A stretch of 64,000 nucleotides of DNA from Propionibacteriaceae bacterium (lineage in GTDB: Bacteria; Actinomycetota; Actinomycetes; Propionibacteriales; Propionibacteriaceae), in the NCBI GenBank assembly GCA_031266665.1, contig JAISAO010000035.1:1-64000 (forward strand). The letters run 5' to 3'. Below the pieces are notes generated by a model. The model was not told the DNA's origin and searched no databases. It worked only from the letters and a program-made list of their open reading frames with translations. Every line of letters begins with the position of its first letter. Positions within the stretch are counted from its first letter, which is position 1. Made by a program: the position numbers and the translations under genes. Positions 1 through 64,000 of the stretch are shown here, in pieces.

Positions 1-3000
1 GCTGGTGACGCCGCCCAACGGGTTGGTGACGTCTGACAGCAGGCCGCGCGACTCGTAGCTGTAAGCGGTTTTGACGTCGGTCGTCGCGGTCTGGGGGCCG
101 CCGGTCGCGTTCTCGACCACGGCGACAAGGTTCCCGGCCGAGTCGTGCTCAAAGCTGGTCAACCGCCCCGTCGCGTCCGTCACCGTTGTCAGGTTGCCCA
201 GCTGGTCCCAGCTTTGGCGGGTGACCGCGCCCGTCGGATCGGTCTGCTCGACCACCCGTCCCATCGAGTCGTAGGACCAGGCCGTGACTCGCCCCAGCGC
301 GTCGGTCGCCTTGGCCACCAGACCCCCGGCGTCCAGCTCGAAGTCTGTCGTCCCGGCGCCGACTTGGTAGGAGCTGACGACATCGCCCACCGCGTCATAG
401 ACATAGGCCGCCTCGCGCCAACCGACCGGATCTGTCACCTCGACCACTCGGCCGGCGGCGTCGCGGGACGCCCGAGTGGTCAGGCCCAACGGGTTCGTCA
501 CAGCGGCCAACCGGCCGGCGGCGTCGTAGTCGTAAGCCGTGGCCGCGCCCGCCGGGTCTGTCTGGCGGACCAGTCGGCCGGCGGCGTCGTACTGGTAGAC
601 GGTCGCCCGGCCGAGCGGGTCGACGCTCTCCACCACCTGACCTCGCCAGTCGTGGGCGTAAGTGGTGACGGCGCCGAGCTGGTCCGTTTGGGCGACGACG
701 CGGCCCGCCTGGTCGTAAGCCGTCGTGGCGATGCCGCCGTCGGGATAGGTCACCGCCGACAATAAGCCTCGGGCGTCGTAGGCGTAGGAGGTGATATAAC
801 CGGCCTCGTCGGTCTCGCTGGCCACCCGGCCGGCGGCGTCGTAAGCCGTCTGGAAAACCTCGCCCCGGGCGTCGGTCCGCGCCACCTCGCGCCCCAGCGC
901 GTCCAAGCTGTAGACAATGGTCGAGCCGTCGGCTTGGACCAATTGGGTCAGACGCTGTTCGACGTCGTACTGATAGCGGGTGACGCCGCCGTCCGGCGCG
1001 GTCTCGGCGATGAGATACAGCTCGCTGTCGTAGGCGAAGGTCCAGGTCTCCCCCCGCCGGCCGGTCAACGAGACTAGTTTGCCGTTGACGTCGTACAGGC
1101 CGGTCTCGCTCGAGCCGTCCGCCAGCCTGACTGCCGTCAAATGGTCGTCCAAGTCGTACTCGTAAGCCGTGACCGCCCCCAAGGGATCGGTCATCAACAC
1201 AACCCGGTTGGCCAGGTCGTAGTCGAAAGCAGTGGTGTTGCCCAACGGATCTATCACGCTAGTCAAATTGCCTCGGGCGTCGTATCCCATCTTGGTGACG
1301 GCGCCCAGTTGATCAGTCACTTGGACGAGGTCTCCGTTGGCGTCGTACTCCTGGCGCGTGGTCGAACCGTCCGGGTAGGTGGTCACGACCGGCAAGCCCC
1401 TGGCGTCGACTTGGTAGCTGGTCGTCTGGCCGAGCTCGTCCGTGGCCTCGATCAAGTCCCCGGCGGCGTTGTAGAGGCTGCGTGTGGTCGCGCCCGTCGG
1501 ATCGCTCACGGCCGTCGGCTGCCCGGCGGCGTTGTACTCATAAGTGGTGACAGCCCCGTCCGCCGACCGTTGGGAACTGGTCAGGCTGTTGCCCAGGTAG
1601 TCCGACACCGTCTCCCCGCCCAAAGCGTCGACCACTTTGACAACCTGATGTTCTGAGTTCCAGTGGTAGACGGTCACCGCGCCGGTGGCATCAGTGTAAG
1701 TCGTCGTCTGAGCCCTGTCGTTGAACACCAGGGTCCGGGTGTAACCCATCGACGTCGTCTGACGCACCACTCGTGACTGGTCGTCGTACTGGTTGCGCAG
1801 CCAGGTGACGTCGTCCGCCCCGGTCTGGGCGATCATCCGATGCTCGGCGTCATAGTCGTAACGCAGCGTCCCGCCACCCGGCTTGGTCAAAGCCACGAGA
1901 TCGCCGTCCGGCGAATACCCCAGCCGCCAAATGGCCCCGTCAGGCCGGGTGAGGGCGGTGACGCGCCCGTCGTCATCGGTCTCCACCGCCACCGTCTGGC
2001 CGGCCGTGTCGGTCACCCGGGCCAATTTCCAGAACAGCGCCCCGGCACCGTCGTAAAACAAAGTCAGGGTTTTCCCGCTCCGGTCGCTGACCGAGGTCAG
2101 GCGCCCGCGCCCGGTCTGATCATCGACCGCGAAGGTTCGGATCTCCCCGACAGACGACTCCCAGGTCAGCGTCGACCCGTCGCCGCCCCAGGTCAGAGTG
2201 GCGAAGGCGTCGTCGGGGCTGACAAAGCCGCCGGCCCCATCGGCGTCGAAGACGAAACCGCGTCCGTCCGGCAGGACGATCCCGGCCGAATCGTCGTCGA
2301 ACAACTGGGTGTAAGCCCCGTAGGAGTAAGTCCAGCCTTGGCCCACGGGCGAGTCCAGGCCGGATTGGGCGTTATAGGTCAGCTCGAAGTCCATCGCTTG
2401 GTCCCCGACCCCGGTCAAGGAGAGCAAGGCCTCGGAGGTGACGAAGTCGCCGGTGCTCATCGACACCGGGTCGGCCCCGTAGCGCAGATAGTTCTGATAG
2501 CCCAGGTTCCTCAGCCGCTCCAACTCGTCCGCCGACGGCCGCGCCGGATAGGGCGACCCGCAGGTCAGCCCCATCGTCTCCATCTGGTCCCGGATGCCGG
2601 CGTAGACGCCATCGACCACCAGGTCGAAAGCGGTGGTGATGATCGGGTGGTCATAGTTGTGGTCCAGGAACAAGGTCTCCAAGTGGACCCAGGGGAAGGC
2701 CAGGTCGCCGTAATCCGGGTACCAGGGCGAGTTGGCCGCCGTCTGGACCGGCCCGTTGGCCGACCGTCCGGTGTAGGCGGCTATTTGGTCCAGCAGCGCT
2801 TGGCCGAAACCGACGTCCTGCGGCCGGGCGTAGGCCTCTGGGCCGCCGTCCGTCTGCACCCCCCAGGGATAGCCGGTGAAGGCGTTGAAGGCCAACGTCA
2901 CCATCAAGTCGGCGCCGGCCTCGACCGCCACCGCTTTACGCTCCGCCCGGGAGACCACGCCGGGGCTATCCCCGCGCGTCAGCACCACCTGCGAGCGGCA

Positions 3001-3222
3001 CTCGATCTCCAGGCGGTTCTTCAACTCCAGGGCCAACTCGTGGGACAGCTCCAATTCGCCCATCTCGGGCTCCCCCGGCCAAACCGTGTGGGCAATGTCA
3101 TCGTCCAAGTCGAGGACGATGACAGCGGCGGTGGCGGCCTCGGCGGGGGTGTACTGCCCCAGCCAGACCGGTAGGGCGACGGCGGCGGCAATCACTATTG
3201 GCAGTGGGCGAAACGATTTCAG
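1..3222 (-). CDS. Secreted Rhs/YD-repeat protein with degenerate N-acetylmuramoyl-L-alanine amidase-like domain (3' end outside window)
   Basis: One open frame runs without a stop from about 3222 to the window edge, giving at least 1,074 residues. Order: signal peptide (hydrophobic PLPIVIAAAVALPVWLG, then AEAA); residues about 34-205 that resemble amidase_3 (VIVLD, GELELSHELA, VVLTRGD, ADLMVTLAFNAFTGYPWG, WVHLETLFLDHNYDHPI); a DUF6531-like Rhs entry domain from about residue 250 (DPVSMSTGDF, later LTYNAQSG and GQGWTYSYG); then some two dozen YD repeats (TAYDAAGRV, SYDSMGRVVEQTDPTG) from about residue 455 to the edge. Rhs proteins form hollow shells that carry a variable C-terminal toxin; that end is not visible. 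The amidase-like part reads DLDDDI where DPGHGG is expected and LAFNA where SIHANA is expected, so zinc-binding His residues seem lost. No ATG fits: a CTG at 3222 follows AAAGGGGACAGG and yields a normal signal peptide, and a TTG at 3282 is the alternative. Confidence 0.85.
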   Translation of the reverse strand, partial: MKSFRPLPIVIAAAVALPVWLGQYTPAEAATAAVIVLDLDDDIAHTVWPGEPEMGELELSHELALELKNRLEIECRSQVVLTRGDSPGVVSRAERKAVAVEAGADLMVTLAFNAFTGYPWGVQTDGGPEAYARPQDVGFGQALLDQIAAYTGRSANGPVQTAANSPWYPDYGDLAFPWVHLETLFLDHNYDHPIITTAFDLVVDGVYAGIRDQMETMGLTCGSPYPARPSADELERLRNLGYQNYLRYGADPVSMSTGDFVTSEALLSLTGVGDQAMDFELTYNAQSGLDSPVGQGWTYSYGAYTQLFDDDSAGIVLPDGRGFVFDADGAGGFVSPDDAFATLTWGGDGSTLTWESSVGEIRTFAVDDQTGRGRLTSVSDRSGKTLTLFYDGAGALFWKLARVTDTAGQTVAVETDDDGRVTALTRPDGAIWRLGYSPDGDLVALTKPGGGTLRYDYDAEHRMIAQTGADDVTWLRNQYDDQSRVVRQTTSMGYTRTLVFNDRAQTTTYTDATGAVTVYHWNSEHQVVKVVDALGGETVSDYLGNSLTSSQRSADGAVTTYEYNAAGQPTAVSDPTGATTRSLYNAAGDLIEATDELGQTTSYQVDARGLPVVTTYPDGSTTRQEYDANGDLVQVTDQLGAVTKMGYDARGNLTSVIDPLGNTTAFDYDLANRVVLMTDPLGAVTAYEYDLDDHLTAVRLADGSSETGLYDVNGKLVSLTGRRGETWTFAYDSELYLIAETAPDGGVTRYQYDVEQRLTQLVQADGSTIVYSLDALGREVARTDARGEVFQTAYDAAGRVASETDEAGYITSYAYDARGLLSAVTYPDGGIATTAYDQAGRVVAQTDQLGAVTTYAHDWRGQVVESVDPLGRATVYQYDAAGRLVRQTDPAGAATAYDYDAAGRLAAVTNPLGLTTRASRDAAGRVVEVTDPVGWREAAYVYDAVGDVVSSYQVGAGTTDFELDAGGLVAKATDALGRVTAWSYDSMGRVVEQTDPTGAVTRQSWDQLGNLTTVTDATGRLTSFEHDSAGNLVAVVENATGGPQTATTDVKTAYSYESRGLLSDVTNPLGGVTS

Positions 3223-3365
3223 GAGCCTGTCCCCTTTGGCTTCGGCACAGCCGACCGGCCTGACAGCCGAGCGGCGGGCCAACCATATAGGACGGGACGG
3301 AGGCCTCCCGCGGCGGGGCGAATGGTGGAATCCCGGGACTCGGGAGCGGCTCCGGGATTGGCTCA

Positions 3366-3393
3366 GATCCCGAGTCAAGCCCGGGCCGACGAT
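3366..3393. repeat. REP-like palindromic repeat, family 2 copy
   Basis: GATCCCGAGTCAAGCCCGGG followed by CCGACGAT. In reverse complement it matches the core CGTCATCCCGGACTYG shared with sites near 14684, 41144, 41247 and 58936. It lies in the 358-bp gap between the Rhs gene and malQ, where no gene is supported. Confidence 0.5.
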
Positions 3394-3414
3394 AGGCGCG
3401 AATAGAGAGGTTTA

Positions 3415-3575
3415 AGCCCAGATCCACCGCTGATCAACGGGGTGAGCGGCGTCGGGCGGGTGTGATGGCGGTGGGGTCTGCGCGAAGGCGGACTGGACGT
3501 TCGTTGAGCGTCGGACACGCCGCCAGCGCGCCCGAATGGGGTCGCCCGGCAGTCGAGAAGCGGTGGATCTGGGCT
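3415..3575. repeat. Palindromic element, family 1, copy A
   Basis: Perfect 17-bp inverted repeats AGCCCAGATCCACCGCT (3415-3431) and AGCGGTGGATCTGGGCT (3559-3575) bound about 127 bp with no gene. The right arm starts just after the malQ stop codon. The 16-mer AGTCGAGAAGCGGTGG at 3551 recurs exactly at 47656. Size and symmetry fit a REP/MITE-like element; it may also act as a transcript end for malQ. Confidence 0.7.
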
Positions 3576-3580
3576 CAGGC

Positions 3581-5701
3581 TCAGGCCTCGTTCATGATGG
3601 TGGACAACTCGTTCACCAGGGGCAGGTCGTAGATCTCCTCCAGGGTCAGGCGGTGGCCGTCCTCGCCGCCCAGGGGGACGCGCCAGTTGGGGTACTCGTC
3701 GATCGTGCCGGGCTGGTTCTGGGTGCGCCGCTCCCCCACGGCGTCGACCAACGCGACGCACAGCAGACGGGACTCGGTCAGGGCCAGATAGCGGTGCAGG
3801 GCCAGCAGGATGGCGTGGGGGTCGCGCTCGCCTTGGGCCAGCAGGCCGCGGCCCTCCAGCATGTGGACGATGGCGCCCTGCTCGGCCACGTCCTTGGCGA
3901 TCTCGTCGGCCAACGACTCGGTCAGCAGGCCGAGCGAGTGACGCAAAGAGACGTGGTCGTGGGCCAAGTAACCGGCCGTCGGCGGCAGGTCGTGGGTGGT
4001 GACCGAGCCCAGGCACAACTCGCGCCAGTCCTGGGGCGGCTTGACCCGGCCGTCGTCGGTGTACTCGAACCACAGCACCGAGGTGCCGAGGAGGCCGCGC
4101 TCCAGCAGGTAGTCGCGCACCCAGGGCTCGACCGTGCCCAGGTCCTCGCCCACCACCACGGCGTCGGCCAGCTTGGCCTCCAAGGCCAAGATGCCGACCA
4201 TGGCCTCGTGGTTGTAGCGGATGTAGGTGCCCTGGCCCGGGCCGTGTCCGGCCGGGATCCACCACAGCCGGAACAGCCCCAGGATGTGGTCCACCCGGAT
4301 ACCGCCGGAGTGGCGCAGGATGGCCCGGACCATGGCCCGGAAGGGGGCGTAGGCGGCCTGCTCCAGCTTGTCCGGCCGCCAGGGCGGCTGCAGCCAATCC
4401 TGGCCGGACTGGTTGTAGGCGTCGGGCGGCGCCCCCACCACCACGCCGCGGCCGAACAGCGGTCCCATCATCCAGGTCTCGGCCCCGGCCGAGTTGACGC
4501 CCACCGCCAGGTCGGCCATGATGCCGATCTTCATGCCGATCTCCTGCGCCCGGTGCTGGGCGGAGGCCAGCTGGGACTCGGCCATCCATTGCAGCCACAT
4601 GTGGAAGCGCACCGCCTCGGCCCGCCGCTGGGCGTGGGAGACGACGGCCGGCGACTCCGGGTCGCGGAACTCGGGCTCCCACTGGCGCCAGTCGGCCCCG
4701 AAGTCCTCGGCCAGCACGCAATAGGTCGCCCACAGGCGCAACGGCTCGCCCTCCTGGGCGAAGAAGGCCTCCATGGCCATGGTCCGGGCCGGGCGGCGGG
4801 GGGCGGCGAAGATCTCCTCCAGGGCCTGCCGCTTGGCCGCCCAGACGGCGTCCCGGCGGATGGCCGGCTCGTCGGCCAGGGACTTGGCCAGGTCGCGGCG
4901 GCGCTCGGCGATGCGGCGGCGGCGCTTGTCCGACAGGCCGCCGTACTCCTCCACCCCCTCGGGGCGGATGTAGATCGGGTTGACGTAACGCCGGGAGCTG
5001 GGGAAATAGGGCGACGGCTCCATCGGCGCGACCGGCTCGGCGGCGTGCAGCGGGTTGATCAAGATGTAGTCGGCCCCGTGCTGGGTCTTGGCCCAGACCG
5101 CCAGGTCGGCCAGGTCGACCAGGTCGCCGAAGCACCAGCCGCGCTTCGAGGCCAAAGAGTAGAGCTGGACCATGAAACCCCACACCCGGCCGTCGCCCAA
5201 GCGGGCCGGCAGGCCGACATAGGACGGCGTCACGATCAAGCTGGTCTCGACGGTCTGCGGCCCGGAGCGCAAGACGATGTTGTGGTAGCCCAGGGGGATG
5301 TCGCCCGGCAGCTCGAAGCTGGCCCGGCCCACCAGATGGCCGTCGACCTGGCGGTCGGGCACGTCGTTGTCGATCTGGCGGACCTCGATCCGCCAGCCGT
5401 TGTCGCAGCGCACCCAGACATCGGCCGGCGAGCCGGCGGCGACGTGGGCGTCGAAACGGGCCGGGCGGCCCCGCTCCATCACCACCACCGGCGGCAGGCC
5501 GCGCCGCCAGGCGGCCAGCTCGTGCTCGGCCAGGGCGGCCTGGACGGCCTCGGGGGTGGAGGCGTCGACGTCGATGGCGGCCAGGGCGGCCACCAGGGTG
5601 TCGGCGGCGATGTCGACGTGGTGGCCCTTCCAGTCCCAGAACTCCGTCGCCACCTTGTGGGCGGCGGCCAAGCGGGACAACGCGGGATCGATCTCAGCCA
5701 T
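3581..5701 (-). CDS. malQ: 4-alpha-glucanotransferase (amylomaltase, GH77)
   Basis: 706 aa, the length of actinobacterial MalQ. The enzyme transfers alpha-1,4-glucan chains between acceptors in maltodextrin and glycogen metabolism in the cytoplasm. GH77 catalytic motifs are intact: nucleophile Asp about 471 in RVDHILGLFRLWW, acid/base Glu about 519 in VVGEDLGTV, and Asp about 571 in TTHDLPPTAGY. The first 150 or so residues form the N-terminal extension common to long MalQ proteins. I chose the ATG at 5701 because AAAGGTG lies 5 nt upstream; the frame extends 11 codons further without a better site. It appears monocistronic, followed at once by palindromic element copy A. Confidence 0.95.
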   Translation of the reverse strand: MAEIDPALSRLAAAHKVATEFWDWKGHHVDIAADTLVAALAAIDVDASTPEAVQAALAEHELAAWRRGLPPVVVMERGRPARFDAHVAAGSPADVWVRCDNGWRIEVRQIDNDVPDRQVDGHLVGRASFELPGDIPLGYHNIVLRSGPQTVETSLIVTPSYVGLPARLGDGRVWGFMVQLYSLASKRGWCFGDLVDLADLAVWAKTQHGADYILINPLHAAEPVAPMEPSPYFPSSRRYVNPIYIRPEGVEEYGGLSDKRRRRIAERRRDLAKSLADEPAIRRDAVWAAKRQALEEIFAAPRRPARTMAMEAFFAQEGEPLRLWATYCVLAEDFGADWRQWEPEFRDPESPAVVSHAQRRAEAVRFHMWLQWMAESQLASAQHRAQEIGMKIGIMADLAVGVNSAGAETWMMGPLFGRGVVVGAPPDAYNQSGQDWLQPPWRPDKLEQAAYAPFRAMVRAILRHSGGIRVDHILGLFRLWWIPAGHGPGQGTYIRYNHEAMVGILALEAKLADAVVVGEDLGTVEPWVRDYLLERGLLGTSVLWFEYTDDGRVKPPQDWRELCLGSVTTHDLPPTAGYLAHDHVSLRHSLGLLTESLADEIAKDVAEQGAIVHMLEGRGLLAQGERDPHAILLALHRYLALTESRLLCVALVDAVGERRTQNQPGTIDEYPNWRVPLGGEDGHRLTLEEIYDLPLVNELSTIMNEA

Positions 5702-5894
5702 GACGCACCTTTGCTTCGCGGAATTGGGAACCACTGTGGCGCCATCCTAAGCCGGTCCACGGCCGAGGGCGCACCCAGGGTGGGGCTGCGGTGGGGACGG
5801 GCCGTTGTCCGGCGGGCGACCGATCCGGCCCCACCACGGTCCACCAGACTAACCGGCCCCACCACGATCTGCCGGGAGACTAGGCCGCGGGCGG

Positions 5895-6863
5895 TCAGCG
5901 CCGGCGGATGACGACAGTGCGGGCCAAGGAGTCGTGGAAGGTCTGGCGCCGGGGGTGCCACAACGGCCGCAGGCAGTTGAGCAACTGGGCCAAGACGAAT
6001 AGGGGTAGGAAGAAGCCGGCCCAGACGACCGAGCGGACGACGGCCCGCCCCCAGGGCAACTTGTCGTCCGGCGCCAGGACGGCGCCGGGGGGTGTCGGCC
6101 GGTCGCCCAGCGGCGGGGCGGGGACGACCTTGAGGCCGAGCAGGCGCATACCGATGGTCGCCCCCCAGGTGGTCAGGAAGACCAGCGAGTAGACCAGGTA
6201 GACGCCCACTTGGGCGAAGCCGAGGCGTTGGACGTCGGCCGCCAATTGGACCGGCACGGCCGGCATCTGGTAGCTCTGGTCGGCCAGACCGGCCATCCAG
6301 ACCTCTAGCCACTCCCGGTAGCCGTCCACCAGGCGGCGCCCGAAATCGCCGGCCAGCCAGAGGACGATCAACAGCAGCCCGCCCTCGATCAGATAGTCGA
6401 TGGCGGCGGCGGCCATCCGGCGGCCCCAACTGGCCAGCAGGAGGGCGCCATCGGCCGGCGGGGTCAAGACGGCCGGGGCGTTGGGGTAAGGGGCTCCGGC
6501 CGGCGGCGGGGCCGGGGCCAAGAGTCGGGGGCCGCCGGCGGTCGGGCCTAAGCCAGGGGCGGAGGCCGGGCCGTCGGCCGTCGAGGACGGCCCCGGCGAG
6601 AGCGGGCGGCGGCTATCGGGGCCGGCCGGGCGGGTCGGGCCGTCGGCGGGGCTGAAATCGGGTCCGGGGCCGGCCGGGCGGCCGGTCGGCGGGGTCGGGC
6701 GGGCGGCCTTGGGACTGGGGGACGGGCGGTCGGAGCCGCGCCGCACCAGTGACAGGCGGCGGCGCACCCGCTGGCTCCAGCGGGCGCCGTCCCAGTAGCG
6801 CTCCCGGGCCGGGTCGGCCGGGTCGTCGTACCAGCCTCGGGGAGGCAAGGCTTCACCTGTCAC
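5895..6863 (-). CDS. RDD family membrane protein with N-terminal DUF2510 motif
   Basis: About 322 aa. The N-terminus carries a DUF2510-type motif (PRGWYDDPADPARERYWDG, then RWSQRVRR), a short domain often found at the start of actinobacterial membrane proteins. A proline/glycine-rich linker of about 100 residues follows. The C-terminal RDD domain has three hydrophobic segments (IDYLIEGGLLLIVLWLAG, VYLVYSLVFLTTWGATIGMR, SVVWAGFFLPLFVLAQLL) and ends in RRQTFHDSLARTVVIRR, typical of RDD. The family's function is poorly defined. The GTG at 6863 is preferred since it sits just before DUF2510 with AAGG upstream; the frame is open to an ATG at 6992. It runs opposite the amino acid ABC operon. Confidence 0.8.
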   Translation of the reverse strand: MTGEALPPRGWYDDPADPARERYWDGARWSQRVRRRLSLVRRGSDRPSPSPKAARPTPPTGRPAGPGPDFSPADGPTRPAGPDSRRPLSPGPSSTADGPASAPGLGPTAGGPRLLAPAPPPAGAPYPNAPAVLTPPADGALLLASWGRRMAAAAIDYLIEGGLLLIVLWLAGDFGRRLVDGYREWLEVWMAGLADQSYQMPAVPVQLAADVQRLGFAQVGVYLVYSLVFLTTWGATIGMRLLGLKVVPAPPLGDRPTPPGAVLAPDDKLPWGRAVVRSVVWAGFFLPLFVLAQLLNCLRPLWHPRRQTFHDSLARTVVIRRR

Positions 6864-7047
6864 AGGCCTTAGTCTGCCCCATCGCCCGTCTCCGGGGCCG
6901 TTCGCCGATTGGCCGCCAGCCGCCGCCGTCCGCCGCCGACCGATGGTCACGAAACCGTAACAATCAGCCCAGACGGCAGTATCGTCACACATCTGAAACA
7001 GCTTTCGGCTGGACTACCTCCCGGCCGCGCCCGGGCTGGGGTGGTTA

Positions 7048-7080
7048 TTGACGACTGATCGAACTAATCGAACTAATCGA
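7048..7080 (+). promoter_or_regulatory. Candidate promoter with three 10-bp tandem repeats
   Basis: TTGACG at 7048 resembles a -35 box. It is followed by near-perfect repeats of AATCGAACTA (GATCGAACTA, ATCGAACTA, ATCGAGG) spanning 7057-7080 just before the ABC binding-protein gene. The 10-bp period places copies on one helix face, as in an operator. Inferred only from position and pattern. Confidence 0.3.
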
Positions 7081-7091
7081 GGTGACGACTG

Positions 7092-7901
7092 ATGAAGCGA
7101 CTGCTCAAGGCCGGGACGGCTGTGGCGGCCCTGGCGCTGGTTCTGGCCGGCTGCGGCAGCACCGGCTCCGACAACACCGGCTCTGGCGACGATAACGCCC
7201 AGGCCGCCGACTACACCGTCGTCGCCGGCAAGCTGACGGTCTGCGCCGACGTGCCTTATCCCCCCTTCGAGGACTTCGACGACTCCACCGCCTCGGGCTT
7301 CACCGGTTTCGACGTCGATTTGGTCCAGGCCATCGCCGACCGCCTCGATCTAGAACTGGTGATGATGGACTCCGACTTCGACGCCCTCCAGTCCGGCCTG
7401 GTGCTGACCTCCGACCAGTGCGACATGGGCGCCTCGGCCATCACCATCACCGAGGCCCGCAAAGCCAATATCGACTTCGCCGAGCCTTATTACGACTCTT
7501 TGCAGTCGTTGCTGGTGAAGACATCCTCCGGCATCGCCTCGTTGGACGACCTGGCGGGCAAGACCATCGGCGTCCAATCCGGCACCACCGGCAAGCACTT
7601 CGCCGAGGAGAACGCCCCCGCCTCCGCCACCTTGCTCGACCTGCCGTCCGACGGCGACCTCTGGCCCGCCCTGCAGGCCGGTCAGATCGACGCCATCCTG
7701 CAGGACTACCCGGTCAACCTGGCCCACGTCCAGGCCGACTCGAATTACGCCGTGGTCCAGCAATGGACCACCGACGAGCAATACGGCTTCGCCTTCCCCA
7801 AGGGTCGGCGGACCGAGTTGCGCCAAGACGTCAGCCAGGCCCTGCAGGCGATGCGCGACGACGGCACCTACGACACCATCTACAATCGCTACTTCGGCTA
7901 G
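7092..7901 (+). CDS. Polar amino acid ABC transporter substrate-binding lipoprotein (SBP family 3)
   Basis: 269 aa. The signal peptide ends in lipobox LAGC, so the mature protein should be lipid-anchored outside the membrane. The SBP_bac_3 fold is evident: LTVCADVPYPPFEDFD, GFDVDLVQAIADRLDLELVMM, LTSDQCDMGASAITITEARKANIDFAEPYY (split here for display: LTSDQCDMGASA then ITITEARK), and AGKTIGVQSGTTGKHFAEE. These residues bind the amino group and carboxylate of amino acid ligands, though the specific ligand (glutamine, glutamate, arginine or cystine class) is not deducible. GAGGTGACG precedes the ATG. First gene of a three-gene import operon with the permease at 8006 and ATPase at 8803. Confidence 0.93.
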   Translation: MKRLLKAGTAVAALALVLAGCGSTGSDNTGSGDDNAQAADYTVVAGKLTVCADVPYPPFEDFDDSTASGFTGFDVDLVQAIADRLDLELVMMDSDFDALQSGLVLTSDQCDMGASAITITEARKANIDFAEPYYDSLQSLLVKTSSGIASLDDLAGKTIGVQSGTTGKHFAEENAPASATLLDLPSDGDLWPALQAGQIDAILQDYPVNLAHVQADSNYAVVQQWTTDEQYGFAFPKGRRTELRQDVSQALQAMRDDGTYDTIYNRYFG

Positions 7902-8005
7902 AGCGTGAATCGTCAAACCGGTCGGCCGGCACCGATCCCTGTCGCCCGCGCCACCTCGGCCCAGCCGAACCAAGGCCCGGCCGGCGGCGGTCGCGAGGCG
8001 GCCCG

Positions 8006-8802
8006 ATGGCGCTGAGCGACATCCGCCCGACCGTCAGACGCCGGGCCGGGCGGATGTCGTCCTATATCGTCGGCGTTGTCGTGGTGGTGCTGGTGGCGGT
8101 CCTGGCCGACTGGCCCGAGATCGGCCGCCAGTTCTTCAACCGCCAGGTCTTGGCCGCGCTGTGGCCGGACATCATCGTCATCGCCTTGCGCAACACCATC
8201 TTGTTCACGCTGATCAGCTTCGTCCTGGGGCTGCTGCTGGCCGTGGTGCTGGCGTTGATGAAGATGTCCTCCGGACCGGCCAAATGGTTCGCGGTCGGCT
8301 TCATCGAGTTGTTCCGGGGATTGCCGGTACTGGTGACGATGCTGGTGATCGCCTTCATGATCCCGATCGCCTTCAACGGGGCCAAGCTGCCGGGGCCGAC
8401 CATCGTCTCCGGGCTGCTGGCCCTGATCCTGGTCACCGGGGCCTACTCGGCCGAGATCATCCGGGCCGGCATCGAGGCCGTGCCCAAGGGCCAGCGGGAG
8501 GCCGCCCGCTCCCTCGGCATGCCCCACTTGACAACAACATTTTTCATCATTCTACCCCAGGCCATCCGCATCGTCATCCCGCCGATCACCAACGAGTTCG
8601 TCCTGCTGTTGAAGGACACCTCGCTGCTCTACGTCATTGGCACTACCATCCAGACCCGCGAGCTGACGACCTACGGCCGCAACGGCTTGACGACCTACGC
8701 CAGCCCGACGCCGATGATCTTCGCCGCCCTGCTCTATCTCATCGTCACCATCCCGTTGACCTACATGGTGGGGCGGCTGGAGAAGCGGATGGCGGTGAAG
8801 AA

Positions 8803-8806
<4 letters not shown>
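8006..8806 (+). CDS. Polar amino acid ABC transporter permease (HisM/GlnP type)
   Basis: 266 aa with about six membrane segments ([37 protein letters not shown] in two parts, [39 protein letters not shown], and a C-terminal pair). It has the EAA loop signature of amino acid permeases: [18 protein letters not shown]. The ATG at 8006 has GAGGCG upstream; an internal ATG at 8054 would drop the positively charged N-terminus. The start lies 104 bp after the binding protein. The stop overlaps the ATPase start by 4 nt (ATGA), indicating coupled translation. Confidence 0.92.
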
Positions 8807-9630
<824 letters not shown>

Positions 9631-9682
9631 CGCCTCCGAGGTCTACCATGCTGGCCTGGAGAGCCGGCTCGGAGAGGATGCT

Positions 9683-10672
9683 ATGACCGCCAACGCCCAG
9701 CCCCAACGGTCTGTCGCCGGTGGGACCCCGCCGCCGCCCGACGACCAGGTGGCGGCGCTGGCCCGGGCTGTGGCCGACCAGGTGGCCCAGGTCGTCCGGG
9801 GCCGCCGCCGGACCGCCGATTTGGCGGTCACGGCCCTGCTGGCCGAGGGCCACCTGTTGATCGAGGACGTGCCCGGGGTGGGCAAGACCACCTTGGCCAA
9901 GGCCCTGGCCGCCAGTCTCGACGCCAGCGTCGGCCGGATCCAGTTCACCCCCGACCTGATGCCGTCCGACATCACCGGCTCCCACGTCTACCTGGCCGAG
10001 CGGGGCGGGCTGGAGTTCCGGGCCGGACCGGTCTTCGCCCACATCGTCATCGCCGATGAGATCAACCGGGCCTCGCCCAAAACCCAGTCGGCCCTGTTGG
10101 AGGCCATGCAGGAGGGCCACGTCACCGTCGATGGCACGACCTACGCCCTGCCCCGCCCCTTCCTGGTGGTGGCCACCCAGAACCCGGTCGAGTTGGAGGG
10201 CACCTACCCCCTGCCCGAGGCCCAGCGGGACCGTTTCCTGGCCCAAACCGGGGTCGGCTACCCCGATCTGGAGCAGGAGATCGCCGTCTTGGACGGCCAG
10301 GAGATACGTGACCCGCTGACCGGGCTGCGGCCGGTGGCCACGGCCGACCAAGTCCAGTCCATGATCGCCAGCGTCCGCCGGCTGTACACCGCCCCGGCGA
10401 TCAAGCGTTACATCGCCGAATTGGCCCGGGCCACCCGGTTGGCCGACGAGACCGTCTTGGGGGCCTCGCCTAGAGCCGCCATCCAGTTGCTGCGGGCGGC
10501 CAAGGCCGCCGCCTGCCTGGCCCAGCGCCGCCACGTCCTGCCGGACGACGTCCAGGGGCTGGTCCTGCCGGTCTGGGGCCATCGTCTGGTCTTGACCCGC
10601 TCGGCCCTGCGGCAGGGCGTCACCCCGGAGAGCCTGCTGCGCCGCTGCCTGGAACGGACGCCGGTCCGCTGA
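9683..10672 (+). CDS. MoxR family AAA+ ATPase (module 1)
   Basis: 329 aa. MoxR ATPases act as chaperone-like partners of DUF58 and VWA proteins. Walker A VPGVGKTTLAK, Walker B IVIADEINRA, sensor 1 VVATQNPVELEGTYPLPEAQ (trimmed) and arginine finger DRFL are visible, with the C-terminal lid near ASPRAAIQLLRAAKA. The ATG at 9683 follows GAGAGGATGCT. The next gene begins 16 nt after the stop, so this is the first gene of a MoxR-DUF58-transglutaminase operon. It is paralogous to the MoxR at 56646. Confidence 0.93.
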   Translation: MTANAQPQRSVAGGTPPPPDDQVAALARAVADQVAQVVRGRRRTADLAVTALLAEGHLLIEDVPGVGKTTLAKALAASLDASVGRIQFTPDLMPSDITGSHVYLAERGGLEFRAGPVFAHIVIADEINRASPKTQSALLEAMQEGHVTVDGTTYALPRPFLVVATQNPVELEGTYPLPEAQRDRFLAQTGVGYPDLEQEIAVLDGQEIRDPLTGLRPVATADQVQSMIASVRRLYTAPAIKRYIAELARATRLADETVLGASPRAAIQLLRAAKAAACLAQRRHVLPDDVQGLVLPVWGHRLVLTRSALRQGVTPESLLRRCLERTPVR

Positions 10673-10687
10673 CCGGGTGATCGGGTG

Positions 10688-12094
10688 ATGAGCGGGGTCC
10701 GAACCGGCCGCCCCCGGCCGACGACCGCCCAGCGGGACTGGGAACGCCCGACGGCGCCAGACCGCCCGGCCGGCGGCAGGCCTCCCCGGAGCCGGCGGCG
10801 GATCACCGCCCGCGGAACGGTCGTCGCCCTGGTGGCAGTCGGCTGCCTGGGGTTGGGCCTGGCCGGCGCCTATCCCATTCCGACGGCCATCGGCGCGACT
10901 CTGGCCGGCCTGCTGGTCTTCGACCGGCTGGTCTTGGTCGGCGGCCGGCGGGGGCGCCACCAGTCGCCGGTCCGACTGGTGGCGCCCAACCCGGTCTCGG
11001 TCGGCGACCAGGTGACCGTGGCTTGGTCGGACCCGCAACTCCACCGTCTGGCCGACGCGGCCGACGGTTTGCCGCCCGGCTTGACCCGCCTGACCCCGCC
11101 CGGTCGACGGGAGACCCTGGTCCAGGCCGAGCGGCGGGGGGTCTTCGACTGGCCGGGCGGACGGATCGGCCGGGTCGCCCCCTTCGACCTGGTCCGGGTC
11201 TGGACCGATCTGCCGGCTGGTCCCCGGCTGGTGGTCTGGCCGCCGGTCGCCCCGGTGGTCGGGCCACGGCCGGACGGGGAGGCCGACGGCGGGCGGGTCG
11301 GCCCGCGCCAGCCCAGCTTGGAGGATGTGACGCTGCGCGACTACCGGCCGGGCGACGAGTGGCGCCGCGTCCACTGGCGCTCCTCGGCCCGGCGGGGACG
11401 GCTGATGACCCGCACCGAGGAGCCCGGCCGCCAGCCCGTCACCCGTCTTAGGCTGGCCCTGGACCCGACCGCCCCCTGGGCGGCGGGCGAGCGGGCCATC
11501 GCCCTGGCCGCCAGTTGGGCCGTGTCCGGCGGCGAGGCCGGCTGGACGGTCGAGTTGGAGGCCGACGGGCTAGATCCGGGTGACAACGCCCGGCCCGCGC
11601 CCTTGGCCCGGCTGATGGCCACTGTCACCAGGCCGGCCGACGCCAGGCCGGCGGCCGCCGTCGCCCCACCCCAGGCCATCGTCGCCCCGCCCGCCGCAGC
11701 CGTCACCAGGCCCTTAGACGATCAGTGGCCGGTCGCCCGGGGCGCCGTGCCCGAGCTGTTGGACCAACTGGCGGCCCTCGACTGGTCGCGGGGCCGAGAC
11801 CTGGCGGATCAACTGGCGGCCCCCTGGGAGCAGGCCGGGGCGGAGCGGCCGGGTCTGACGCTGGCGCTGGTCGCGCCGGGCGCTCGGGCGGGCCTGCCAC
11901 CCGGGGCGGCGCCCCCGTCCGGGGTCGGACTGATGGTCCTGGTCGGCCCCGCGCCGACCGCTCCCGATTGGCGGGACGACTACGAGCGGGCGGGCTGGAC
12001 GGTGCTTCGGAGCGACCCGGACAGGCCCTTGGCCGAGGCTTGTCTGGCCGTGGGCGAGGCCCTGGCCCGGGCCGGAACCAGGCGGGCACCATGA
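10688..12094 (+). CDS. DUF58 domain protein (module 1)
   Basis: 468 aa. Two adjacent hydrophobic segments near the N-terminus (VVALVAVGCLGLGLAGAYP and TAIGATLAGLLVFDRLVLV) anchor it in the membrane. The DUF58 core is clear: SLEDVTLRDYRPGDEWRRVHW followed by SSARRGRLMTRTEEP. DUF58 proteins pair with MoxR ATPases and often with transglutaminases, in envelope-related roles not well defined. GTG at 10685 and ATG at 10688 are adjacent possible starts. The stop overlaps the first of two tandem ATGs at 12091, part of a duplicated 50-bp segment. Confidence 0.88.
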   Translation: MSGVRTGRPRPTTAQRDWERPTAPDRPAGGRPPRSRRRITARGTVVALVAVGCLGLGLAGAYPIPTAIGATLAGLLVFDRLVLVGGRRGRHQSPVRLVAPNPVSVGDQVTVAWSDPQLHRLADAADGLPPGLTRLTPPGRRETLVQAERRGVFDWPGGRIGRVAPFDLVRVWTDLPAGPRLVVWPPVAPVVGPRPDGEADGGRVGPRQPSLEDVTLRDYRPGDEWRRVHWRSSARRGRLMTRTEEPGRQPVTRLRLALDPTAPWAAGERAIALAASWAVSGGEAGWTVELEADGLDPGDNARPAPLARLMATVTRPADARPAAAVAPPQAIVAPPAAAVTRPLDDQWPVARGAVPELLDQLAALDWSRGRDLADQLAAPWEQAGAERPGLTLALVAPGARAGLPPGAAPPSGVGLMVLVGPAPTAPDWRDDYERAGWTVLRSDPDRPLAEACLAVGEALARAGTRRAP

Positions 12095-12170
12095 GCCCAG
12101 CCGACAGCCTCGTGGTTTTGGCCGGAAGCAGGCGGTCGTCATGAGCCCCGCCGACAATCTCGTGGTCCTG
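12071..12170 (+). repeat. Imperfect 50-bp tandem duplication of a gene start
   Basis: 12071-12120 and 12121-12170 match at 41 of 50 positions, with no similarity beyond either edge. Each copy holds a GGCGG tract, an ATGA stop/start overlap and codons for MSPAD. Since 50 is not a multiple of 3, the copies lie in different frames. Confidence 0.9.
12091..12144 (+). CDS. 17-codon mini-ORF from the duplicated start
   Basis: The upstream copy of the duplicated start encodes MSPADSLVVLAGSRRSS and stops at TGA 12142-12144, which overlaps the ATG of the full transglutaminase gene at 12141. It begins at the ATGA overlap with the DUF58 stop. It is likely the original start of the downstream gene, now cut short by the duplication. 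It could relay translating ribosomes from DUF58 to the next gene; whether the peptide has any role is unknown. Confidence 0.4.
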   Translation: MSPADSLVVLAGSRRSS

Positions 12171-14513
12171 GCAGTGGCCCTGGTGGCCCTGTTCCTGGCG
12201 CTGTGGCTGGGCCGAGACAGAGGGGCAGACGGTCTGAATCATCCCGGCCGCACCACCGGTTGGATCGTCTTGACCCTGGTGGTGTCCTTGGCGGCCCTGC
12301 TCCAACTCTTGCGGCCGGGACCGTGGATCATCTCCAGCCTGACGGTCATCGTGGTGGTGGCCGCTGCCATGGGGCTGGCCCGGCGCCTGCGCGCCTGGCT
12401 GGCGGGGCCGGCCGGCCTGGCCGCGACCCTGCTGTTCACGACGGCGGTCACCGCCCCGGAGCGGGCCCTGTGGGGCTTCTGGCCGACGCCGGCCGCCCTG
12501 CGCCAGTTGGGGCGGGAGTTGCTGGCCGCCACCGTCCGGGTGCGGACGGCCTTGCCGCTGGAGAGTGACGGGGCCGAGTTCGTGCCCCTGATCGTCTTGG
12601 TCTTGGGGCTGATCACCCTGGTGGCCGTGGCCTGCGCCGTCGATCTGGGCTGGCCGGCCGTGGCCGGGGCGACGGCGGTCGGACCTTGGGCCGTGCTGGG
12701 CGCCATTCGCTACGACGACGCCTTCCCCGCCCTGGCCCTGACCGGGCTCGGCTTCGCCGGGCTGTTGGCCTATGGCCACCGCCGCCGCCGGGACAACGCC
12801 TCCGCCTGGCCCAGGAGCGTTGTGGCGCTCGGTCTGGCGGTCGCCCTGGTGGCCCCGCTGGTGGCACTACCCCTGCTCCAGCGGACGCCGGTCTGGGGCA
12901 CCGGGCGGGCGACCCTGGTGGCCTGGCGCGAGCGGCTGACCGGAGCATCACGGGACGGGATCGACCTGACGGTCGGCCTGGACAGCTGGCTGGGACAGCC
13001 CAACAACCAGGTCATGTTGCGGCTGACACCCCTGAGCGACCAGGACCTCCAGGGGACGCGACTGCGCCTGGGTGTCAGCTATGACTTCGACGGCCGTGGC
13101 TGGAGCTTGGCCACGTCGTCTTGGGCGCCCGGCCGCGATCTGGTCCTGCTGTGGCCCGAAGGCGCCCGCCCCGACTCCAGCCCCTGGCTGTGGGGCGACC
13201 CCCAGGGACTAACGGTCGAGCAGGTCAGCCTGCAAGCGCCGCAGGATCGTCTGCCGTTGACCACCGGGCCGAAGACGGCGGTCGGGCTGGAACCCTTCTA
13301 TTACGACGCCAAGACCGACTCGGCCCGGCGTGACGGCGGCCTGGCCCCGGGCACGGGCTACCAGCTATTGACCTGGCCACTGCGGCGCGACCAGTTGGCC
13401 TGGCTGACCGCTGACCCGGCCGCCGCCGATCCCCGGGCCAGCGCCGCCGTCGCCATCCCCCACACCGACCAATTGACCGCTCTGGCCCAGGGCATCGTGG
13501 CCGGTCAGAGATCGGACCTGGGCCGGGCCCAGGCTCTGGTGGACTATCTGACCGGCCCCGGCTTCGTCTACGACCGCTCGGTCCCGGCGTCGACCGGCGA
13601 CGACCCGGTGTGGGACTTCCTGCAGCGCCGCTCGGGCTATTGCGTCCACTACGCCACCGCCTTCGCCCTGATGGCCCGGGCCGTCGGCCTGCCGGTCCGG
13701 CTAGCCGTCGGCTTCGCCTCCGGACGGCCGCTGGAGGGAGGCCGGCGGGAGATTCGCGGCCTCGACGCCCACGCCTGGCCCGAGGTCTACTTCGAGGGCG
13801 CCGGCTGGGTGGCGTTCGAGCCCACCCCCGGCCTGGCCGAGGCCCTGACGGCGGCCGTGGAGCCGACGCCCGAACCAACCGCCGCCGAACCGACGCCCGA
13901 ACCAACCGCCACCGCCCTGCCCGACGACGCCGCCGAGTCCCCGGCCGCCGCCTGGGGGTGGCGCTGGCTCGGAATCGGCCTGTTGGTCGGACTGGTGCTG
14001 TCGGCGGCCCTCCTGGGGCGCTGGCAGTGGCGTCGCCGGGCGGATCTGGAGACGGTCTGGCGATCCGTCAGCCGCCGCCTGTGGCGGGCCGACCGCCGCC
14101 GCTCGGCCCCACCCCACCGCTGGTCGCTCGGCGGTCGGGCAGCGGTGGGGCTGGGCTCAGGCCTGATCCACCGATTTTCGACTACCGAGCAGCGCCTACC
14201 ATCGGTGGATCAAGGCTCAGGCCAGCTGCCGGTCGGTCTGAGCCCCGGGGCCTTGGCCCGACGCCTGGCCGTCGACCTCGGCCTCGACCCCGAATCGCGC
14301 GCCGCCCTGTTCCGCCTGTCCCAGTTGGTCGAGGACCGCCGCTACGGCCCACCGGCCGACCAACCGCCGGCGGAGGAGGCCGACGCCTGGGCCCGTCAGT
14401 GGCGCCGCCGATTGGAGCGGCCCGGGCGGCGACCACCCGGGACCGCGCCTGGGCCCGCCCGAGCCGCCGACGGCCCACCGTCCGGCCGGGGCCGTGGCCG
14501 AAGCTTCGGCTGA
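12141..14513 (+). CDS. TgpA-like transglutaminase-like membrane protein
   Basis: 790 aa. About six N-terminal membrane segments, a long extracytoplasmic region, then a transglutaminase-like core: Cys about 501 in RRSGYCVHYATAFALMARA and His about 544 in LDAHAWPEVYF, with FEPTPG at the usual third position (Glu instead of Asp). A Pro/Thr/Glu repeat (EPTPEPTAAEPTPEPTA) leads to a last membrane helix (GIGLLVGLVLSAALLG) and a cytoplasmic tail. This matches proteins that follow MoxR and DUF58, such as Pseudomonas TgpA, though the substrate is unknown. The tail at 14112-14222 contains a copy of a palindromic repeat, read as LIHRFSTTEQRLPSVDQG. The start at 12141 overlaps the mini-ORF stop. Confidence 0.9.
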   Translation: MSPADNLVVLAVALVALFLALWLGRDRGADGLNHPGRTTGWIVLTLVVSLAALLQLLRPGPWIISSLTVIVVVAAAMGLARRLRAWLAGPAGLAATLLFTTAVTAPERALWGFWPTPAALRQLGRELLAATVRVRTALPLESDGAEFVPLIVLVLGLITLVAVACAVDLGWPAVAGATAVGPWAVLGAIRYDDAFPALALTGLGFAGLLAYGHRRRRDNASAWPRSVVALGLAVALVAPLVALPLLQRTPVWGTGRATLVAWRERLTGASRDGIDLTVGLDSWLGQPNNQVMLRLTPLSDQDLQGTRLRLGVSYDFDGRGWSLATSSWAPGRDLVLLWPEGARPDSSPWLWGDPQGLTVEQVSLQAPQDRLPLTTGPKTAVGLEPFYYDAKTDSARRDGGLAPGTGYQLLTWPLRRDQLAWLTADPAAADPRASAAVAIPHTDQLTALAQGIVAGQRSDLGRAQALVDYLTGPGFVYDRSVPASTGDDPVWDFLQRRSGYCVHYATAFALMARAVGLPVRLAVGFASGRPLEGGRREIRGLDAHAWPEVYFEGAGWVAFEPTPGLAEALTAAVEPTPEPTAAEPTPEPTATALPDDAAESPAAAWGWRWLGIGLLVGLVLSAALLGRWQWRRRADLETVWRSVSRRLWRADRRRSAPPHRWSLGGRAAVGLGSGLIHRFSTTEQRLPSVDQGSGQLPVGLSPGALARRLAVDLGLDPESRAALFRLSQLVEDRRYGPPADQPPAEEADAWARQWRRRLERPGRRPPGTAPGPARAADGPPSGRGRGRSFG
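14112..14222 (+). repeat. Palindromic element, family 1, copy inside a coding sequence
   Basis: Two stem-loops lie in frame in the transglutaminase tail: CCCCACCGCT/AGCGGTGGGG (14112-14150) and TGATCCACCGAT/ATCGGTGGATCA (14164-14212). From 14168, CCACCGATTTTCGACTACC and then GAGC match the reverse complement of the intergenic copy at 47649-47671 at 20 of 23 positions. Confidence 0.7.
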
Positions 14514-14681
14514 AACCGAAGCTCCGGCTGAAACCGGGGCCGGCCCGACCGAGACCGGGAAGGCGGCTGTGACGTTAGACTAGCCACCCGGCCGACGAAT
14601 CGTCGGAAAGGATTGTTCACGGAGGCTGATTCACGGTTTGACGGCGCTATCGACGGGTCAGGCTCGCCCAGCCATCACCAG

Positions 14682-14714
14682 TCGTCATCCCGGACTTGAT
14701 CCGAGATCTGGGCC
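14682..14714 (+). repeat. REP-like palindromic repeat, family 2 copy
   Basis: TCGTCATCCCGGACTTGATC followed by CGAGATCTGGGCCC, in the 266-bp gap between the transglutaminase gene and icd. It resembles the CGTCATCCCGGACTTGATC repeat found in many high-G+C genomes. The rest of the gap holds two direct copies of CGGCTGAAACCG near 14506-14536 and no gene. Confidence 0.6.
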
Positions 14715-14779
14715 CGACCGCGCCTAAGCCTGACCAACCGACCGAGATCCCGGCCGCCGAAACCTGGAAAGGATGACCG

Positions 14780-16000
14780 ATGGACAAACTCAAGGTGGCG
14801 GGACCGCTGGTCGAATTGGACGGCGACGAGATGACCCGGGTGATCTGGGGCTTCATCAAGGAGCGCCTGATCCTGCCCTATCTCGATATCGACCTCGACT
14901 ACTACGACCTATCTGTGACACAGCGCGATGCCAGCGACGACCAGGTGACGGTCGAGGCCGCCCACGCCATCCAGCGGGCCGGAGCCGGCGTCAAATGTGC
15001 CACCATCACGCCGGACGAGGCCCGGGTGGCCGAGTTCGGGCTGAAGCGGATGTGGCCCTCCCCCAACGGCACCATCCGCAATATCTTGGGCGGCGTGGTC
15101 TTCCGCGAGCCCATCATCTGCCGCAATGTGCCTCGGTTGGTGCCGGGCTGGACCAAGCCCATCGTCATCGCCCGCCACGCCCACGCCGACCAGTACAAGG
15201 CCCAGAACTTCGTCGTCCCCGGCCCCGGCCGGGTGACCATCGCCTTCCAGCCGGCCGACGGCTCCCAGCCGCTGGAGTTCGTGGTGGCCGACTACCCCGA
15301 AGAGGGCGGCGTGGCCCTGGGGATGTACAACTTCAAGCGCTCCATCGCCGACTTCGCCCAGGCCTGCTTCGCCTACGCCCTGCAACGCGGCTACCCGGTC
15401 TACCTGTCGACCAAGAACACCATCCTGAAGGCCTACGACGGTCAGTTCAAGGATGTCTTCGCCGAAATCTTCGAACGCGATTTCCAAGCCCAGTTCGCCG
15501 CCGCCGGGCTGACCTACGAGCACCGTCTGATCGATGACATGGTGGCCTCGGCCATGAAATGGCCGGGCGGCTACCTGTGGGCCTGCAAGAACTACGACGG
15601 TGACGTCCAGTCCGACATCGTGGCCCAGGGCTTCGGCTCGCTCGGGCTGATGACCTCGGTCCTGATGACCCCGGACGGGCGGGTGGTCGAGGCCGAGGCC
15701 GCCCACGGCACCGTCACCCGCCACTACCGCCTGCACCAGCAGGGCCAGCCGACCTCGACCAACCCCATCGCCTCGATCTTCGCCTGGACCGGCGGCCTGA
15801 AGCACCGGGGCAAGCTCGACTGTGATCCGGCCCTGATCGGCTTCGCCCGCGCCCTGGAGGAGGTCTGCGTGGCCACGGTCGAGGCCGGCCAGATGACCAA
15901 AGACTTGGCGCTGTTGATCGGCCCGGATCAGCCCTGGCTGACGACCGAGGCCTTCCTGGCCGTCCTGGACGACAACCTGGCGGCGGCCCGGGCGCGGTAG
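14780..16000 (+). CDS. icd: NADP-dependent isocitrate dehydrogenase (dimeric, eukaryotic-like subfamily)
   Basis: 406 aa. Oxidatively decarboxylates isocitrate to 2-oxoglutarate in the TCA cycle and supplies NADPH. The N-terminus ([16 protein letters not shown]), [46 protein letters not shown], and [20 protein letters not shown] (20 residues shown) identify the dimeric IDH subfamily close to mitochondrial and cytosolic IDH rather than E. coli-type Icd. Metal-binding Asp residues (DGDEM, LIDDM) are present. AAAGGATGACCG precedes the ATG. It appears monocistronic. Confidence 0.95.
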
Positions 16001-16026
16001 TGGGAGCAGCCCGGGCAGCGGTCTAA

Positions 16027-16110
16027 GGCGCGTCGACCGGAACAGTCATCCAGCGACCCAGGGCGCGTCGACCGGAGCGGTCATCCAGCGGCCTCGGGCG
16101 CGTCGGCCGG
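16027..16110 (+). repeat. 35-bp tandem repeat, about 2.4 copies
   Basis: GGCGCGTCG starts at 16027, 16062 and 16097, an exact 35-bp period. The first two units are nearly identical (GTCGACCGGARCRGTCATCC). The array fills most of the 167-bp gap between the convergent icd and the kinase-like gene. Confidence 0.75.
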
Positions 16111-16167
16111 GTTGTCCCCCAGGCCCGGCCGGTCGTCGTTCCGGCCAGTCGTCGGCCTATCCGGGGC

Positions 16168-16734
16168 TCAGGCTTCGGCCGGGGCCGAGTCGCCGTCCAC
16201 GATCAGGTCGGCCGAGCCGGCCGGGTCCTGCTCTTGGACATAGGCCAGTTCGCGCCCCAGCCAGTGGGTCGACCAGCAGTCCCAGCGGTCGCCGGGGCGG
16301 GACCGGACCCGGCGGTGGCGCAACCCCTCGTCCACCTCCAGCCACAGTCTGAGATCCCAGTCCGTCCGCACCGCCTGATCCAAGACGTGGATCCCCTCCA
16401 CCACCACCAAGGCGGTGGCGGGGTCGATCTCCAGCCGCCCGGTCGCCCGGTCGGCGGTCCAATGCCACAACTCGACCGATGCCGGCCGACCGGCCGCCAA
16501 GGGTCGCCAGACATCACGCTGGAAACGGGCGTGGTCCCACAGCTCGGGTCCTTGCTGGGCCAGGTCGTCGCCGTGGACCAGCCGGCCGCCCAGCCGCCCG
16601 GCCAGATAGCCCCCGAAGGTCGTCTTGCCCGCGCCGGTCAGCCCGTCGACAGCCACGAAACGGGGCCGGCCGGCCGCCCCCAGGCGCTCCAGCCGCTCGG
16701 CCACAGTGTCAGCCGCCGCCGCGAAACTCAGCAT
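16168..16734 (-). CDS. Uridine kinase-like P-loop phosphotransferase
   Basis: 188 aa. Walker A is VDGLTGAGKTTFGGYLA. The region LVHGDDLAQQGPELWDHARF carries the Asp expected for substrate binding, and IDPATALVVVEGIHVLDQAV resembles the Walker B and following helix of uridine kinases. Uridine kinases phosphorylate uridine or cytidine with GTP or ATP; proteins of this short actinobacterial type are usually annotated as uridine kinase without experimental proof, and related folds include panthothenate kinase and phosphoribulokinase. Transcribed opposite icd. The start lies 37 bp from the end of the low-G+C orphan upstream, so the two could share a transcript. Confidence 0.75.
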   Translation of the reverse strand: MLSFAAAADTVAERLERLGAAGRPRFVAVDGLTGAGKTTFGGYLAGRLGGRLVHGDDLAQQGPELWDHARFQRDVWRPLAAGRPASVELWHWTADRATGRLEIDPATALVVVEGIHVLDQAVRTDWDLRLWLEVDEGLRHRRVRSRPGDRWDCWSTHWLGRELAYVQEQDPAGSADLIVDGDSAPAEA

Positions 16735-16770
16735 CCGACCCCCTCTCCACCTGATACGCCGGACATATTT

Positions 16771-17454
16771 TTAATCTCCTTCCGCTGGGTTTGGCGTGTC
16801 GCACCGTATTGGAAAGATATCTAGTCCGCTGTCAGTGAATGTGCTGTACAATTTTTCGGAACAAGAGAGGAACAGTGAGTCCGAGTAGAGCGGCGAGGCT
16901 AGGCACCAAGACAAATCAGAAGGCCACAACCCGACCGGAAAATGACAATTGTTCTCATGGGTCATCGCACGAAAAAAAGACAGATTATCGTTGGCGACTA
17001 GAGTGACGTCGGTGAAAGGGTTATACCAGCAGTCAGGCGGAGATATGGCGCGCACACAGCCCCCGAGTATCATCTCACTCTCAGCGTACACCCCGGAAAC
17101 AGCTGCGATAATTATGGCTTTTGATTTCTTAACCGAGACCTCCAAGATATCTGCCATTCGGTTCGCCGTTTCAGCCCCGATCCATCCTTGCGGGTGAGAA
17201 AATTCGTGGCCGTTGAAGCGCCAGCATCCGTCGCCATCGGCGTACTCAGACCATCTAGTGGTGCTAAGCAATCTATCTCCTAGAAGATCCGACCAGAGCG
17301 ATTGCGTGACTTCGTCTTCGCCTCTAGGAGGAATGAAGATACGAGCTGCCATAGGTGAGCCTTGTACTATGAATCCTGAAACAAGATTCGCGTCATATCC
17401 AAAATGAGGAAGTGAAATCAAATCAAACGGTAGCTTCTTGCGCGCCTCGCTCAT
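16771..17454 (-). CDS. Low-G+C orphan protein of unknown function
   Basis: 227 aa, no signal peptide or membrane helix; I do not recognise the family. Seven Cys residues, several Trp, and a C-terminal block GLWPSDLSWCLASPLYSDS then LFLSCSEKLY. That block resembles a WP-D-x-W ... DS pattern I associate with small uncharacterised actinobacterial proteins, some next to toxins as candidate immunity genes; this is an inference. Base use is foreign: the 60-nt blocks at 16861 and 16921 have 32 and 30 G+C, against about 42 of 60 in neighbours, and AT-ending codons are common. The ATG at 17454 is chosen because upstream in-frame sequence is an antisense shadow of purU. It lies between purU and the kinase-like gene, all on the same strand. 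Confidence 0.7.
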   Translation of the reverse strand: MSEARKKLPFDLISLPHFGYDANLVSGFIVQGSPMAARIFIPPRGEDEVTQSLWSDLLGDRLLSTTRWSEYADGDGCWRFNGHEFSHPQGWIGAETANRMADILEVSVKKSKAIIIAAVSGVYAESEMILGGCVRAISPPDCWYNPFTDVTLVANDNLSFFRAMTHENNCHFPVGLWPSDLSWCLASPLYSDSLFLSCSEKLYSTFTDSGLDIFPIRCDTPNPAEGD

Positions 17455-17483
17455 CGCATGACCCTGGCCCAGCGGATCTGGGC

Positions 17484-18338
17484 TCAGTCGAAGATGACGG
17501 TGCGGATGCCGTCGGTTAGGACGCGGCGCTCGGCGTAGAGGCGGACGGCTCGGGCCAAGGTGGTCGACTCGATGTCGCGGCCGATCTCGACCAACTGCGG
17601 CACCGATTTGGCGTGGTCCACCGGGGCGACGTGCTGGGCGATGATCGGACCCTCGTCCAACTCGGCGGTGACGAAATGGGCTGTCGCCCCGATCAGCTTG
17701 ACCCCGCGGGCGTGGGCCTGGCGGTAAGGGTCGGCCCCCTTGAAACCGGGCAGGAAGGAGTGGTGAATGTTGATGGCCCGGCCGGCCAGGTCCTGGCACA
17801 GGGCCGGCGACAGGATTTGCATGTAGCGGGCCAGGACGACCAACTCGACAGCCTGCTCGGCCACCGCCTGGCGAATCCGCTGCTCCATCTGGGGCTTGGT
17901 CTCGGGCAGGACGGCGTGGTGCTCGAAGGGGACGCCGTAGAAGCGGGCCAGCGGCTCCAACCGGGGGTGGTTGGACAACACCAGGGGCACGTCGATCGGC
18001 AGGGAGCCCTGTCGCCAGCGGCTGAGCAGGGCGTCAAGGCAGTGGGGCGCGGTCGACACCAGGATCAGGCAGCGCAACGGCCGGCCGACGGCGTCGACCG
18101 CCAACCGCCCGTCCAGCCCTTGGGCCACCGGCCGCAGGGCCTGCTCCAAGGCGTCCCGGGGGCCGGCGTGCTCGACCTGGACCCGCCAGAAGAAACGGCC
18201 GGTGTCGGGCGAGGAGTACTGCTGGGACTCGGTGATATTGCCGCCGGCGGCGACGATGGCGCCGGCCAGGGCGTGGACGATGCCGGGCCGGTCCTGGCAG
18301 ACCAGCGTGCTGACGGAGTGGTTCGAGTCGGCGGTCAC
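17484..18338 (-). CDS. purU: Formyltetrahydrofolate deformylase
   Basis: 284 aa. Hydrolyses 10-formyl-THF to formate and THF, balancing one-carbon pools and feeding PurT-type purine synthesis. An N-terminal ACT domain (TLVCQDRPGIVHALAGAIVAA) precedes the formyltransferase-like domain with INIHHSFLPGFKGADPY, GATAHFVTAELDEGPIIAQH (His and Asp of the active site) and RVLTDGIRTVIFD at the end. The GTG at 18338 gives the family length; the frame is open to 18419 but those residues are Arg-rich and unlike PurU. The stop is followed by GCCCAGATCC, the half-site of palindrome family 1. Confidence 0.93.
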   Translation of the reverse strand: MTADSNHSVSTLVCQDRPGIVHALAGAIVAAGGNITESQQYSSPDTGRFFWRVQVEHAGPRDALEQALRPVAQGLDGRLAVDAVGRPLRCLILVSTAPHCLDALLSRWRQGSLPIDVPLVLSNHPRLEPLARFYGVPFEHHAVLPETKPQMEQRIRQAVAEQAVELVVLARYMQILSPALCQDLAGRAINIHHSFLPGFKGADPYRQAHARGVKLIGATAHFVTAELDEGPIIAQHVAPVDHAKSVPQLVEIGRDIESTTLARAVRLYAERRVLTDGIRTVIFD

Positions 18339-18499
18339 AGGCAGGAAGACTAGACCACGGCCCCGACGCGACCGCCTCTGGCGACACGACCTCCCTTCGA
18401 CCGGCCCCGACGGCGCCACCGGCTCGCGCGCCAGCGGGTGGCCGCCCGGCTGGACCGGGGCGATGATGACGACCCTGGCCCAGGCCTGGGGCCGGCCGC

Positions 18500-19162
18500 T
18501 CAGCGGCGCATCAGTCTGCGCGCCACCAGGTTGCCGAGCAGCTGGCCCAGTTGGACCAGGGCGACGATGATGAGGACCGTGGTCCAGGTGACGATGGTGT
18601 CGAACTGGTGGAAGCCGTAGGTCAAGGAGAACTTGCCCAGGCCGCCGCCGCCGATCACCCCGGCGATGGCGGAGGCGTCGACCACGGCCACGAAGGCGAA
18701 GGTCAGCCCCAGCACCAGCGGCCCCAGGGCCTCCGGTATCAAAACCGCCACCACCGTTCGCAGGCGCGAGGCGCCCATCGCCCGGGAGGCCTCCAAGACC
18801 CCGGGGTCGACCGCGAACAGGTTCTGCTCAACCACCCGGGAGATGAAGAAGCTGGCCGCCAGGGAGAGGCCGAAGATGATGGCCCGGTTGCCGATGCCGC
18901 TGCCGGTGACGGCCCGGGCCAAGGGCTGGACGGCGCCGATGAAGATGACGAAGGGGATGGGCCTGAAGAAGTTGACCACGAAGTTGACCACCACGTAGAC
19001 CCCCCGGTTGGCCCACAGGCCGCCGGCCCGGGTGGTGTAGAGGGTCAGGCCGATGACCATCCCCAAGACCGAGCCGATGGCCAGCGACAGGCCGACCATG
19101 TACAAGGTCTCGTAGAAGGCCTCGAACAACTTGCCCCCGAGTTCGGGCAGACTGGTTCTCAC
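18500..19162 (-). CDS. metI: Methionine ABC transporter permease
   Basis: 220 aa, five or more membrane helices. MetI hallmarks include NFFRPIPFVIFIGAVQPLAR, the EAA loop GVLEASRAMGASRLRTV and the C-terminal AIAGVIGGGGLGKFSLTYG followed by FHQFDTI. It forms the channel of the D/L-methionine importer. The start overlaps metN by 4 nt. Gene order metQ-metN-metI is read on the minus strand from 21101. Confidence 0.94.
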   Translation of the reverse strand: MRTSLPELGGKLFEAFYETLYMVGLSLAIGSVLGMVIGLTLYTTRAGGLWANRGVYVVVNFVVNFFRPIPFVIFIGAVQPLARAVTGSGIGNRAIIFGLSLAASFFISRVVEQNLFAVDPGVLEASRAMGASRLRTVVAVLIPEALGPLVLGLTFAFVAVVDASAIAGVIGGGGLGKFSLTYGFHQFDTIVTWTTVLIIVALVQLGQLLGNLVARRLMRR

Positions 19163-20202
19163 GCCAGCTCCCGCAGTTCGAAGCGGCCGGACAGCTCGGC
19201 CAAAGCCGCCGTCAGCTCGGCCTCGTCCCCCGACAGGGCCAAGACCAGTTGGCCGAAGACCCGCCCGCCGATGTCGTCGATGCCGCCGTGGACCAGCTCC
19301 CAGCCCAGCCCCCGCCGGCCCAGCTCGGCGAACAACTGGCCCTGGGTGTGGGCCGACTCGCGCACCGTCAAGGCCACCAGGCGCCCCCGGTGGCGTTGGC
19401 GCAGCCGGGCCAGGGCCTCGCCTCGGGGGATCTGGCGCACCACGGTGGAGACGAAGCGGCGCGTGATCTGGTGGCGGGGGGCCGACAAGACGTCGTAGAC
19501 CTCGCCCTGCTCGACGATCTTGCCCTGGTCCAGCACGGCCACCTGTTGGGCGGTGGAGCGGATGACCTCCATCTCGTGGGTGATGACGACGATGGTGGTG
19601 CCCAGCTCGGTGTTGACCCGTCGCAGCAGGGCCAGGACCTCCAAGGTGGTCTCGGGGTCGAGGGCCGAGGTGGCCTCGTCGGCCAGCAGCAGCCGGGGGT
19701 GGGTGGCCAGCGCCCGGGCGATGCCGACGCGTTGTTTCTGGCCGCCCGAGAGCTGGTCCGGGTAGGCCCGGGACTTGTCCGCCAGGCCGACGAAGTCCAA
19801 CAACTGTTGGATCCTGGTCGCCCGTTCGGCCGAGGGCACCCCGGAGATGGCCAAGGGGTAGGAGACGTTGCCCCAGACGGTGCGCGAGTTGAACAGGTTG
19901 AACTGTTGGAAGACCATGCCGATGTCGCGCCGCACCGCCTGCAGGGCCTTCTCGCTCAGCCGCGTGATCTCCTGGCCGGCCACCGTGATCGACCCGGCGG
20001 TGACCGAGGTCAAGGCGTTGATCAGTCGCACCAGGGTCGACTTGCCGGCCCCGGAATAGCCGATCAGGCCGAAGATGGTGCCCTGGTCGATGTCGAGCGA
20101 GACCCCGTCGATCACCGGGATGATCGACGGGGCCCCGGGCTCCCGCCCCGCCTTTGGGGCGGGGAAGGTTTTACAGACGTCGCGCAGCGACACCAGGGCC
20201 AT
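19159..20202 (-). CDS. metN: Methionine ABC transporter ATP-binding protein with NIL domain
   Basis: 347 aa. ABC domain: Walker [11 protein letters not shown]-loop [11 protein letters not shown], signature [15 protein letters not shown], Walker [17 protein letters not shown] and VITHEMEVI. The last 80 or so residues ([35 protein letters not shown]) form the ACT-like NIL domain that in E. coli MetN binds methionine and inhibits import. This argues for methionine rather than another substrate. It starts 3 nt after the metQ stop. Confidence 0.94.
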
Positions 20203-20204
20203 GC

Positions 20205-21101
20205 TCAGCCCTGGTCCAAGGTGTCGGACACGACCTTGTCCAAGGCGGCCTGCAGGTCGGCTTGGGGGATTTTGACGATCTCGGCCACGCCGCCCGAGTT
20301 CTCCTGCAAACCGTCGGTCACGGCCTGGGTGTCTTGGAACAGCTCGACCAGTTTGAGATAGGTCTGGTTGTCTTTATCCTCCGGCCGGACGGCGAAGATG
20401 TTGACGTAGGGCAGGGCCGAGGCGTCGGCCGGGTCGTCCTTGGCGATGGCGTCCTCGAACTTGAGGCCGGCGCCGTTGACGTAATCATTGTTGATGATGA
20501 CGGCGGCGGCGTCCTCCAGCGCCGTCGGCGTCAGGTCGGCCGCCACGGTCGTGACCTTGACCCGGGAGGCCGGGTCGATGTCGGCCAAGGACGAGAAGAT
20601 GGTGCCGCCGCCCTTCAACTCGATCAGGCCGGCCGACTGCAGCAGCAGCAGGCCGCGGGCCTGGTTGCTGGGATCGTCCGGCACCACCACCTGGGCGCCG
20701 TCGGGGATGTCGTCCACCTTGTCGTACTGCTTCGAGAACAGGCTCAGCGGGTAGATGGCGGTCGAGCCTAGGGGGATCAGATCCTTGCCCGACTTGGCGA
20801 TGTAGTCGCCCAGGTAGACGATGTGCTGGAACTGGTTGATGTCCAACTCGCCCTCGCTCAGGGCCGGGTTGGGCAAGGCGTAGTCGGTGAAGTCGACCAG
20901 TTCGATGTCGATGCCGGCGTCCTTGGCGGTCTGGACGTAGACCGCCCAGTAAGGGTCGGAGGCGCCGACGACGCCGATCTTGATCGGTTTGGCGTCGTCG
21001 TCGCCGGAGCAGGCCGTCAGCCCGCCCGTCAGGGTGAGGCTCAGGGCCACCGCCGGCAGCAAGACCAGGCGACGCGCCCGGGAGGCGATTGATTTCAACA
21101 T
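20205..21101 (-). CDS. metQ: Methionine-binding lipoprotein
   Basis: 298 aa. Signal peptide with lipobox LTAC, so lipid-anchored. NlpA/MetQ features: IKIGVVGASDPYWAVYVQTA, IELVDFTDYALPNPALSEGE, LDINQFQHIVYL, PLGSTAIYPLSLFSKQYD, VVVPDDPSNQARGLLLLQSA (each 20 residues or fewer) and AVIINNDYVNGAG. It delivers methionine to Met[12 protein letters not shown] precedes the ATG. First gene of metQNI, with a 433-bp untranslated stretch upstream. Confidence 0.94.
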   Translation of the reverse strand: MLKSIASRARRLVLLPAVALSLTLTGGLTACSGDDDAKPIKIGVVGASDPYWAVYVQTAKDAGIDIELVDFTDYALPNPALSEGELDINQFQHIVYLGDYIAKSGKDLIPLGSTAIYPLSLFSKQYDKVDDIPDGAQVVVPDDPSNQARGLLLLQSAGLIELKGGGTIFSSLADIDPASRVKVTTVAADLTPTALEDAAAVIINNDYVNGAGLKFEDAIAKDDPADASALPYVNIFAVRPEDKDNQTYLKLVELFQDTQAVTDGLQENSGGVAEIVKIPQADLQAALDKVVSDTLDQG

Positions 21102-21249
21102 TTCTTTCCTTAATGGTTCGGCTTGATAGTCTTAATAGTTCGATGGGTTGGTTTCGGTCGGACGGGGACAGGCGGCGGCCGGGAAGGCTCGGCCGCGCGA
21201 CCGCTGGCTGGGACGGCCGCCCGGGTCGGACGGCGGGTGGATCGGCCGG

Positions 21250-21336
21250 TCAGAGACCGGGCCGCATTCGACCCGCGACAAACGCCGGGCGGCCCGAACA
21301 CATCATGCGCCCTGGGCGCGGCGTCGGATCTGGCAT
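21250..21336 (-). CDS. Candidate 28-codon leader ORF upstream of metQ
   Basis: The ATG at 21336 has AAAGGAC with ideal spacing. The frame encodes MPDPTPRPGRMMCSGRPAF and then VAGRMRPGL before TGA. It contains four Met (two adjacent) and one Cys, and ends 148 bp before metQ. This could be an attenuation leader sensing Met or Cys, but no clear terminator/antiterminator was resolved. The rest of 21102-21534 shows no gene, and no SAM riboswitch core. Confidence 0.35.
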   Translation of the reverse strand: MPDPTPRPGRMMCSGRPAFVAGRMRPGL

Positions 21337-21534
21337 GGCTGTCCTTTAGACGGGTCGAGGCGGATGGACCGCCGAAACTGAGGCCCGACAGTAGTGGGCC
21401 GACCGCCCCCAGGCAAACGAACTCACCCGTATACGCGACCAATCGTTGCCAATCCGTGACCTTCCGCCGGCTCCCCCGGCCGTGGGCGGGCCTTCGCCCG
21501 GCCTCAGCCGAACCGGTTTCAGTAGAATGGTGCG

Positions 21535-22170
21535 ATGCGACTGTTCCTGATCCGACACGCCCAGGCGGCCTGCAACGCCCAGCACCTGATCGACAGCCGG
21601 CCCCCTGGATCCCCCCTGACCGAGTTGGGCCAAGCCCAGGCCGAGGCCTTGGCGGTCCGCCTGGGCGACCAGCCGATCGAGGCCGTCTGGGCCTCCGATC
21701 TGGTGCGGGCGGCCCAGACCGCCGCCCCCCTGGCCCGGACCCTGGGCCTGGTCCCCCGACTCGACCCCGGGCTGCGCGAGATCGCGGCCGGAGACTACGA
21801 GGGGGCCGACGACATCGCCAGTTGGTCCGGCTACGCCACCGCCGTGGCCCGTTGGGCCCAAGACCCGACCGCCCGGCTGCCCGGCGGCGAGACCGGGTTG
21901 GAGTTCTTCGCCCGCTACAACGCCGCCATGGCCCAGGTGGCGGCCAGCGGTCTGGCCAACGTCGCCGTGGTCAGCCACGGGGCCGCCATCGGCGTCTGGC
22001 TGACCGCTGTGCTGGGCGAGACCCTGCCGGTCTCCAAGGAGCAGGTCGGGCTGATGGCCAACACCGCCCACGTCGTTCTGATCCTGGCCGACGGCCGCTG
22101 GCGGGCCGAGCGTTGGACCGAGGACTACCTCAGGCTGGCCGGCCCGCCGGCGGCCGGGACGGCCGTCTGA
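21535..22170 (+). CDS. Histidine phosphatase family protein (phosphoglycerate mutase-like)
   Basis: 211 aa, cytosolic. The catalytic motif LIRHAQAACNAQ at the N-terminus gives the phosphohistidine; second His in VVSHGAAIGVW; catalytic Glu probably in LREIAAGDYEG. The family covers cofactor-dependent phosphoglycerate mutases, alpha-ribazole phosphatases and acid phosphatases; RHAQ instead of RHGE suggests a phosphatase rather than glycolytic mutase. Substrate unknown. Divergent from metQ; followed by a hairpin at 22215, so probably monocistronic. Confidence 0.88.
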   Translation: MRLFLIRHAQAACNAQHLIDSRPPGSPLTELGQAQAEALAVRLGDQPIEAVWASDLVRAAQTAAPLARTLGLVPRLDPGLREIAAGDYEGADDIASWSGYATAVARWAQDPTARLPGGETGLEFFARYNAAMAQVAASGLANVAVVSHGAAIGVWLTAVLGETLPVSKEQVGLMANTAHVVLILADGRWRAERWTEDYLRLAGPPAAGTAV

Positions 22171-22214
22171 GCGCCCGACCCCGACCTGTCGCCCGACCCC
22201 CGACCGTCTAGCCG

Positions 22215-22265
22215 CCCCACGCAGTGTCCCCCCTCCGCCGCGTTCCGGTCCGGCGCTGCGTGGGG
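22215..22265 (+). terminator. Terminator-like hairpin
   Basis: CCCCACGCAG (22215-22224) pairs perfectly with CTGCGTGGGG (22256-22265). It lies 45 bp after the phosphatase gene and before nagB. No U-tract follows. Confidence 0.5.
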
Positions 22266-22348
22266 ACCCCGGACCGGCTCATTGGTTAAGGTTTTGATCG
22301 CCCAAGTCGTCTAGTCGCCCCGACCGTCGGCCGGCCCAGGAGGAAGCC

Positions 22349-23140
22349 ATGGATGTCATCATTTGTCCCGACGACGCCACCGTCGGCCGTCAGGCCGCCG
22401 CCAAGATCGCCCAGGTGGTGGCCGCCGCCGGACCCGAGCCGGTGCTCGGCGTGGCCACCGGCTCGTCGCCCCTGAGCGCCTACGCCGCCCTGGCCGAGTT
22501 GGTGGCCCAGGGCCGGATCGACCTGTCCAAAGCCTGGGTCTTCGCCCTGGACGAGTACGTCGGCCTGCCCCTGGACCACCCCCAGAGCTACCACCAGACG
22601 ATCCGCCGGACAGTCACCGAGCCGCTCGGCCTGGACCCGGCCCGAGTCAAGGTGCCGAACGGGGCGGCGGCCGACCTGCGCCAGGCCGGGATCGACTACG
22701 AGGCCGCCATCGCCGCCGCCGGCGGGGTCGACGTCCAACTGCTGGGCGTCGGCTCCAACGGCCACATCGGTTTCAACGAGCCGACCAGTTCCCTGGCCTC
22801 ACGCACCCGCCTCAAAACCCTCACCCGGCAAACCCGCCTGGACAATCAACGCTTCTTCGACAGTCTGGACCAGGTGCCGCTGCACTGCCTGACCCAGGGC
22901 CTGGGCACCATCCGCGACGCCCGCCACGTCGTCCTGGTGGCCGCCGGCCAGTCCAAGGCCGAGGCCGTCCGGGCCATCGTCGAGGGCCCGGTGACCGCGC
23001 TTTGGCCCGGCTCCGTCCTACAGCTACACGCCCGGGCCACGGTCATCGTGGACGAGGCCGCCGCCTCCCGGCTGAGCCTGGCCGACTACTACCGCGAGAT
23101 GCTGGCCAACCTGCCCGGCTGGCAGAAAGTCGTCTGGTGA
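22349..23140 (+). CDS. nagB: Glucosamine-6-phosphate deaminase
   Basis: 263 aa. Converts glucosamine-6-phosphate to fructose-6-phosphate and ammonia. Motifs: VLGVATGSSPLSAYAALAEL, catalytic base Asp in WVFALDEYVGLP, VDVQLLGVGSNGHIGFNEP (His and Asn/Glu of the ring-opening site) and RDARHVVLVAAGQSKAEAV. AGGAGGAAGCC precedes the ATG. The stop overlaps the GTG start of nagA by 4 nt. Confidence 0.96.
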   Translation: MDVIICPDDATVGRQAAAKIAQVVAAAGPEPVLGVATGSSPLSAYAALAELVAQGRIDLSKAWVFALDEYVGLPLDHPQSYHQTIRRTVTEPLGLDPARVKVPNGAAADLRQAGIDYEAAIAAAGGVDVQLLGVGSNGHIGFNEPTSSLASRTRLKTLTRQTRLDNQRFFDSLDQVPLHCLTQGLGTIRDARHVVLVAAGQSKAEAVRAIVEGPVTALWPGSVLQLHARATVIVDEAAASRLSLADYYREMLANLPGWQKVVW

Positions 23141-24255
23141 CCGACCGTTGGGCCGTCCAGGGCGAGGCCGTGCTGCTGGGCGACGAGGCCGATTTCATCC
23201 CCGCCTGGCTGGTGGTCGAGGACGGGCTGATCGTCCGGGCCGGAACGGGGCGCTTCCCCGGCAGCCCCGATGTCACCGTCTGTCTGCCGCTGGCCCCCGG
23301 CCTGGTCGACATCCACTGCCACGGCGGCGGCGGGGCGGCCTTCGCCGACGGCCCCGAGGCCGCCCGAACCGCCCTGGCGGCCCACCTCGACCGCGGCACC
23401 AGCGCCGTGGTGGCCTCCTTGGTGACGGCCGACTGGGAGCAGTTGATGGCCCAGGTCGAGGCTCTGCGCCCGCTGGTCGACGGCCAACGCCTGGTCGGCC
23501 TGCACCTGGAGGGGCCCTGGCTGGCGCCGGGCAAGCGGGGCGCCCATGACCCCGCCAAGCTGGTCTCCCCCACGCCGGAGCAGGTGGCCCAGGTGGTGGC
23601 CCGGGCCGACCTCGTCCGCCAGGTCACCATCGCCCCCGAGTTGCCCGGCGCCATGGCCGCCATCGCCGCCTTGAGCCAGGCCGGCGTGGTCGCCGCCATC
23701 GGCCACACCGAGGCCGACCGGGCCACCACGGCCGCCGCCATCGCCGCCGGGGCCCGTGGGGCGACCCATCTGTTCAACGCCATGCCGGAACTGGCCCACC
23801 GCGCCCCGGGGCCGGTCCTGGCCCTGCTGAGCGACCCCCGGGTGGTCTGCGAGTTGATCTTGGACGGCCACCACGTCGACCCCGAGCTGGCGCTGGCGAC
23901 GCTGCGGCTGCTGGGCCGCCGGGCGGTCCTGGTGACCGACGCCATGGCCGCCGCCGGCCTGGGGGACGGGGCCTACCAGTTGGGCGGGCTGCCGGTGACG
24001 GTCCGCCACGGGGTGGCCCGGCTGACGGACGACCCCGGCCACGCCATCGCCGGCTCCACCATCCGCCTGGCCGACGCCGTGGCTCTGGCCGTGGCCGGCG
24101 GCCTGCCGCTGGCCCGCGCGGTGGCGGCGGCCACCCGCCAGCCAGCCGACCATTTGGGGCTGACCACGGTCGGGCGGATCGCCGTCGGCCAGCCGGCCGA
24201 GTTGGTGGAGTTCGACTGGGAGGGCCGCTTCCGCCGCGTCCTCCGATTCGACTAG
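23137..24255 (+). CDS. nagA: N-acetylglucosamine-6-phosphate deacetylase
   Basis: 372 aa. Deacetylates GlcNAc-6-P to GlcN-6-P for NagB. Amidohydrolase motifs: PGLVDIHCHGGGG, metal ligand Glu in GLHLEGPWLAPGKRGAHDP, His in AAIGHTEADR, THLFNAMPELAHRAPG, LILDGHHVDPELA and catalytic Asp in VLVTDAMAAAGLGDG. The GTG at 23137 overlaps the nagB stop and gives the family length. A ROK regulator follows 98 bp downstream and a sugar transporter after that. Confidence 0.95.
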   Translation: MTDRWAVQGEAVLLGDEADFIPAWLVVEDGLIVRAGTGRFPGSPDVTVCLPLAPGLVDIHCHGGGGAAFADGPEAARTALAAHLDRGTSAVVASLVTADWEQLMAQVEALRPLVDGQRLVGLHLEGPWLAPGKRGAHDPAKLVSPTPEQVAQVVARADLVRQVTIAPELPGAMAAIAALSQAGVVAAIGHTEADRATTAAAIAAGARGATHLFNAMPELAHRAPGPVLALLSDPRVVCELILDGHHVDPELALATLRLLGRRAVLVTDAMAAAGLGDGAYQLGGLPVTVRHGVARLTDDPGHAIAGSTIRLADAVALAVAGGLPLARAVAAATRQPADHLGLTTVGRIAVGQPAELVEFDWEGRFRRVLRFD

Positions 24256-24317
24256 CCCGCCTCGACCCGCCGTCGGGGCGGCCGGTAACGAGTTGGTCTC
24301 TTTTAGGGGGAGGGGGC

Positions 24318-24354
24318 TTGACCGCTAGTAGTTCGTAAGGTTAACTAACAAACA
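24318..24354 (+). promoter_or_regulatory. Candidate promoter giving a leaderless ROK mRNA
   Basis: TTGACC (24318) and TTAACT (24341) are 17 bp apart, and the ATG at 24354 lies 7 bp after the latter. No ribosome site is visible before the ATG, consistent with leaderless translation common in Actinobacteria. The A+T-rich GGTTAACTAAC overlaps the -10 and could be an operator. Confidence 0.4.
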
Positions 24355-25487
24355 TGTCGACGAGGGTGTCCGGGCGTTACCCCACTTCCCGCTCCCGCCG
24401 TCTGGTCCGCCCCGAGGACGGCCGGCGGCACAACGTCGAGTTCGTCCTGCAGAGCGTCTACGACTCCCCCGGGCTGACCCGGGCCGATCTGGCCCGCCAG
24501 ACCGGGCTGACCCGGGTGACCATCTCCGAACTAGTGGCCCAACTGCTGGCCGACGGCCTGATCGCCGAGGCCGGGCCGAACCAACAGGTCCGCCCGGGCA
24601 AGCCCGGCACCCGCCTCGACCCGGTGCCCGAGGCGCGCGACATCCTGGCCCTCGACCTGTCCAACCAGTCCACCCTGCGCGGCGCCGTGCTCGACCTGCG
24701 GGGTCGTGTCCTGGAGCGCCGCCAACAGCCCCTGGACAAGGCCCAGGGTCCGGCCGCCCTGGCCCGGGTGACGGCCCTGGCCCACGACCTGGCGGCCGCC
24801 GCCAAACACCTGGTGGTCGGCCTGGGCGTCGGCTCCCCCGGCCTGATCGCCGCCGACGGCCGGATCTTGGCCGCCACCAGCCTGGGCTGGAGCGACTTCG
24901 AGTTGGCGGGGCCGCTGGAGGCCGCGCTGGGCTGCCCGGTCGAGGTCTGCAACGACGCCAACCTGGCGGCCGTGGCCGAGCGCCGCTTCGCCCAGGGCCA
25001 CGACAACCTGCTGCGGGTCCAGATCGCCACCGGCGTCGGCGCCGCCCTGCTGGTGGGCGGCGATCCCGTGCTGGGCGAGCACAGCGCCGCCGGCGAGATC
25101 GGCCACGTCGTGGTCGAGCCCGACGGGGTGGACTGCCTGTGCGGCAAGCGGGGCTGCCTGGAGACCTGGCTGGCGGTGCCGCCGCTGACCGCCCGCCTGG
25201 CCGCCGCCCCCGGACGCCGCGATCAGGTTCTGGCCCAGGCCGGCCGCCACCTGGGCCAGGTGCTGGCCCCGATCGTCTCCGCCCTCGACCTCAGCCAGGT
25301 CGTCCTGGGCGGGCCGGCCGACCTGATCGCCGGGCCGCTGCTGGAGGCCAGCCAGCGCCTGGTGGGCGACCACACCCGGGTCGACTTCCGCGCCCCGGTC
25401 ACCCTCAGCCACTCCACTTTGGGCGACGACGCCGTTCTGCTCGGCGCCGCCGCCCACGTCCTGCGACGCCGCCTGGGCGTCCAATGA
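24354..25487 (+). CDS. ROK family transcriptional regulator (NagC/XylR-like)
   Basis: 377 aa. An N-terminal winged helix-turn-helix (RRHNVEFVLQSVYDSPGLTR, ADLARQTGLTRVTISELVAQ) joins a ROK sugar-kinase-like domain with LALDLSNQSTLRGAVLD, VGLGVGSPGLI, VCNDANLAAVAERRF, GVGAALLVGGD and the zinc motif GVDCLCGKRGCLETW. ROK regulators sense sugars or sugar phosphates. Position between nagBA and a sugar ABC operon suggests it controls amino-sugar uptake and use, with GlcNAc-6-P or a related compound as effector (inferred). The ABC binding protein starts 26 bp after its stop. Confidence 0.9.
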   Translation: MSTRVSGRYPTSRSRRLVRPEDGRRHNVEFVLQSVYDSPGLTRADLARQTGLTRVTISELVAQLLADGLIAEAGPNQQVRPGKPGTRLDPVPEARDILALDLSNQSTLRGAVLDLRGRVLERRQQPLDKAQGPAALARVTALAHDLAAAAKHLVVGLGVGSPGLIAADGRILAATSLGWSDFELAGPLEAALGCPVEVCNDANLAAVAERRFAQGHDNLLRVQIATGVGAALLVGGDPVLGEHSAAGEIGHVVVEPDGVDCLCGKRGCLETWLAVPPLTARLAAAPGRRDQVLAQAGRHLGQVLAPIVSALDLSQVVLGGPADLIAGPLLEASQRLVGDHTRVDFRAPVTLSHSTLGDDAVLLGAAAHVLRRRLGVQ

Positions 25488-25513
25488 CCGAAAAACCAAG
25501 AAAGGAACACTCC

Positions 25514-26848
25514 ATGAAACGACCCATCCTCGGCCTAGCGGCCGTGGCTCTGGCCGCCTCCCTGGCGCTGACCGGCTGCGGCGGCGACGACCAGTCGACC
25601 ACGGGCGGCGACGAGACGACCGAAGCCCCGGCCGGCCAGAACATCACCTTGTGGCTGGCCGGCGGCGACACGCCGGACGCGCTGCGCGACTACCTCAAGA
25701 CTGAGTACAACGCCCGCACCGGTGGCACCTTGACCATCGAGGAGCAGTCCTGGGGCGACCTCACGACCAAGTTGACGGCCGTCCTGCCGGACGCCAACAA
25801 CACGCCCGACGTGGTTGAGATCGGCAACACCCAGGCCCCGTCCTTCACCAACTTCGGGGCCTTCGCCGACATCTCCGACATGTACCAGGAGTTGGGCGGC
25901 TCCAAGTTGCTGCAGAGCTTCGTCGACGTCGGCGCGGTCGACGGCAAGAACTACGCCCTGCCCTATTACTTCGGCTCGCGCTACGTGTTCTACCGCAAGG
26001 ACATCTACGCCGCCGCCGGGGTGACGGTGCCGCAGACGCTGGACGAGTTCAACGCCACCGTGGCCCAGATCACCGCGACCAACCCGAACGGTATCGAAGA
26101 CTTCTCCGGCTTCTTCATCGGCGGCCAGGACTGGCGCAACGGCATCTCCTGGATCTTCGCCAACGGCGGCGAGTTGGCCGTCTACGAGGACGGCCAGTGG
26201 ACCTCCACCTTGTCCGACCCGAACACCATCAAGGGCCTGACCCAGTTGCAGCAGATCCAGCTCAACGCCTCCAAGGCCCCCTCGACGGCCAAGGACGAGT
26301 CGCCCTGGCTCTACATCAACGACTCCGACGTCGCCACCGACGACAACACCACCACCTCCCTGGCGGCCGCCACCATCATGGCCCCGGGTTGGGCCCACTG
26401 GTCGATCGGCGATCTGGTGGACGAGGCCCGGGTGTGGAACCCAGACGTCTTCGGCGTCTTCGCCCTGCCGGGCAACGACGGCAAGCCGGCCCCGGTCTTC
26501 GCCGGCGGCTCCGACATCGCCATCTCGGCCACCTCTAAGAACCAAGAGGGGGCGCGCGAGCTGATGCGGATCATCTTCTCGGCCGAGTACCAGGAGCTGC
26601 TGGGGGCCAACGGCCTCGGCCCGGCCAATAGCGACTACGTCTCGTCCCTGGGCGACGACGAGTTCGCCCAGGCCCTGATCGAGTCGGCCTCGAACTCCAA
26701 GCTGACCCCGGCCGCCCCCGGCTGGGCGGCGGTCGAGAACTCCGGCCAGTTGGAGGAGTTCTTCTCCAAGCTGTCCACCGGCGGCGACATCACCGCCTTG
26801 GCGGCCGAGTACGACGCCATTCTGACACCGCTGCTGAACAGCCAGTAA
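25514..26848 (+). CDS. Sugar ABC transporter substrate-binding lipoprotein (SBP family 1)
   Basis: 444 aa. Signal peptide and lipobox LTGC; a short Thr/Asp/Glu-rich spacer, then an SBP_bac_1 fold (NITLWLAGGDTPDALRDYLK, PDVVEIGNTQAPSFTNFGAF, YALPYYFGSRYVFYRKDIY, DFSGFFIGGQDWRNGISWIF). The closing residues align with CUT1 binding proteins for oligosaccharides and amino sugars. AAAGGAACACTCC precedes the ATG. Context (nagBA, ROK) suggests GlcNAc or a chitin-derived oligomer as ligand, but no residue-level proof. A long hairpin follows the stop. Confidence 0.9.
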   Translation: MKRPILGLAAVALAASLALTGCGGDDQSTTGGDETTEAPAGQNITLWLAGGDTPDALRDYLKTEYNARTGGTLTIEEQSWGDLTTKLTAVLPDANNTPDVVEIGNTQAPSFTNFGAFADISDMYQELGGSKLLQSFVDVGAVDGKNYALPYYFGSRYVFYRKDIYAAAGVTVPQTLDEFNATVAQITATNPNGIEDFSGFFIGGQDWRNGISWIFANGGELAVYEDGQWTSTLSDPNTIKGLTQLQQIQLNASKAPSTAKDESPWLYINDSDVATDDNTTTSLAAATIMAPGWAHWSIGDLVDEARVWNPDVFGVFALPGNDGKPAPVFAGGSDIAISATSKNQEGARELMRIIFSAEYQELLGANGLGPANSDYVSSLGDDEFAQALIESASNSKLTPAAPGWAAVENSGQLEEFFSKLSTGGDITALAAEYDAILTPLLNSQ

Positions 26849-26860
26849 AATAACCTTGTC

Positions 26861-26905
26861 GGCCCCGCCGGCCGGTCGCGCCCAGCGCCTCCGGCCGGCG
26901 GGGCC
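26861..26905 (+). promoter_or_regulatory. Intercistronic hairpin between binding protein and permease
   Basis: GGCCCCGCCGGCCGG (26861-26875) pairs perfectly with CCGGCCGGCGGGGCC (26891-26905), a 15-bp stem 12 bp after the stop codon. In this position such stems usually protect the binding-protein mRNA or partly terminate transcription, raising its level over the permeases. Confidence 0.7.
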
Positions 26906-26926
26906 GCCTGACAGAGAGGGCAGCCC

Positions 26927-27862
26927 ATGTCGCACGCCGCCGCCGTCGCGCCGGCCGAATCGCCGCCTGTCAAACGACGCCGCTTCCACCTCACCCCTTA
27001 CAGCCTGCTGTTCCCAGCCGTGGCCATCTTGTTGGCCGCCCTGGCCTACCCGGTGGGCTGGCAGATCTTCGCCTCCGTGCATCGCTACGGCCGGGCCCAG
27101 CAATTCGGCCAGCCGGCCGAGTTCATCGGCGCCGCCAATTACTTGGCGCTGGTGCGCGACCCGGCCATCTGGTCGGTGGTGGTCCGCTCGATCGGCTTCT
27201 GCCTGGTCAACGCCGTCCTGACGGTCCTGATCGGGGTCGGCCTGGCCGTCTTGATGAACGCCGCCGCCAAGGCCTGCCGCTTGATCCTCCAGATCGGCCT
27301 GCTGCTGGCCTGGGCCATGCCGGTGGTGGCGGCCATGACAGTGTGGAACTGGCTCTTCCAGTGGCACACCGGCGTCGTCAACCAGGTCTTGACCCAGCTG
27401 GGCTTCAGCTTCCACAACCACAACTGGCTGGAGTCGCCGCTCAGCTTCTACGCCGTGGCCACCATCATCGTGGTCTGGATGTCGGTCCCCTTCGTGGCCT
27501 TCTCCGTCTTCGCCGGCCTGACCCAGATCTCGCCCGAGGTGACCGAGGCCGCCCAGTTGGACGGGGCCAGCGGCTGGCGCCGCTTCACCCACATCGTGAT
27601 GCCCATGATCCGGCCGGTCTTGATGATCGTGCTGCTGCTCCAGATCATCTGGGACCTGCGGGTCTTCACCCAGATCAAGCTGCTCCAAGACGCCGGCGCC
27701 CCGCTGTCCGAGACCGACCTGCTGGGCACCTACATCTATCGCGTCAGCACCGGCGTGTCCGACTTCGGCCTGGCCGCCGCCATGAGCGTCTTCGTGTTGC
27801 TGTTGACCTTGATCCTGTCCGCCCCCTACGTCCGCTCCCTGATGAAGGAGGAGTCGCTATGA
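26927..27862 (+). CDS. Sugar ABC transporter permease, MalF-like (CUT1)
   Basis: 311 aa, six membrane helices beginning LLFPAVAILLAALAYPVGW. The EAA motif is VTEAAQLDGASGWRRFTHI followed by VMPMIRP, and CUT1 features include NWLFQWHTGVVNQVL and VPFVAFSVFAGLTQI. Forms the channel with the next gene; their junction is an ATGA overlap at 27859. ACAGAGAGGGCAGCCC precedes the ATG. Confidence 0.93.
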   Translation: MSHAAAVAPAESPPVKRRRFHLTPYSLLFPAVAILLAALAYPVGWQIFASVHRYGRAQQFGQPAEFIGAANYLALVRDPAIWSVVVRSIGFCLVNAVLTVLIGVGLAVLMNAAAKACRLILQIGLLLAWAMPVVAAMTVWNWLFQWHTGVVNQVLTQLGFSFHNHNWLESPLSFYAVATIIVVWMSVPFVAFSVFAGLTQISPEVTEAAQLDGASGWRRFTHIVMPMIRPVLMIVLLLQIIWDLRVFTQIKLLQDAGAPLSETDLLGTYIYRVSTGVSDFGLAAAMSVFVLLLTLILSAPYVRSLMKEESL

Positions 27863-28698
27863 GCCGGCTCAAGCCCGGCCGGATCGTGGCCAGCCTGGCC
27901 GCCGTGGTGGTGGCCCTGGTGTGGGCCTTTCCGGTCTACTGGATGGTCAACTCGGCCCTGCTGCCCAACACCGTCCTGACCTCGTCAACCCCCCGCTTCC
28001 TGCCCTTCGGCGGCTCGTTGAAGAACTTCCGGGCGGTCTGGGACGGCGGCACCTTCCTACCGGCCCTGCGCACCAGCCTGATCGTCACCTTGACGGCGGT
28101 CCTGTGCTGCCTGCTGTTCGCCTTCTGCGCCGCCCTGGCCATCTCCCGCTTCCGTTTCCGGGGACGGACCAGTTTCGTCCTGGCCGTCTTGTTCATCCAG
28201 ATGCTGCCGGCCGAGGGCCTGTTCATCGCCCAGTACAAGATGATGTCCCAGGTCGGATTGACCGATCACGCGCTCGGCCTGGCCAGCCTCTACGCCGCCG
28301 CCGTCGTGCCCTTCACCGTTTGGATGTTGCGCGGCTTCGTCGCCGGGGTGCCGGCCGATCTGGAGGAGGCCGCCATGGTGGACGGCGCATCGCGCACCGG
28401 GGCCTTCTTCCGCATAACCTTCCCGTTGCTGGCCCCCGGCCTGGTGGCCTCTGGGGTCTACGCCTTCCTGCAGGCCTGGAACGAGTTCACCATCGCTTTG
28501 GTCATCATGCCCAGCGCCGCCGCCCAGACCCTGCCCTTGTGGCTGCGCGGCTTCATCCAGCAGTCCAGCACCCGGGCGGTCGACTGGGGCCAGGTGATGG
28601 CCGCCAGCACCTTGGTGGCCCTGCCGGTGATCGTCTTCTTCTTGCTGGTCCAGGGCCGCTTGACCTCCGGGTTGGTGGCCGGGGCGGTCAAAGGCTGA
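27859..28698 (+). CDS. Sugar ABC transporter permease, MalG-like (CUT1)
   Basis: 279 aa, six membrane helices. EAA loop: ADLEEAAMVDGASRTGAFFR then ITFPLLAP. C-terminus RLTSGLVAGAVKG is typical of MalG-type subunits. The ATG overlaps the preceding stop. No ATPase gene follows: the next gene is mdh 241 bp downstream, with no supported gene in between. The importer probably uses a shared MsmK/MsmX-type ATPase encoded elsewhere. Confidence 0.93.
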   Translation: MSRLKPGRIVASLAAVVVALVWAFPVYWMVNSALLPNTVLTSSTPRFLPFGGSLKNFRAVWDGGTFLPALRTSLIVTLTAVLCCLLFAFCAALAISRFRFRGRTSFVLAVLFIQMLPAEGLFIAQYKMMSQVGLTDHALGLASLYAAAVVPFTVWMLRGFVAGVPADLEEAAMVDGASRTGAFFRITFPLLAPGLVASGVYAFLQAWNEFTIALVIMPSAAAQTLPLWLRGFIQQSSTRAVDWGQVMAASTLVALPVIVFFLLVQGRLTSGLVAGAVKG

Positions 28699-28939
28699 CC
28701 CGGGGACCCGGGCCGGCGCCAGGTTCGATCATCACGTCCCCGCCAAACGACGCCGGCGGCGGAGGGCTAGAGGCGCCGTTTCCAGGCGACGGCCGTGGTT
28801 CGGCCGAAGCCGCTCCCGAGCGGGCAACCGTCCCTGGGCTGGGAACCGTCTCTGAGAGGGGCGGGAGGGCCGCCGAGGGGCGGGAGATGCGCTAACGTGG
28901 CAGGGCACAAGGACCAAGCCAAAGAAGGAGTTCCCGCCC

Positions 28940-29929
28940 ATGTCCCCAACCCCAGTCAAGGTGGCCGTCACCGGGGCCGCCGGCCAGATCGGCTACAGCC
29001 TGCTGTTCCGCCTGGCCTCGGGCCAGCTATTCGGCCCCGACACCCCGATCGAGCTGCGCCTGCTCGAGATCACGCCGGCCCTCAAAACCCTCGAGGGCGT
29101 GGTCATGGAGCTGGACGACTGCGCCTTCGAGACCTTGGCGGCGGTCGAGATCGGCGACGACCCGCGCCAGATCTTCGACGGCGCCAGCCTGGCCCTGCTG
29201 GTGGGCTCTAGGCCGCGCACCGCCGGCATGGAGCGCAGCGACCTGTTGAGCGCCAACGGGGCCATCTTCACGGCCCAGGGCCAGGCCCTGAACGCGGTCG
29301 CCGCCTCCGACATCAGGGTGGTCGTGACCGGCAACCCGGCCAACACCAACGCCCTGATCTGTCTCAGCAACGCCCCCGACATCCCCGCCGACCGCTTCTC
29401 GTCCCTGATGCGGCTGGACCACAACCGGGCCGTCCACCAACTGGCCGCCAAGGTCGGCCGGCCGGTGTCGGCCGTCAAGCGGATGACCATCTGGGGCAAC
29501 CACTCCACCAGCCAGTACCCCGACATCTTCCACGCCCAGGTGGACGGCCGCCCGGCGGCCCAGACGGTCGACGACCAGGCCTGGCTGGAGCAGGACTTCA
29601 TCCCCACCGTGGCCAAGCGCGGCGCCGCCGTCATCGCCGCCCGGGGCTCGTCCTCGGCCGCCTCGGCCGCCAACGCCACCTTGGAGCACGCCCGGGACTG
29701 GCTCTTCGGCACCCCGGCCGACGACTGGGTGTCGATGGCTGTCCGCTCCGACGGCTCCTACGGCGTGGCCGAGGGCATCGTCTCGGGCTTCCCCGTGACC
29801 TGCGCCGCCGGCTCCCACCAGATCGTCCCCGGCCTCGACCTCGACCCCTTCTCCCGGTCCAAGATCGACGCCAGTGTGGCCGAACTGTTGGACGAGCGGG
29901 CCGCCGTCCAACAACTGGGCCTGATCTGA
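28940..29929 (+). CDS. mdh: Malate dehydrogenase
   Basis: 329 aa. Interconverts malate and oxaloacetate. NAD-binding [20 protein letters not shown], substrate Arg residues in [42 protein letters not shown] and catalytic His in [12 protein letters not shown] mark the cytosolic-type MDH usual in Actinobacteria. GAAGGAGTTCCCGCCC precedes the ATG. A strong hairpin lies just after the stop. Confidence 0.96.
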
Positions 29930-29955
29930 GACCAGTCCTGACCCGGGCTTGAGCG

Positions 29956-29998
29956 AGCGGCGGGGCCGTCTCCCTCCAGGGGGGATGGCCCCGCCGCT
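29956..29998 (+). terminator. Terminator-like hairpin after mdh
   Basis: AGCGGCGGGGCC (29956-29967) pairs perfectly with GGCCCCGCCGCT (29987-29998), 26 bp past the mdh stop. Confidence 0.75.
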
Positions 29999-30088
29999 GG
30001 CGTCTTCAGAGGGTGGCGCCGCCGATGGCGCGGCGGGACATCGCGTCATCGACTGTCGGCTGTCACCGACGGCCGATATTCTGGGCCC

Positions 30089-30304
30089 ATGATCAGTCAG
30101 ACGTTGTTGCGGCAAGTGGGCGAACTGGAACGGTCCGCCCAGGTGGAGTTAATCGACTTCTTGTACCGAGAGATCGACGGTGAGACGCTGGACGATTCGA
30201 CCCGGGCGATCTTGGACGAACGCATCGCCGACCTGGAGGCCAATCCAAGCGAGGGGCGTCCGATGGCTGAGACGTTGGCCGACTTGCGGGCGAAATGGCG
30301 GTGA
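30089..30304 (+). CDS. Addiction module antitoxin (TIGR02574-like)
   Basis: 71 aa, acidic. The pattern QVELIDFLYREIDGETLDD, ILDERIADLEANPSEGRPM and ETLADLRAKW fits the small 'putative addiction module component' family that pairs with RelE/ParE toxins. It should bind and neutralise the toxin encoded by the next gene and likely autorepress. Toxin start overlaps its last 10 nt. The pair lies between mdh and adh, a typical accessory insertion. Confidence 0.8.
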   Translation: MISQTLLRQVGELERSAQVELIDFLYREIDGETLDDSTRAILDERIADLEANPSEGRPMAETLADLRAKWR

Positions 30305-30606
30305 AGTATCGGATCGTCGTCCGACCGTTGGCGAAACGTGATCTTGACGAGGCGGCCGCTTATTTGGCGGACATTGACACGGACCTGGCTCTGCGACTAT
30401 TCGATGATGTCGAGCGAGCGTCGATCCGGTTGGAGACTTTCCCGTTCGTGGGCAGAGAGCCTTATCGCGGCGTCCGACGGGTGGCTCTGGACGTGTTCCC
30501 GTATCACCTGTACTACCGGGTGACCGACCATGCGGTCCACGTCATCGCGCTGTTGCACAACCGTCGAGGCCCGGACGTGGTCAGCCGTACTATGACCGGT
30601 CGCTGA
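30295..30606 (+). CDS. RelE/ParE-superfamily toxin
   Basis: 103 aa, basic. VVRPLAKRDLDEAAAYLADI, FPFVGREPYRGVRRVALDVF, PYHLYYRVTDHAVHVIALLH (each within 20 residues) and NRR define the ParE/RelE plasmid-stabilisation fold. RelE members cleave mRNA on the ribosome and ParE members inhibit gyrase; the sequence alone does not choose between them. It overlaps the antitoxin and ends 8 nt from the convergent adh. Confidence 0.85.
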   Translation: MAVKYRIVVRPLAKRDLDEAAAYLADIDTDLALRLFDDVERASIRLETFPFVGREPYRGVRRVALDVFPYHLYYRVTDHAVHVIALLHNRRGPDVVSRTMTGR

Positions 30607-30613
30607 CGACGAT

Positions 30614-31657
30614 TCAGAGGCTGGCGATGTCGATGACGAAGCGGAAGCGGACGTCGCCGGCCACCACTCGCTGATAGGCGGCGTCCACCTGGTCGGCGGT
30701 GATCAGCTCGATGCGGGGGGCGACGTCGTGGGCGGCGCAGAAGTCCAGCATCTGTTGGGTGGCGGCGATGCCGCCGATATTGGAGCCGGTGATCGTCTTG
30801 TGGCCGTCGCACAACCCCCTGGTACTGAAGGCTTGTTTCTCGGGGGGCAGGCCGATGAAGACCAGCTTCCCACCCAGGCGCAGCAGCCCGACGTAGGCGT
30901 CGACGTCGATGTTGTTGCTGATGGTGCAGATGATGAGGTCGAAGCGGCCCTTCAGGTTGGTGAAGGTCTCTGGGTCGGCGGTGGCGTGGTAGTGGTCGGC
31001 CCCCAGGGACAAGGCGTCGGCCCGTTTGTTCTCGGAGCGCGACAGGGCGGTCACCTCGGCCCCCATGGCGTGGGCCAGCTGCACCCCCATGTGCCCCAGG
31101 CCGCCCAGCCCGATCACGGCCACCTGTTGGCCCGGCCCGGCGCCGTGGCGCACCAGCGGGGCGTAGGGGGTGATGCCGGCGCACAGCAGGGGCGCGGCCC
31201 GGTCCAGCGGGATGGAGTCGGGCAGGCGCAGGACGTAGCCCTGGCGCACCACAATCTGTTGGGAGTAGCCGCCGGCGGTGGGCAAACCGTCGCGGCCGAT
31301 GTCGTTGTAGGTCCAGACGGCCCGGTCCAGGCAGGCGTTCTCCTCCCCCAGCCGGCAGTGCTGACAGACCCCGCAGGAGTCGACGAAACAGCCCACCCCG
31401 ACCCGATCACCAACCCGGTGACGGTCGACCGCCGGGCCGACGGCGCTGACCACCCCGGCGATCTCGTGCCCCGGGGTCAACGGGAAGATGGTCCGGCCCC
31501 ACTCCCCCCGGGCGGTGTGGATGTCGGAGTGGCAGACGCCGGCATATTTGATGTCGATGACGACCTCGTCCGGCCCGGGGTCGCGCCGGACGATGGTGGC
31601 GCGGTGGTAAGCCGCCCCGGCCGAGTCGGTGGCCAGGGCTTTGACGGTTGAGGGCAT
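30614..31657 (-). CDS. Zinc-dependent alcohol dehydrogenase
   Basis: 347 aa MDR-family dehydrogenase. Catalytic zinc ligands: Cys in KYAGVCHSDIH, His/Glu in LTPGHEIAGVV. Structural zinc: CGVCQHCRLGEENAC. Rossmann motif VAVIGLGGLGHMGVQLAHAM. TYNDIGRDGLPTAGGYSQ matches the CAD/AdhC-like group that reduces aldehydes with NADPH, though ethanol-active ADHs are similar. GGAGATCCAC precedes the ATG. Monocistronic, with a repeated AACCTT palindrome about 175-220 bp upstream. Confidence 0.9.
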   Translation of the reverse strand: MPSTVKALATDSAGAAYHRATIVRRDPGPDEVVIDIKYAGVCHSDIHTARGEWGRTIFPLTPGHEIAGVVSAVGPAVDRHRVGDRVGVGCFVDSCGVCQHCRLGEENACLDRAVWTYNDIGRDGLPTAGGYSQQIVVRQGYVLRLPDSIPLDRAAPLLCAGITPYAPLVRHGAGPGQQVAVIGLGGLGHMGVQLAHAMGAEVTALSRSENKRADALSLGADHYHATADPETFTNLKGRFDLIICTISNNIDVDAYVGLLRLGGKLVFIGLPPEKQAFSTRGLCDGHKTITGSNIGGIAATQQMLDFCAAHDVAPRIELITADQVDAAYQRVVAGDVRFRFVIDIASL

Positions 31658-31829
31658 GTGGATCTCCTAAGACGGGCGGGCGACCGGCCTCGTCGCCGCC
31701 CAGTGGTCGTTGCTGGAATCGCTTCCACCATACACCCAGGGGTGTCTCGCCCAACCGTTCCCGGTTCAATAGGTAAACCTGCCGCACATACCATCCACAG
31801 CAACAGCTCTCCCCTATCCCGGAGCCCTC

Positions 31830-31877
31830 TGTAACCTTATCCAAGGTTTTTCGGGCCTTGGATGTAACCTTTTCCAA
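31830..31877. promoter_or_regulatory. Candidate operator: direct and inverted repeats between adh and DUF3017
   Basis: TGTAACCTTATCCAA (31830) and TGTAACCTTTTCCAA (31863) are direct repeats 33 bp apart with one mismatch. The first lies within AACCTT-N4-AAGGTT (31833-31848), and CCAAGG/CCTTGG (31841-31861) forms an overlapping dyad. It lies between the DUF3017 stop and the adh start, so adh is the probable target; a MerR- or TetR-type regulator is a guess. Confidence 0.5.
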
Positions 31878-31889
31878 CTTACCGACCGG

Positions 31890-32189
31890 TCACCAGTCCA
31901 CGGTGGCGATGGCGTCGATCACGATCAGGGCCAGGCCGAGGCCGAGGTAGAGGGCCACGTCGAGGGCCTTGCCCCGCACCGCCAGGATGCCGGGGGCCGG
32001 CAGCGCCCAGCGCAGGAGGCCGCCGACGATCATGGCCGAGCCCAGGAAGGCCAGGCCGGTCCGCCATTGGCCCAGGGCCACCAGTCCCAGGCCCAGGGCC
32101 GCCAGGGCCACCACCACCACCCAGGGCCATTGCCGCCGGGCCGCTCCCAGAGGGCCCTTCCACTCGGCCAGCGGCCGTCTGTCGCTCAT
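31890..32189 (-). CDS. DUF3017 small membrane protein
   Basis: 99 aa with three hydrophobic segments (WPWVVVVALAALGLGLVALG, GLAFLGSAMIVGGLLRWALP, ALDVALYLGLGLALIVIDA). Position right after folD and composition match DUF3017, an actinobacterial family with no known function. It ends in IDAIATVDW. The ATG at 32189 lies 56 bp after the folD stop. Confidence 0.75.
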   Translation of the reverse strand: MSDRRPLAEWKGPLGAARRQWPWVVVVALAALGLGLVALGQWRTGLAFLGSAMIVGGLLRWALPAPGILAVRGKALDVALYLGLGLALIVIDAIATVDW

Positions 32190-32244
32190 GTCCGCTCGGC
32201 CGCTTCCGCCCGTTTGACCGGATCGACCGGCGGCCCGCCCCGGG

Positions 32245-33093
32245 TCATCGGAGCGCCTCCGCCCGTTCGACCAGGTTGACCAGCAGCATGGCCCGGGTCA
32301 TCGGGCCGACCCCGCCCGGCGTCGGCGCCACCAGCCGGGCGACCGACCAGACATCGTCCGCCAGGTCGCCCACCAGCCCGGCGGGCGTCCGGGTCAGGCC
32401 GACATCGACCGCCACCGCCCCCGGCCTCAGCATCGCGCCGCTGATCAGTCCGGGGCGCCCGGCGGCGGCCACCACGATGTCGGCCCGGCGGGTGTGATCG
32501 GCCAGGTCGCGGGTGCCGGTGTGGCACAGGCTGACGGTGGCGTTCTCCGACCGCCGCGTGGCCAATAGCCCCAGGGGCCGCCCCACCGTCGTCCCCCGGC
32601 CGACCACGCAGACCTCGGCCCCGTCCCAGTCCACGCCGTGGCGGCGCAACAACTCGACGATGCCTAGCGGGGTGCAGGGCAGCGGCCCCGGCGCCCCCAG
32701 CACCAGCCGGCCCAGGTTGACCGGATGGAGACCGTCGGCGTCCTTGGCCGGGTCGACCAATTCCAGCGCCCGGTTGTCGTCCAGGTGGGGCGGCAGGGGC
32801 AGTTGGACGATGAAGCCGGTGCAAGCCGGGTCGGCGTTGAGCCCGGCGACGGCGGCGGCCACCCGCTCCCAGGGCGAGTCGCCCGGCAGCTCGACTTGGA
32901 TCGACTCGATCCCGACCTCGGCGCAGTCGCGGTGCTTGCCGGCCACATAGGCCCGGCTGCCCGGATCGTCGCCCACCAGCACGGTCCCCAGCCCGGGGAC
33001 GACACCGCGCCGCCGCAGGGCCGCCACCTTGACCGCCAGTTCGGCCTTGATCCGGGCCGCCGTCGCCCGGCCGTCGATCCTGTCCGCCGTCAT
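32245..33093 (-). CDS. folD: Bifunctional methylenetetrahydrofolate dehydrogenase/cyclohydrolase
   Basis: 282 aa. Oxidises 5,10-methylene-THF and hydrolyses methenyl-THF to 10-formyl-THF. Motifs: [20 protein letters not shown] (catalytic Tyr and Lys), [57 protein letters not shown] and [15 protein letters not shown]. The ATG at 33093 has GGAGGGTCT upstream; the frame is open to 33159 but lacks homologous content. Works in the same one-carbon pool as purU at 17484. Confidence 0.96.
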
Positions 33094-33300
33094 AGACCCT
33101 CCTTCGCGCGGATCAACCTTAACCCGTCGGACGCGGCCGGCCACGAAACCCGAGACCACGGCGCCCCCTTGGCAGCCCGAGTCTGAAAAGAGATGGCAAC
33201 CCGCCGGTGAACGAGTTCAACTGACCGGAACCTGTGATTAGGCTTTGAGCCGCCCCGGACAAGGGGTTATCCAGACTATTATGGGGAGAACGAGGAATCC

Positions 33301-33495
33301 ATGAAACAACCCATGAGACCTAGTCGTGTTGTGGAGATCATCTTCTCGTTCCTCGCTCTGGGGGCCATCATCGCTTTGGTGGCGCTGTTAGTCTCAGGTC
33401 GGGGTGGTCCCCCTCTCACCACCGCCCTGATCGGCATCGCGGGAGTCTCCATGATGGTCATGGCGATGGCCCAACTCGTGCGTAAGAACTTATAG
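33301..33495 (+). CDS. Small two-helix membrane protein
   Basis: 64 aa. Two hydrophobic spans (IIFSFLALGAIIALVALLVS and TALIGIAGVSMMVMAMAQLV) with a basic N-terminus and C-terminus. No family recognised. GAACGAGGAATCC precedes the ATG. Its C-terminal part is duplicated directly downstream. Base composition is lower in G+C than nearby genes, and it is isolated between folD and pheT on the opposite strand. Confidence 0.6.
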   Translation: MKQPMRPSRVVEIIFSFLALGAIIALVALLVSGRGGPPLTTALIGIAGVSMMVMAMAQLVRKNL

Positions 33496-33526
33496 CACCA
33501 ACTTTAACCGGCCTGGCGCCCGAGCC

Positions 33527-33632
33527 CACCGTTTTGATCGCTATCGCGGGAGTCTCCATGCTGGTCGTAGTCGATTCCCAACTCTTCCGCCAAGACAAGT
33601 GACACCATCCCTGACCGGTCTGGCGCTTGAGC
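33527..33632 (+). pseudogene. Degenerate tandem copy of the small membrane gene's 3' end
   Basis: Starting at 33420 and 33527 (period 107 bp), two copies share GATCGSTATCGCGGGAGTCT-type sequence, CCCAACTC, and the region past the stop (CCGGYCTGGCGC). The second encodes TVLIAIAGVSMLVVVDSQLF then RQDK and a stop, but has no start or first helix. Confidence 0.75.
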
Positions 33633-33645
33633 CCAGATCTCGGTC

Positions 33646-36186
33646 TCAGGCCACCCGCTGGACGGCGCCGCAGCGTTCGGCCGCCACCTGGACGGCGGCG
33701 TCGCGGGCCTGAGCGGCCTCGTCCTCGGTCAGGGTGCGGTCCGGGGCGCGGAAACGCAGGGCGAAGGCCAGGGACTTCTGGCCCGGCGGGACCGGCGGGC
33801 CGCTGTAAACGTCAAACAGGGCCAACGACTCCAACAGGTCGCCGCCGCCCTGGCGCAGGGCTTGGACGACCTCCCCCTGGGGGACGGCGGCGTCCACCAT
33901 CAGGGCGACGTCCTGTTTGACCACCGGGAAGCTGGACAGGCCGGGCAATTGGCCGGGGCCGGGGAGGGCGGCGATCAGGGCATCCAGGTCGAGTTCGGCC
34001 GCCGCCGCCCCCTCGGGCAGGCCGAAGGCCGACACCACCGTGGGATGGAGCTCGCCGGCCCAGCCGACGACGCTCTCCCCCGCCAACAGGCGGGCGCAGC
34101 GGCCGGGGTGCCAGGGCGGGCGTTGGTCGGCCCGCCGGGCCAGTTCCAGCCCGACCGTCCGGGCGGCCAACTGGGCGAAGCCGACCGCCTGGGTCCAGCC
34201 GGCCGCCAGCGCCGGGGAGGACCAGCCGGGACCGCTCCAGTCGCCCGTCACGACACAGGCCAGGTGGCGCGGCTGGCGCGGCAGGGCGGCGTCGATGGCG
34301 GCCAACTGATCGGCCGAGGGTCGGCGGTCGACCGGCGGCACGGGGGCCGGGCCGGCCGGACCGAGGAAGACCGCGCCCTGCTCGTACAGGGCCAGGTCGT
34401 CCAGGCCGCGAGAGCGGTTGCGGGCGACGGCGGCGAAGAGGCCCGGCAGCAGCGTGGTGCGCAGATAAGGGGCGGTGTCGGCCAGCGGGTTGGCCAGCCC
34501 GACCAACCGGCGGCGGTCGTCGTCGGCCGCGATCAGCAACTGGTCCAGCGACTGGGCGGAGACGAAGGGGAAGGAGACGACCTCCACGAAACCGGCCGCC
34601 GGCAGGGCCCAGTTGAGCCGTTGGCGGGCCTGCTGGGCGGGCGTCCGGCCGCGACCGGCCCGCGCCCGGGGCAGCGCCGGCCGCACCTCGCCAAAACCGA
34701 TCTTGCGGCCGACCTCCTCCACCAGGTCGTAGGGGTCGCGCAGGTCGGGCCGCCAGGTGGGCGGGCGGACCGTCAGCTCGTCCCCGGCGGCGGTGACGGC
34801 GCAGCCCGAGGCGGTCAGGATCGACTCCACCCGCCGCGGCGGCGTCGGATGGCCCAACACCCTCCCGGGCAGGTCGCCGGCGATGGTCACCGGGGCCGGC
34901 TGGGGCACGCCCCCGGCCACGGTCTGCCGCCCGGACAGGCGCCCGCCGCCCAGCTGGACCAGCAGTTCGGCCACCCGGTGGGCGGCGGCGTAGGCCGCCC
35001 CGGGGTCGACCTGGCGCTCGAAACGGCGGGAGGCCTCGGAGGGCAGCTTGTGGGCCTTGGCCGTCCGGGCCACGGCCACCGGGTCGAAATAGGCCGCCTC
35101 GATCACGACCTTGACGGTGTCGGGGCCCAGCTCGGTGGTCTGGCCGCCCATGACGCCGGCCAAGCCGATGGCCCCCGTGTCGTCGGCGATGACCAGGTCG
35201 AGCGGGTCGAGGCGGCGGGTCTGGCCGTCCAAGGTGGTCAGGCTCTCCCCGGGCCGGGCCTGGCGGACGACGATAGCCCCGGTCAAGCGGTCGCCGTCGT
35301 AGCCGTGGATGGGCTGGCCGATCTCCATCATGACGTAGTTGGTGACGTCGATGGCCAGGCCCAGCGGGCGCAGCCCGACCGCCTGCAGCCGCCGGGTCAG
35401 CCAGCCGGGGCTGGTCCGGGTCGGGTCCAGCCCCTCGACCGTCAGGGCCACGAACAGGGGGCAGGCGGCGGTCTCCAACCGGACCGGCCAGCCGTCCGAC
35501 CGCGGGGCCGGCGTGGTCCGGGCCGCCGGGTCGTGGAAGGCCACACCGTAGGCCTGGGCGGCCTCACGGGCCAGACCCCGCAGCGACAGGCAGTAGCCCA
35601 GGTCGGGGGTGACGGCGATGTCCAAGACCTCGTCCGGGGTCCCCAGCAGGGGTCCGGCCGGCTGGCCCGGGACCAATGGCCGGCCGGCGTCGTCGGTCGG
35701 CGGCAGGACCAGGATGCCGCTGTGGTCGCCGCCCAGTCCGAGCTCGTCGGCGGCGCAGATCATGCCGTCGGACAGGTGGCCGTAGGTCTTGCGGGCGGCG
35801 ATCTTGAAACCGCCGGCCAGCTCGGCCCCGGGCAGGGCCACCACCACCAGTTGGCCCGGGGCGACGTTGGGCGCCCCGCAGACGATCCCCCGCCCGAGCG
35901 GCGCCCCGTTCGTCTGGCCGAACTGGCCGGTCTGGACCGGGACCGTCGGGGGGTGGTCGGGGCCGACGTCGACCAGGCACCACTTGATGGTCTTGCCGTT
36001 GCGCTGCGGCTCGTCCACCGCGCTCAGCACCCGGCCGACCACCACCGGGCCGGCCAGCTCGGGGCCGGTCCGCTCGACCGTCTCGACCTCCAGCCCGGCT
36101 CGGACCAAGGCGTCGGCCAGTTGCCGACCGGTCAGGTCCTGGGGCAGGTCGGCGTACTGGCGCAGCCAGCTCAACGGCGCCCTCAT
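33646..36186 (-). CDS. pheT: Phenylalanyl-tRNA synthetase beta subunit
   Basis: 846 aa, full length. N-terminal MRAPLSWLRQYADLP, tRNA-binding domain (VVGRVLSAVDEPQRNGKTIK), B3/B4 editing domain, B5 domain, catalytic-like core (DPYDLVEEVGRKIGFGEV), and C-terminal anticodon-binding FDX-ACB domain (PVVKQDVALMVDAAVPQGEV; LALRFRAPDRTLTEDEA). Forms the alpha2beta2 enzyme with PheS; the start overlaps the pheS stop by 4 nt. Last gene of the infC-to-pheT operon. Confidence 0.97.
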   Translation of the reverse strand: MRAPLSWLRQYADLPQDLTGRQLADALVRAGLEVETVERTGPELAGPVVVGRVLSAVDEPQRNGKTIKWCLVDVGPDHPPTVPVQTGQFGQTNGAPLGRGIVCGAPNVAPGQLVVVALPGAELAGGFKIAARKTYGHLSDGMICAADELGLGGDHSGILVLPPTDDAGRPLVPGQPAGPLLGTPDEVLDIAVTPDLGYCLSLRGLAREAAQAYGVAFHDPAARTTPAPRSDGWPVRLETAACPLFVALTVEGLDPTRTSPGWLTRRLQAVGLRPLGLAIDVTNYVMMEIGQPIHGYDGDRLTGAIVVRQARPGESLTTLDGQTRRLDPLDLVIADDTGAIGLAGVMGGQTTELGPDTVKVVIEAAYFDPVAVARTAKAHKLPSEASRRFERQVDPGAAYAAAHRVAELLVQLGGGRLSGRQTVAGGVPQPAPVTIAGDLPGRVLGHPTPPRRVESILTASGCAVTAAGDELTVRPPTWRPDLRDPYDLVEEVGRKIGFGEVRPALPRARAGRGRTPAQQARQRLNWALPAAGFVEVVSFPFVSAQSLDQLLIAADDDRRRLVGLANPLADTAPYLRTTLLPGLFAAVARNRSRGLDDLALYEQGAVFLGPAGPAPVPPVDRRPSADQLAAIDAALPRQPRHLACVVTGDWSGPGWSSPALAAGWTQAVGFAQLAARTVGLELARRADQRPPWHPGRCARLLAGESVVGWAGELHPTVVSAFGLPEGAAAAELDLDALIAALPGPGQLPGLSSFPVVKQDVALMVDAAVPQGEVVQALRQGGGDLLESLALFDVYSGPPVPPGQKSLAFALRFRAPDRTLTEDEAAQARDAAVQVAAERCGAVQRVA

Positions 36187-37274
36187 CGCGCCCCTCCGAT
36201 CAAGGCCCGGCTGAATCTGACGTCGCCCTCGACCATGTCGCGCATGTCGGCGGCGGCGTTGCGGAACATCAGAGTCCGCTCCACCCCCATGCCGAAGGCG
36301 AAACCGGAGTACTCGTCCGGGTCGACGCCGCAGGCCTTAAGGACGCGGGGGTTGACCACGCCGCAGCCGCCCCATTCGATCCAGCCCTCCGAGGCGCAGG
36401 TCCGGCAGGGCCGGTCGGGCTGGCCGACGGAGTCGCCGTGGCAGACGAAACACTCCAGGTCGACCTCGGCCGACGGCTCGGTGAAGGGGAAGTAGCTGGG
36501 GCGCAGCCGGGTGACGACCGGGCCGAACATGGTCTGGGCCAGGTGGTCGAGGGTGCCTTTGAGGTGTCCCAGGGTGATCCCCCGGTCCACCGCCAGGCCT
36601 TCGATCTGGTGGAAGACGGGGACGTGGGTGGCGTCGAACTCGTCCGCCCGGTAGGTCGTGCCGGGGCAGACGACGTAGACCGGCAGCGGCCGGGTCAGCA
36701 GTGAGCGGATCTGGACCGGCGAGGTGTGGGTGCGCAACACCAGATGGTTCTTAGGCGGGGCCACGAACAAGGTGTCGGAGGTGGCCCGGGCCGGATGATG
36801 GGGGCCGAGGTTGAGAGCGTCGAAGTTCATCCACTCGGCCTCGACCTCGGGACCCTCGGCGATCTCCCAGCCCATGGCCACAAAGACGTCGCCCAACTGG
36901 TCCATCAGGGCCGTCACCGGATGGGGGGCGCCGACCGGGGCCAGTGACACCGGCAAGGTGACATCGACCCGCTCGGCCGCCAGCCGCTGGGCCAGCTCCG
37001 CCGCCGCCAGCACTTGGTCACGTTCGGACCAGGCCCGTTCGACGGCCGCCCGGGCGGCCCCCAGCCGGGCGCCGACGGCGGCCCGAAGCTCGGGCGGGAC
37101 CTGGCGCATGGCTCGGTTGGCCAGGCTCAGCGGCGCCTGGTCGCCGGCGTGGTCGGACTTGGCCCCGCGCAGCTCAGCGGTCGTGGCGGCGGCCTGGAAA
37201 GCCGCCTCGGCCTGGGCCACCAGTCGGTCGACGGCGGCGGCGTCGAGAGCCGGCGGCGGTTGTGGGGCGGGCAC
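36183..37274 (-). CDS. pheS: Phenylalanyl-tRNA synthetase alpha subunit
   Basis: 363 aa. Catalytic subunit that activates Phe and charges tRNA-Phe. The N-terminal coiled coil is followed by class II motifs: PEVEAEWMNFDALNLGPHHP, RTHTSPVQIRSLL (motif 2 area), FHQIEGLAVDRGITLGHLKG and motif 3 GFAFGMGVERTLMF. AGAAGGAGACATTGTG precedes the ATG. The upstream trmH-like gene ends about 30 bp before it. Confidence 0.97.
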   Translation of the reverse strand: MPAPQPPPALDAAAVDRLVAQAEAAFQAAATTAELRGAKSDHAGDQAPLSLANRAMRQVPPELRAAVGARLGAARAAVERAWSERDQVLAAAELAQRLAAERVDVTLPVSLAPVGAPHPVTALMDQLGDVFVAMGWEIAEGPEVEAEWMNFDALNLGPHHPARATSDTLFVAPPKNHLVLRTHTSPVQIRSLLTRPLPVYVVCPGTTYRADEFDATHVPVFHQIEGLAVDRGITLGHLKGTLDHLAQTMFGPVVTRLRPSYFPFTEPSAEVDLECFVCHGDSVGQPDRPCRTCASEGWIEWGGCGVVNPRVLKACGVDPDEYSGFAFGMGVERTLMFRNAAADMRDMVEGDVRFSRALIGGAR

Positions 37275-37304
37275 AATGTCTCCTTCTGCGAGTCGGACCG
37301 GGGG

Positions 37305-38378
37305 CTAGTCTAAGCCGCCGCACCCGGACAGCCCTGGTGGCCGTGATCCGGCGGCGTCCGCGCCCGGCTCAAGGGCAACATCGGGGCCACGGCGTTGGGC
37401 GGCGGCGCTGGTGTACAGGCAGATGGCGGCGGCGCAGGCCAGGTTGAGGGATTCCGCCCGGCCCCACAGCGGGATGCGCACCACCTGGTCGGCCAGCTCT
37501 TGGTCGGCGGCCGGCAGGCCCCAGGCCTCGTTGCCCAACAGCCAGGCCACCGGACGGCTCAGACCGCCGCCACGGTCTAGCTCGTCCAGGGCTGTCGGGC
37601 CGTGGCCGTCGGCCGCCAACAGGGTCAGCCCGGCGGCCCGCAGCCGGGCCGCCGTCCGTGACAGGTCGGCGCCGACGTGGATCGGCAGGTGGAAGAGGGA
37701 GCCGGCCGAGGCCCGGACCGTCTTGGGGTTGGTGACGTCGACCGAGGCGGCCGTCACCACCACGGCGTCGGCCCCGGCGGCGTCGGCGCAACGGATGATG
37801 GCGCCGAGGTTGCCGGGGTCGCGCACCCGGGCGCAGACCACCACCAGGCGGGGGCCGCCCCCGGCGGCTGAGATGCCGCCGACGGGCGAGACTGGCGGGT
37901 CGCCCCCGTTGGACGAGACGCCCCCTGCGGGCGGGGCGAGCGGGTCGTAGGCAACCGGTGGGCCGCCTTGGGGACCGGCGGCCGGACCGAGCCCGGCGAC
38001 TGGGACGGACGGATTGACGTCGGGGGACGGTTCGCCGGTCCGCGGGACGAGGGATGACAGGTCGGTCAGGGGCGCCCAGCGGCAGACGGCCAGCAGGCCG
38101 GAGGGCGTGGCGGTGTCGGCCAGTTGGGCCATGACCGCCGGGTCGACCTCCCACCAGCCCCGGGCCACCAGCTCGGGGTCGCGGCCGGCGGCCTCCCGGG
38201 TGGCCAGCAGGGCCTCGACCCAGCCCCCGGCCAGGGCCTCGCGCACAGCCGGCGGCCCCTCGGCCAGCAGTCGTCCGCTGACGGCCCGCTGTTTGGCCTG
38301 GCGCAAGCCACGAGCCGACCGGATGAGTCCCGCCGAGGCGGGTCCGGTCGGCTCCGGGTCCGGGCGCGGCCGTGTCAT
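37305..38378 (-). CDS. TrmH/SpoU family RNA 2'-O-methyltransferase with low-complexity insert
   Basis: About 357 aa. An N-terminal RNA-binding part (RGLRQAKQRAVSGRLLAEGP) and a SPOUT domain with motifs PGNLGAIIRCADAAGADAV (motif 1), WLLGNEAWGLPAADQELAD (motif 2) and IPLWGRAESLNLACAAAICL (motif 3), which form the SAM-binding knot. Between them lies a Pro/Gly/Ser-rich stretch of about 65 residues (near 115-175) absent from most homologues. This position between rplT and pheS is usual for the 23S rRNA-type methyltransferase in Actinobacteria. The start is uncertain: ATG 38378 has no clear ribosome site. Confidence 0.88.
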   Translation of the reverse strand: MTRPRPDPEPTGPASAGLIRSARGLRQAKQRAVSGRLLAEGPPAVREALAGGWVEALLATREAAGRDPELVARGWWEVDPAVMAQLADTATPSGLLAVCRWAPLTDLSSLVPRTGEPSPDVNPSVPVAGLGPAAGPQGGPPVAYDPLAPPAGGVSSNGGDPPVSPVGGISAAGGGPRLVVVCARVRDPGNLGAIIRCADAAGADAVVVTAASVDVTNPKTVRASAGSLFHLPIHVGADLSRTAARLRAAGLTLLAADGHGPTALDELDRGGGLSRPVAWLLGNEAWGLPAADQELADQVVRIPLWGRAESLNLACAAAICLYTSAAAQRRGPDVALEPGADAAGSRPPGLSGCGGLD

Positions 38379-38409
38379 CAAAACTGGGACATCAGGCGAG
38401 ACCGGGACA

Positions 38410-38769
38410 TCAGGCCGGTTGGGCCTCGCGCGCCAATTGGACCAGGCTGGCGAAGGCGGCCGGGTCGTTGACCGCCAGATCGGCCAGGATCTTGCGGTCG
38501 ACCTCGACGCCGGCCAGTTTCAGGCCGTTGACGAAACGGTTATAGGTCATACCCTGTTCCCGGGCGGCGGCGTTGATGCGCTGGATCCACAGCGACCGGA
38601 AATCACCCTTGCGGTTGCGGCGGTCGTTGTAGGCGTAGGCCATAGAGTGGAGCAGCTGCTCCTTGGCCTTGCGGTACAGGCGCGACCGCTGGCCCCGGTA
38701 GCCGGAGGCCAGCTCGAGGACCTCACGCCGCTTCTTGTGGGCGTTGACGGAACGCTTGACACGAGCCAT
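38410..38769 (-). CDS. rplT: 50S ribosomal protein L20
   Basis: 119 aa, the standard length. [60 protein letters not shown] and [20 protein letters not shown] are canonical L20. It is an early assembly protein. GAAGGAGAACTGTC precedes the ATG, 24 nt after rpmI. Confidence 0.98.
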
Positions 38770-38793
38770 GACAGTTCTCCTTCTAGTTGGGTC

Positions 38794-38988
38794 TCAGCGG
38801 CCGAGCAGACGCTTGGCCTTGCGGGCGTCGGCCGGCGCCAGGACGGCGTCAGTCGCCAGCCGGCGGGTGCGGCGGGACGATTTGTGCTCGTTGAGGTGGC
38901 GCTTGCCGGCCTGGCGGTGCACCAACTTCCCCGTGCCCGTGACCTTGAACCGTTTCTTGGCCCCCGAATGGGTCTTCATCTTGGGCAT
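38794..38988 (-). CDS. rpmI: 50S ribosomal protein L35
   Basis: 64 aa, standard length. [40 protein letters not shown] and a basic C-terminus define L35. AGAAGGAGAACTCAGAAGCC precedes the ATG. Sits between infC and rplT in the conserved order. Confidence 0.98.
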
Positions 38989-39025
38989 GGCTTCTGAGTT
39001 CTCCTTCTGGCGGTGTGGGCGAGCC

Positions 39026-39715
39026 CTAAAGCTCGATGTCGGAATCTAAGTTTTCGGGTCGGGCCGTCCGGCGGGGCTTTGGCCCCTCGGCCTGGGAGGC
39101 GGCCCGGGAATCGGCCTGGGCGCGCAGGTCGGCCTCGCGGTCGGCCGCCCGTTCGGCCGCCCGGCGTTGTTTGGCGGCCTCGACCTCGATCTTGGCCTCG
39201 GCCTTCTTGCGCGTCGGGGCCAGCACCATGATCATGTTGCGGCCGTCTTGGCGCGGGGCGGACTCGATCACCCCGTCGGCCAGCACATCCTCGGCCAGCC
39301 GCTGCAGCAGGCGCGCGCCCAGCTCTGGGCGGGACTGCTCGCGGCCGCGGAACATGATCGTCACTTTGACCTTGTCGCCGGCTTTGAGGAAACGCACGAC
39401 GTGGCCCTTCTTGGTCTCATAGTCGTGGGCGTCGATCTTGGGCCGCAGCTTCATCTCTTTGATGACGGTGGAGGTCTGGTTGCGCCGGTTCTCGCGCGCC
39501 TTCTGGGCGTTGTCGTATTTCCACTTGCCGTAGTCCATCAGCTTGGCCACGGGGGGGCGGCCGGCCGGGGCGATCTCGACCAGGTCGAGGCCGGCCTCGA
39601 CCGCCCGGCGCAGGGCCTCGTCGATCGAGACGATGCCGACTTGTTCGCCGTCGGCGGCCACTAAGCGCACCTCGGGCACCCGGATGCGGTCGTTGATACG
39701 CGGTTCGATGCTGAT
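39026..39715 (-). CDS. infC: Translation initiation factor IF-3 with apparent AUC start codon
   Basis: 229 aa from the proposed start. IF-3 binds the 30S subunit and checks start-codon and initiator pairing. Typical actinobacterial N-terminus [20 protein letters not shown] (20 residues) then [26 protein letters not shown], and [36 protein letters not shown] conserved start must precede SIEPRIN: the only codon at a fitting distance from GAGGAGG is ATC at 39713-39715. A GTG at 39679 would delete these conserved residues. Rare starts in infC allow autoregulation in E. coli (AUU). A charged Ala/Arg/Glu-rich tail of about 50 residues extends the C-terminus. Confidence 0.95.
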
Positions 39716-40115
39716 ATTGCCTCCTCAGGTCAGCGGTCGGTCACAAACCGATCCGGCCGCCGCAGAGCAAGCCAGCCGACAGACCACGGCCCAGAAGGGC
39801 CGGGCGGCGGGACCTGGCCGGCTGCACCGGCCGAGGTGGGAGCGACTCCACTTGATCAGGGGCGACTCGGACGAGTCTGCCGTCGGCTCACTTTACCCGG
39901 CGGCGGCGGCCGGACGAAATCGCCTCCCAGGGCCGCAGCCCAATCCCCCCGATCTCACCGGCCCAGCCCGCCATCATTTCCCCGGCTCCGACCGCCTAAC
40001 GGCCTCACCCCACCGGGGCGGCCGGCCGATGGCGCGTCCGCTCGCCCCCGGAAGCCGGGCGGCATCGCGGGGGCGGACTATCCCGCCGTCAGCACGTCCG
40101 CTCGCCCCGGCCGGC
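39716..40115 (-). other. infC 5' leader and hisG-infC intergenic region
   Basis: 400 bp with no supported gene. On the minus strand, GAGGAGG lies 4 nt before the infC AUC codon. GGCCGGTGCAGCCGGCC can form a hairpin about 100 bp upstream, and GTGGAGTCGCTCCCAC another. A structured leader controlling the infC operon is plausible by family precedent, but no named RNA family is recognised. Confidence 0.4.
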
Positions 40116-40991
40116 CTACAAGCGGCAGGCCGACACGTCGGTCACCAGGATGGCCCTGGCGCCGGCCTGCCACAGGCGGTCCATCAGCGCCTGGTGGCCT
40201 CGGCGCGGGACCAGGGTGCGGACGGCCACCCAGCCCGGCTTGGCCAGGGAGGAGACGGTCGGCCCCTCCAGGCCGGGGGCCAGGGCGACGGCCGCCTCCA
40301 AGTCGGACTGGGCGATGTCGTAGTCGAACAAGACGTAGTCCCGGGCCACGATCACCCCGCGCAGACGGCGCGACAATTGCTCCAGCCCGGCCGGCTGGTC
40401 CGCCCCGTTAACCCCGGCGCGGCGGACCAGGACGGCCTCGGACTCCAAGATGACATCGCCGAAGACCCGCAGTCCGGCCTTGCGCAAGGTCGAGCCGGTC
40501 TCGACGACGTCGGCGATGGCGTCGGCCACGCCCAGCCTGACGGCCGACTCGACCGCCCCGTCGAGGGTGATCAGCCGGGCCTCGATCCCCCGCTCGGCCA
40601 GCCAGCGGCGCAACAGCCCGGGGTAGCTGGTGGCCAGGCGGCGGCCGTTCAACCGGGACACCTCCGGCCCCCAGTCGGCGTCGGCCGGGGCGGCGAAACG
40701 GAACTTGGAGCGGCCGAAGCCCAGCCCCATGACCTCGCTGGCCTGGGCCCCGGAGTCGAGCAGCATGTCCCGGCCGGTCAGGCCCAGGTCGAGTGTGCCC
40801 TCGCCCACGTAGACGGCGATGTCGCGCGGGCGCAGGTAGTAGAACTCGACCGCGTTGGCCTCGTCCACCAGCACCAGGTCCTTCTGGTCCCAGCGCTGGC
40901 GATAGCCGGACTCGAGCAACATCTTGGCCGAACCCTCGGCCAGCGCTCCCTTGTTGGGCAGGGCGACGGTCAACAAACCTTGGCTATTCAC
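40116..40991 (-). CDS. hisG: ATP phosphoribosyltransferase (long form)
   Basis: 291 aa. First step of histidine synthesis, condensing ATP and PRPP. LLTVALPNKGALAEGSAKML, GYRQRWDQKDLVLVD, DIAVYVGEGTLDLGLTGRDM and the PRPP-binding region ADVVETGSTLRKAGLRVFGD (20) are present. The C-terminal 80 residues (VRTLVPRRGHQALMDRLWQA) form the His-feedback domain of HisG long forms, so no HisZ is needed. The GTG at 40991 matches family starts. In many Actinobacteria hisE is directly upstream; here a DUF1345 gene and repeats separate them. Confidence 0.95.
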   Translation of the reverse strand: MNSQGLLTVALPNKGALAEGSAKMLLESGYRQRWDQKDLVLVDEANAVEFYYLRPRDIAVYVGEGTLDLGLTGRDMLLDSGAQASEVMGLGFGRSKFRFAAPADADWGPEVSRLNGRRLATSYPGLLRRWLAERGIEARLITLDGAVESAVRLGVADAIADVVETGSTLRKAGLRVFGDVILESEAVLVRRAGVNGADQPAGLEQLSRRLRGVIVARDYVLFDYDIAQSDLEAAVALAPGLEGPTVSSLAKPGWVAVRTLVPRRGHQALMDRLWQAGARAILVTDVSACRL

Positions 40992-41143
40992 AGCGCCCCA
41001 CTCTAGTGGGCCGCCGCCAATGGACGGCCGTCCCAGGGAGGCCGCTGACGCCCGGGCGCCCGACCGGAGGCTGACGACGCCGCTCCCAGATCCGCCGCCA
41101 GCCGACCATCGAACGACCACGACCTATCCCCGGACAGACCGTC

Positions 41144-41302
41144 ATCTCGGACCGAGTCCGGGACGACGGTGGACAACATCATTGTTGGCGTCGTCATCCC
41201 AATCCGCCGCCGCCAGACCACCGACTACTCCCGGATTGGCCAAGATCCCGACCCGAGTCCGGGATGACGTGGGGATAACGTCATTGTTGGCATCGCCATC
41301 CC
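41144..41302. repeat. Pair of direct repeats containing REP family 2 cores
   Basis: Two units of about 60 bp starting near 41144 and 41247 share ACCGAGTCCGGGAYGACG, then CATTGTTGGCRTCGYCATCC. They are about 106 bp apart and fill most of the 433-bp gap (40992-41424) between the divergent hisG and DUF1345 genes. No gene is supported there. Confidence 0.7.
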
Positions 41303-41424
41303 AAGACGAACCAGCCTCGCCCCGCCCGGGCGCGCTGACGGCGCCGCTGGTCAATGATCAGGCCGATAATCGCTGGATCGGGCGGCGGTTCGAGACCCGC
41401 CCTCCCGGCCCCTATCCTCGTCCC

Positions 41425-42063
41425 ATGCGATCATCCAACACCGTGTCCTGGCACTCCCGGGCCTGGTTCCGGCTGCTGGTGGCGGTGCTGATCGGCCTGG
41501 CCGTGGCCTCGGCCGTGGCCTGGTGGTGGCAGCCGGCCTACGCGGCGCTGCTCGGTTGGACGGCCACCGCCCTGGTCTACGTGATCACGACCTGGCTGGC
41601 GCTGGGGCCGATGGACGCCGCCGCCACGGCCGCCCACGCCACCCGCGAGGCCCCCGGCAACGCCCTGCTCCACCTGCTGTTGGTGGCGGCTGGGCTGGCC
41701 AGCCTGGTCGGGCTGGTGCTGCTGATCGCCGCCGGCGACCAGTCCCGCGCCGTTACCGCCGCCGTCGCCGTCTGCCCGGTGGTGGCCTCCTGGGCCACCA
41801 TCCACACTCTCTACGCCCTGCGCTACGCCCAGGAGTACTACCGCCACGACGGCGGCGTCGACTTCCACTGTGACCAGCCGCCGTGCTACACCGACTTCGC
41901 CTACCTGGCCTTCACTCTGGGCTTCAGCTACGCCGTCTCCGACACCGACTTGGCCAGTTCGCGGCTGCGCCGGATCGCCCTCGGCCACGCCCTGCTGGCC
42001 TATCTCTTCGGCACCGTCTTCGTGGCCGCCCTAGTCAACATCTTGGCCAGCCTGAGTCCCTGA
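41425..42063 (+). CDS. DUF1345 membrane protein
   Basis: 212 aa with five or six membrane helices. The DUF1345 signature near the end is clear: YALRYAQEYYRHDGGVDFHC, YTDFAYLAFTLGFSYAVSDT, RRIALGHALLAYLFGTVFVA (20 each) and ALVNILASL. Function unknown. The ATG at 41425 is preferred since the frame upstream is proline-rich noise. It is the only plus-strand gene between 33.5 and 51 kb and interrupts the hisE-hisG neighbourhood. Confidence 0.88.
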   Translation: MRSSNTVSWHSRAWFRLLVAVLIGLAVASAVAWWWQPAYAALLGWTATALVYVITTWLALGPMDAAATAAHATREAPGNALLHLLLVAAGLASLVGLVLLIAAGDQSRAVTAAVAVCPVVASWATIHTLYALRYAQEYYRHDGGVDFHCDQPPCYTDFAYLAFTLGFSYAVSDTDLASSRLRRIALGHALLAYLFGTVFVAALVNILASLSP

Positions 42064-42170
42064 CCGGGGAGCCCGGGAGGTCCCGGCGGCGTGGCCGACA
42101 CCCCGACCCCGCTCGCCCAGACAGCGGGCTCCGCCCGGATCTCTCCCCGCGTATCAACCCGGACCCGACC

Positions 42171-44475
<2,305 letters not shown>

Positions 44476-44503
44476 GGGGGTGAGCCTAGCGGTGGATCAG
44501 GGC

Positions 44504-45811
44504 TCAGAGCGCCACCCCGAGAAGGGCGTCCACCGCCGGACGCACCGTCGCGGGGTCGGGACAGCCGGCGGCGGCCCAGGCGTCGAGCCGGGCCAGGGCG
44601 TGGTCGGCTCTGAGGTCGTGGCGCAGATCCTGGCGCAGGCCGGCGACCACGGCCGCCCCGGCCGAGCCGTCGCCGGCCCTGGCCTGGTCGGCCCCGGTCG
44701 AGGCCAGGACGGCTCCACCCGACAAGGTGGCCGGAGCCGCGCCGTCGCCGGCCGGGGCCGCCCCGCCCACCCCCAAGACCGACCGCCAACCGGCCAGGCG
44801 GGCCTCGGCCCGGGCCAGGTCGGCGGCGGTCCAACTCCAGTCGGCCCGGTAGTGGTGGTTCAGCAGGGCCAGACGCAGCGCCATCGGGTCGCAGCCTTGC
44901 TCCAACAACTGCGACACCAGCACCAGGTTGCCCTGCGACTTGCTCATCTTCTCCCCCGCCAGCCCGACCAGGCCGACGTGGGCGTAGGCCCGGGCCAGGG
45001 GCCGGCCGGTGGCGGCCAGGGCTTGGGCGGCGCACATCGTGTGGTGGGGGAAGATCAGGTCCGAGCCCCCGCCCTGGAGGTCGAAGTCGGGCCCCAGGGC
45101 CTCCATGGCCAGGGCGACGCATTCGACGTGCCAGCCCGGCCGGCCCCGGCCTAGTAACGAGTCCCAGCTGGGCTCGCCCGGCCGGGCCAACCGCCAGACC
45201 AGGGCGTCGAGCCGGTGGCGCTTGCCCGGGCGGTCCGGGTCGCCGCCACGCTGGGCGAATAGCGCCTCCATCGCGGCGGCGTCAAGCCGGGACCAGCCGC
45301 CGAGGTCGGCGGCCGTGTGGGCGCAGTACCAGTCGGGATACTCCGGGTCGTCCAACTGGTAAACGGCGCCGGCGGCGGCCAGGCGGGCGATCAGGGCGAC
45401 CACTAGGTCGAGGGACTCGACCACGCCCTGGTAATAATCGGGCGGGATGACGCGCAACGCCGCCATGTCGGAGCGGAACAGGTCGATCTCCGACGCCGCC
45501 AGCGTCTCCCAGTCGGCCCCAGTGGCGGCGGCCCGCTCCAGCAGCGGGTCGTCCACGTCGGTCACATTCTGGGCGTAGACCACTGGGTGGCCCAGGTCGC
45601 GCCACTGGCGGTTGACCAGGTCGAAGGTCAGGTAGGTGAAGGCGTGTCCCAGGTGGGTGGCGTCGTAAGGGGTGATGCCGCAGACGTAGAGCCGGGCCGG
45701 TCCCCGCTGCGGTCCGACGGGGACGACGCCCCCGGCGGCGGTGTCAAACAGTCGCAGTCGTCCAGGTGCGGGCGGCAATCCGGGGATGGGAGGCTGGGGC
45801 CAGGCGCGCAT
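44504..45811 (-). CDS. mshC: Cysteine:1-D-myo-inosityl 2-amino-2-deoxy-alpha-D-glucopyranoside ligase
   Basis: 435 aa. Adds cysteine to GlcN-Ins in mycothiol synthesis, using ATP. It is related to cysteinyl-tRNA synthetase but has the MshC N-terminus (MRAWPQPPIPGLPPAPGRLR), the HIGH-like motif YDATHLGHAFTYLTFDLV, Zn-binding Cys in YVCGITPYD, GRGRPGWHVECVALAMEALG, GGGSDLIFPHHTM and KMSKSQGNLVLV. It lacks the full CysRS C-terminal domain, and ends in VDALLGVAL like mycobacterial MshC. An Ala/Gly-rich insertion of about 40 residues precedes the end. The start sequence supports 45811, which makes the upstream CPBP frame overlap by 184 nt. Confidence 0.94.
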   Translation of the reverse strand: MRAWPQPPIPGLPPAPGRLRLFDTAAGGVVPVGPQRGPARLYVCGITPYDATHLGHAFTYLTFDLVNRQWRDLGHPVVYAQNVTDVDDPLLERAAATGADWETLAASEIDLFRSDMAALRVIPPDYYQGVVESLDLVVALIARLAAAGAVYQLDDPEYPDWYCAHTAADLGGWSRLDAAAMEALFAQRGGDPDRPGKRHRLDALVWRLARPGEPSWDSLLGRGRPGWHVECVALAMEALGPDFDLQGGGSDLIFPHHTMCAAQALAATGRPLARAYAHVGLVGLAGEKMSKSQGNLVLVSQLLEQGCDPMALRLALLNHHYRADWSWTAADLARAEARLAGWRSVLGVGGAAPAGDGAAPATLSGGAVLASTGADQARAGDGSAGAAVVAGLRQDLRHDLRADHALARLDAWAAAGCPDPATVRPAVDALLGVAL

Positions 45812-46842
45812 GGGCCGAGCTTAGTCATTGCCGCCCGGGCGGCGGCCCGCCGCCGCCAACTGGGGGCCACGAAACAGCCCGCCCGCCAGGATTTGACCAG
45901 TATCCAAACGGCCACCGCCCCCTCCAGGACGATCAGCGGGACCGAGCCCTCGATGCCAAACTGGCCGCCGGTCAGCCATTCAGGCCCGGACCATTCGACC
46001 CGCAGCCAACTGTCTTGCTGGCCGGTGCCTGAGACGATTGAGCCCCAGAGCGGGCCTTGGGCCACATTCCAGGCGAAGTGATACCCGATGCAACACCACA
46101 GCGAACGGGTGGCGATGTAGATCGCCGGCAGGGTCGAGGCCGCGATAGCGATCCCGACCGCCCCTTGGACGGTGCCGTCGGGGTTGGTGTAGTGGATGGC
46201 GCCGAATATCAGGGAGCTGGCCACCAGGGCGATAACAGTGCCGAAAGTGTCCTCCAGCAAGCGGAAGACGACACCCCGGAACATCAGCTCCTCGGCCACG
46301 GCCGCCCCCAGACCCAGGGTGAATAGATCCACCCAGGGCGAGTAGTCGGGATTGACTCCCAGGATGTGGTAGCCCCCGGCCAACGCCACCAGACCCACCG
46401 GCAGGCTGACCAGCACGAATCCCAGGACCAACCCCTGGCCCAGGCCGCCGGCCCGCCGCCAGGCCAGCTCAACCGGCCAACCCCGCCTCTCCATGGCGCT
46501 GACCAACACGACATAGGCACCGATGGCCGCCACCAGCTCGAGGCCCATGCCCAACATGGTCGAACCGCTCAGCCGCCCGACCAACTCCTGGACGACACCC
46601 ATCACATCCCCGCCCGAGTCCCGGGCGCGGCGCCCGATTATGAAGCCGGCCACCAGCCCGACCACGGCTCCAACGCTCACCATCACCGCGCCCATGGCTC
46701 CGACGAAGACCAGCAGGCGCAGGCCGGCGTTGAAGCGCCAGCGATGGATCGGCGGGTAGGGCTTAGACGGCTGATCGATCCCCAACCGGTCCGACTCCCG
46801 GAGGCGGGAGATCGGATCGCCAATCAATTGGTAAACGTTCAT
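45628..46842 (-). CDS. CPBP family intramembrane protease, frame running into mshC
   Basis: 404 aa. Seven or eight membrane helices. The CPBP/Abi motifs are intact: EEL-MFRG within AAVAEELMFRGVVF, FGAIHYTNPDG and CCIGYHFAWNV, giving the Glu and His residues of the glutamic intramembrane protease site. The family includes Rce1 and bacteriocin self-immunity proteins; substrate unknown. After WILVKSWRAGCFVAPSW the frame continues 61 residues into mshC in another phase, producing Pro/Ser-rich sequence unlike the family. A one- or two-base slip in the GGCGGC-rich stretch near 45845 would restore a TGA or TAA at 45829-45834. Start: ATG 46842; no clear ribosome site. Confidence 0.8.
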   Translation of the reverse strand: MNVYQLIGDPISRLRESDRLGIDQPSKPYPPIHRWRFNAGLRLLVFVGAMGAVMVSVGAVVGLVAGFIIGRRARDSGGDVMGVVQELVGRLSGSTMLGMGLELVAAIGAYVVLVSAMERRGWPVELAWRRAGGLGQGLVLGFVLVSLPVGLVALAGGYHILGVNPDYSPWVDLFTLGLGAAVAEELMFRGVVFRLLEDTFGTVIALVASSLIFGAIHYTNPDGTVQGAVGIAIAASTLPAIYIATRSLWCCIGYHFAWNVAQGPLWGSIVSGTGQQDSWLRVEWSGPEWLTGGQFGIEGSVPLIVLEGAVAVWILVKSWRAGCFVAPSWRRRAAARAAMTKLGPCAPGPSLPSPDCRPHLDDCDCLTPPPGASSPSDRSGDRPGSTSAASPLTTPPTWDTPSPT

Positions 46843-46951
46843 GCCGGTTAGTATCCCAAAACCTACCGGCCGGGAAACCACTCGTCTCCCACCGCCGGCA
46901 CCGCCCAGGCCTGGTAGCCGTCAACGTCAGCGCGCCAGAGGGAGACGGTGC

Positions 46952-47455
46952 TCAGACGACTTGGCGCAGCCAGCGGGTCGGGGCCGCCGGGTCGCCACTG
47001 CGGAAGGGCTCCAATTCGTCGTCCCAGTCGTCGCCCAGCAGTTGGCGCAGTTCTGCGGCCAGCCGTTCCGGCCGTTCGGCCCAGCGGCCCAGGACTAGGC
47101 GCAACTCCTGCTCGGTCACCATCAGGTCGCCGGCCGGCGTGGTCGGAGCCTGGAACAGGCCCAGCTCGGGGGTGTGGCTGTAGCGGCGGCCCTCGCTCAG
47201 GTCGGTCGGGTCCTCGGTCACCTCGAAGCGCAGCCCGGGCAGGCGGAGCAGGGCCGAGACGACGCGGGCGGCCGTGCCGACCGGTCCCCACCAGGGCCGC
47301 TCGGCCCGGTAGGCGGCGGTCTCTTGGGGTTGTGGCGTCCAGTCCAGGCCGTCCCTGGAGTCGAGGGCGTCTTGGAGCGCCCACTCGACATGGGGGCACA
47401 ACGGACCCGGCGTCGAGTGAATCCACACCACGCCGCCGGTCTGCCTAGCCATCAT
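46952..47455 (-). CDS. DUF3145 protein
   Basis: 167 aa, soluble. GGVVWIHSTPGPLCPHVEWA, LDWTPQPQETAAYRAER, GLRFEVTEDPTDLSEGRRYS and DLMVTEQELRLVLGRW are typical of DUF3145, an actinobacterial family of unknown function. GGAGGGAACG precedes paired ATGs at 47455 and 47452. It lies 110 bp upstream of the CPBP gene on the same strand. Confidence 0.85.
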   Translation of the reverse strand: MMARQTGGVVWIHSTPGPLCPHVEWALQDALDSRDGLDWTPQPQETAAYRAERPWWGPVGTAARVVSALLRLPGLRFEVTEDPTDLSEGRRYSHTPELGLFQAPTTPAGDLMVTEQELRLVLGRWAERPERLAAELRQLLGDDWDDELEPFRSGDPAAPTRWLRQVV

Positions 47456-47554
47456 CGTTCCCTCCGTCCGGCCGCCTTCCCCTGGCCTCCGTCCGGTTGG
47501 AACCGACTCCCATTGTGCCCCAGTCCGCCGTCGATGGCCAGCCCGCAGACAACC

Positions 47555-47591
47555 GACGCCCGCCCCGGGGACGACCCCGGAGGCGGGCGTC
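47555..47591 (-). terminator. Terminator-like hairpin after sugar ABC operon 2
   Basis: GACGCCCGCC and its partner GGCGGGCGTC flank a CCGGGG/CCCCGG inner stem (47555-47591). It lies about 90 bp past the last permease gene on the minus strand, and upstream of DUF3145. Confidence 0.7.
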
Positions 47592-47606
47592 AGCCGTGTC
47601 AGGCTC

Positions 47607-47680
47607 AGCCCTGATCCACCGGTGATCGGCGTGGCGCCCGTCTGGGTTGCTCAGTAGTCGAGAAGCGGTGGCTCTGGGCT
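47607..47680. repeat. Palindromic element, family 1, copy at an operon end
   Basis: AGCCCTGATCCACCG (47607-47621) pairs, with two mismatches, with CGGTGGCTCTGGGCT (47666-47680). It shares AGTCGAGAAGCGGTGG with copy A. Its right edge abuts the stop codon of the permease gene, as copy A abuts malQ. Confidence 0.7.
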
Positions 47681-48519
47681 CAACCTTTGACGGCGCCGGC
47701 GGTCACACCCTTGATGATGTGACGTTGGCCGATCAGATAGAAGACGACGATGGGGATGATGGACAGCACCAGCATGGCCATGAAGCCGCCCATGTCTTTC
47801 TGGCCGTAGGAGCCGGTCATGTATTGCTGGACGGCTATCGGGATGGTCTTGTAGTCCGTGCCGATGACCAGGTAGGGCAGCCGGTAGTCGTTCCACACCC
47901 ACATGGCGTTCAAGATGGCCACCGTCACGGCCGTGGGCCGCAGCACCGGGAAGATGATGGTGAAGAACACCTTCCAGGGCGAGGCCCCGTCGATCATGGC
48001 GGCCTCCTCCAGCTCTATCGGGATGGAGCGGATGAAGCCGACGAAGATGAACACGCTCAAGCCGGCGCCGAAGCCGGTGTAGAGCAGGATGATGCCGACC
48101 GGGTTGTCCAGGTGGGTGACGTTGGCCACCTTGGTCATGGTGAACATCACCATGTCGAAGGGCACGATCATCGAGAAGACGAACAGGTAGTACAGGGTCG
48201 ACGTGTACCAAGCTTTGACCCGGGCTATGTACCAGGCCGTCATCGGCGTGACCACGCAGATGACCAGCACCGAGAAGACGGTGATGAAGGCCGAATAGCC
48301 GAAGGCCTTGAGGAAGCCGGTCCGGCCCAGCCCGTCGGAATAATTGGCCAGGCCGGTGAAAGAGTCCGCCGCCGGCGGCTCGAAGGGGGCGCTGGTGATG
48401 AACAGGTTGCCCTTGAACGAGTTCATCAGCACCAGCACCAGCGGGATCAGCCAGAGCAGGGCCAAAACCAGCAGGGACCAGAAGCCGACGATCCTAAAGG
48501 TTCTATCGCGTTGTCGCAT
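47680..48519 (-). CDS. Sugar ABC transporter permease, MalG-like (CUT1, operon 2)
   Basis: 279 aa, six helices. EAA loop PIELEEAAMIDGASPWKVFF then TIIFPVLRP; MWVWNDYRLPYLVIGTD; C-terminus RHIIKGVTAGAVKG. The start overlaps the stop of the partner permease (TGATG). The stop lies within a palindromic repeat. No ATPase gene is in the operon. Confidence 0.93.
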   Translation of the reverse strand: MRQRDRTFRIVGFWSLLVLALLWLIPLVLVLMNSFKGNLFITSAPFEPPAADSFTGLANYSDGLGRTGFLKAFGYSAFITVFSVLVICVVTPMTAWYIARVKAWYTSTLYYLFVFSMIVPFDMVMFTMTKVANVTHLDNPVGIILLYTGFGAGLSVFIFVGFIRSIPIELEEAAMIDGASPWKVFFTIIFPVLRPTAVTVAILNAMWVWNDYRLPYLVIGTDYKTIPIAVQQYMTGSYGQKDMGGFMAMLVLSIIPIVVFYLIGQRHIIKGVTAGAVKG

Positions 48520-49373
48520 CAGCCCTCCTCCTCCTTGGAGCGCGTCGCCCGCAGTTGGACGAAGGCGATGGCGGCGACGATGACGAAGAAGACCACGGCC
48601 TTGGCCTGGGCCACGCCCTGGTGGTTGCGGACGTTGTAGAAGGTGCGGAAGATGTTGAGCGACAGCCCCTCGGTCTCATGGCCCGGCGCCCCGGCGGTCA
48701 GGGCCAGGTTCTGGTCGAACAGCTTCAGACTGTTGGTCAAGGTCAAGAAGACGCAGATGGTGATCGAGCTGGCCACCATTGGGATGGTGACCTGGACGAG
48801 GCGTCGCCAGAAGCCGGCCCCGTCGATGTCGGCCGCCTCGATGACATCGCCGGGGATGTTCTGGATGCCGGCGATGTAGATCACCATCATGTAGCCGATC
48901 ATCTGCCAGTTGGTGACCACCACCAAGCCCCAGAAGCCATAGGCCGAGCTATAGGTCAGGTCCTGTTGGAACAATTTGCCCAGGATGCCGTTGATCAACA
49001 ACTGCCAGACATAGCCCAGCACGATGCCGCCGATCAAGTTGGGCAGGAAGAAGACCGCCCGGAACAGGTTGGTCGCCTTGATGGCCTTGGTCAAGATCAT
49101 GGCCAGGGCGAAGGCCAAGACGTTGACCGTGACCACGGACACGACGGTGAAGCGGACGCTGAACCACAGGGCGTGCAGGAAGTCGTTGTTCTCGGTGAAG
49201 GCGGTGGTGTAGTTGGACAGCCCGACCCACTGGGCGTCGGACACGGTGCGGAACTTGGTGAAGGACAGCCAGATGCCCATGGCGAAGGGCACCAAGAAGG
49301 CCAGGGTGAAGGCCAGAGTGGTCGGCAGGGCGAAAACCGGGAACCACTTTTTGATGTATTTAGAAACTCTCAT
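48519..49373 (-). CDS. Sugar ABC transporter permease, MalF-like (CUT1, operon 2)
   Basis: 284 aa, six helices (FALPTTLAFTLAFLVPFAMG first). EAA region GDVIEAADIDGAGFWRRLVQ then VTIPMVASS, preceded by NWQMIGYMMVIYIAGIQNIP. Partner of the gene at 47680. Preceded by a 19-bp perfect hairpin separating it from the binding-protein gene. Confidence 0.92.
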   Translation of the reverse strand: MRVSKYIKKWFPVFALPTTLAFTLAFLVPFAMGIWLSFTKFRTVSDAQWVGLSNYTTAFTENNDFLHALWFSVRFTVVSVVTVNVLAFALAMILTKAIKATNLFRAVFFLPNLIGGIVLGYVWQLLINGILGKLFQQDLTYSSAYGFWGLVVVTNWQMIGYMMVIYIAGIQNIPGDVIEAADIDGAGFWRRLVQVTIPMVASSITICVFLTLTNSLKLFDQNLALTAGAPGHETEGLSLNIFRTFYNVRNHQGVAQAKAVVFFVIVAAIAFVQLRATRSKEEEG

Positions 49374-49390
49374 AGTTTTTCCTGGTGGCC

Positions 49391-49434
49391 GCGCCCCGGC
49401 GGGCCGTCCGGGCGGGGACGGCCCGCCGGGGCGC
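49391..49434 (-). promoter_or_regulatory. Intercistronic hairpin in sugar ABC operon 2
   Basis: GCGCCCCGGCGGGCCGTCC (49391-49409) pairs perfectly over 19 bp with GGACGGCCCGCCGGGGCGC (49416-49434), loop GGGCGG. It lies 11 nt after the binding-protein stop, the same place as the hairpin at 26861 in operon 1. Confidence 0.75.
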
Positions 49435-49445
49435 GAGCGTCGGGC

Positions 49446-50795
49446 TCAGCCGGCGGCGGCGGCCTCGGTCTTCCAGGAGGCGACCACGGCGGCGGTCAGG
49501 TCGGCCCAGCTGGTCTTGTCCTGGGCGTATTGCAGCAACTGGGCGCCGAAGTCGTTCTTGAACTGCTGGCTGGGCATGACGGTGAAGACCCACGGCACCG
49601 AGGTGACGCCGGACTTGCCCATCCAGGTGGTCACCTCGGTGGCCAGCGGGTCGTCCGGGCCCTCGCCGGAGGCGAAGGTGTCGAAGGGCGCGATGAAGCC
49701 GAGGCTATTGGTGACGTAATCCTTGCCCTTGTCGGACGAGAAGACCCAGTAGAGGAAGTCGAGCGAGGCCTGCTGATCGGCCTCGGAGGCCTCGGCGTTG
49801 ATGGCGACGTAGTTCTCGGTGCCGACGCACAGCCCCTGGGAGGAGTCGGCCTTGTTGCCGGTGTAAAGCGGCAGGAAGTGGACGTCCTCGGCCTTGACCG
49901 TGTTACCGGTCACGCCGCTGACCTGGCCCCAGCCCCAGTTGCCGTTTTGGACCATGGCCGACTGGCCGAGGGCGAACTCGGCCATGGCCTCGTCCACCGT
50001 CTTGGAGCCGAGCTGGGCCGGTTCGATGGTCGAATTGTCGAGGTAGAGGTCGAATAGGTTCTGGTACTGGTCGGCGTGGGAGAACTTGATCTCGGCCGGG
50101 GTGCCCTGGGTCAGGTCGTAATCGTCGTCCTGGAACTCGTAGTACAGCGGCACGTCCATCAGGTGGGTCTGCCAGCGCCAGTCCTCGCCCGGCTTGAGCG
50201 AGGTGGCGGAGAAGACGCCGTTGATGCCGAGGGCCTCCTTGTCGGCCTGCATGGCCTCGACGACCTGCTTCAAGGTGTCGAAGCTGTCGATGTCGGCCGC
50301 CTGGGTGACCGGCAGCTTGGCCGTGGTCGTGGCGAAGAACTGCTTCATGATGGCGTCGTTGTAGATGATGCCGAAGCCCTCGACCACGTAGGGGATGCCG
50401 TAGACGCCGCCGTCCTCGCCGGTGATGGCCAGGGATTGGTCGATCAGGTGGGCGTAGAGATCAGAGTCGGTCAGGTCGGCGGTGTAGTCGGCCCAGTTGG
50501 CGTAGCCCACCGGGCCGTTGATCTGGAAGATGGTGGGCGGGTCGGACTTGGCGATCTCCGAGGTCAGGGTCTGCTCGTAGGTGTTGGAGGCGGCGGTCAC
50601 GACCTTGACCTCGACGCCGGTCTCGGCGGTGTAGTCGGCCGCGATCTGCTCCCACACCTCGGCCACCTCGGGCTTGAAGTTGAGGAAATAGACGCTGCCT
50701 TTGTCGTCGCCGCCCCCGGAGCCGCCGCCACAGGCGGCCAGGGCACCCAGGGACAGGGCGGCCGCGACCGCCACCGCCATGAACTTTGTTCTCAT
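49446..50795 (-). CDS. Sugar ABC transporter substrate-binding lipoprotein (SBP family 1, operon 2)
   Basis: 449 aa. Lipobox LAAC, Gly/Asp spacer, then SBP_bac_1: VYFLNFKPEVAEVWEQIAAD, ETGVEVKVVTAASNTYEQTL, PPTIFQINGPVGYANWADYT, YGIPYVVEGFGIIYNDAIMK and GQSAMVQNGNWGWGQVSGVT. Resembles binding proteins for alpha-galactosides or other oligosaccharides, but ligand is not deducible, and no hydrolase or regulator lies next to it. AAGGAGTTCTG precedes the ATG. First gene of the operon. Confidence 0.9.
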   Translation of the reverse strand: MRTKFMAVAVAAALSLGALAACGGGSGGGDDKGSVYFLNFKPEVAEVWEQIAADYTAETGVEVKVVTAASNTYEQTLTSEIAKSDPPTIFQINGPVGYANWADYTADLTDSDLYAHLIDQSLAITGEDGGVYGIPYVVEGFGIIYNDAIMKQFFATTTAKLPVTQAADIDSFDTLKQVVEAMQADKEALGINGVFSATSLKPGEDWRWQTHLMDVPLYYEFQDDDYDLTQGTPAEIKFSHADQYQNLFDLYLDNSTIEPAQLGSKTVDEAMAEFALGQSAMVQNGNWGWGQVSGVTGNTVKAEDVHFLPLYTGNKADSSQGLCVGTENYVAINAEASEADQQASLDFLYWVFSSDKGKDYVTNSLGFIAPFDTFASGEGPDDPLATEVTTWMGKSGVTSVPWVFTVMPSQQFKNDFGAQLLQYAQDKTSWADLTAAVVASWKTEAAAAG

Positions 50796-51081
50796 TCAGA
50801 ACTCCTTACGTTTCTCCAGGTCAGAACGCGCCACCGGGTCGTGAGGGCCGGATCGCTCTCTCGCGTCGAGAGTCTCGGGACGCCTGAACCACCGAACCAC
50901 ATAGGGCCGCTCATTGGCCAGACCCCGGCGCTAGCGAAAACATCACAGTTTCGTAACTATGGACCTTCCAGCGACAAGCTGACTAGCGTTTCTAGGCGAT
51001 TGGTCGGCCCTCCCCCGACGAGTCGGCGGACCGCTGGGCCGGTCCGCCTCAGCCGGGGCGGCGGGCCGCTAGGCTGCGACG

Positions 51082-52971
51082 ATGACGACCATCGCCGCCC
51101 CCGGCTCATGGGCCTCGCCCGTCTCGCTCGAGTTGGTGTCGCGGGGCGGGGTCGGCCTGCCGGAGGGCTGGGCCGACGGCCCCGACCTCTACTGGCTGCG
51201 CTCCGACCCGGGCCAGGGCGGGCAGACCAGCCTATTCCGCCGCCGGGGGGGCCAGGTCGTCGAAGTGACGCCCCACCACAATCTACGTTCCCGGATACAC
51301 GACTACGGCGGCCGGCCGGCCGGGACCAAGGACGGCATCGTGGTCCACACCGACCACGACTCGGGCGCGGTCCTCGTCTGGGAGCCGGACCGTCCTAAGG
51401 CCGCCGGCCCCAGGGTGGTGGTGGACCAGCCCGGGCTGAGCTTCGCCGGCTTCGCCGTCCTGCCCCAGCGCCGCCAGGCGGTCGCCCTGCGGCAGGACCA
51501 GCGTGACCCGGACGATGTCCGCGACGCCTTGGTGGTGCTGGAGTTGGACGCCCCCAACCCGGAGGGCGGCCGGGTCCTGGCCCAGGGGGCCGATTTCTAC
51601 TACGCCCCCCAGGTCTCGCCGGCCGGCGACGTCGTCTGGATGGAGTGGGACCACCCCGACATGCCCTGGGACGCCACCGCCATCAAGGCCCGCCACCTGG
51701 ACGGCGGGCCGACGCGCCACATCGCCGGCGACGGCCGCTCGGCCGTGGTCCATCCGACCTGGGCCGCCGACGGCTCGATCCTGTTCCTGGACGACCGGTC
51801 GGGCCACTGGAACTTCCAGCGCTGGCGCGACGGCGCCGTCACCGCCTTGCACCACCATCGGTTCGACTGCTGCGACCCGGCCTGGGTGCTCCAGCCGCCG
51901 CCTTACGCCCCGTTGGCCGACGGCTCCATCGGCTGCGCCTGGCGGGAGGACGGCTGGACCAAGGTCGGCCGCTTGACCCCGGACGGCCGCCTGACGGAGT
52001 TGATCGGCCCGCTGGCCTCGGCCCAGTTGACGCCGGGCGACCCGACCGCCGTGGTCCGGCTGGGCTGGCCGGACCGCCCGGGCGGCCTGCACACCATCGA
52101 CTGGGACAGCGGCCGGATCGCCTCCCTGGCCGCCAGCACCAACTGGTCGCCGCCGACCGGCCTGGTGCCGGCGACACGCGACTTCAGCTGGGAATCCGAC
52201 TTGGGCCCGGTCCACGCCTGGTACTACCCGCCGGCCAACCCCGCTTTCTCCCCCCCGCCGGGCGAGGCGCCGCCGGTGATCGTCTTGTGCCACGGCGGCC
52301 CGACCAGTTTCGCCGGCCCCGACCTGGACCTGGCGAAGTTGTTCTGGACCTCGCGCGGCCTCGGCCTGCTGGAGGTCAACTACGGCGGCTCGGCCGGTTT
52401 CGGCCGGGCCTACCGGGAGCGGCTGCGGGGCCAGTGGGGGGTGGTCGACGTTCAGGACTGTGTGGCCGGGGCCCAACAGCTAGCCTCGGCCGGCCTGGCC
52501 GACCCCGGGCGGCTGGTTGTTATGGGCGGGTCGGCCGGCGGTTTCACCGCCTTGGCGGCATTGTGCCAAAGCCATGTTTTCGCGGCCGGCGTCTCGCGCT
52601 ACGGCATCGGCGACCTGGCGGCCCTGACCCGCGACAGCCCCAAGTTCGAGTCCCACTACCTGGACGGTCTGGTGGCGCCGTGGCCGGCCGGGCGCCAGAT
52701 TTACCACGACCGCTCCCCCATCCACCAACTCGACCGCCTCGACCGACCCCTGTTGCTATTGCAGGGCGAACTCGACCCGGTGGTGCCGGTCAGCCAGGCG
52801 GTCGAACTGGCCGCCGCCGTCCGCCGCCAAGGTCGGAGCGCCACCTTGGTGGTCTACCCGGGCGAGGGCCACGGCTTCCGCCGGGCGGAGACCATCCGCG
52901 ACCAGTACGCCCGCACTTTGGAATTCCTGGGCCAGGTCTTGGGCTTCAGCCCCGCGCCGGATCAGCCCTGA
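51082..52971 (+). CDS. S9 family (prolyl oligopeptidase-like) peptidase
   Basis: 629 aa, no signal peptide. An N-terminal beta-propeller (repeats ending as PQVSPAGDVVWMEWDHPD, PTWAADGSILFLDDRSGHWN) is followed by an alpha/beta hydrolase with nucleophile in VVMGGSAGGFTALAAL, Asp in LLQGELDPVVPVSQAV and His in YPGEGHGFRRAE. Also HGGPTSF for the oxyanion hole. Such enzymes are dipeptidyl- or acylaminoacyl-peptidases acting on short peptides. Its end overlaps the convergent yggS by 26 nt. Confidence 0.92.
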   Translation: MTTIAAPGSWASPVSLELVSRGGVGLPEGWADGPDLYWLRSDPGQGGQTSLFRRRGGQVVEVTPHHNLRSRIHDYGGRPAGTKDGIVVHTDHDSGAVLVWEPDRPKAAGPRVVVDQPGLSFAGFAVLPQRRQAVALRQDQRDPDDVRDALVVLELDAPNPEGGRVLAQGADFYYAPQVSPAGDVVWMEWDHPDMPWDATAIKARHLDGGPTRHIAGDGRSAVVHPTWAADGSILFLDDRSGHWNFQRWRDGAVTALHHHRFDCCDPAWVLQPPPYAPLADGSIGCAWREDGWTKVGRLTPDGRLTELIGPLASAQLTPGDPTAVVRLGWPDRPGGLHTIDWDSGRIASLAASTNWSPPTGLVPATRDFSWESDLGPVHAWYYPPANPAFSPPPGEAPPVIVLCHGGPTSFAGPDLDLAKLFWTSRGLGLLEVNYGGSAGFGRAYRERLRGQWGVVDVQDCVAGAQQLASAGLADPGRLVVMGGSAGGFTALAALCQSHVFAAGVSRYGIGDLAALTRDSPKFESHYLDGLVAPWPAGRQIYHDRSPIHQLDRLDRPLLLLQGELDPVVPVSQAVELAAAVRRQGRSATLVVYPGEGHGFRRAETIRDQYARTLEFLGQVLGFSPAPDQP

Positions 52972-53644
52972 GGCCGAATATGGCCGTGCCCAGGCGCACA
53001 CAGGTCGACCCCAACTCGACGGCCCACTCGAAGTCGCCGCTCATGCCCATCGACAACTCATCCCAACCGCCGCCGTCGCGTTGGCGCAGGCGCTCGCGGC
53101 AGTCGGCCAGGGTTTCAAAACAAGGGGCGACCTGAGCCCGCTCGACGCCCGGCCGGGCCAAGGTCATCAGCCCTCTAGGGCGCAGCCGGTCGTAGGCCCG
53201 CAGGGCGCGGCTGAAATCCGCCAGCGCCGCCGGCGGCAGGCCGAACTTGGAGTCCTCGCCCGAGGTGTTGACCTCGATCAGGACGTCGAGTAGGCGGTCC
53301 TGGTCCTGGCAGGCGCGTTGCAGGGCGGCGGCCAGTTTGAGCGAGTCGAGCGACTGCACCGCCACCGCCAGCTTGACGGCTGTCTTGGCCTTGTTGGTCT
53401 GAAGATGGCCGATGACTTCCCAGCTGGCCGGCGTCTGGGCCAGGGCGGCCGCCTTGTCCGCCAACTCCTGCGTCCGATTCTCGCCGAAGCGGTCGTAGCC
53501 GGCCGCCAAGGCCTCCAGCAGGCGTTCCGGCGGCTGGGTCTTGGTCGCCGGCAGCAGCCGAATGGCACAGGCCGGGCGCCCGGAGCGGGCGGCGGCGCCC
53601 GCCAGCCGGGCCTCGACCAGGCGCAGATTCTGGGCCAGACTCAT
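52946..53644 (-). CDS. yggS: YggS family PLP-binding protein
   Basis: 232 aa. TIM-barrel PLP homeostasis protein. Lys for PLP in IRLLPATKTQPPERL; then FGENRTQELADKA, WEVIGHLQTNKAK, VDVLIEVNTSGEDSKFGL-like LIEVNTSGEDSKFGL, RGLMTLARPG and ELSMGMSGDFEWAVELGSTC. Its ATG overlaps the stop of the VWA gene (ATGA), so it is the last gene of the second MoxR operon, an unusual place: in many Actinobacteria yggS lies in the ftsZ region. Confidence 0.93.
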   Translation of the reverse strand: MSLAQNLRLVEARLAGAAARSGRPACAIRLLPATKTQPPERLLEALAAGYDRFGENRTQELADKAAALAQTPASWEVIGHLQTNKAKTAVKLAVAVQSLDSLKLAAALQRACQDQDRLLDVLIEVNTSGEDSKFGLPPAALADFSRALRAYDRLRPRGLMTLARPGVERAQVAPCFETLADCRERLRQRDGGGWDELSMGMSGDFEWAVELGSTCVRLGTAIFGLRADPARG

Positions 53645-54606
53645 GGCCAGCGAGCCCCGACCGCGACCAGCCCGACGGCCGCCAGCAGCGCCAAGACGAT
53701 GGCGTAGCCGACGAAACGTTCTGTGATCTCGTCCTCGACCAACTCGTGGCCGACCGTTCGGGAGATGCCCTGGTAAACCTGCTCCAACTGGCTCAGGCTG
53801 TCGGCCGTGAAGGCCTGGCCGCCGGACAGTTCGGCCACACGCTTCAACTCGTCGGTGTTGACCGGCACCGGGTCGTGACCGCCGCGCTCGCCCGGGATGG
53901 TGCCGTAGGGGGTGCCGAAGGCGATGGTCGATATCGGGATGCCGAGGTCTTCGGCCTTGCGGGCCGCCGTCGCCGAGTCCGAGCCCAGGGTCGACTCGCC
54001 GTCGGACAGCAACACGATGACGGCCGGGGCGGGCTGGTCGGCGTCGTCGGCGTCCTCCGGTATCAGCACCCGGGCCGCCAGGGCGGCCAAGATGGCATCG
54101 CCGATGGCGGTCGACGGCTGCAGGGTCAGCCGGTCGAGGGCGGTTTTGACGACATCCCGGTCCAAGGTCGGCGGCACCAGCACGCTGGGGGTGGCGGCGA
54201 ATGAGATCAGGCAGACGTTGAAACCGTCCGGCAACTGGTCGACGAAACCCTTGGCCGCCTGCTCGGCCGCCTCCAGGCGGGTCGGCGCGATGTCGTCGGC
54301 CGCCATTGAGCGGGAGACGTCCAAGACCAGGAAGACCGTGGCCCGCTCCCGGGGGACCTCGACCCAGCCGTTCGGCATCGCCCAGGCCAGGATCAGCGAT
54401 CCCAGCGACAAGATGGCGCAGGCCACGGCGCTGTGCCGCGTCCAGGCCCGGCGCTTGGGGAAGAGCAATTGCAGGTTGGAGGGCCGAGACCGCAGTCGGA
54501 CCCGCTTACGCCACAACAAGACGACGTACAGCAGCGCCAGCCCGGGCAGCGCCCACAACGCCCACAGCCGGTCCGGGCGCATGAAACCGATCTCCAGCAG
54601 CCTCAT
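53641..54606 (-). CDS. VWA domain membrane protein, BatA-like (second copy)
   Basis: 321 aa. An N-terminal helix pair (LWALPGLALLYVVLLW and ACAILSLGSLILAWAM), a VWA domain with a full MIDAS (FLVLDVSRSMAADD; DxSxS, then STAIGDAI and LLSDGEST), and a C-terminal helix (VGYAIVLALLAAVGLVAVGA). This matches BatA/BatB-like proteins that work with MoxR and DUF58. The ATG at 54606 has GGAGGTGACG upstream and begins 2 nt after the paralogous gene. Confidence 0.9.
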   Translation of the reverse strand: MRLLEIGFMRPDRLWALWALPGLALLYVVLLWRKRVRLRSRPSNLQLLFPKRRAWTRHSAVACAILSLGSLILAWAMPNGWVEVPRERATVFLVLDVSRSMAADDIAPTRLEAAEQAAKGFVDQLPDGFNVCLISFAATPSVLVPPTLDRDVVKTALDRLTLQPSTAIGDAILAALAARVLIPEDADDADQPAPAVIVLLSDGESTLGSDSATAARKAEDLGIPISTIAFGTPYGTIPGERGGHDPVPVNTDELKRVAELSGGQAFTADSLSQLEQVYQGISRTVGHELVEDEITERFVGYAIVLALLAAVGLVAVGARWP

Positions 54607-54608
54607 CG

Positions 54609-55598
54609 TCACCTCCATCTCGCCCCCAGCATGACCGCGCCGACCGCCGCCACGGCCGCGAAGACGGCCGCCAGCCCGGCCCACTGGGCCGTGACCTCTT
54701 TCTCCACCTCGACGTGGCCGACGGTGGACTGGATCTTGGCGCAGGCCTCCTGGGCCTGGGCGGCGTCGTCGGCCCCGTAGGCCTGGCCGCCGGTGATCTG
54801 GGCCAGCTCGGCGAAGAACTGGTGGTCCGGCGGCACCTGGTAGCGCTCCACCTGGCCGTCGGCGTTCGTCAGGTCGACGTAGCCGTAGTCGGTCCCGAAG
54901 ACGATCGGATACAGCGGCACCCCCAGTTCGGCCAGTTGGCCGGCGACCTGTTTGGGCGAGGTCGAGCCGGTCGTCCCGGAGGCGTCCGAGAACATCACCA
55001 CGGCCGCCGGGACCGGCTGGTCGTCCTCGCCCGCCGGGACCAACTCGAGGGCCGACAGGGCCACCCTGAGGGCAGCGGCGACATCGGTCGAAGGCTCCAG
55101 CTCCACCCCTTGGACGGCCCGTTGGAAGATCTCCCGGTCGGTCGTCGGCGGCAGCACCAGGGTCGAGCTGCCGGCCATCTCGACCAGGGCCAGGTTGTAG
55201 CCGTCGGGCAGGGAGTCGACCAGGTTGACGACCTCCTGTTGGGCCACGGCCAGGCGCGACGGGCTCAGGTCCGTGGCCCCCATGGAGTTACTGATGTCCA
55301 GGATCAGCACCACCGTGGCCCGCTCCCGGGGCACCTGGTCGGTCCCCAGCGGCCGGGCCCAGGCGAAGGCCAGGCAGACCAGGGAGACCAAGGCCAGGCC
55401 GACGGTGACGTGACGCAGCCATTGGGACTGGGCCGGGACGATTATGTCGAGGATCGAGGTGTTGGTGTAGCGGATGCCGCGCCTCGACTTGCGCTTGGAC
55501 AAGAAGATATAGAGGCCCAGCAGGGCCAGCGGCACGACGATCAGCCACAGCCGTCCCGGGGTCATGAAGGACGGCAGTCCGAGGATCAGGCCGGTCAC
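54609..55598 (-). CDS. VWA domain membrane protein, BatA-like (first copy)
   Basis: 329 aa, same plan as the next gene: N-terminal helix LWLIVVPLALLGLYIFLSKR, second helix, VWA with MIDAS (VVLILDISNSMGATD; STDVAAAL; VMFSDASG) and a C-terminal helix. The two VWA proteins share PRERATVxLxLDxSxSM, PDGxN and GGQA blocks, so they are tandem paralogues. The GTG start overlaps the DUF58 stop (GTGA). Confidence 0.9.
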   Translation of the reverse strand: MTGLILGLPSFMTPGRLWLIVVPLALLGLYIFLSKRKSRRGIRYTNTSILDIIVPAQSQWLRHVTVGLALVSLVCLAFAWARPLGTDQVPRERATVVLILDISNSMGATDLSPSRLAVAQQEVVNLVDSLPDGYNLALVEMAGSSTLVLPPTTDREIFQRAVQGVELEPSTDVAAALRVALSALELVPAGEDDQPVPAAVVMFSDASGTTGSTSPKQVAGQLAELGVPLYPIVFGTDYGYVDLTNADGQVERYQVPPDHQFFAELAQITGGQAYGADDAAQAQEACAKIQSTVGHVEVEKEVTAQWAGLAAVFAAVAAVGAVMLGARWR

Positions 55599-56641
55599 TG
55601 GCTATGCCCCCGGGGCGGACGGTGCAGGGCGCCGGCCACCCGGCGGTAGGCCAAGACGAAACGGGCGATGTCTTGGACCCAGTCGCGGTCGGTCCGCAGT
55701 TGGATGTGGGCACAGCCGGCCCGCCGCAGCGCCACCCGGATGCGTTCGCGTTGGGCGGCGGCGGCGGCGTTCATGCGCAGCCGGGCGTCGTCGTCGGAGG
55801 TGTTGACGTAGCGCTCGAAGTCGGTCTCGGGGTCGCGGATGAGAATGTCGCCGACGTCGGGGAAGTCGACCTCGTGCCGGTCCAGGGTCTCGACGCAGAT
55901 GACCTGGTTGCGCACCGCCAGGCGGCGCAGCGGCCGCTCCCAGACCGGCTCCGCCTGGGGGTCCAACTCGATGTCGCCCGGGGTCAGGAAGTCGGACACC
56001 ACCAGGCGCAGGCCGCGGCGGCGCTGGGTGCGGGCCATCTGGTCGATGCCCTGGGGCAGGTCCATCACCCCGGCGGTCTCGTCCGGCACAATCGGCTCGG
56101 TCAGCATGGAGCGCAACAAGGCGTAGAGGGCGGTCCGCCCGGCCCGGGCCGGGATGTGGCGCAGCCCGGAGGGGCGCATCACCAAGCCGCCGAAACGATC
56201 ACCCATCTGCTGCGACAGGAAGCCGATGGTGGCGATGGCGGCGATGCCGAGGTCGCGCTTGGTCACCCCGCCGGTGCCCCAGTTCATCGACGGTGTGACG
56301 TCGAGCAGGGCCCAGACCTCCAACTCCCGGTCGGCCACGGTGTCGCGGACGTGGGGCACAGTGGTGCGGGCGGTCACGGCCCAGTCCATCCGGCGGACGT
56401 CGTCTTGGCCCGGGACGTAGATCCGGGCGTCGTTCAGGTCGCTGCCCGGTCCCGGCAACAGCCCCAGGTGGTCGCCTTGGAGGAAGCCCTCCAGTCGCCG
56501 CACAATGGCCAACTCAAGGCGGCGCAGGGCCGCCTCGGGGGCCAGTTGGCTCAGCGGCAGGGTGGGTCCCTCCGGGGGGGCCAGGACCGATTGGACGGCG
56601 GCCGGCCGAGCGGCTGGGGGGGCGTATTGGACTTGGGCCAT
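55595..56641 (-). CDS. DUF58 domain protein (module 2)
   Basis: 348 aa. No membrane helix, unlike the DUF58 of module 1. Core: GSDLNDARIYVPGQDDVRRM then DWAVTARTTVPHVRDT, and a degenerate VWA-like region WALLDVTPSMNWGTGGVTKR. RRGLRLVVSDFLTPGDIELD follows. The ATG at 56641 (GGGTGAGGCG upstream) lies 4 nt after the MoxR stop; longer frames read into MoxR. Confidence 0.9.
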   Translation of the reverse strand: MAQVQYAPPAARPAAVQSVLAPPEGPTLPLSQLAPEAALRRLELAIVRRLEGFLQGDHLGLLPGPGSDLNDARIYVPGQDDVRRMDWAVTARTTVPHVRDTVADRELEVWALLDVTPSMNWGTGGVTKRDLGIAAIATIGFLSQQMGDRFGGLVMRPSGLRHIPARAGRTALYALLRSMLTEPIVPDETAGVMDLPQGIDQMARTQRRRGLRLVVSDFLTPGDIELDPQAEPVWERPLRRLAVRNQVICVETLDRHEVDFPDVGDILIRDPETDFERYVNTSDDDARLRMNAAAAAQRERIRVALRRAGCAHIQLRTDRDWVQDIARFVLAYRRVAGALHRPPRGHSQ

Positions 56642-56645
56642 CGCC

Positions 56646-57716
56646 TCACCCGTGTCGGGCCGGCGGCGGACCACCGGGCTGGTTGTGCCACACCGGGGTC
56701 GGCGGCGGCACCATCGCCAGGATGCGGTCGACCACCTGGCCGGGGTCGATGTTGTCGGCCACGGCGTCGAAGGACAGTTGCAGGCGGTGCGACATGACGT
56801 CCTTGGCCACGGCCTGGACATCGGTCGGCAGGACATAGTCCCGGCCGTGGATCAGGGCCACCGCCCGGGCCGCCGCCACCAGGCCGAGGGTGGCGCGGGG
56901 CGAGCAGCCGATTGAGATCACCGGCGCCAGGTCGGGCAGCCCGAAGTCGGCCGGCTGACGGGTGGCCAGGACCAGTCGGACGATGTACTCGGCCAGCAGG
57001 TTGTGGACGAAGATGTGGGCCGCCTGGTCTTGTAGGGCCAGGACGCGCCCCGGGTCCAGGACCGGTTCGGCCAGGGGGGCCTCGACCGACATGCGGCGCA
57101 GGATCTCCAACTCCTCGTTGCCCCGGGGGTAGTCGATGTCGACCTTGAGCAGGAAACGGTCCCGCTGGGCCTCGGGCAGCGGGTAGACGCCCTCGGACTC
57201 GATCGGGTTCTGGGTGGCGATGACGATGAAGGGTTGCTTGGCCGGGTAGGTCGTGCCGCCGATGGAGACCTGTTTCTCGGCCATGATCTCGAGCATGGCC
57301 GACTGGACCTTGGCCGGAGCCCGGTTGACCTCGTCCGCCAGCAGGAAGTTGACGAAGACCGGCCCCAGCTGGATGTCGAAGGTCTCCTTGGCGGCCGAGT
57401 AGATGCGGGTGCCGACGATGTCGGAGGGCACCAGATCGGGGGTGAACTGGATGCGGGCGAACTCGCCCCCCACAACCGTGGCGAAGGTCCGGACGGCCAA
57501 GGTCTTGGCGGTCCCGGGGACGCCTTCCAATAGGCAATGCCCCTTGGCCAGGAGGGCGACCATGAGCTGCTCCACCATATGCTCTTGGCCGACGATGACG
57601 CGCTGGACCTGGGCGATGGCCCGGCCCAGGACCTGGGCCGCCTGGGCGGTGGTCGGGTTGGAGGCCGCGCCGCCGACCGGGCCGTCGGCGGGTGGTTCAG
57701 CGGCTGAAACGGTCAC
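56646..57716 (-). CDS. MoxR family AAA+ ATPase (module 2)
   Basis: 356 aa. Walker A GVPGTAKTLAVRTFA, Walker B FLLADEVNRAPAKVQSAM, sensor ATQNPIESEGVYPLPEAQ, arginine finger DRFLLK, lid GCSPRATLGLVAAARAVALI. The GTG at 57716 has AGAGGAG upstream. First gene of a five-gene operon MoxR-DUF58-VWA-VWA-yggS. It shares the sequence plan of the MoxR at 9683 but belongs to a different partner set (VWA instead of transglutaminase). Confidence 0.94.
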   Translation of the reverse strand: MTVSAAEPPADGPVGGAASNPTTAQAAQVLGRAIAQVQRVIVGQEHMVEQLMVALLAKGHCLLEGVPGTAKTLAVRTFATVVGGEFARIQFTPDLVPSDIVGTRIYSAAKETFDIQLGPVFVNFLLADEVNRAPAKVQSAMLEIMAEKQVSIGGTTYPAKQPFIVIATQNPIESEGVYPLPEAQRDRFLLKVDIDYPRGNEELEILRRMSVEAPLAEPVLDPGRVLALQDQAAHIFVHNLLAEYIVRLVLATRQPADFGLPDLAPVISIGCSPRATLGLVAAARAVALIHGRDYVLPTDVQAVAKDVMSHRLQLSFDAVADNIDPGQVVDRILAMVPPPTPVWHNQPGGPPPARHG

Positions 57717-57963
57717 ACGCGCTCCTCTGGAAGGGGATCTCTCAAGCGCCCCCAAGGTTAGCGGACCTGATCTGAGGAAGGTCTCATTAAACATCCGGCC
57801 CCAAACGTCGCGGGCGAGGCCCCCGACACCCGACGGCTTTCCCCGTCCCGGCCCAGACGATCACGCCCGGGACTCGTCCCAGGCCGCCGGCCGGCCGACC
57901 CTGGACCCGGGGCGGGTTTCGGCTCAGGGCTCCCTGGGAGCGTCATGCTCTAGTCTGAGGCGC

Positions 57964-58881
57964 GTGACCCAGGAGCCCGCCTCGACCCTCCCCCTGAGTC
58001 CCCTATTGGCCGAGGACCCCGGCAAAGTGGGCGATTTCTGGCTCGACGCCCGCCTGGTGACGACCGCCTCCGGCGTGGCCTACCTGGCCCACGAGGCGGA
58101 ACAGGCCCCGGTCATGGTGGTGCTGTTGTCTCAGGGCGCGGCCGACGACGCCGCCGCCCGAGACCGCCTGGCCGGCCAGGTCGACCGTATGCACCTCGAC
58201 ACGGTGGTGGCCCGGGGCGGCCTGGACCAGAACCGCCACCGGCTGGCCGCCAAGTTCCGCTCCGAGGACGACGACCCGCCCAGCGTCGACGGCCTGCCCC
58301 AGGCGCCCTGGGTGGCGTTGGCCTTCGACGGCTCGCCGGCCGCCCTGCGGGAGGCCCGCCGCCTACTGGCCGAAGTCGACCTGGCCTGGCTGCCGCCACA
58401 GGGCCGGGTCGCCGGACCCGATTTCCGGCTGCCCTGGATCGACCGCTCCACCCCGGGCCGCAGCCACATCTGGCCGCTGCCCTGGCCCGGGCGGCGGGAC
58501 CGTGGCGGGCTGATCTCGATCCTGGCCGCCTTCGCCCTGATGTTGCTGCTGACCGCCGTGGCCGTTCTGATCGCCATCTTGATCTTCAGCCAGTCCCCGC
58601 CGACCCCGCCCATACCGCCCATACCGCCCGACAGCTCGGCCTCAGGCTCCGGCGGCGGCTCGGGCGGCGCCTCCGATTCGGCCAGTGCCTCCAGCTCGGA
58701 CAGCGCCTCCAGTTCGGACAGTCCTTCCAGTTCGGCCTCGGCCAGCGCCTCCAGCTCCAGTTCGGCCTCAGCCAGCCCCTCTAGTAGCACCTCGGCCAGC
58801 CCCTCGACCTCGAACGGCTCCCCCGGCCCCACCGAGTCCTCCGGCTTCGGCGGCCAGCCGACCCCTCAGGCCCCGATCTGA
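57964..58881 (+). CDS. Single-pass membrane protein with long Ser-rich tail
   Basis: 305 aa from a GTG at 57964. A cytoplasmic domain of about 170 residues (VGDFWLDARLVTTASGVAYL, VDRMHLDTVVARGGLDQNRH), one helix (GLISILAAFALMLLLTAVAV then LIAILIF), a Pro spacer, and about 90 residues made almost only of Ser, Ala, Gly and Asp. The tail is presumably extracellular and could be O-glycosylated. I do not recognise the domain. Divergent from MoxR module 2 with 247 bp between. Confidence 0.75.
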   Translation: MTQEPASTLPLSPLLAEDPGKVGDFWLDARLVTTASGVAYLAHEAEQAPVMVVLLSQGAADDAAARDRLAGQVDRMHLDTVVARGGLDQNRHRLAAKFRSEDDDPPSVDGLPQAPWVALAFDGSPAALREARRLLAEVDLAWLPPQGRVAGPDFRLPWIDRSTPGRSHIWPLPWPGRRDRGGLISILAAFALMLLLTAVAVLIAILIFSQSPPTPPIPPIPPDSSASGSGGGSGGASDSASASSSDSASSSDSPSSSASASASSSSSASASPSSSTSASPSTSNGSPGPTESSGFGGQPTPQAPI

Positions 58882-58935
58882 CCGCTGACGGCGAGGCTTG
58901 TCCACGGTGTCAGGGGGCGGCCCGACGCCATTCCG

Positions 58936-58966
58936 CGTCAGTTCGGGCTTGACCCGGGGTCTCGGC
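58936..58966. repeat. REP-like palindromic repeat, family 2 copy
   Basis: CGTCAGTTCGGGCTTGACCC followed by GGGGTCTCGG, between the Ser-rich protein gene and the tRNA. Matches the family 2 core with several changes. Confidence 0.5.
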
Positions 58967-59023
58967 CCGAATAGCCCCGACGCCTCGTCAGACGTTTGGG
59001 CGGCACTAGACTGACGCCCTCAC

Positions 59024-59097
59024 GGGGCGGTAGCTCAGCTGGTCAGAGCAGAGGACTCATAATCCTCCGGTCCCGGGTTCAAGCCCCGGCCGCCTCA
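59024..59097 (+). tRNA. tRNA with CAT anticodon, probably elongator tRNA-Met
   Basis: A complete 74-nt cloverleaf. Acceptor GGGGCGG (59024-59030) pairs with CCGCCTC (59090-59096), discriminator A59097. D stem GCTC/GAGC, anticodon stem GAGGA/TCCTC with loop CTCATAA, anticodon CAT at 59058-59060, T stem CCGGG/CCCGG with TTCAAGC loop. G1:C72 pairs and there are no GGG/CCC pairs in the anticodon stem, so it is not initiator tRNA. tRNA-Ile2, which has CAU modified to lysidine, cannot be excluded. CC but not CCA follows the discriminator. Confidence 0.95.
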
Positions 59098-59148
59098 CCG
59101 TTTGAGCGTGAGACCCACACCCAGAGACATCCGAAACCTCACCTAAGG

Positions 59149-60975
59149 CTATGGGCGTATGGGTATGAATGGGTCGACGAATGGCAGGCGCAGCCGCTCG
59201 ATCCGGCCGTCGGCCAGTTCGAGGGCCACATCCACCCCGAGACGCTCAATAAAACTCAAGTTGTGGCTGATGATCAGAATGGCGCCCCGGTATCCGCTCA
59301 GGGCCTCGACCAATTGGTCCAGGCTGGTCAGGTCGAGGTTGTTCGTCGGCTCATCCAGGATCAGCAGTTGGGCCGGCGGCTGGGCGAACAACAGCCGGGC
59401 CAAGGCCACCCGGAAGCGTTCGCCCCCCGACAGGTCCGCCACCGGCCGGAAAGCCGCCTCGCCGCGCAACAGCAACCTCGCCAGCCGGGTCCGAATCTCC
59501 CCCGCCGTCGCCGCCAGGGCGACGGCCGCCACATTGTCCAGGGCGCTGCGGGCGTCGTCCAAGCCGTCCAGCCGCTGGGGCAGGTAGCCGACGCGATCGG
59601 TCAAGAGCCGCCCCCGGAGCCGCCCGTCGCCCGAGTCCGGCGCCCCTCCCCCGGTCTGGTCCGGCGTCGCCCGGTCCTCGGCCTGATCCGGCGCCGACAG
59701 ACTCTTGCCCCGGTCAGGTGTCGCCCGTCCCTCGGTCGTATCTGACTCCACACCCACCCCGGCTGGGTCCGGCACCACCTCTCCCCCGGTCTGGTCCGGC
59801 GCCGTCCGGTCTCCGCTCGGTGGGCGCAGGCCCAGCAGCTCCTCCACCAGGGTGGTTTTGCCGACACCGTTGCGGCCCAGCAGCGCCACCCGCTCCGGCC
59901 CTCGCAAGACGAAACGCTCGTCGTCGCCCCAGGTCAATTCGAGCAGGCGCCGCCCGGCCGGCACCCCGGGGTCGGGCAGGTCCAGGCGGATGTGCTCTTG
60001 GCCCCGCCGCCTGAGCGAGGCCTCGGCCAGGGCCGCCCGCGCCCGCTCCACCCGGTCGTCGCCGGTGCCCCGCGCCCGGCCCGCAGTCGCCTCGGCCCGG
60101 TTGCGCATCGAGTCCCGGGCCGCCTTGCCGAGACCCTCTCCGATGGCTTTCGCCTTGCCCCGGGCGAGGTTCTTGGCCGTCTTCTCCAGGGCGGCGGCGC
60201 GCTGCCGCCGAGCCGTCCGCAGCGCCTGCTCGGCTGTCTGCTCCGCCTGGGCGGCGGCCGCCTGCTCGACCGCCAGGGCCGCCCGCCAAGCGGAGTAGCC
60301 GCCGCCGAAAAGGGCTAGCCGGCCGTCGTGCAACTCGGCCGTGGCGTCCATCAGATCGAGCAGGCCGACATCGTGGCTGGCCACCACCACGGTCCCGCCC
60401 CAGGCGGCGATCAACTGGAGGACCTGTTGGCGCAACACGGCGTCGAGGTTGTTGGTCGGCTCGTCCAGCAGCGTCACCGCCGTCCGGCGCAGTTGGCAGC
60501 CGGCGATGGCCATGACCATGGCCTCGCCGCCCGACAGCCGGGTGACGTCACGGTCCAGATCCGCCCCGGCCAGGCCGCCGCCGGCCGTGTCCAGGCCGCG
60601 CAACAACTGGTCCGCCTGGGTCTCGATGTCCCAGTCGTCGCCCACCAGATCGAAGGGCCCGGGATCGACGCTGCCCTGTTCGATGGCCCGCAGGGCGTCG
60701 AGTTTGGCCCGGACGCCCAGCAGGTCGGCCACCGTCGCGCCCCGGGCCAAGGCGATGGTCTGGGGCAGGTAGGAGACCTCCCCCGCCACCTCCAGCCGGC
60801 CCGAACTGGGGACGAGTTGTCCCGCGATCAGCCGTAGAAAAGTTGTCTTGCCCGAGCCGTTGTCCCCCACCAGGCCGGTGCGCCCGGCGCCGAAACTACC
60901 CGAGACGTCGTCCAGCCCGATGTCGCCGTCGGGCCAGTGGAAAGACAAATGATCGAAAGTGATGGGAAAACTCAT
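59149..60975 (-). CDS. ABC-F family ATPase with tandem-repeat insertion
   Basis: 608 aa. Two ABC domains: Walker A GDNGSGKTTFLRL and GRNGVGKTTLVEE; signatures RLSGGEAMVMAIAG and DLSGGERFRVALAR; Walker B VTLLDEPTNNLDAV and LLILDEPTNNLDLT. The linker is charged (AAALEKTAKNLARGKAKAIG). Such proteins act on the ribosome, some giving antibiotic resistance. In the second domain, between Walker A and Q-loop, about 60 residues of APDQTGG/ATPDQTGGG-like repeats are inserted (59625-59830). The ATG at 60975 with GGAGCGTCCC is preferred over 61008. Faces the tRNA. Confidence 0.9.
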   Translation of the reverse strand: MSFPITFDHLSFHWPDGDIGLDDVSGSFGAGRTGLVGDNGSGKTTFLRLIAGQLVPSSGRLEVAGEVSYLPQTIALARGATVADLLGVRAKLDALRAIEQGSVDPGPFDLVGDDWDIETQADQLLRGLDTAGGGLAGADLDRDVTRLSGGEAMVMAIAGCQLRRTAVTLLDEPTNNLDAVLRQQVLQLIAAWGGTVVVASHDVGLLDLMDATAELHDGRLALFGGGYSAWRAALAVEQAAAAQAEQTAEQALRTARRQRAAALEKTAKNLARGKAKAIGEGLGKAARDSMRNRAEATAGRARGTGDDRVERARAALAEASLRRRGQEHIRLDLPDPGVPAGRRLLELTWGDDERFVLRGPERVALLGRNGVGKTTLVEELLGLRPPSGDRTAPDQTGGEVVPDPAGVGVESDTTEGRATPDRGKSLSAPDQAEDRATPDQTGGGAPDSGDGRLRGRLLTDRVGYLPQRLDGLDDARSALDNVAAVALAATAGEIRTRLARLLLRGEAAFRPVADLSGGERFRVALARLLFAQPPAQLLILDEPTNNLDLTSLDQLVEALSGYRGAILIISHNLSFIERLGVDVALELADGRIERLRLPFVDPFIPIRP

Positions 60976-61014
60976 GGGACGCTCCAGCGCTGGACGGGTG
61001 ACTGCCAATGGCCG

Positions 61015-61064
61015 CTAGCTTCCTTGACTGCGGCGAAGCCGCAATGTTGAGTCAAGGAAGCTAG
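61015..61064. repeat. Long perfect hairpin, part of a palindrome cluster
   Basis: CTAGCTTCCTTGACT (61015-61029) pairs with AGTCAAGGAAGCTAG (61050-61064) over 15 bp, with an inner GCGGC-GAA-GCCGC stem. It directly adjoins the inverted-repeat element at 61061. Confidence 0.75.
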
Positions 61065-61229
61065 GAGGGTGGTGTCAAACGCTGTTCTGTCGGCGGGGCC
61101 TCGGGCGGGATGAGATCCGGCCCCAAGGTGTTGGGGCTGTGGTCGACCCACTGCCCCAACACCTTGGGGCCGAAGATCGCCCGATCCGTGGCTCTGGCGG
61201 CGGGACATGGTTTGACACCAGTCTCCTAG
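61061..61229. mobile_element. MITE-like element with 20-bp terminal inverted repeats
   Basis: CTAGGAGGGTGGTGTCAAAC (61061-61080) and GTTTGACACCAGTCTCCTAG (61210-61229) are inverted copies matching at 17 of 20 positions. Inside, GGCCCCAAGGTGTTGGGGC (61119-61137) and GCCCCAACACCTTGGGGCC (61153-61171) form a perfect 19-bp dyad. The 169-bp element has no coding potential. It resembles a non-autonomous transposon or the ends of an insertion sequence; no transposase is in the window. Confidence 0.65.
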
Positions 61230-61383
61230 GATGCGCCGACGCCATCATCGGCGCGTATTACGCTTGCGCCCCATCCGTCATTTCGCTGTCGCTCTCGTCT
61301 AGCCGAAGGCCCCGCCTGACACCCGGAACCCGAACCACATCACCCTACACCCGACAGCGGGAGCGCCGTCCGGAAAAGGGCTA

Positions 61384-61421
61384 GCTGTAAGTGTTGGGGG
61401 TGGCTGTAAGTGTTGGGGATG
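61384..61421. repeat. Two tandem copies of a 19-bp unit
   Basis: GCTGTAAGTGTTGGGGGTG (61384) is followed at once by GCTGTAAGTGTTGGGGATG (61403), 18 of 19 identical. It lies in the 506-bp gap (60976-61481) between argD and the ABC-F gene, which also holds the palindromes above. Apart from these, I see nothing there. Confidence 0.8.
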
Positions 61422-61481
61422 GCAGGCCCGACGCTGGCGTGCCCTCAGCCACACTCTGAGCGGTCACCGAACTCTGAACGG

Positions 61482-62792
61482 TCACACCTCGGTCGCCCGG
61501 CGCCAGATCTCGGCCCACTGTGCCAATAGCGGCTCCAAGTCGGCCTGGGTGATGATCAGGGGCGGGACTAGGCGGATGACGTCGGGGCGGGGGGCGTTGA
61601 GGATGAAACCGGCCTCCAGGGCGGCGGACTGGAAACGGGCCGCCACCGGCTGATCCAGTTGAACACCGATGAACAGGCCCCGGCCCCGGACCGCCGTCAC
61701 GCCGGGCGCCGCGACCAGTCGCGCCCGCAGCCAGTCGCCGATGGTGACGACGTGGGGCAGCAGGGGGCCGATCTGGTCCAGGGTGGCCAACCCCGCCCGG
61801 CAGGCCAGGGGGTTGCCGCCGAAGGTGGTGCCGTGCGCCCCCGGGGTGAAAGCCTCGGCCGTCTGGCCCAGGGCCAGGCAGGCGCCGATGGGGAAGCCAT
61901 TGGCCAAGGCCTTGGCCAAGGTGATGAGGTCGGGCACGACGCCTGAGGCGGTGTGGGCGAACCAGGCGCCGCAGCGCCCCAGGCCAGATTGGATCTCGTC
62001 CAGCCAGAGCAGGGCGCCGCGCTCCGCCGTCAACCGGCGGGCCTGGGGCAAGTAGTCGGGCGGCGGCACGACGACGCCGTTCTCGCCTTGGATCGGCTCC
62101 AGCACCACGGCCGCCGTCCGCTGGTCGACCGCCCGCTCCAGGGCCGGAACATCGCCGTAAGGCACGAATTCGACCTCGCCCGGCAGGGGCTCGAAGGGGG
62201 CGCGGTATTTGGCGTTGCCGGTCACCGACAGGGCGCCGAGGGTGCGGCCGTGGAAGGAGCCGAGGGCCGCCACCAGCTTGGTCCGCCCGGTCAGCCGGGT
62301 CAGTTTGAGGGCGGCCTCGTTGGCCTCGGCCCCGGAGTTGGCGAAGAAGACCCTTCCTGGCGCCGGCAGCAGCGCCACCAGCCGTTCCGCCAACTCGACC
62401 TCGGGCACGGTGGCGAAGAAGTTGGAGACGTGCCCCAGGGTCTGGGCCTGCTCGGCCACGGCCCGGGCCACCTGGGGGTTGGCGTGGCCCACGGCCACGA
62501 CCGCGATGCCGGCCAGCAGATCGAGGTGGTGCCGGCCCTGGTCGTCCACCAGATAACAGCCCGAGCCGGACACGAAGGTGCGTTGGGGCGTCCCGAAGGC
62601 CGGCATCAGGGCCCGCCCCAGCCGCTCGGCCCAACTCGGGGCGGCCTCCCCGGCGGCGTCCGTGACCGGTCCTGGGCCATCGCCTAGAACTAGTCCTGGG
62701 GCGTCGGAACCGCCGACGACGGGCGGGATTGATCCTGCGCCGCCGGCCGCAAGAGGCGCCTCCCGCTCCGGGGCGCCGTGGTCCTGGCTCAT
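61482..62792 (-). CDS. argD: Acetylornithine aminotransferase
   Basis: 436 aa. PLP-dependent class III aminotransferase making N-acetylornithine from N-acetylglutamate semialdehyde. [119 protein letters not shown] (PLP Lys) and [15 protein letters not shown] are all present. The first 50 residues are a Gly/Pro-rich extension outside the family. The ATG overlaps the argB stop by 4 nt. argF and argR, which usually follow, are absent; the palindrome cluster is found instead. Confidence 0.95.
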
Positions 62793-63670
62793 GGCGTCAC
62801 CATGGTGCCGATGCCGCGATCGGTCAGCAGCTCCAGCAGGACGGCGTGGGGGACGCGGCCGTCGATCACGGCCGCCCGGGCCACGCCGGAGCGGACGGCG
62901 TCGAGGCAGGCCTCCATCTTGGGCCTCATACCGGCCTCGATGTCCGGCAGCCGGGCGGCCAGGTCGGCGGCGCTGATGAAGGGCAGCAGCGACTCCGGGT
63001 CGGGCCAGTCGGCGTAGAGCCCGGCCACATCGGTCAGCATGACCAACCCGCCGGCCCCCAGGGCCTTGGACAGGGCGGCGGCGGCGCTGTCGGCGTTGAT
63101 GTTGTAGACCACCCCGGCGGCGTCCGGCGCCACCGTCGCCACCACCGGGATGCGGCCGGCCTCGATCAGGTCGAGGATGGCCTCGGGGGCGACCCGCTCG
63201 ACCTCCCCCACCAGGCCCAGGTCGACCGTCGCGCCGTCCAGGCTGACCTGGGCCGGCCGGGCGGTCAGCAGGCCGGCGTCCTCCCCCGACATGCCGACCG
63301 CCAGGGGGCCGTGGCGGTTGATCAGGTTGACGATGCGCCGCCCGACCTGGCCCACCAAGACCATGCGCACCACCTCGACCGCCTCCGGGGTGGTCACCCG
63401 GCGGCCCTGGACGAAGTCGGAGTCGATGTCGAGCCGCCGCAGCATGTCGGAGATCTGGGGGCCGCCGCCGTGGACCACGATCAGTTTGACGCCGCAGCGG
63501 CGCAACAACACGATGTCGTCGGCGAAGGCCTGCTCCAACTGGGGGTCGATCATGGCGTGACCGCCGTACTTGACGACCAATATCTTGCCGGTGTACCGCT
63601 CGATCCAGGGCAGGGCCTCGGTCAAGACGGTGGCCCGGGCGACCAACTGGTCGCGCTCCGACCGACTCAT
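62789..63670 (-). CDS. argB: Acetylglutamate kinase
   Basis: 293 aa. Phosphorylates N-acetylglutamate with [83 protein letters not shown] and [20 protein letters not shown] are typical. The N-terminal helix of arginine-inhibited enzymes seems present ([15 protein letters not shown]). ArgJ's stop lies 97 bp upstream. Overlaps argD by 4 nt. Confidence 0.97.
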
Positions 63671-63767
63671 CGCTCGCGCCCCGACCGATACTGACTAGGC
63701 GCCGACGCCCGGCCAGGCCGACGACCCAAGGAGCCTGCTCCTAGTTCCTCCACCGCAAACGGCCGCC

Positions 63768-64000
63768 TCATGACGAGTAGTCCGCGTTCTCGCTGACGTA
63801 GCCGTGGGTCAAGTCGTTGGTCCAGACCGTGGCCTCCTCGTCCCCGGCCCGCAGATTGATGACGAGTTCGACTTGGCGCGGCCCCAGATCGACGGCCTCC
63901 CGGGGGGCGTCGGGGGCGCCTTGGCGGAAAACGGTCACACCGTTGAAGCTGACGTCGATGTCATCGGGGTCGAAGGCCGCCCTGGTGGTGCCGACGGCGG
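63768..64000 (-). CDS. argJ: Glutamate N-acetyltransferase (ArgJ), C-terminal part
   Basis: About 77 C-terminal residues before the window edge. The end DLTHGYVSENADYSS after EEATVWTN, with VELVINLRAG and FNGVTVFRQG, is diagnostic of the ArgJ beta chain. ArgJ transfers the acetyl group between acetylornithine and glutamate in the cyclic arginine pathway. Start and autocleavage site lie outside. Order argJ-argB-argD is the usual actinobacterial one. Confidence 0.95.
   Translation of the reverse strand, partial: AVGTTRAAFDPDDIDVSFNGVTVFRQGAPDAPREAVDLGPRQVELVINLRAGDEEATVWTNDLTHGYVSENADYSS

Follow-up and report, generated by a model that had tools for sequence, protein, structure and literature searches.

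What does a domain related to peptidoglycan amidases do at the N-terminus of an Rhs protein once its zinc-binding histidines are gone? The question is raised by a gene at the edge of a 64,000-nucleotide stretch of DNA (hereafter the window, meaning the whole stretch analysed), which is contig 53 of its genome from base 1. The minus-strand frame 3222-1 is open through base 1, the start of the contig, and because the gene is truncated there, the C-terminus of the window Rhs protein is unseen. A signal-peptide-like start is followed in this frame by a relative of Amidase_3, a linker, DUF6531 and RHS repeats, all on the minus strand. The start codon is probably a CTG (3220..3222), to judge from an alignment by eye of its CTG-AAA with the ATG/GTG-AAA of two related loci, L009 and L010, and AGGGGA lies just upstream. 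At the position of the CTG, L009 has ATG and L010 has a Val codon, probably GTG; gene callers that accept only ATG, GTG and TTG place the start of the window gene at a TTG farther upstream.

The N-terminus (3133..3219) looks by eye like a signal peptide, with a basic segment, a hydrophobic run and an AEA-type cleavage region. It leads into the degenerate Amidase_3 domain, or pseudo-amidase (2560..3132), which we call the head. A conserved linker (PARPSADELERLRNLGYQNYLRYGA; 2473..2559), recognised by comparison with the heads of relatives, connects the head to the Rhs shell, which begins with DUF6531 (2248..2472; Pfam PF20148, 4.6e-11, residues 252-326 of window:1-3225) and continues in RHS/YD repeats that are cut by the contig start (1..2247; Pfam PF05593, 8.1e-128, 21 stretches). 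The gene holds both elements of an Rhs/YD shell, DUF6531 and RHS repeats, and window:1-2481 matches the solved Rhs chain 7q97 at 3.3e-53. A further gene of the window (3581-5734, minus strand) encodes what we take to be a 4-alpha-glucanotransferase-like protein, and a gene similar to it by eye is found in L009 (580-2919, plus strand); in one genome this neighbor lies upstream of the Rhs gene, in the second it is found downstream and on the opposite strand.

A preliminary description had proposed that the head keeps the order of the Amidase_3 blocks while lacking the His ligands. The motifs that it quoted (VIVLD-LDDDI, GELELSHELA, VVLTR, ADLMVTLAFNAFTG and LETLFLDHNYDHPI) are all present in the minus-strand frame, and the family assignment was borne out. 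A Pfam-A search of the window head returned Amidase_3 (PF01520) at E 2.1e-8; the score of 34.9 bits exceeds the cut-off, 27, and places the head in the family by sequence. The match spans residues 56-213 of 253 and positions 20-173 of the 174 in the model. The strand that resembles DPGHGG falls outside the Pfam match, yet inside a profile-profile alignment by hhalign of the heads with 46 amidases from viral contigs (98.6%, E 5.2e-16, 168 columns, head positions 2-185). When scored with a profile of these 46 amidases, the 7 known heads reached 17.7-33.2 bits, compared with 4.6 bits for the best of the chance controls (1000 shuffled heads plus 7 reversed heads). Finally, a six-head profile run against solved structures hit CwlV (4.3e-7), 4rn7 (5.8e-7), Cwp6 (0.001), and 3ne8 and AmiC (0.15 each), so that named amidases account for all five matches up to E 1. 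An AF2 model of the head, built from only 2 sequences, had a pLDDT of 39.

A chance resemblance, with no amidase kinship, would accord with the limited reach of the Pfam model: the cut-off is attained only by the window head and by the copy on contig 102 among the 7 heads, while L010 stays below it, and L009, L011, L012 and L021 are absent from the listing at E 0.1. In a search of other genomes, the heads of genomes G006, G008, G011, G017 and G329 miss E 0.001 with the Pfam Amidase_3 model. The hhalign alignment at 98.6%, together with scores above all 1000 shuffles for 7/7 heads, rules this reading out, and we regard its probability as negligible. On sequence comparison, the head is a descendant of Amidase_3, and its homology is firm.

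The canonical zinc ligands of Amidase_3 are His, Glu and His (Rv3717; excerpts of PMC3852659). Neither His is kept in any of the 7 heads. In the window, Asp10-Asp11 (3100..3105) replace the Gly-His of DPGHGG, with the loss of His1, and Asp occupies both sites in 7/7 heads. The second ligand, His2, is replaced by Ala81 (2890..2892), so that SIHAN reads TLAFN; this residue is Ala in 6/7 heads and Ser in the other. Both glutamates are retained in the window, as the preliminary description had stated: Glu26 (3055..3057), at the position of the zinc-ligand Glu, is Glu in 7/7 heads and in 46/46 viral-contig amidases, and Glu152 (2677..2679), at the position of the catalytic Glu, is Glu in 6/7 heads and Phe in G329. 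Alignments with solved structures lead to the same assignment. The head consensus LDPDDD aligns on LDPGHG of AmiC (4bin) and 3ne8, and HLE of the heads aligns on LLE and LVE of CwlV (1jwq) and Cwp6 (5j72); therefore, His1 has become Asp, His2 has become Ala, and both glutamates are present. Homologues of the head with intact His ligands, which would have undone the proposal, did not turn up (0/7 heads).

How the viral-contig amidases were chosen bears on these comparisons. They were fetched by DPGHGG DNA patterns, their phage status being the IMG/VR label, and 192 loci yielded 164 ORF pieces, 56 of which aligned at E 0.01 or better; the 46 that were used had in addition passed a filter for the motif H-x-[ND]. 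That 46/46 have His at columns 11 and 81 is consequently a product of the fetch and the filter, and columns 26, 126, 150 and 152 are free of selection. Among the 56 aligned pieces, His is found at column 11 in 25/25 aligned rows (31 unaligned) and at column 81 in 55/56. Since the head fails the zinc-ligand test, the term amidase is not appropriate for it. In genome G011, two amidases (L042 and L043) read SPSNQ and SPTNQ at the DPGHGG site and keep IHTDA and LHTDA; an Amidase_3 type that is without His1 only thus exists in the same genus.

Could the lost zinc site have been rebuilt? Two residues before the catalytic Glu, the heads have acquired a histidine, His150 (2683..2685), present in 6/7 heads and replaced by Gln in G329. 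Column 150, which was not selected on, is Leu, Ile or Val in all 46 viral-contig amidases (40, 5 and 1, respectively) and in 28/28 aligned rows of the 56 pieces (28 unaligned). Residues two apart on a strand face the same side. A re-tooled site for zinc or calcium, assembled from Asp10/Asp11, Glu26, His150 and Glu152, would turn the head into an altered hydrolase or into a binder that depends on metal, and its proposed members are well kept (D10, D11 and E26 in 7/7 heads, H150 and E152 in 6/7). However, G329 has lost both H150 and E152 with the rest kept, and conservation is in any case widespread, with 58 of the 217 columns invariant in the six-head alignment. We consider such a site unlikely. 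The fuller version, in which the His moved from 81 to 150, Asp10/Asp11 stand in for His1, and a metal-dependent binder or hydrolase steers the Rhs toxin shell at the envelope, strikes us as quite unlikely. Cys45 and Cys191 of the head are also invariant (7/7) and might pair as a disulfide in a secreted domain.

Apart from the two lost histidines, the canonical positions fall into two groups. D8, E26, L41, V49, T52, R53, R65, N83 and G91 are kept as in canonical amidases in 7/7 heads. In contrast, canonical R126, V140, L141 and R142 are replaced in 7/7, the V-L-R stretch at 140-142 lying in a gapped region of the alignment, and these replacements make retention of the old peptidoglycan site doubtful. 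The suggestion of a pseudo-amidase turned wall-binding module stands in part: the head descends from Amidase_3 and has lost the histidines, but the replacement of R126 and 140-142 in every head speaks against a simple carry-over of the old substrate binding. Given these further lost positions, any ligand of the head may be something other than the old substrate.

A head that has lost both histidines and, in G329, the catalytic Glu as well might also be the remnant of an amidase decaying without function. This reading is contradicted by purifying selection. Estimates of dN/dS, rough because dS is near saturation, were 0.18-0.36 for the head (ten pairs, five heads) and 0.23-0.42 for the shell (six pairs, four), well below 1 and lower in the head than in the shell in 6/6 shared pairs. 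The same replacements recur across the heads, and no stops occur inside the matches. We therefore think functionless decay very improbable. A 57-row tree separates the 7 heads from all other rows by a branch with 100/99 support, on a stem of 2.94; long branches meet in this tree (the heads with L042 and L043), and its bootstrap is not settled. Judged from these sequences, the heads changed in a burst and then came under constraint again; they are repurposed rather than decaying.

Homologues with the same order of amidase-like domain, DUF6531 and YD repeats, a search for which had been proposed at the outset, do exist. Two copies of the head lie in the window genome, and it also occurs in four genomes of the same genus (G006, G008, G011 and G017) and in G329, which belongs to another class; DUF6531 with RHS repeats follows it in 7/7 cases, so that the order head-linker-DUF6531-repeats is common to them. 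The two copies in the window genome, on contigs 53 and 102, are 52% identical in the head; the contig 102 copy (L013) is a second head-Rhs gene that is likewise cut by a contig end, and repeats common to both copies may be the cause of both contig breaks. The G008 frame (L011 3982-6954) is 991 residues long and stops inside the repeats, some 55 bases short of the contig end, which leaves its shell incomplete.

An amidase-like head on an Rhs shell is rare. Searches matched it in 5/57 relatives, 5/198 genomes of the family, 5/293 of the order, 1/296 of the class and 2/396 of the phylum, and around G329 in 1/148 of its order and 1/247 of its class; these tallies overlap, count the window genome or G329, and include many genomes whose first-look candidates were scored only in part. 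A search of contigs gave 26 stretches, 2 of them confirmed (L007 and L008). L007 was not counted as an extra head, as its frame length and first 330 residues are the same as those of the G006 contig 16 frame, and the L008 match covers 29 residues. Plasmid and phage records held no match to the head, and among viral contigs none was confirmed, whether they were searched with the head alignment (71 pattern stretches) or with two cellular amidases (7 and 11 stretches). The window genome, a 94% complete assembly, has no further Amidase_3 match at E 0.01, and an Amidase_3 match of any kind turned up in 3 of the 14 other genomes examined. The stand-alone match in G329 (L040) reads DAGHGG and SIHHN. 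We found no description of an amidase-head/Rhs fusion in the open-access literature searched, and the portions of PMC3482391 that were shown describe none.

Loss of the zinc-binding histidines implies that the head is probably a docking or capping part and not an enzyme. As a structural cap, it would seal the Rhs barrel at its N-terminal end or make that end more stable, or else aid folding, and bind nothing outside. The head does sit directly before the shell, joined by the conserved linker, even in the G011 protein (L012), where about 250 extra N-terminal residues (3851-4600) lie ahead of it and DUF6531 still follows directly. Its old active-site residues have been replaced by other conserved residues, and the N-terminal plugs of Rhs, Tc and teneurin shells vary by class (PMC8636562, as excerpted). 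Nevertheless, the shell resembles solved Rhs shells, and linker plus DUF6531 matched in 14 genomes, only two of which, the window's and G329, have the head. At the other 12 loci no amidase motif was seen by eye in the pieces read, several of which were not just upstream of the shell. From the solved-shell match and these 12 loci, the head seems dispensable for shells in general, and we hold the cap to be a tentative and rather unlikely reading.

The relatives offer a view of the part that the window lacks. The Rhs-associated core scores above its cut-off in L009 and L010 and just below it in G329 (L021). For Ntox44, whose cut-off is 24 bits, the C-terminal piece of the G329 protein scores 24.6, and the whole protein 20.2, below the cut-off. 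No toxin model matched the tails of L009 and L010. Each of these Rhs genes has a neighbor that could be its immunity gene: a DUF4279 gene follows the one in L009, an unmatched 182-residue ORF follows the one in L010, and in G329 an ankyrin-repeat ORF, so named from a sub-threshold match, comes next. NCBIfam gave no name to any of the three tails or the three neighbors. Judging by these relatives, the window gene, in which no toxin domain was seen and whose C-terminus is off the contig, may encode a secreted Rhs polymorphic toxin of a WapA-like type that carries an unusual adaptor at its N-terminus.

We give about an even chance to a reading in which the head serves a WapA-like Rhs polymorphic toxin, exported by Sec, as its N-terminal adaptor and docks the payload at the envelope without cutting. 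An ancestor would have fused an Amidase_3 peptidoglycan amidase ahead of an Rhs shell. The sequence scaffold would then have been retained while the zinc site was dismantled, His1 going to Asp and His2 to Ala. Placed just outside the N-terminal end of the shell, the head would probably act by binding, and would dock or orient the payload at a cell envelope that it leaves uncut, whether the producer's own wall or that of the target. We infer Sec export, the retained fold, the absence of catalysis and the docking role. Position and the analogy with WapA favor anchoring or delivery, with binding as the presumed means: the head stands where Rhs proteins have their variable part for delivery (excerpts of PMC8636562) and where WapA has its LysM wall-anchoring N-terminus (parts of PMC12704120).

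Like WapA-type secreted Rhs toxins of Gram-positive bacteria, the window protein combines a start that resembles a signal peptide by eye, an N-terminal adaptor and an Rhs/YD shell, and its relatives add a variable C-terminus and neighboring candidate immunity genes. The adaptor differs, being a degenerate Amidase_3 domain here, whereas Streptococcus suis WapA has LysM and DNRLRE domains (PMC12704120, in the parts shown). Type VI secretion Rhs proteins such as Rhs1 also combine a shell with an N-terminus that serves delivery and varies, but it is of the PAAR type (PMC8636562, in extract), in contrast to the signal-peptide-like start of the window protein. With the amidases CwlV, AmiC and Rv3717, the head shares a sequence family over nearly the full domain and, in the window, both Glu positions; unlike them, it is without both zinc histidines, has other conserved positions replaced and is fused to an Rhs shell.

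CwlM, a mycobacterial amidase homologue, sets a precedent as a relative of the Amidase_3 type in Actinobacteria that also has degenerate zinc residues, and its essential function is regulatory (PMC4946905, from the text available). It differs from the head as a cytoplasmic regulator with peptidoglycan-binding domains, for which its authors did not rule out enzyme activity, and its degenerate sites are histidine/arginine, compared with Asp and Ala in the heads (same extracts). The head would be, like CwlM, an Actinobacteria case of an Amidase_3 relative whose zinc residues are gone. How very large Gram-positive Rhs shells pass through and are retained by the wall is not settled (PMC12704120, same parts). 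At about 200 residues, and free of the toxin part, the isolated head is small enough for direct testing. If the docking reading is true, the N-terminal slot would here be filled by a new kind of adaptor, a former peptidoglycan enzyme that no longer catalyses.
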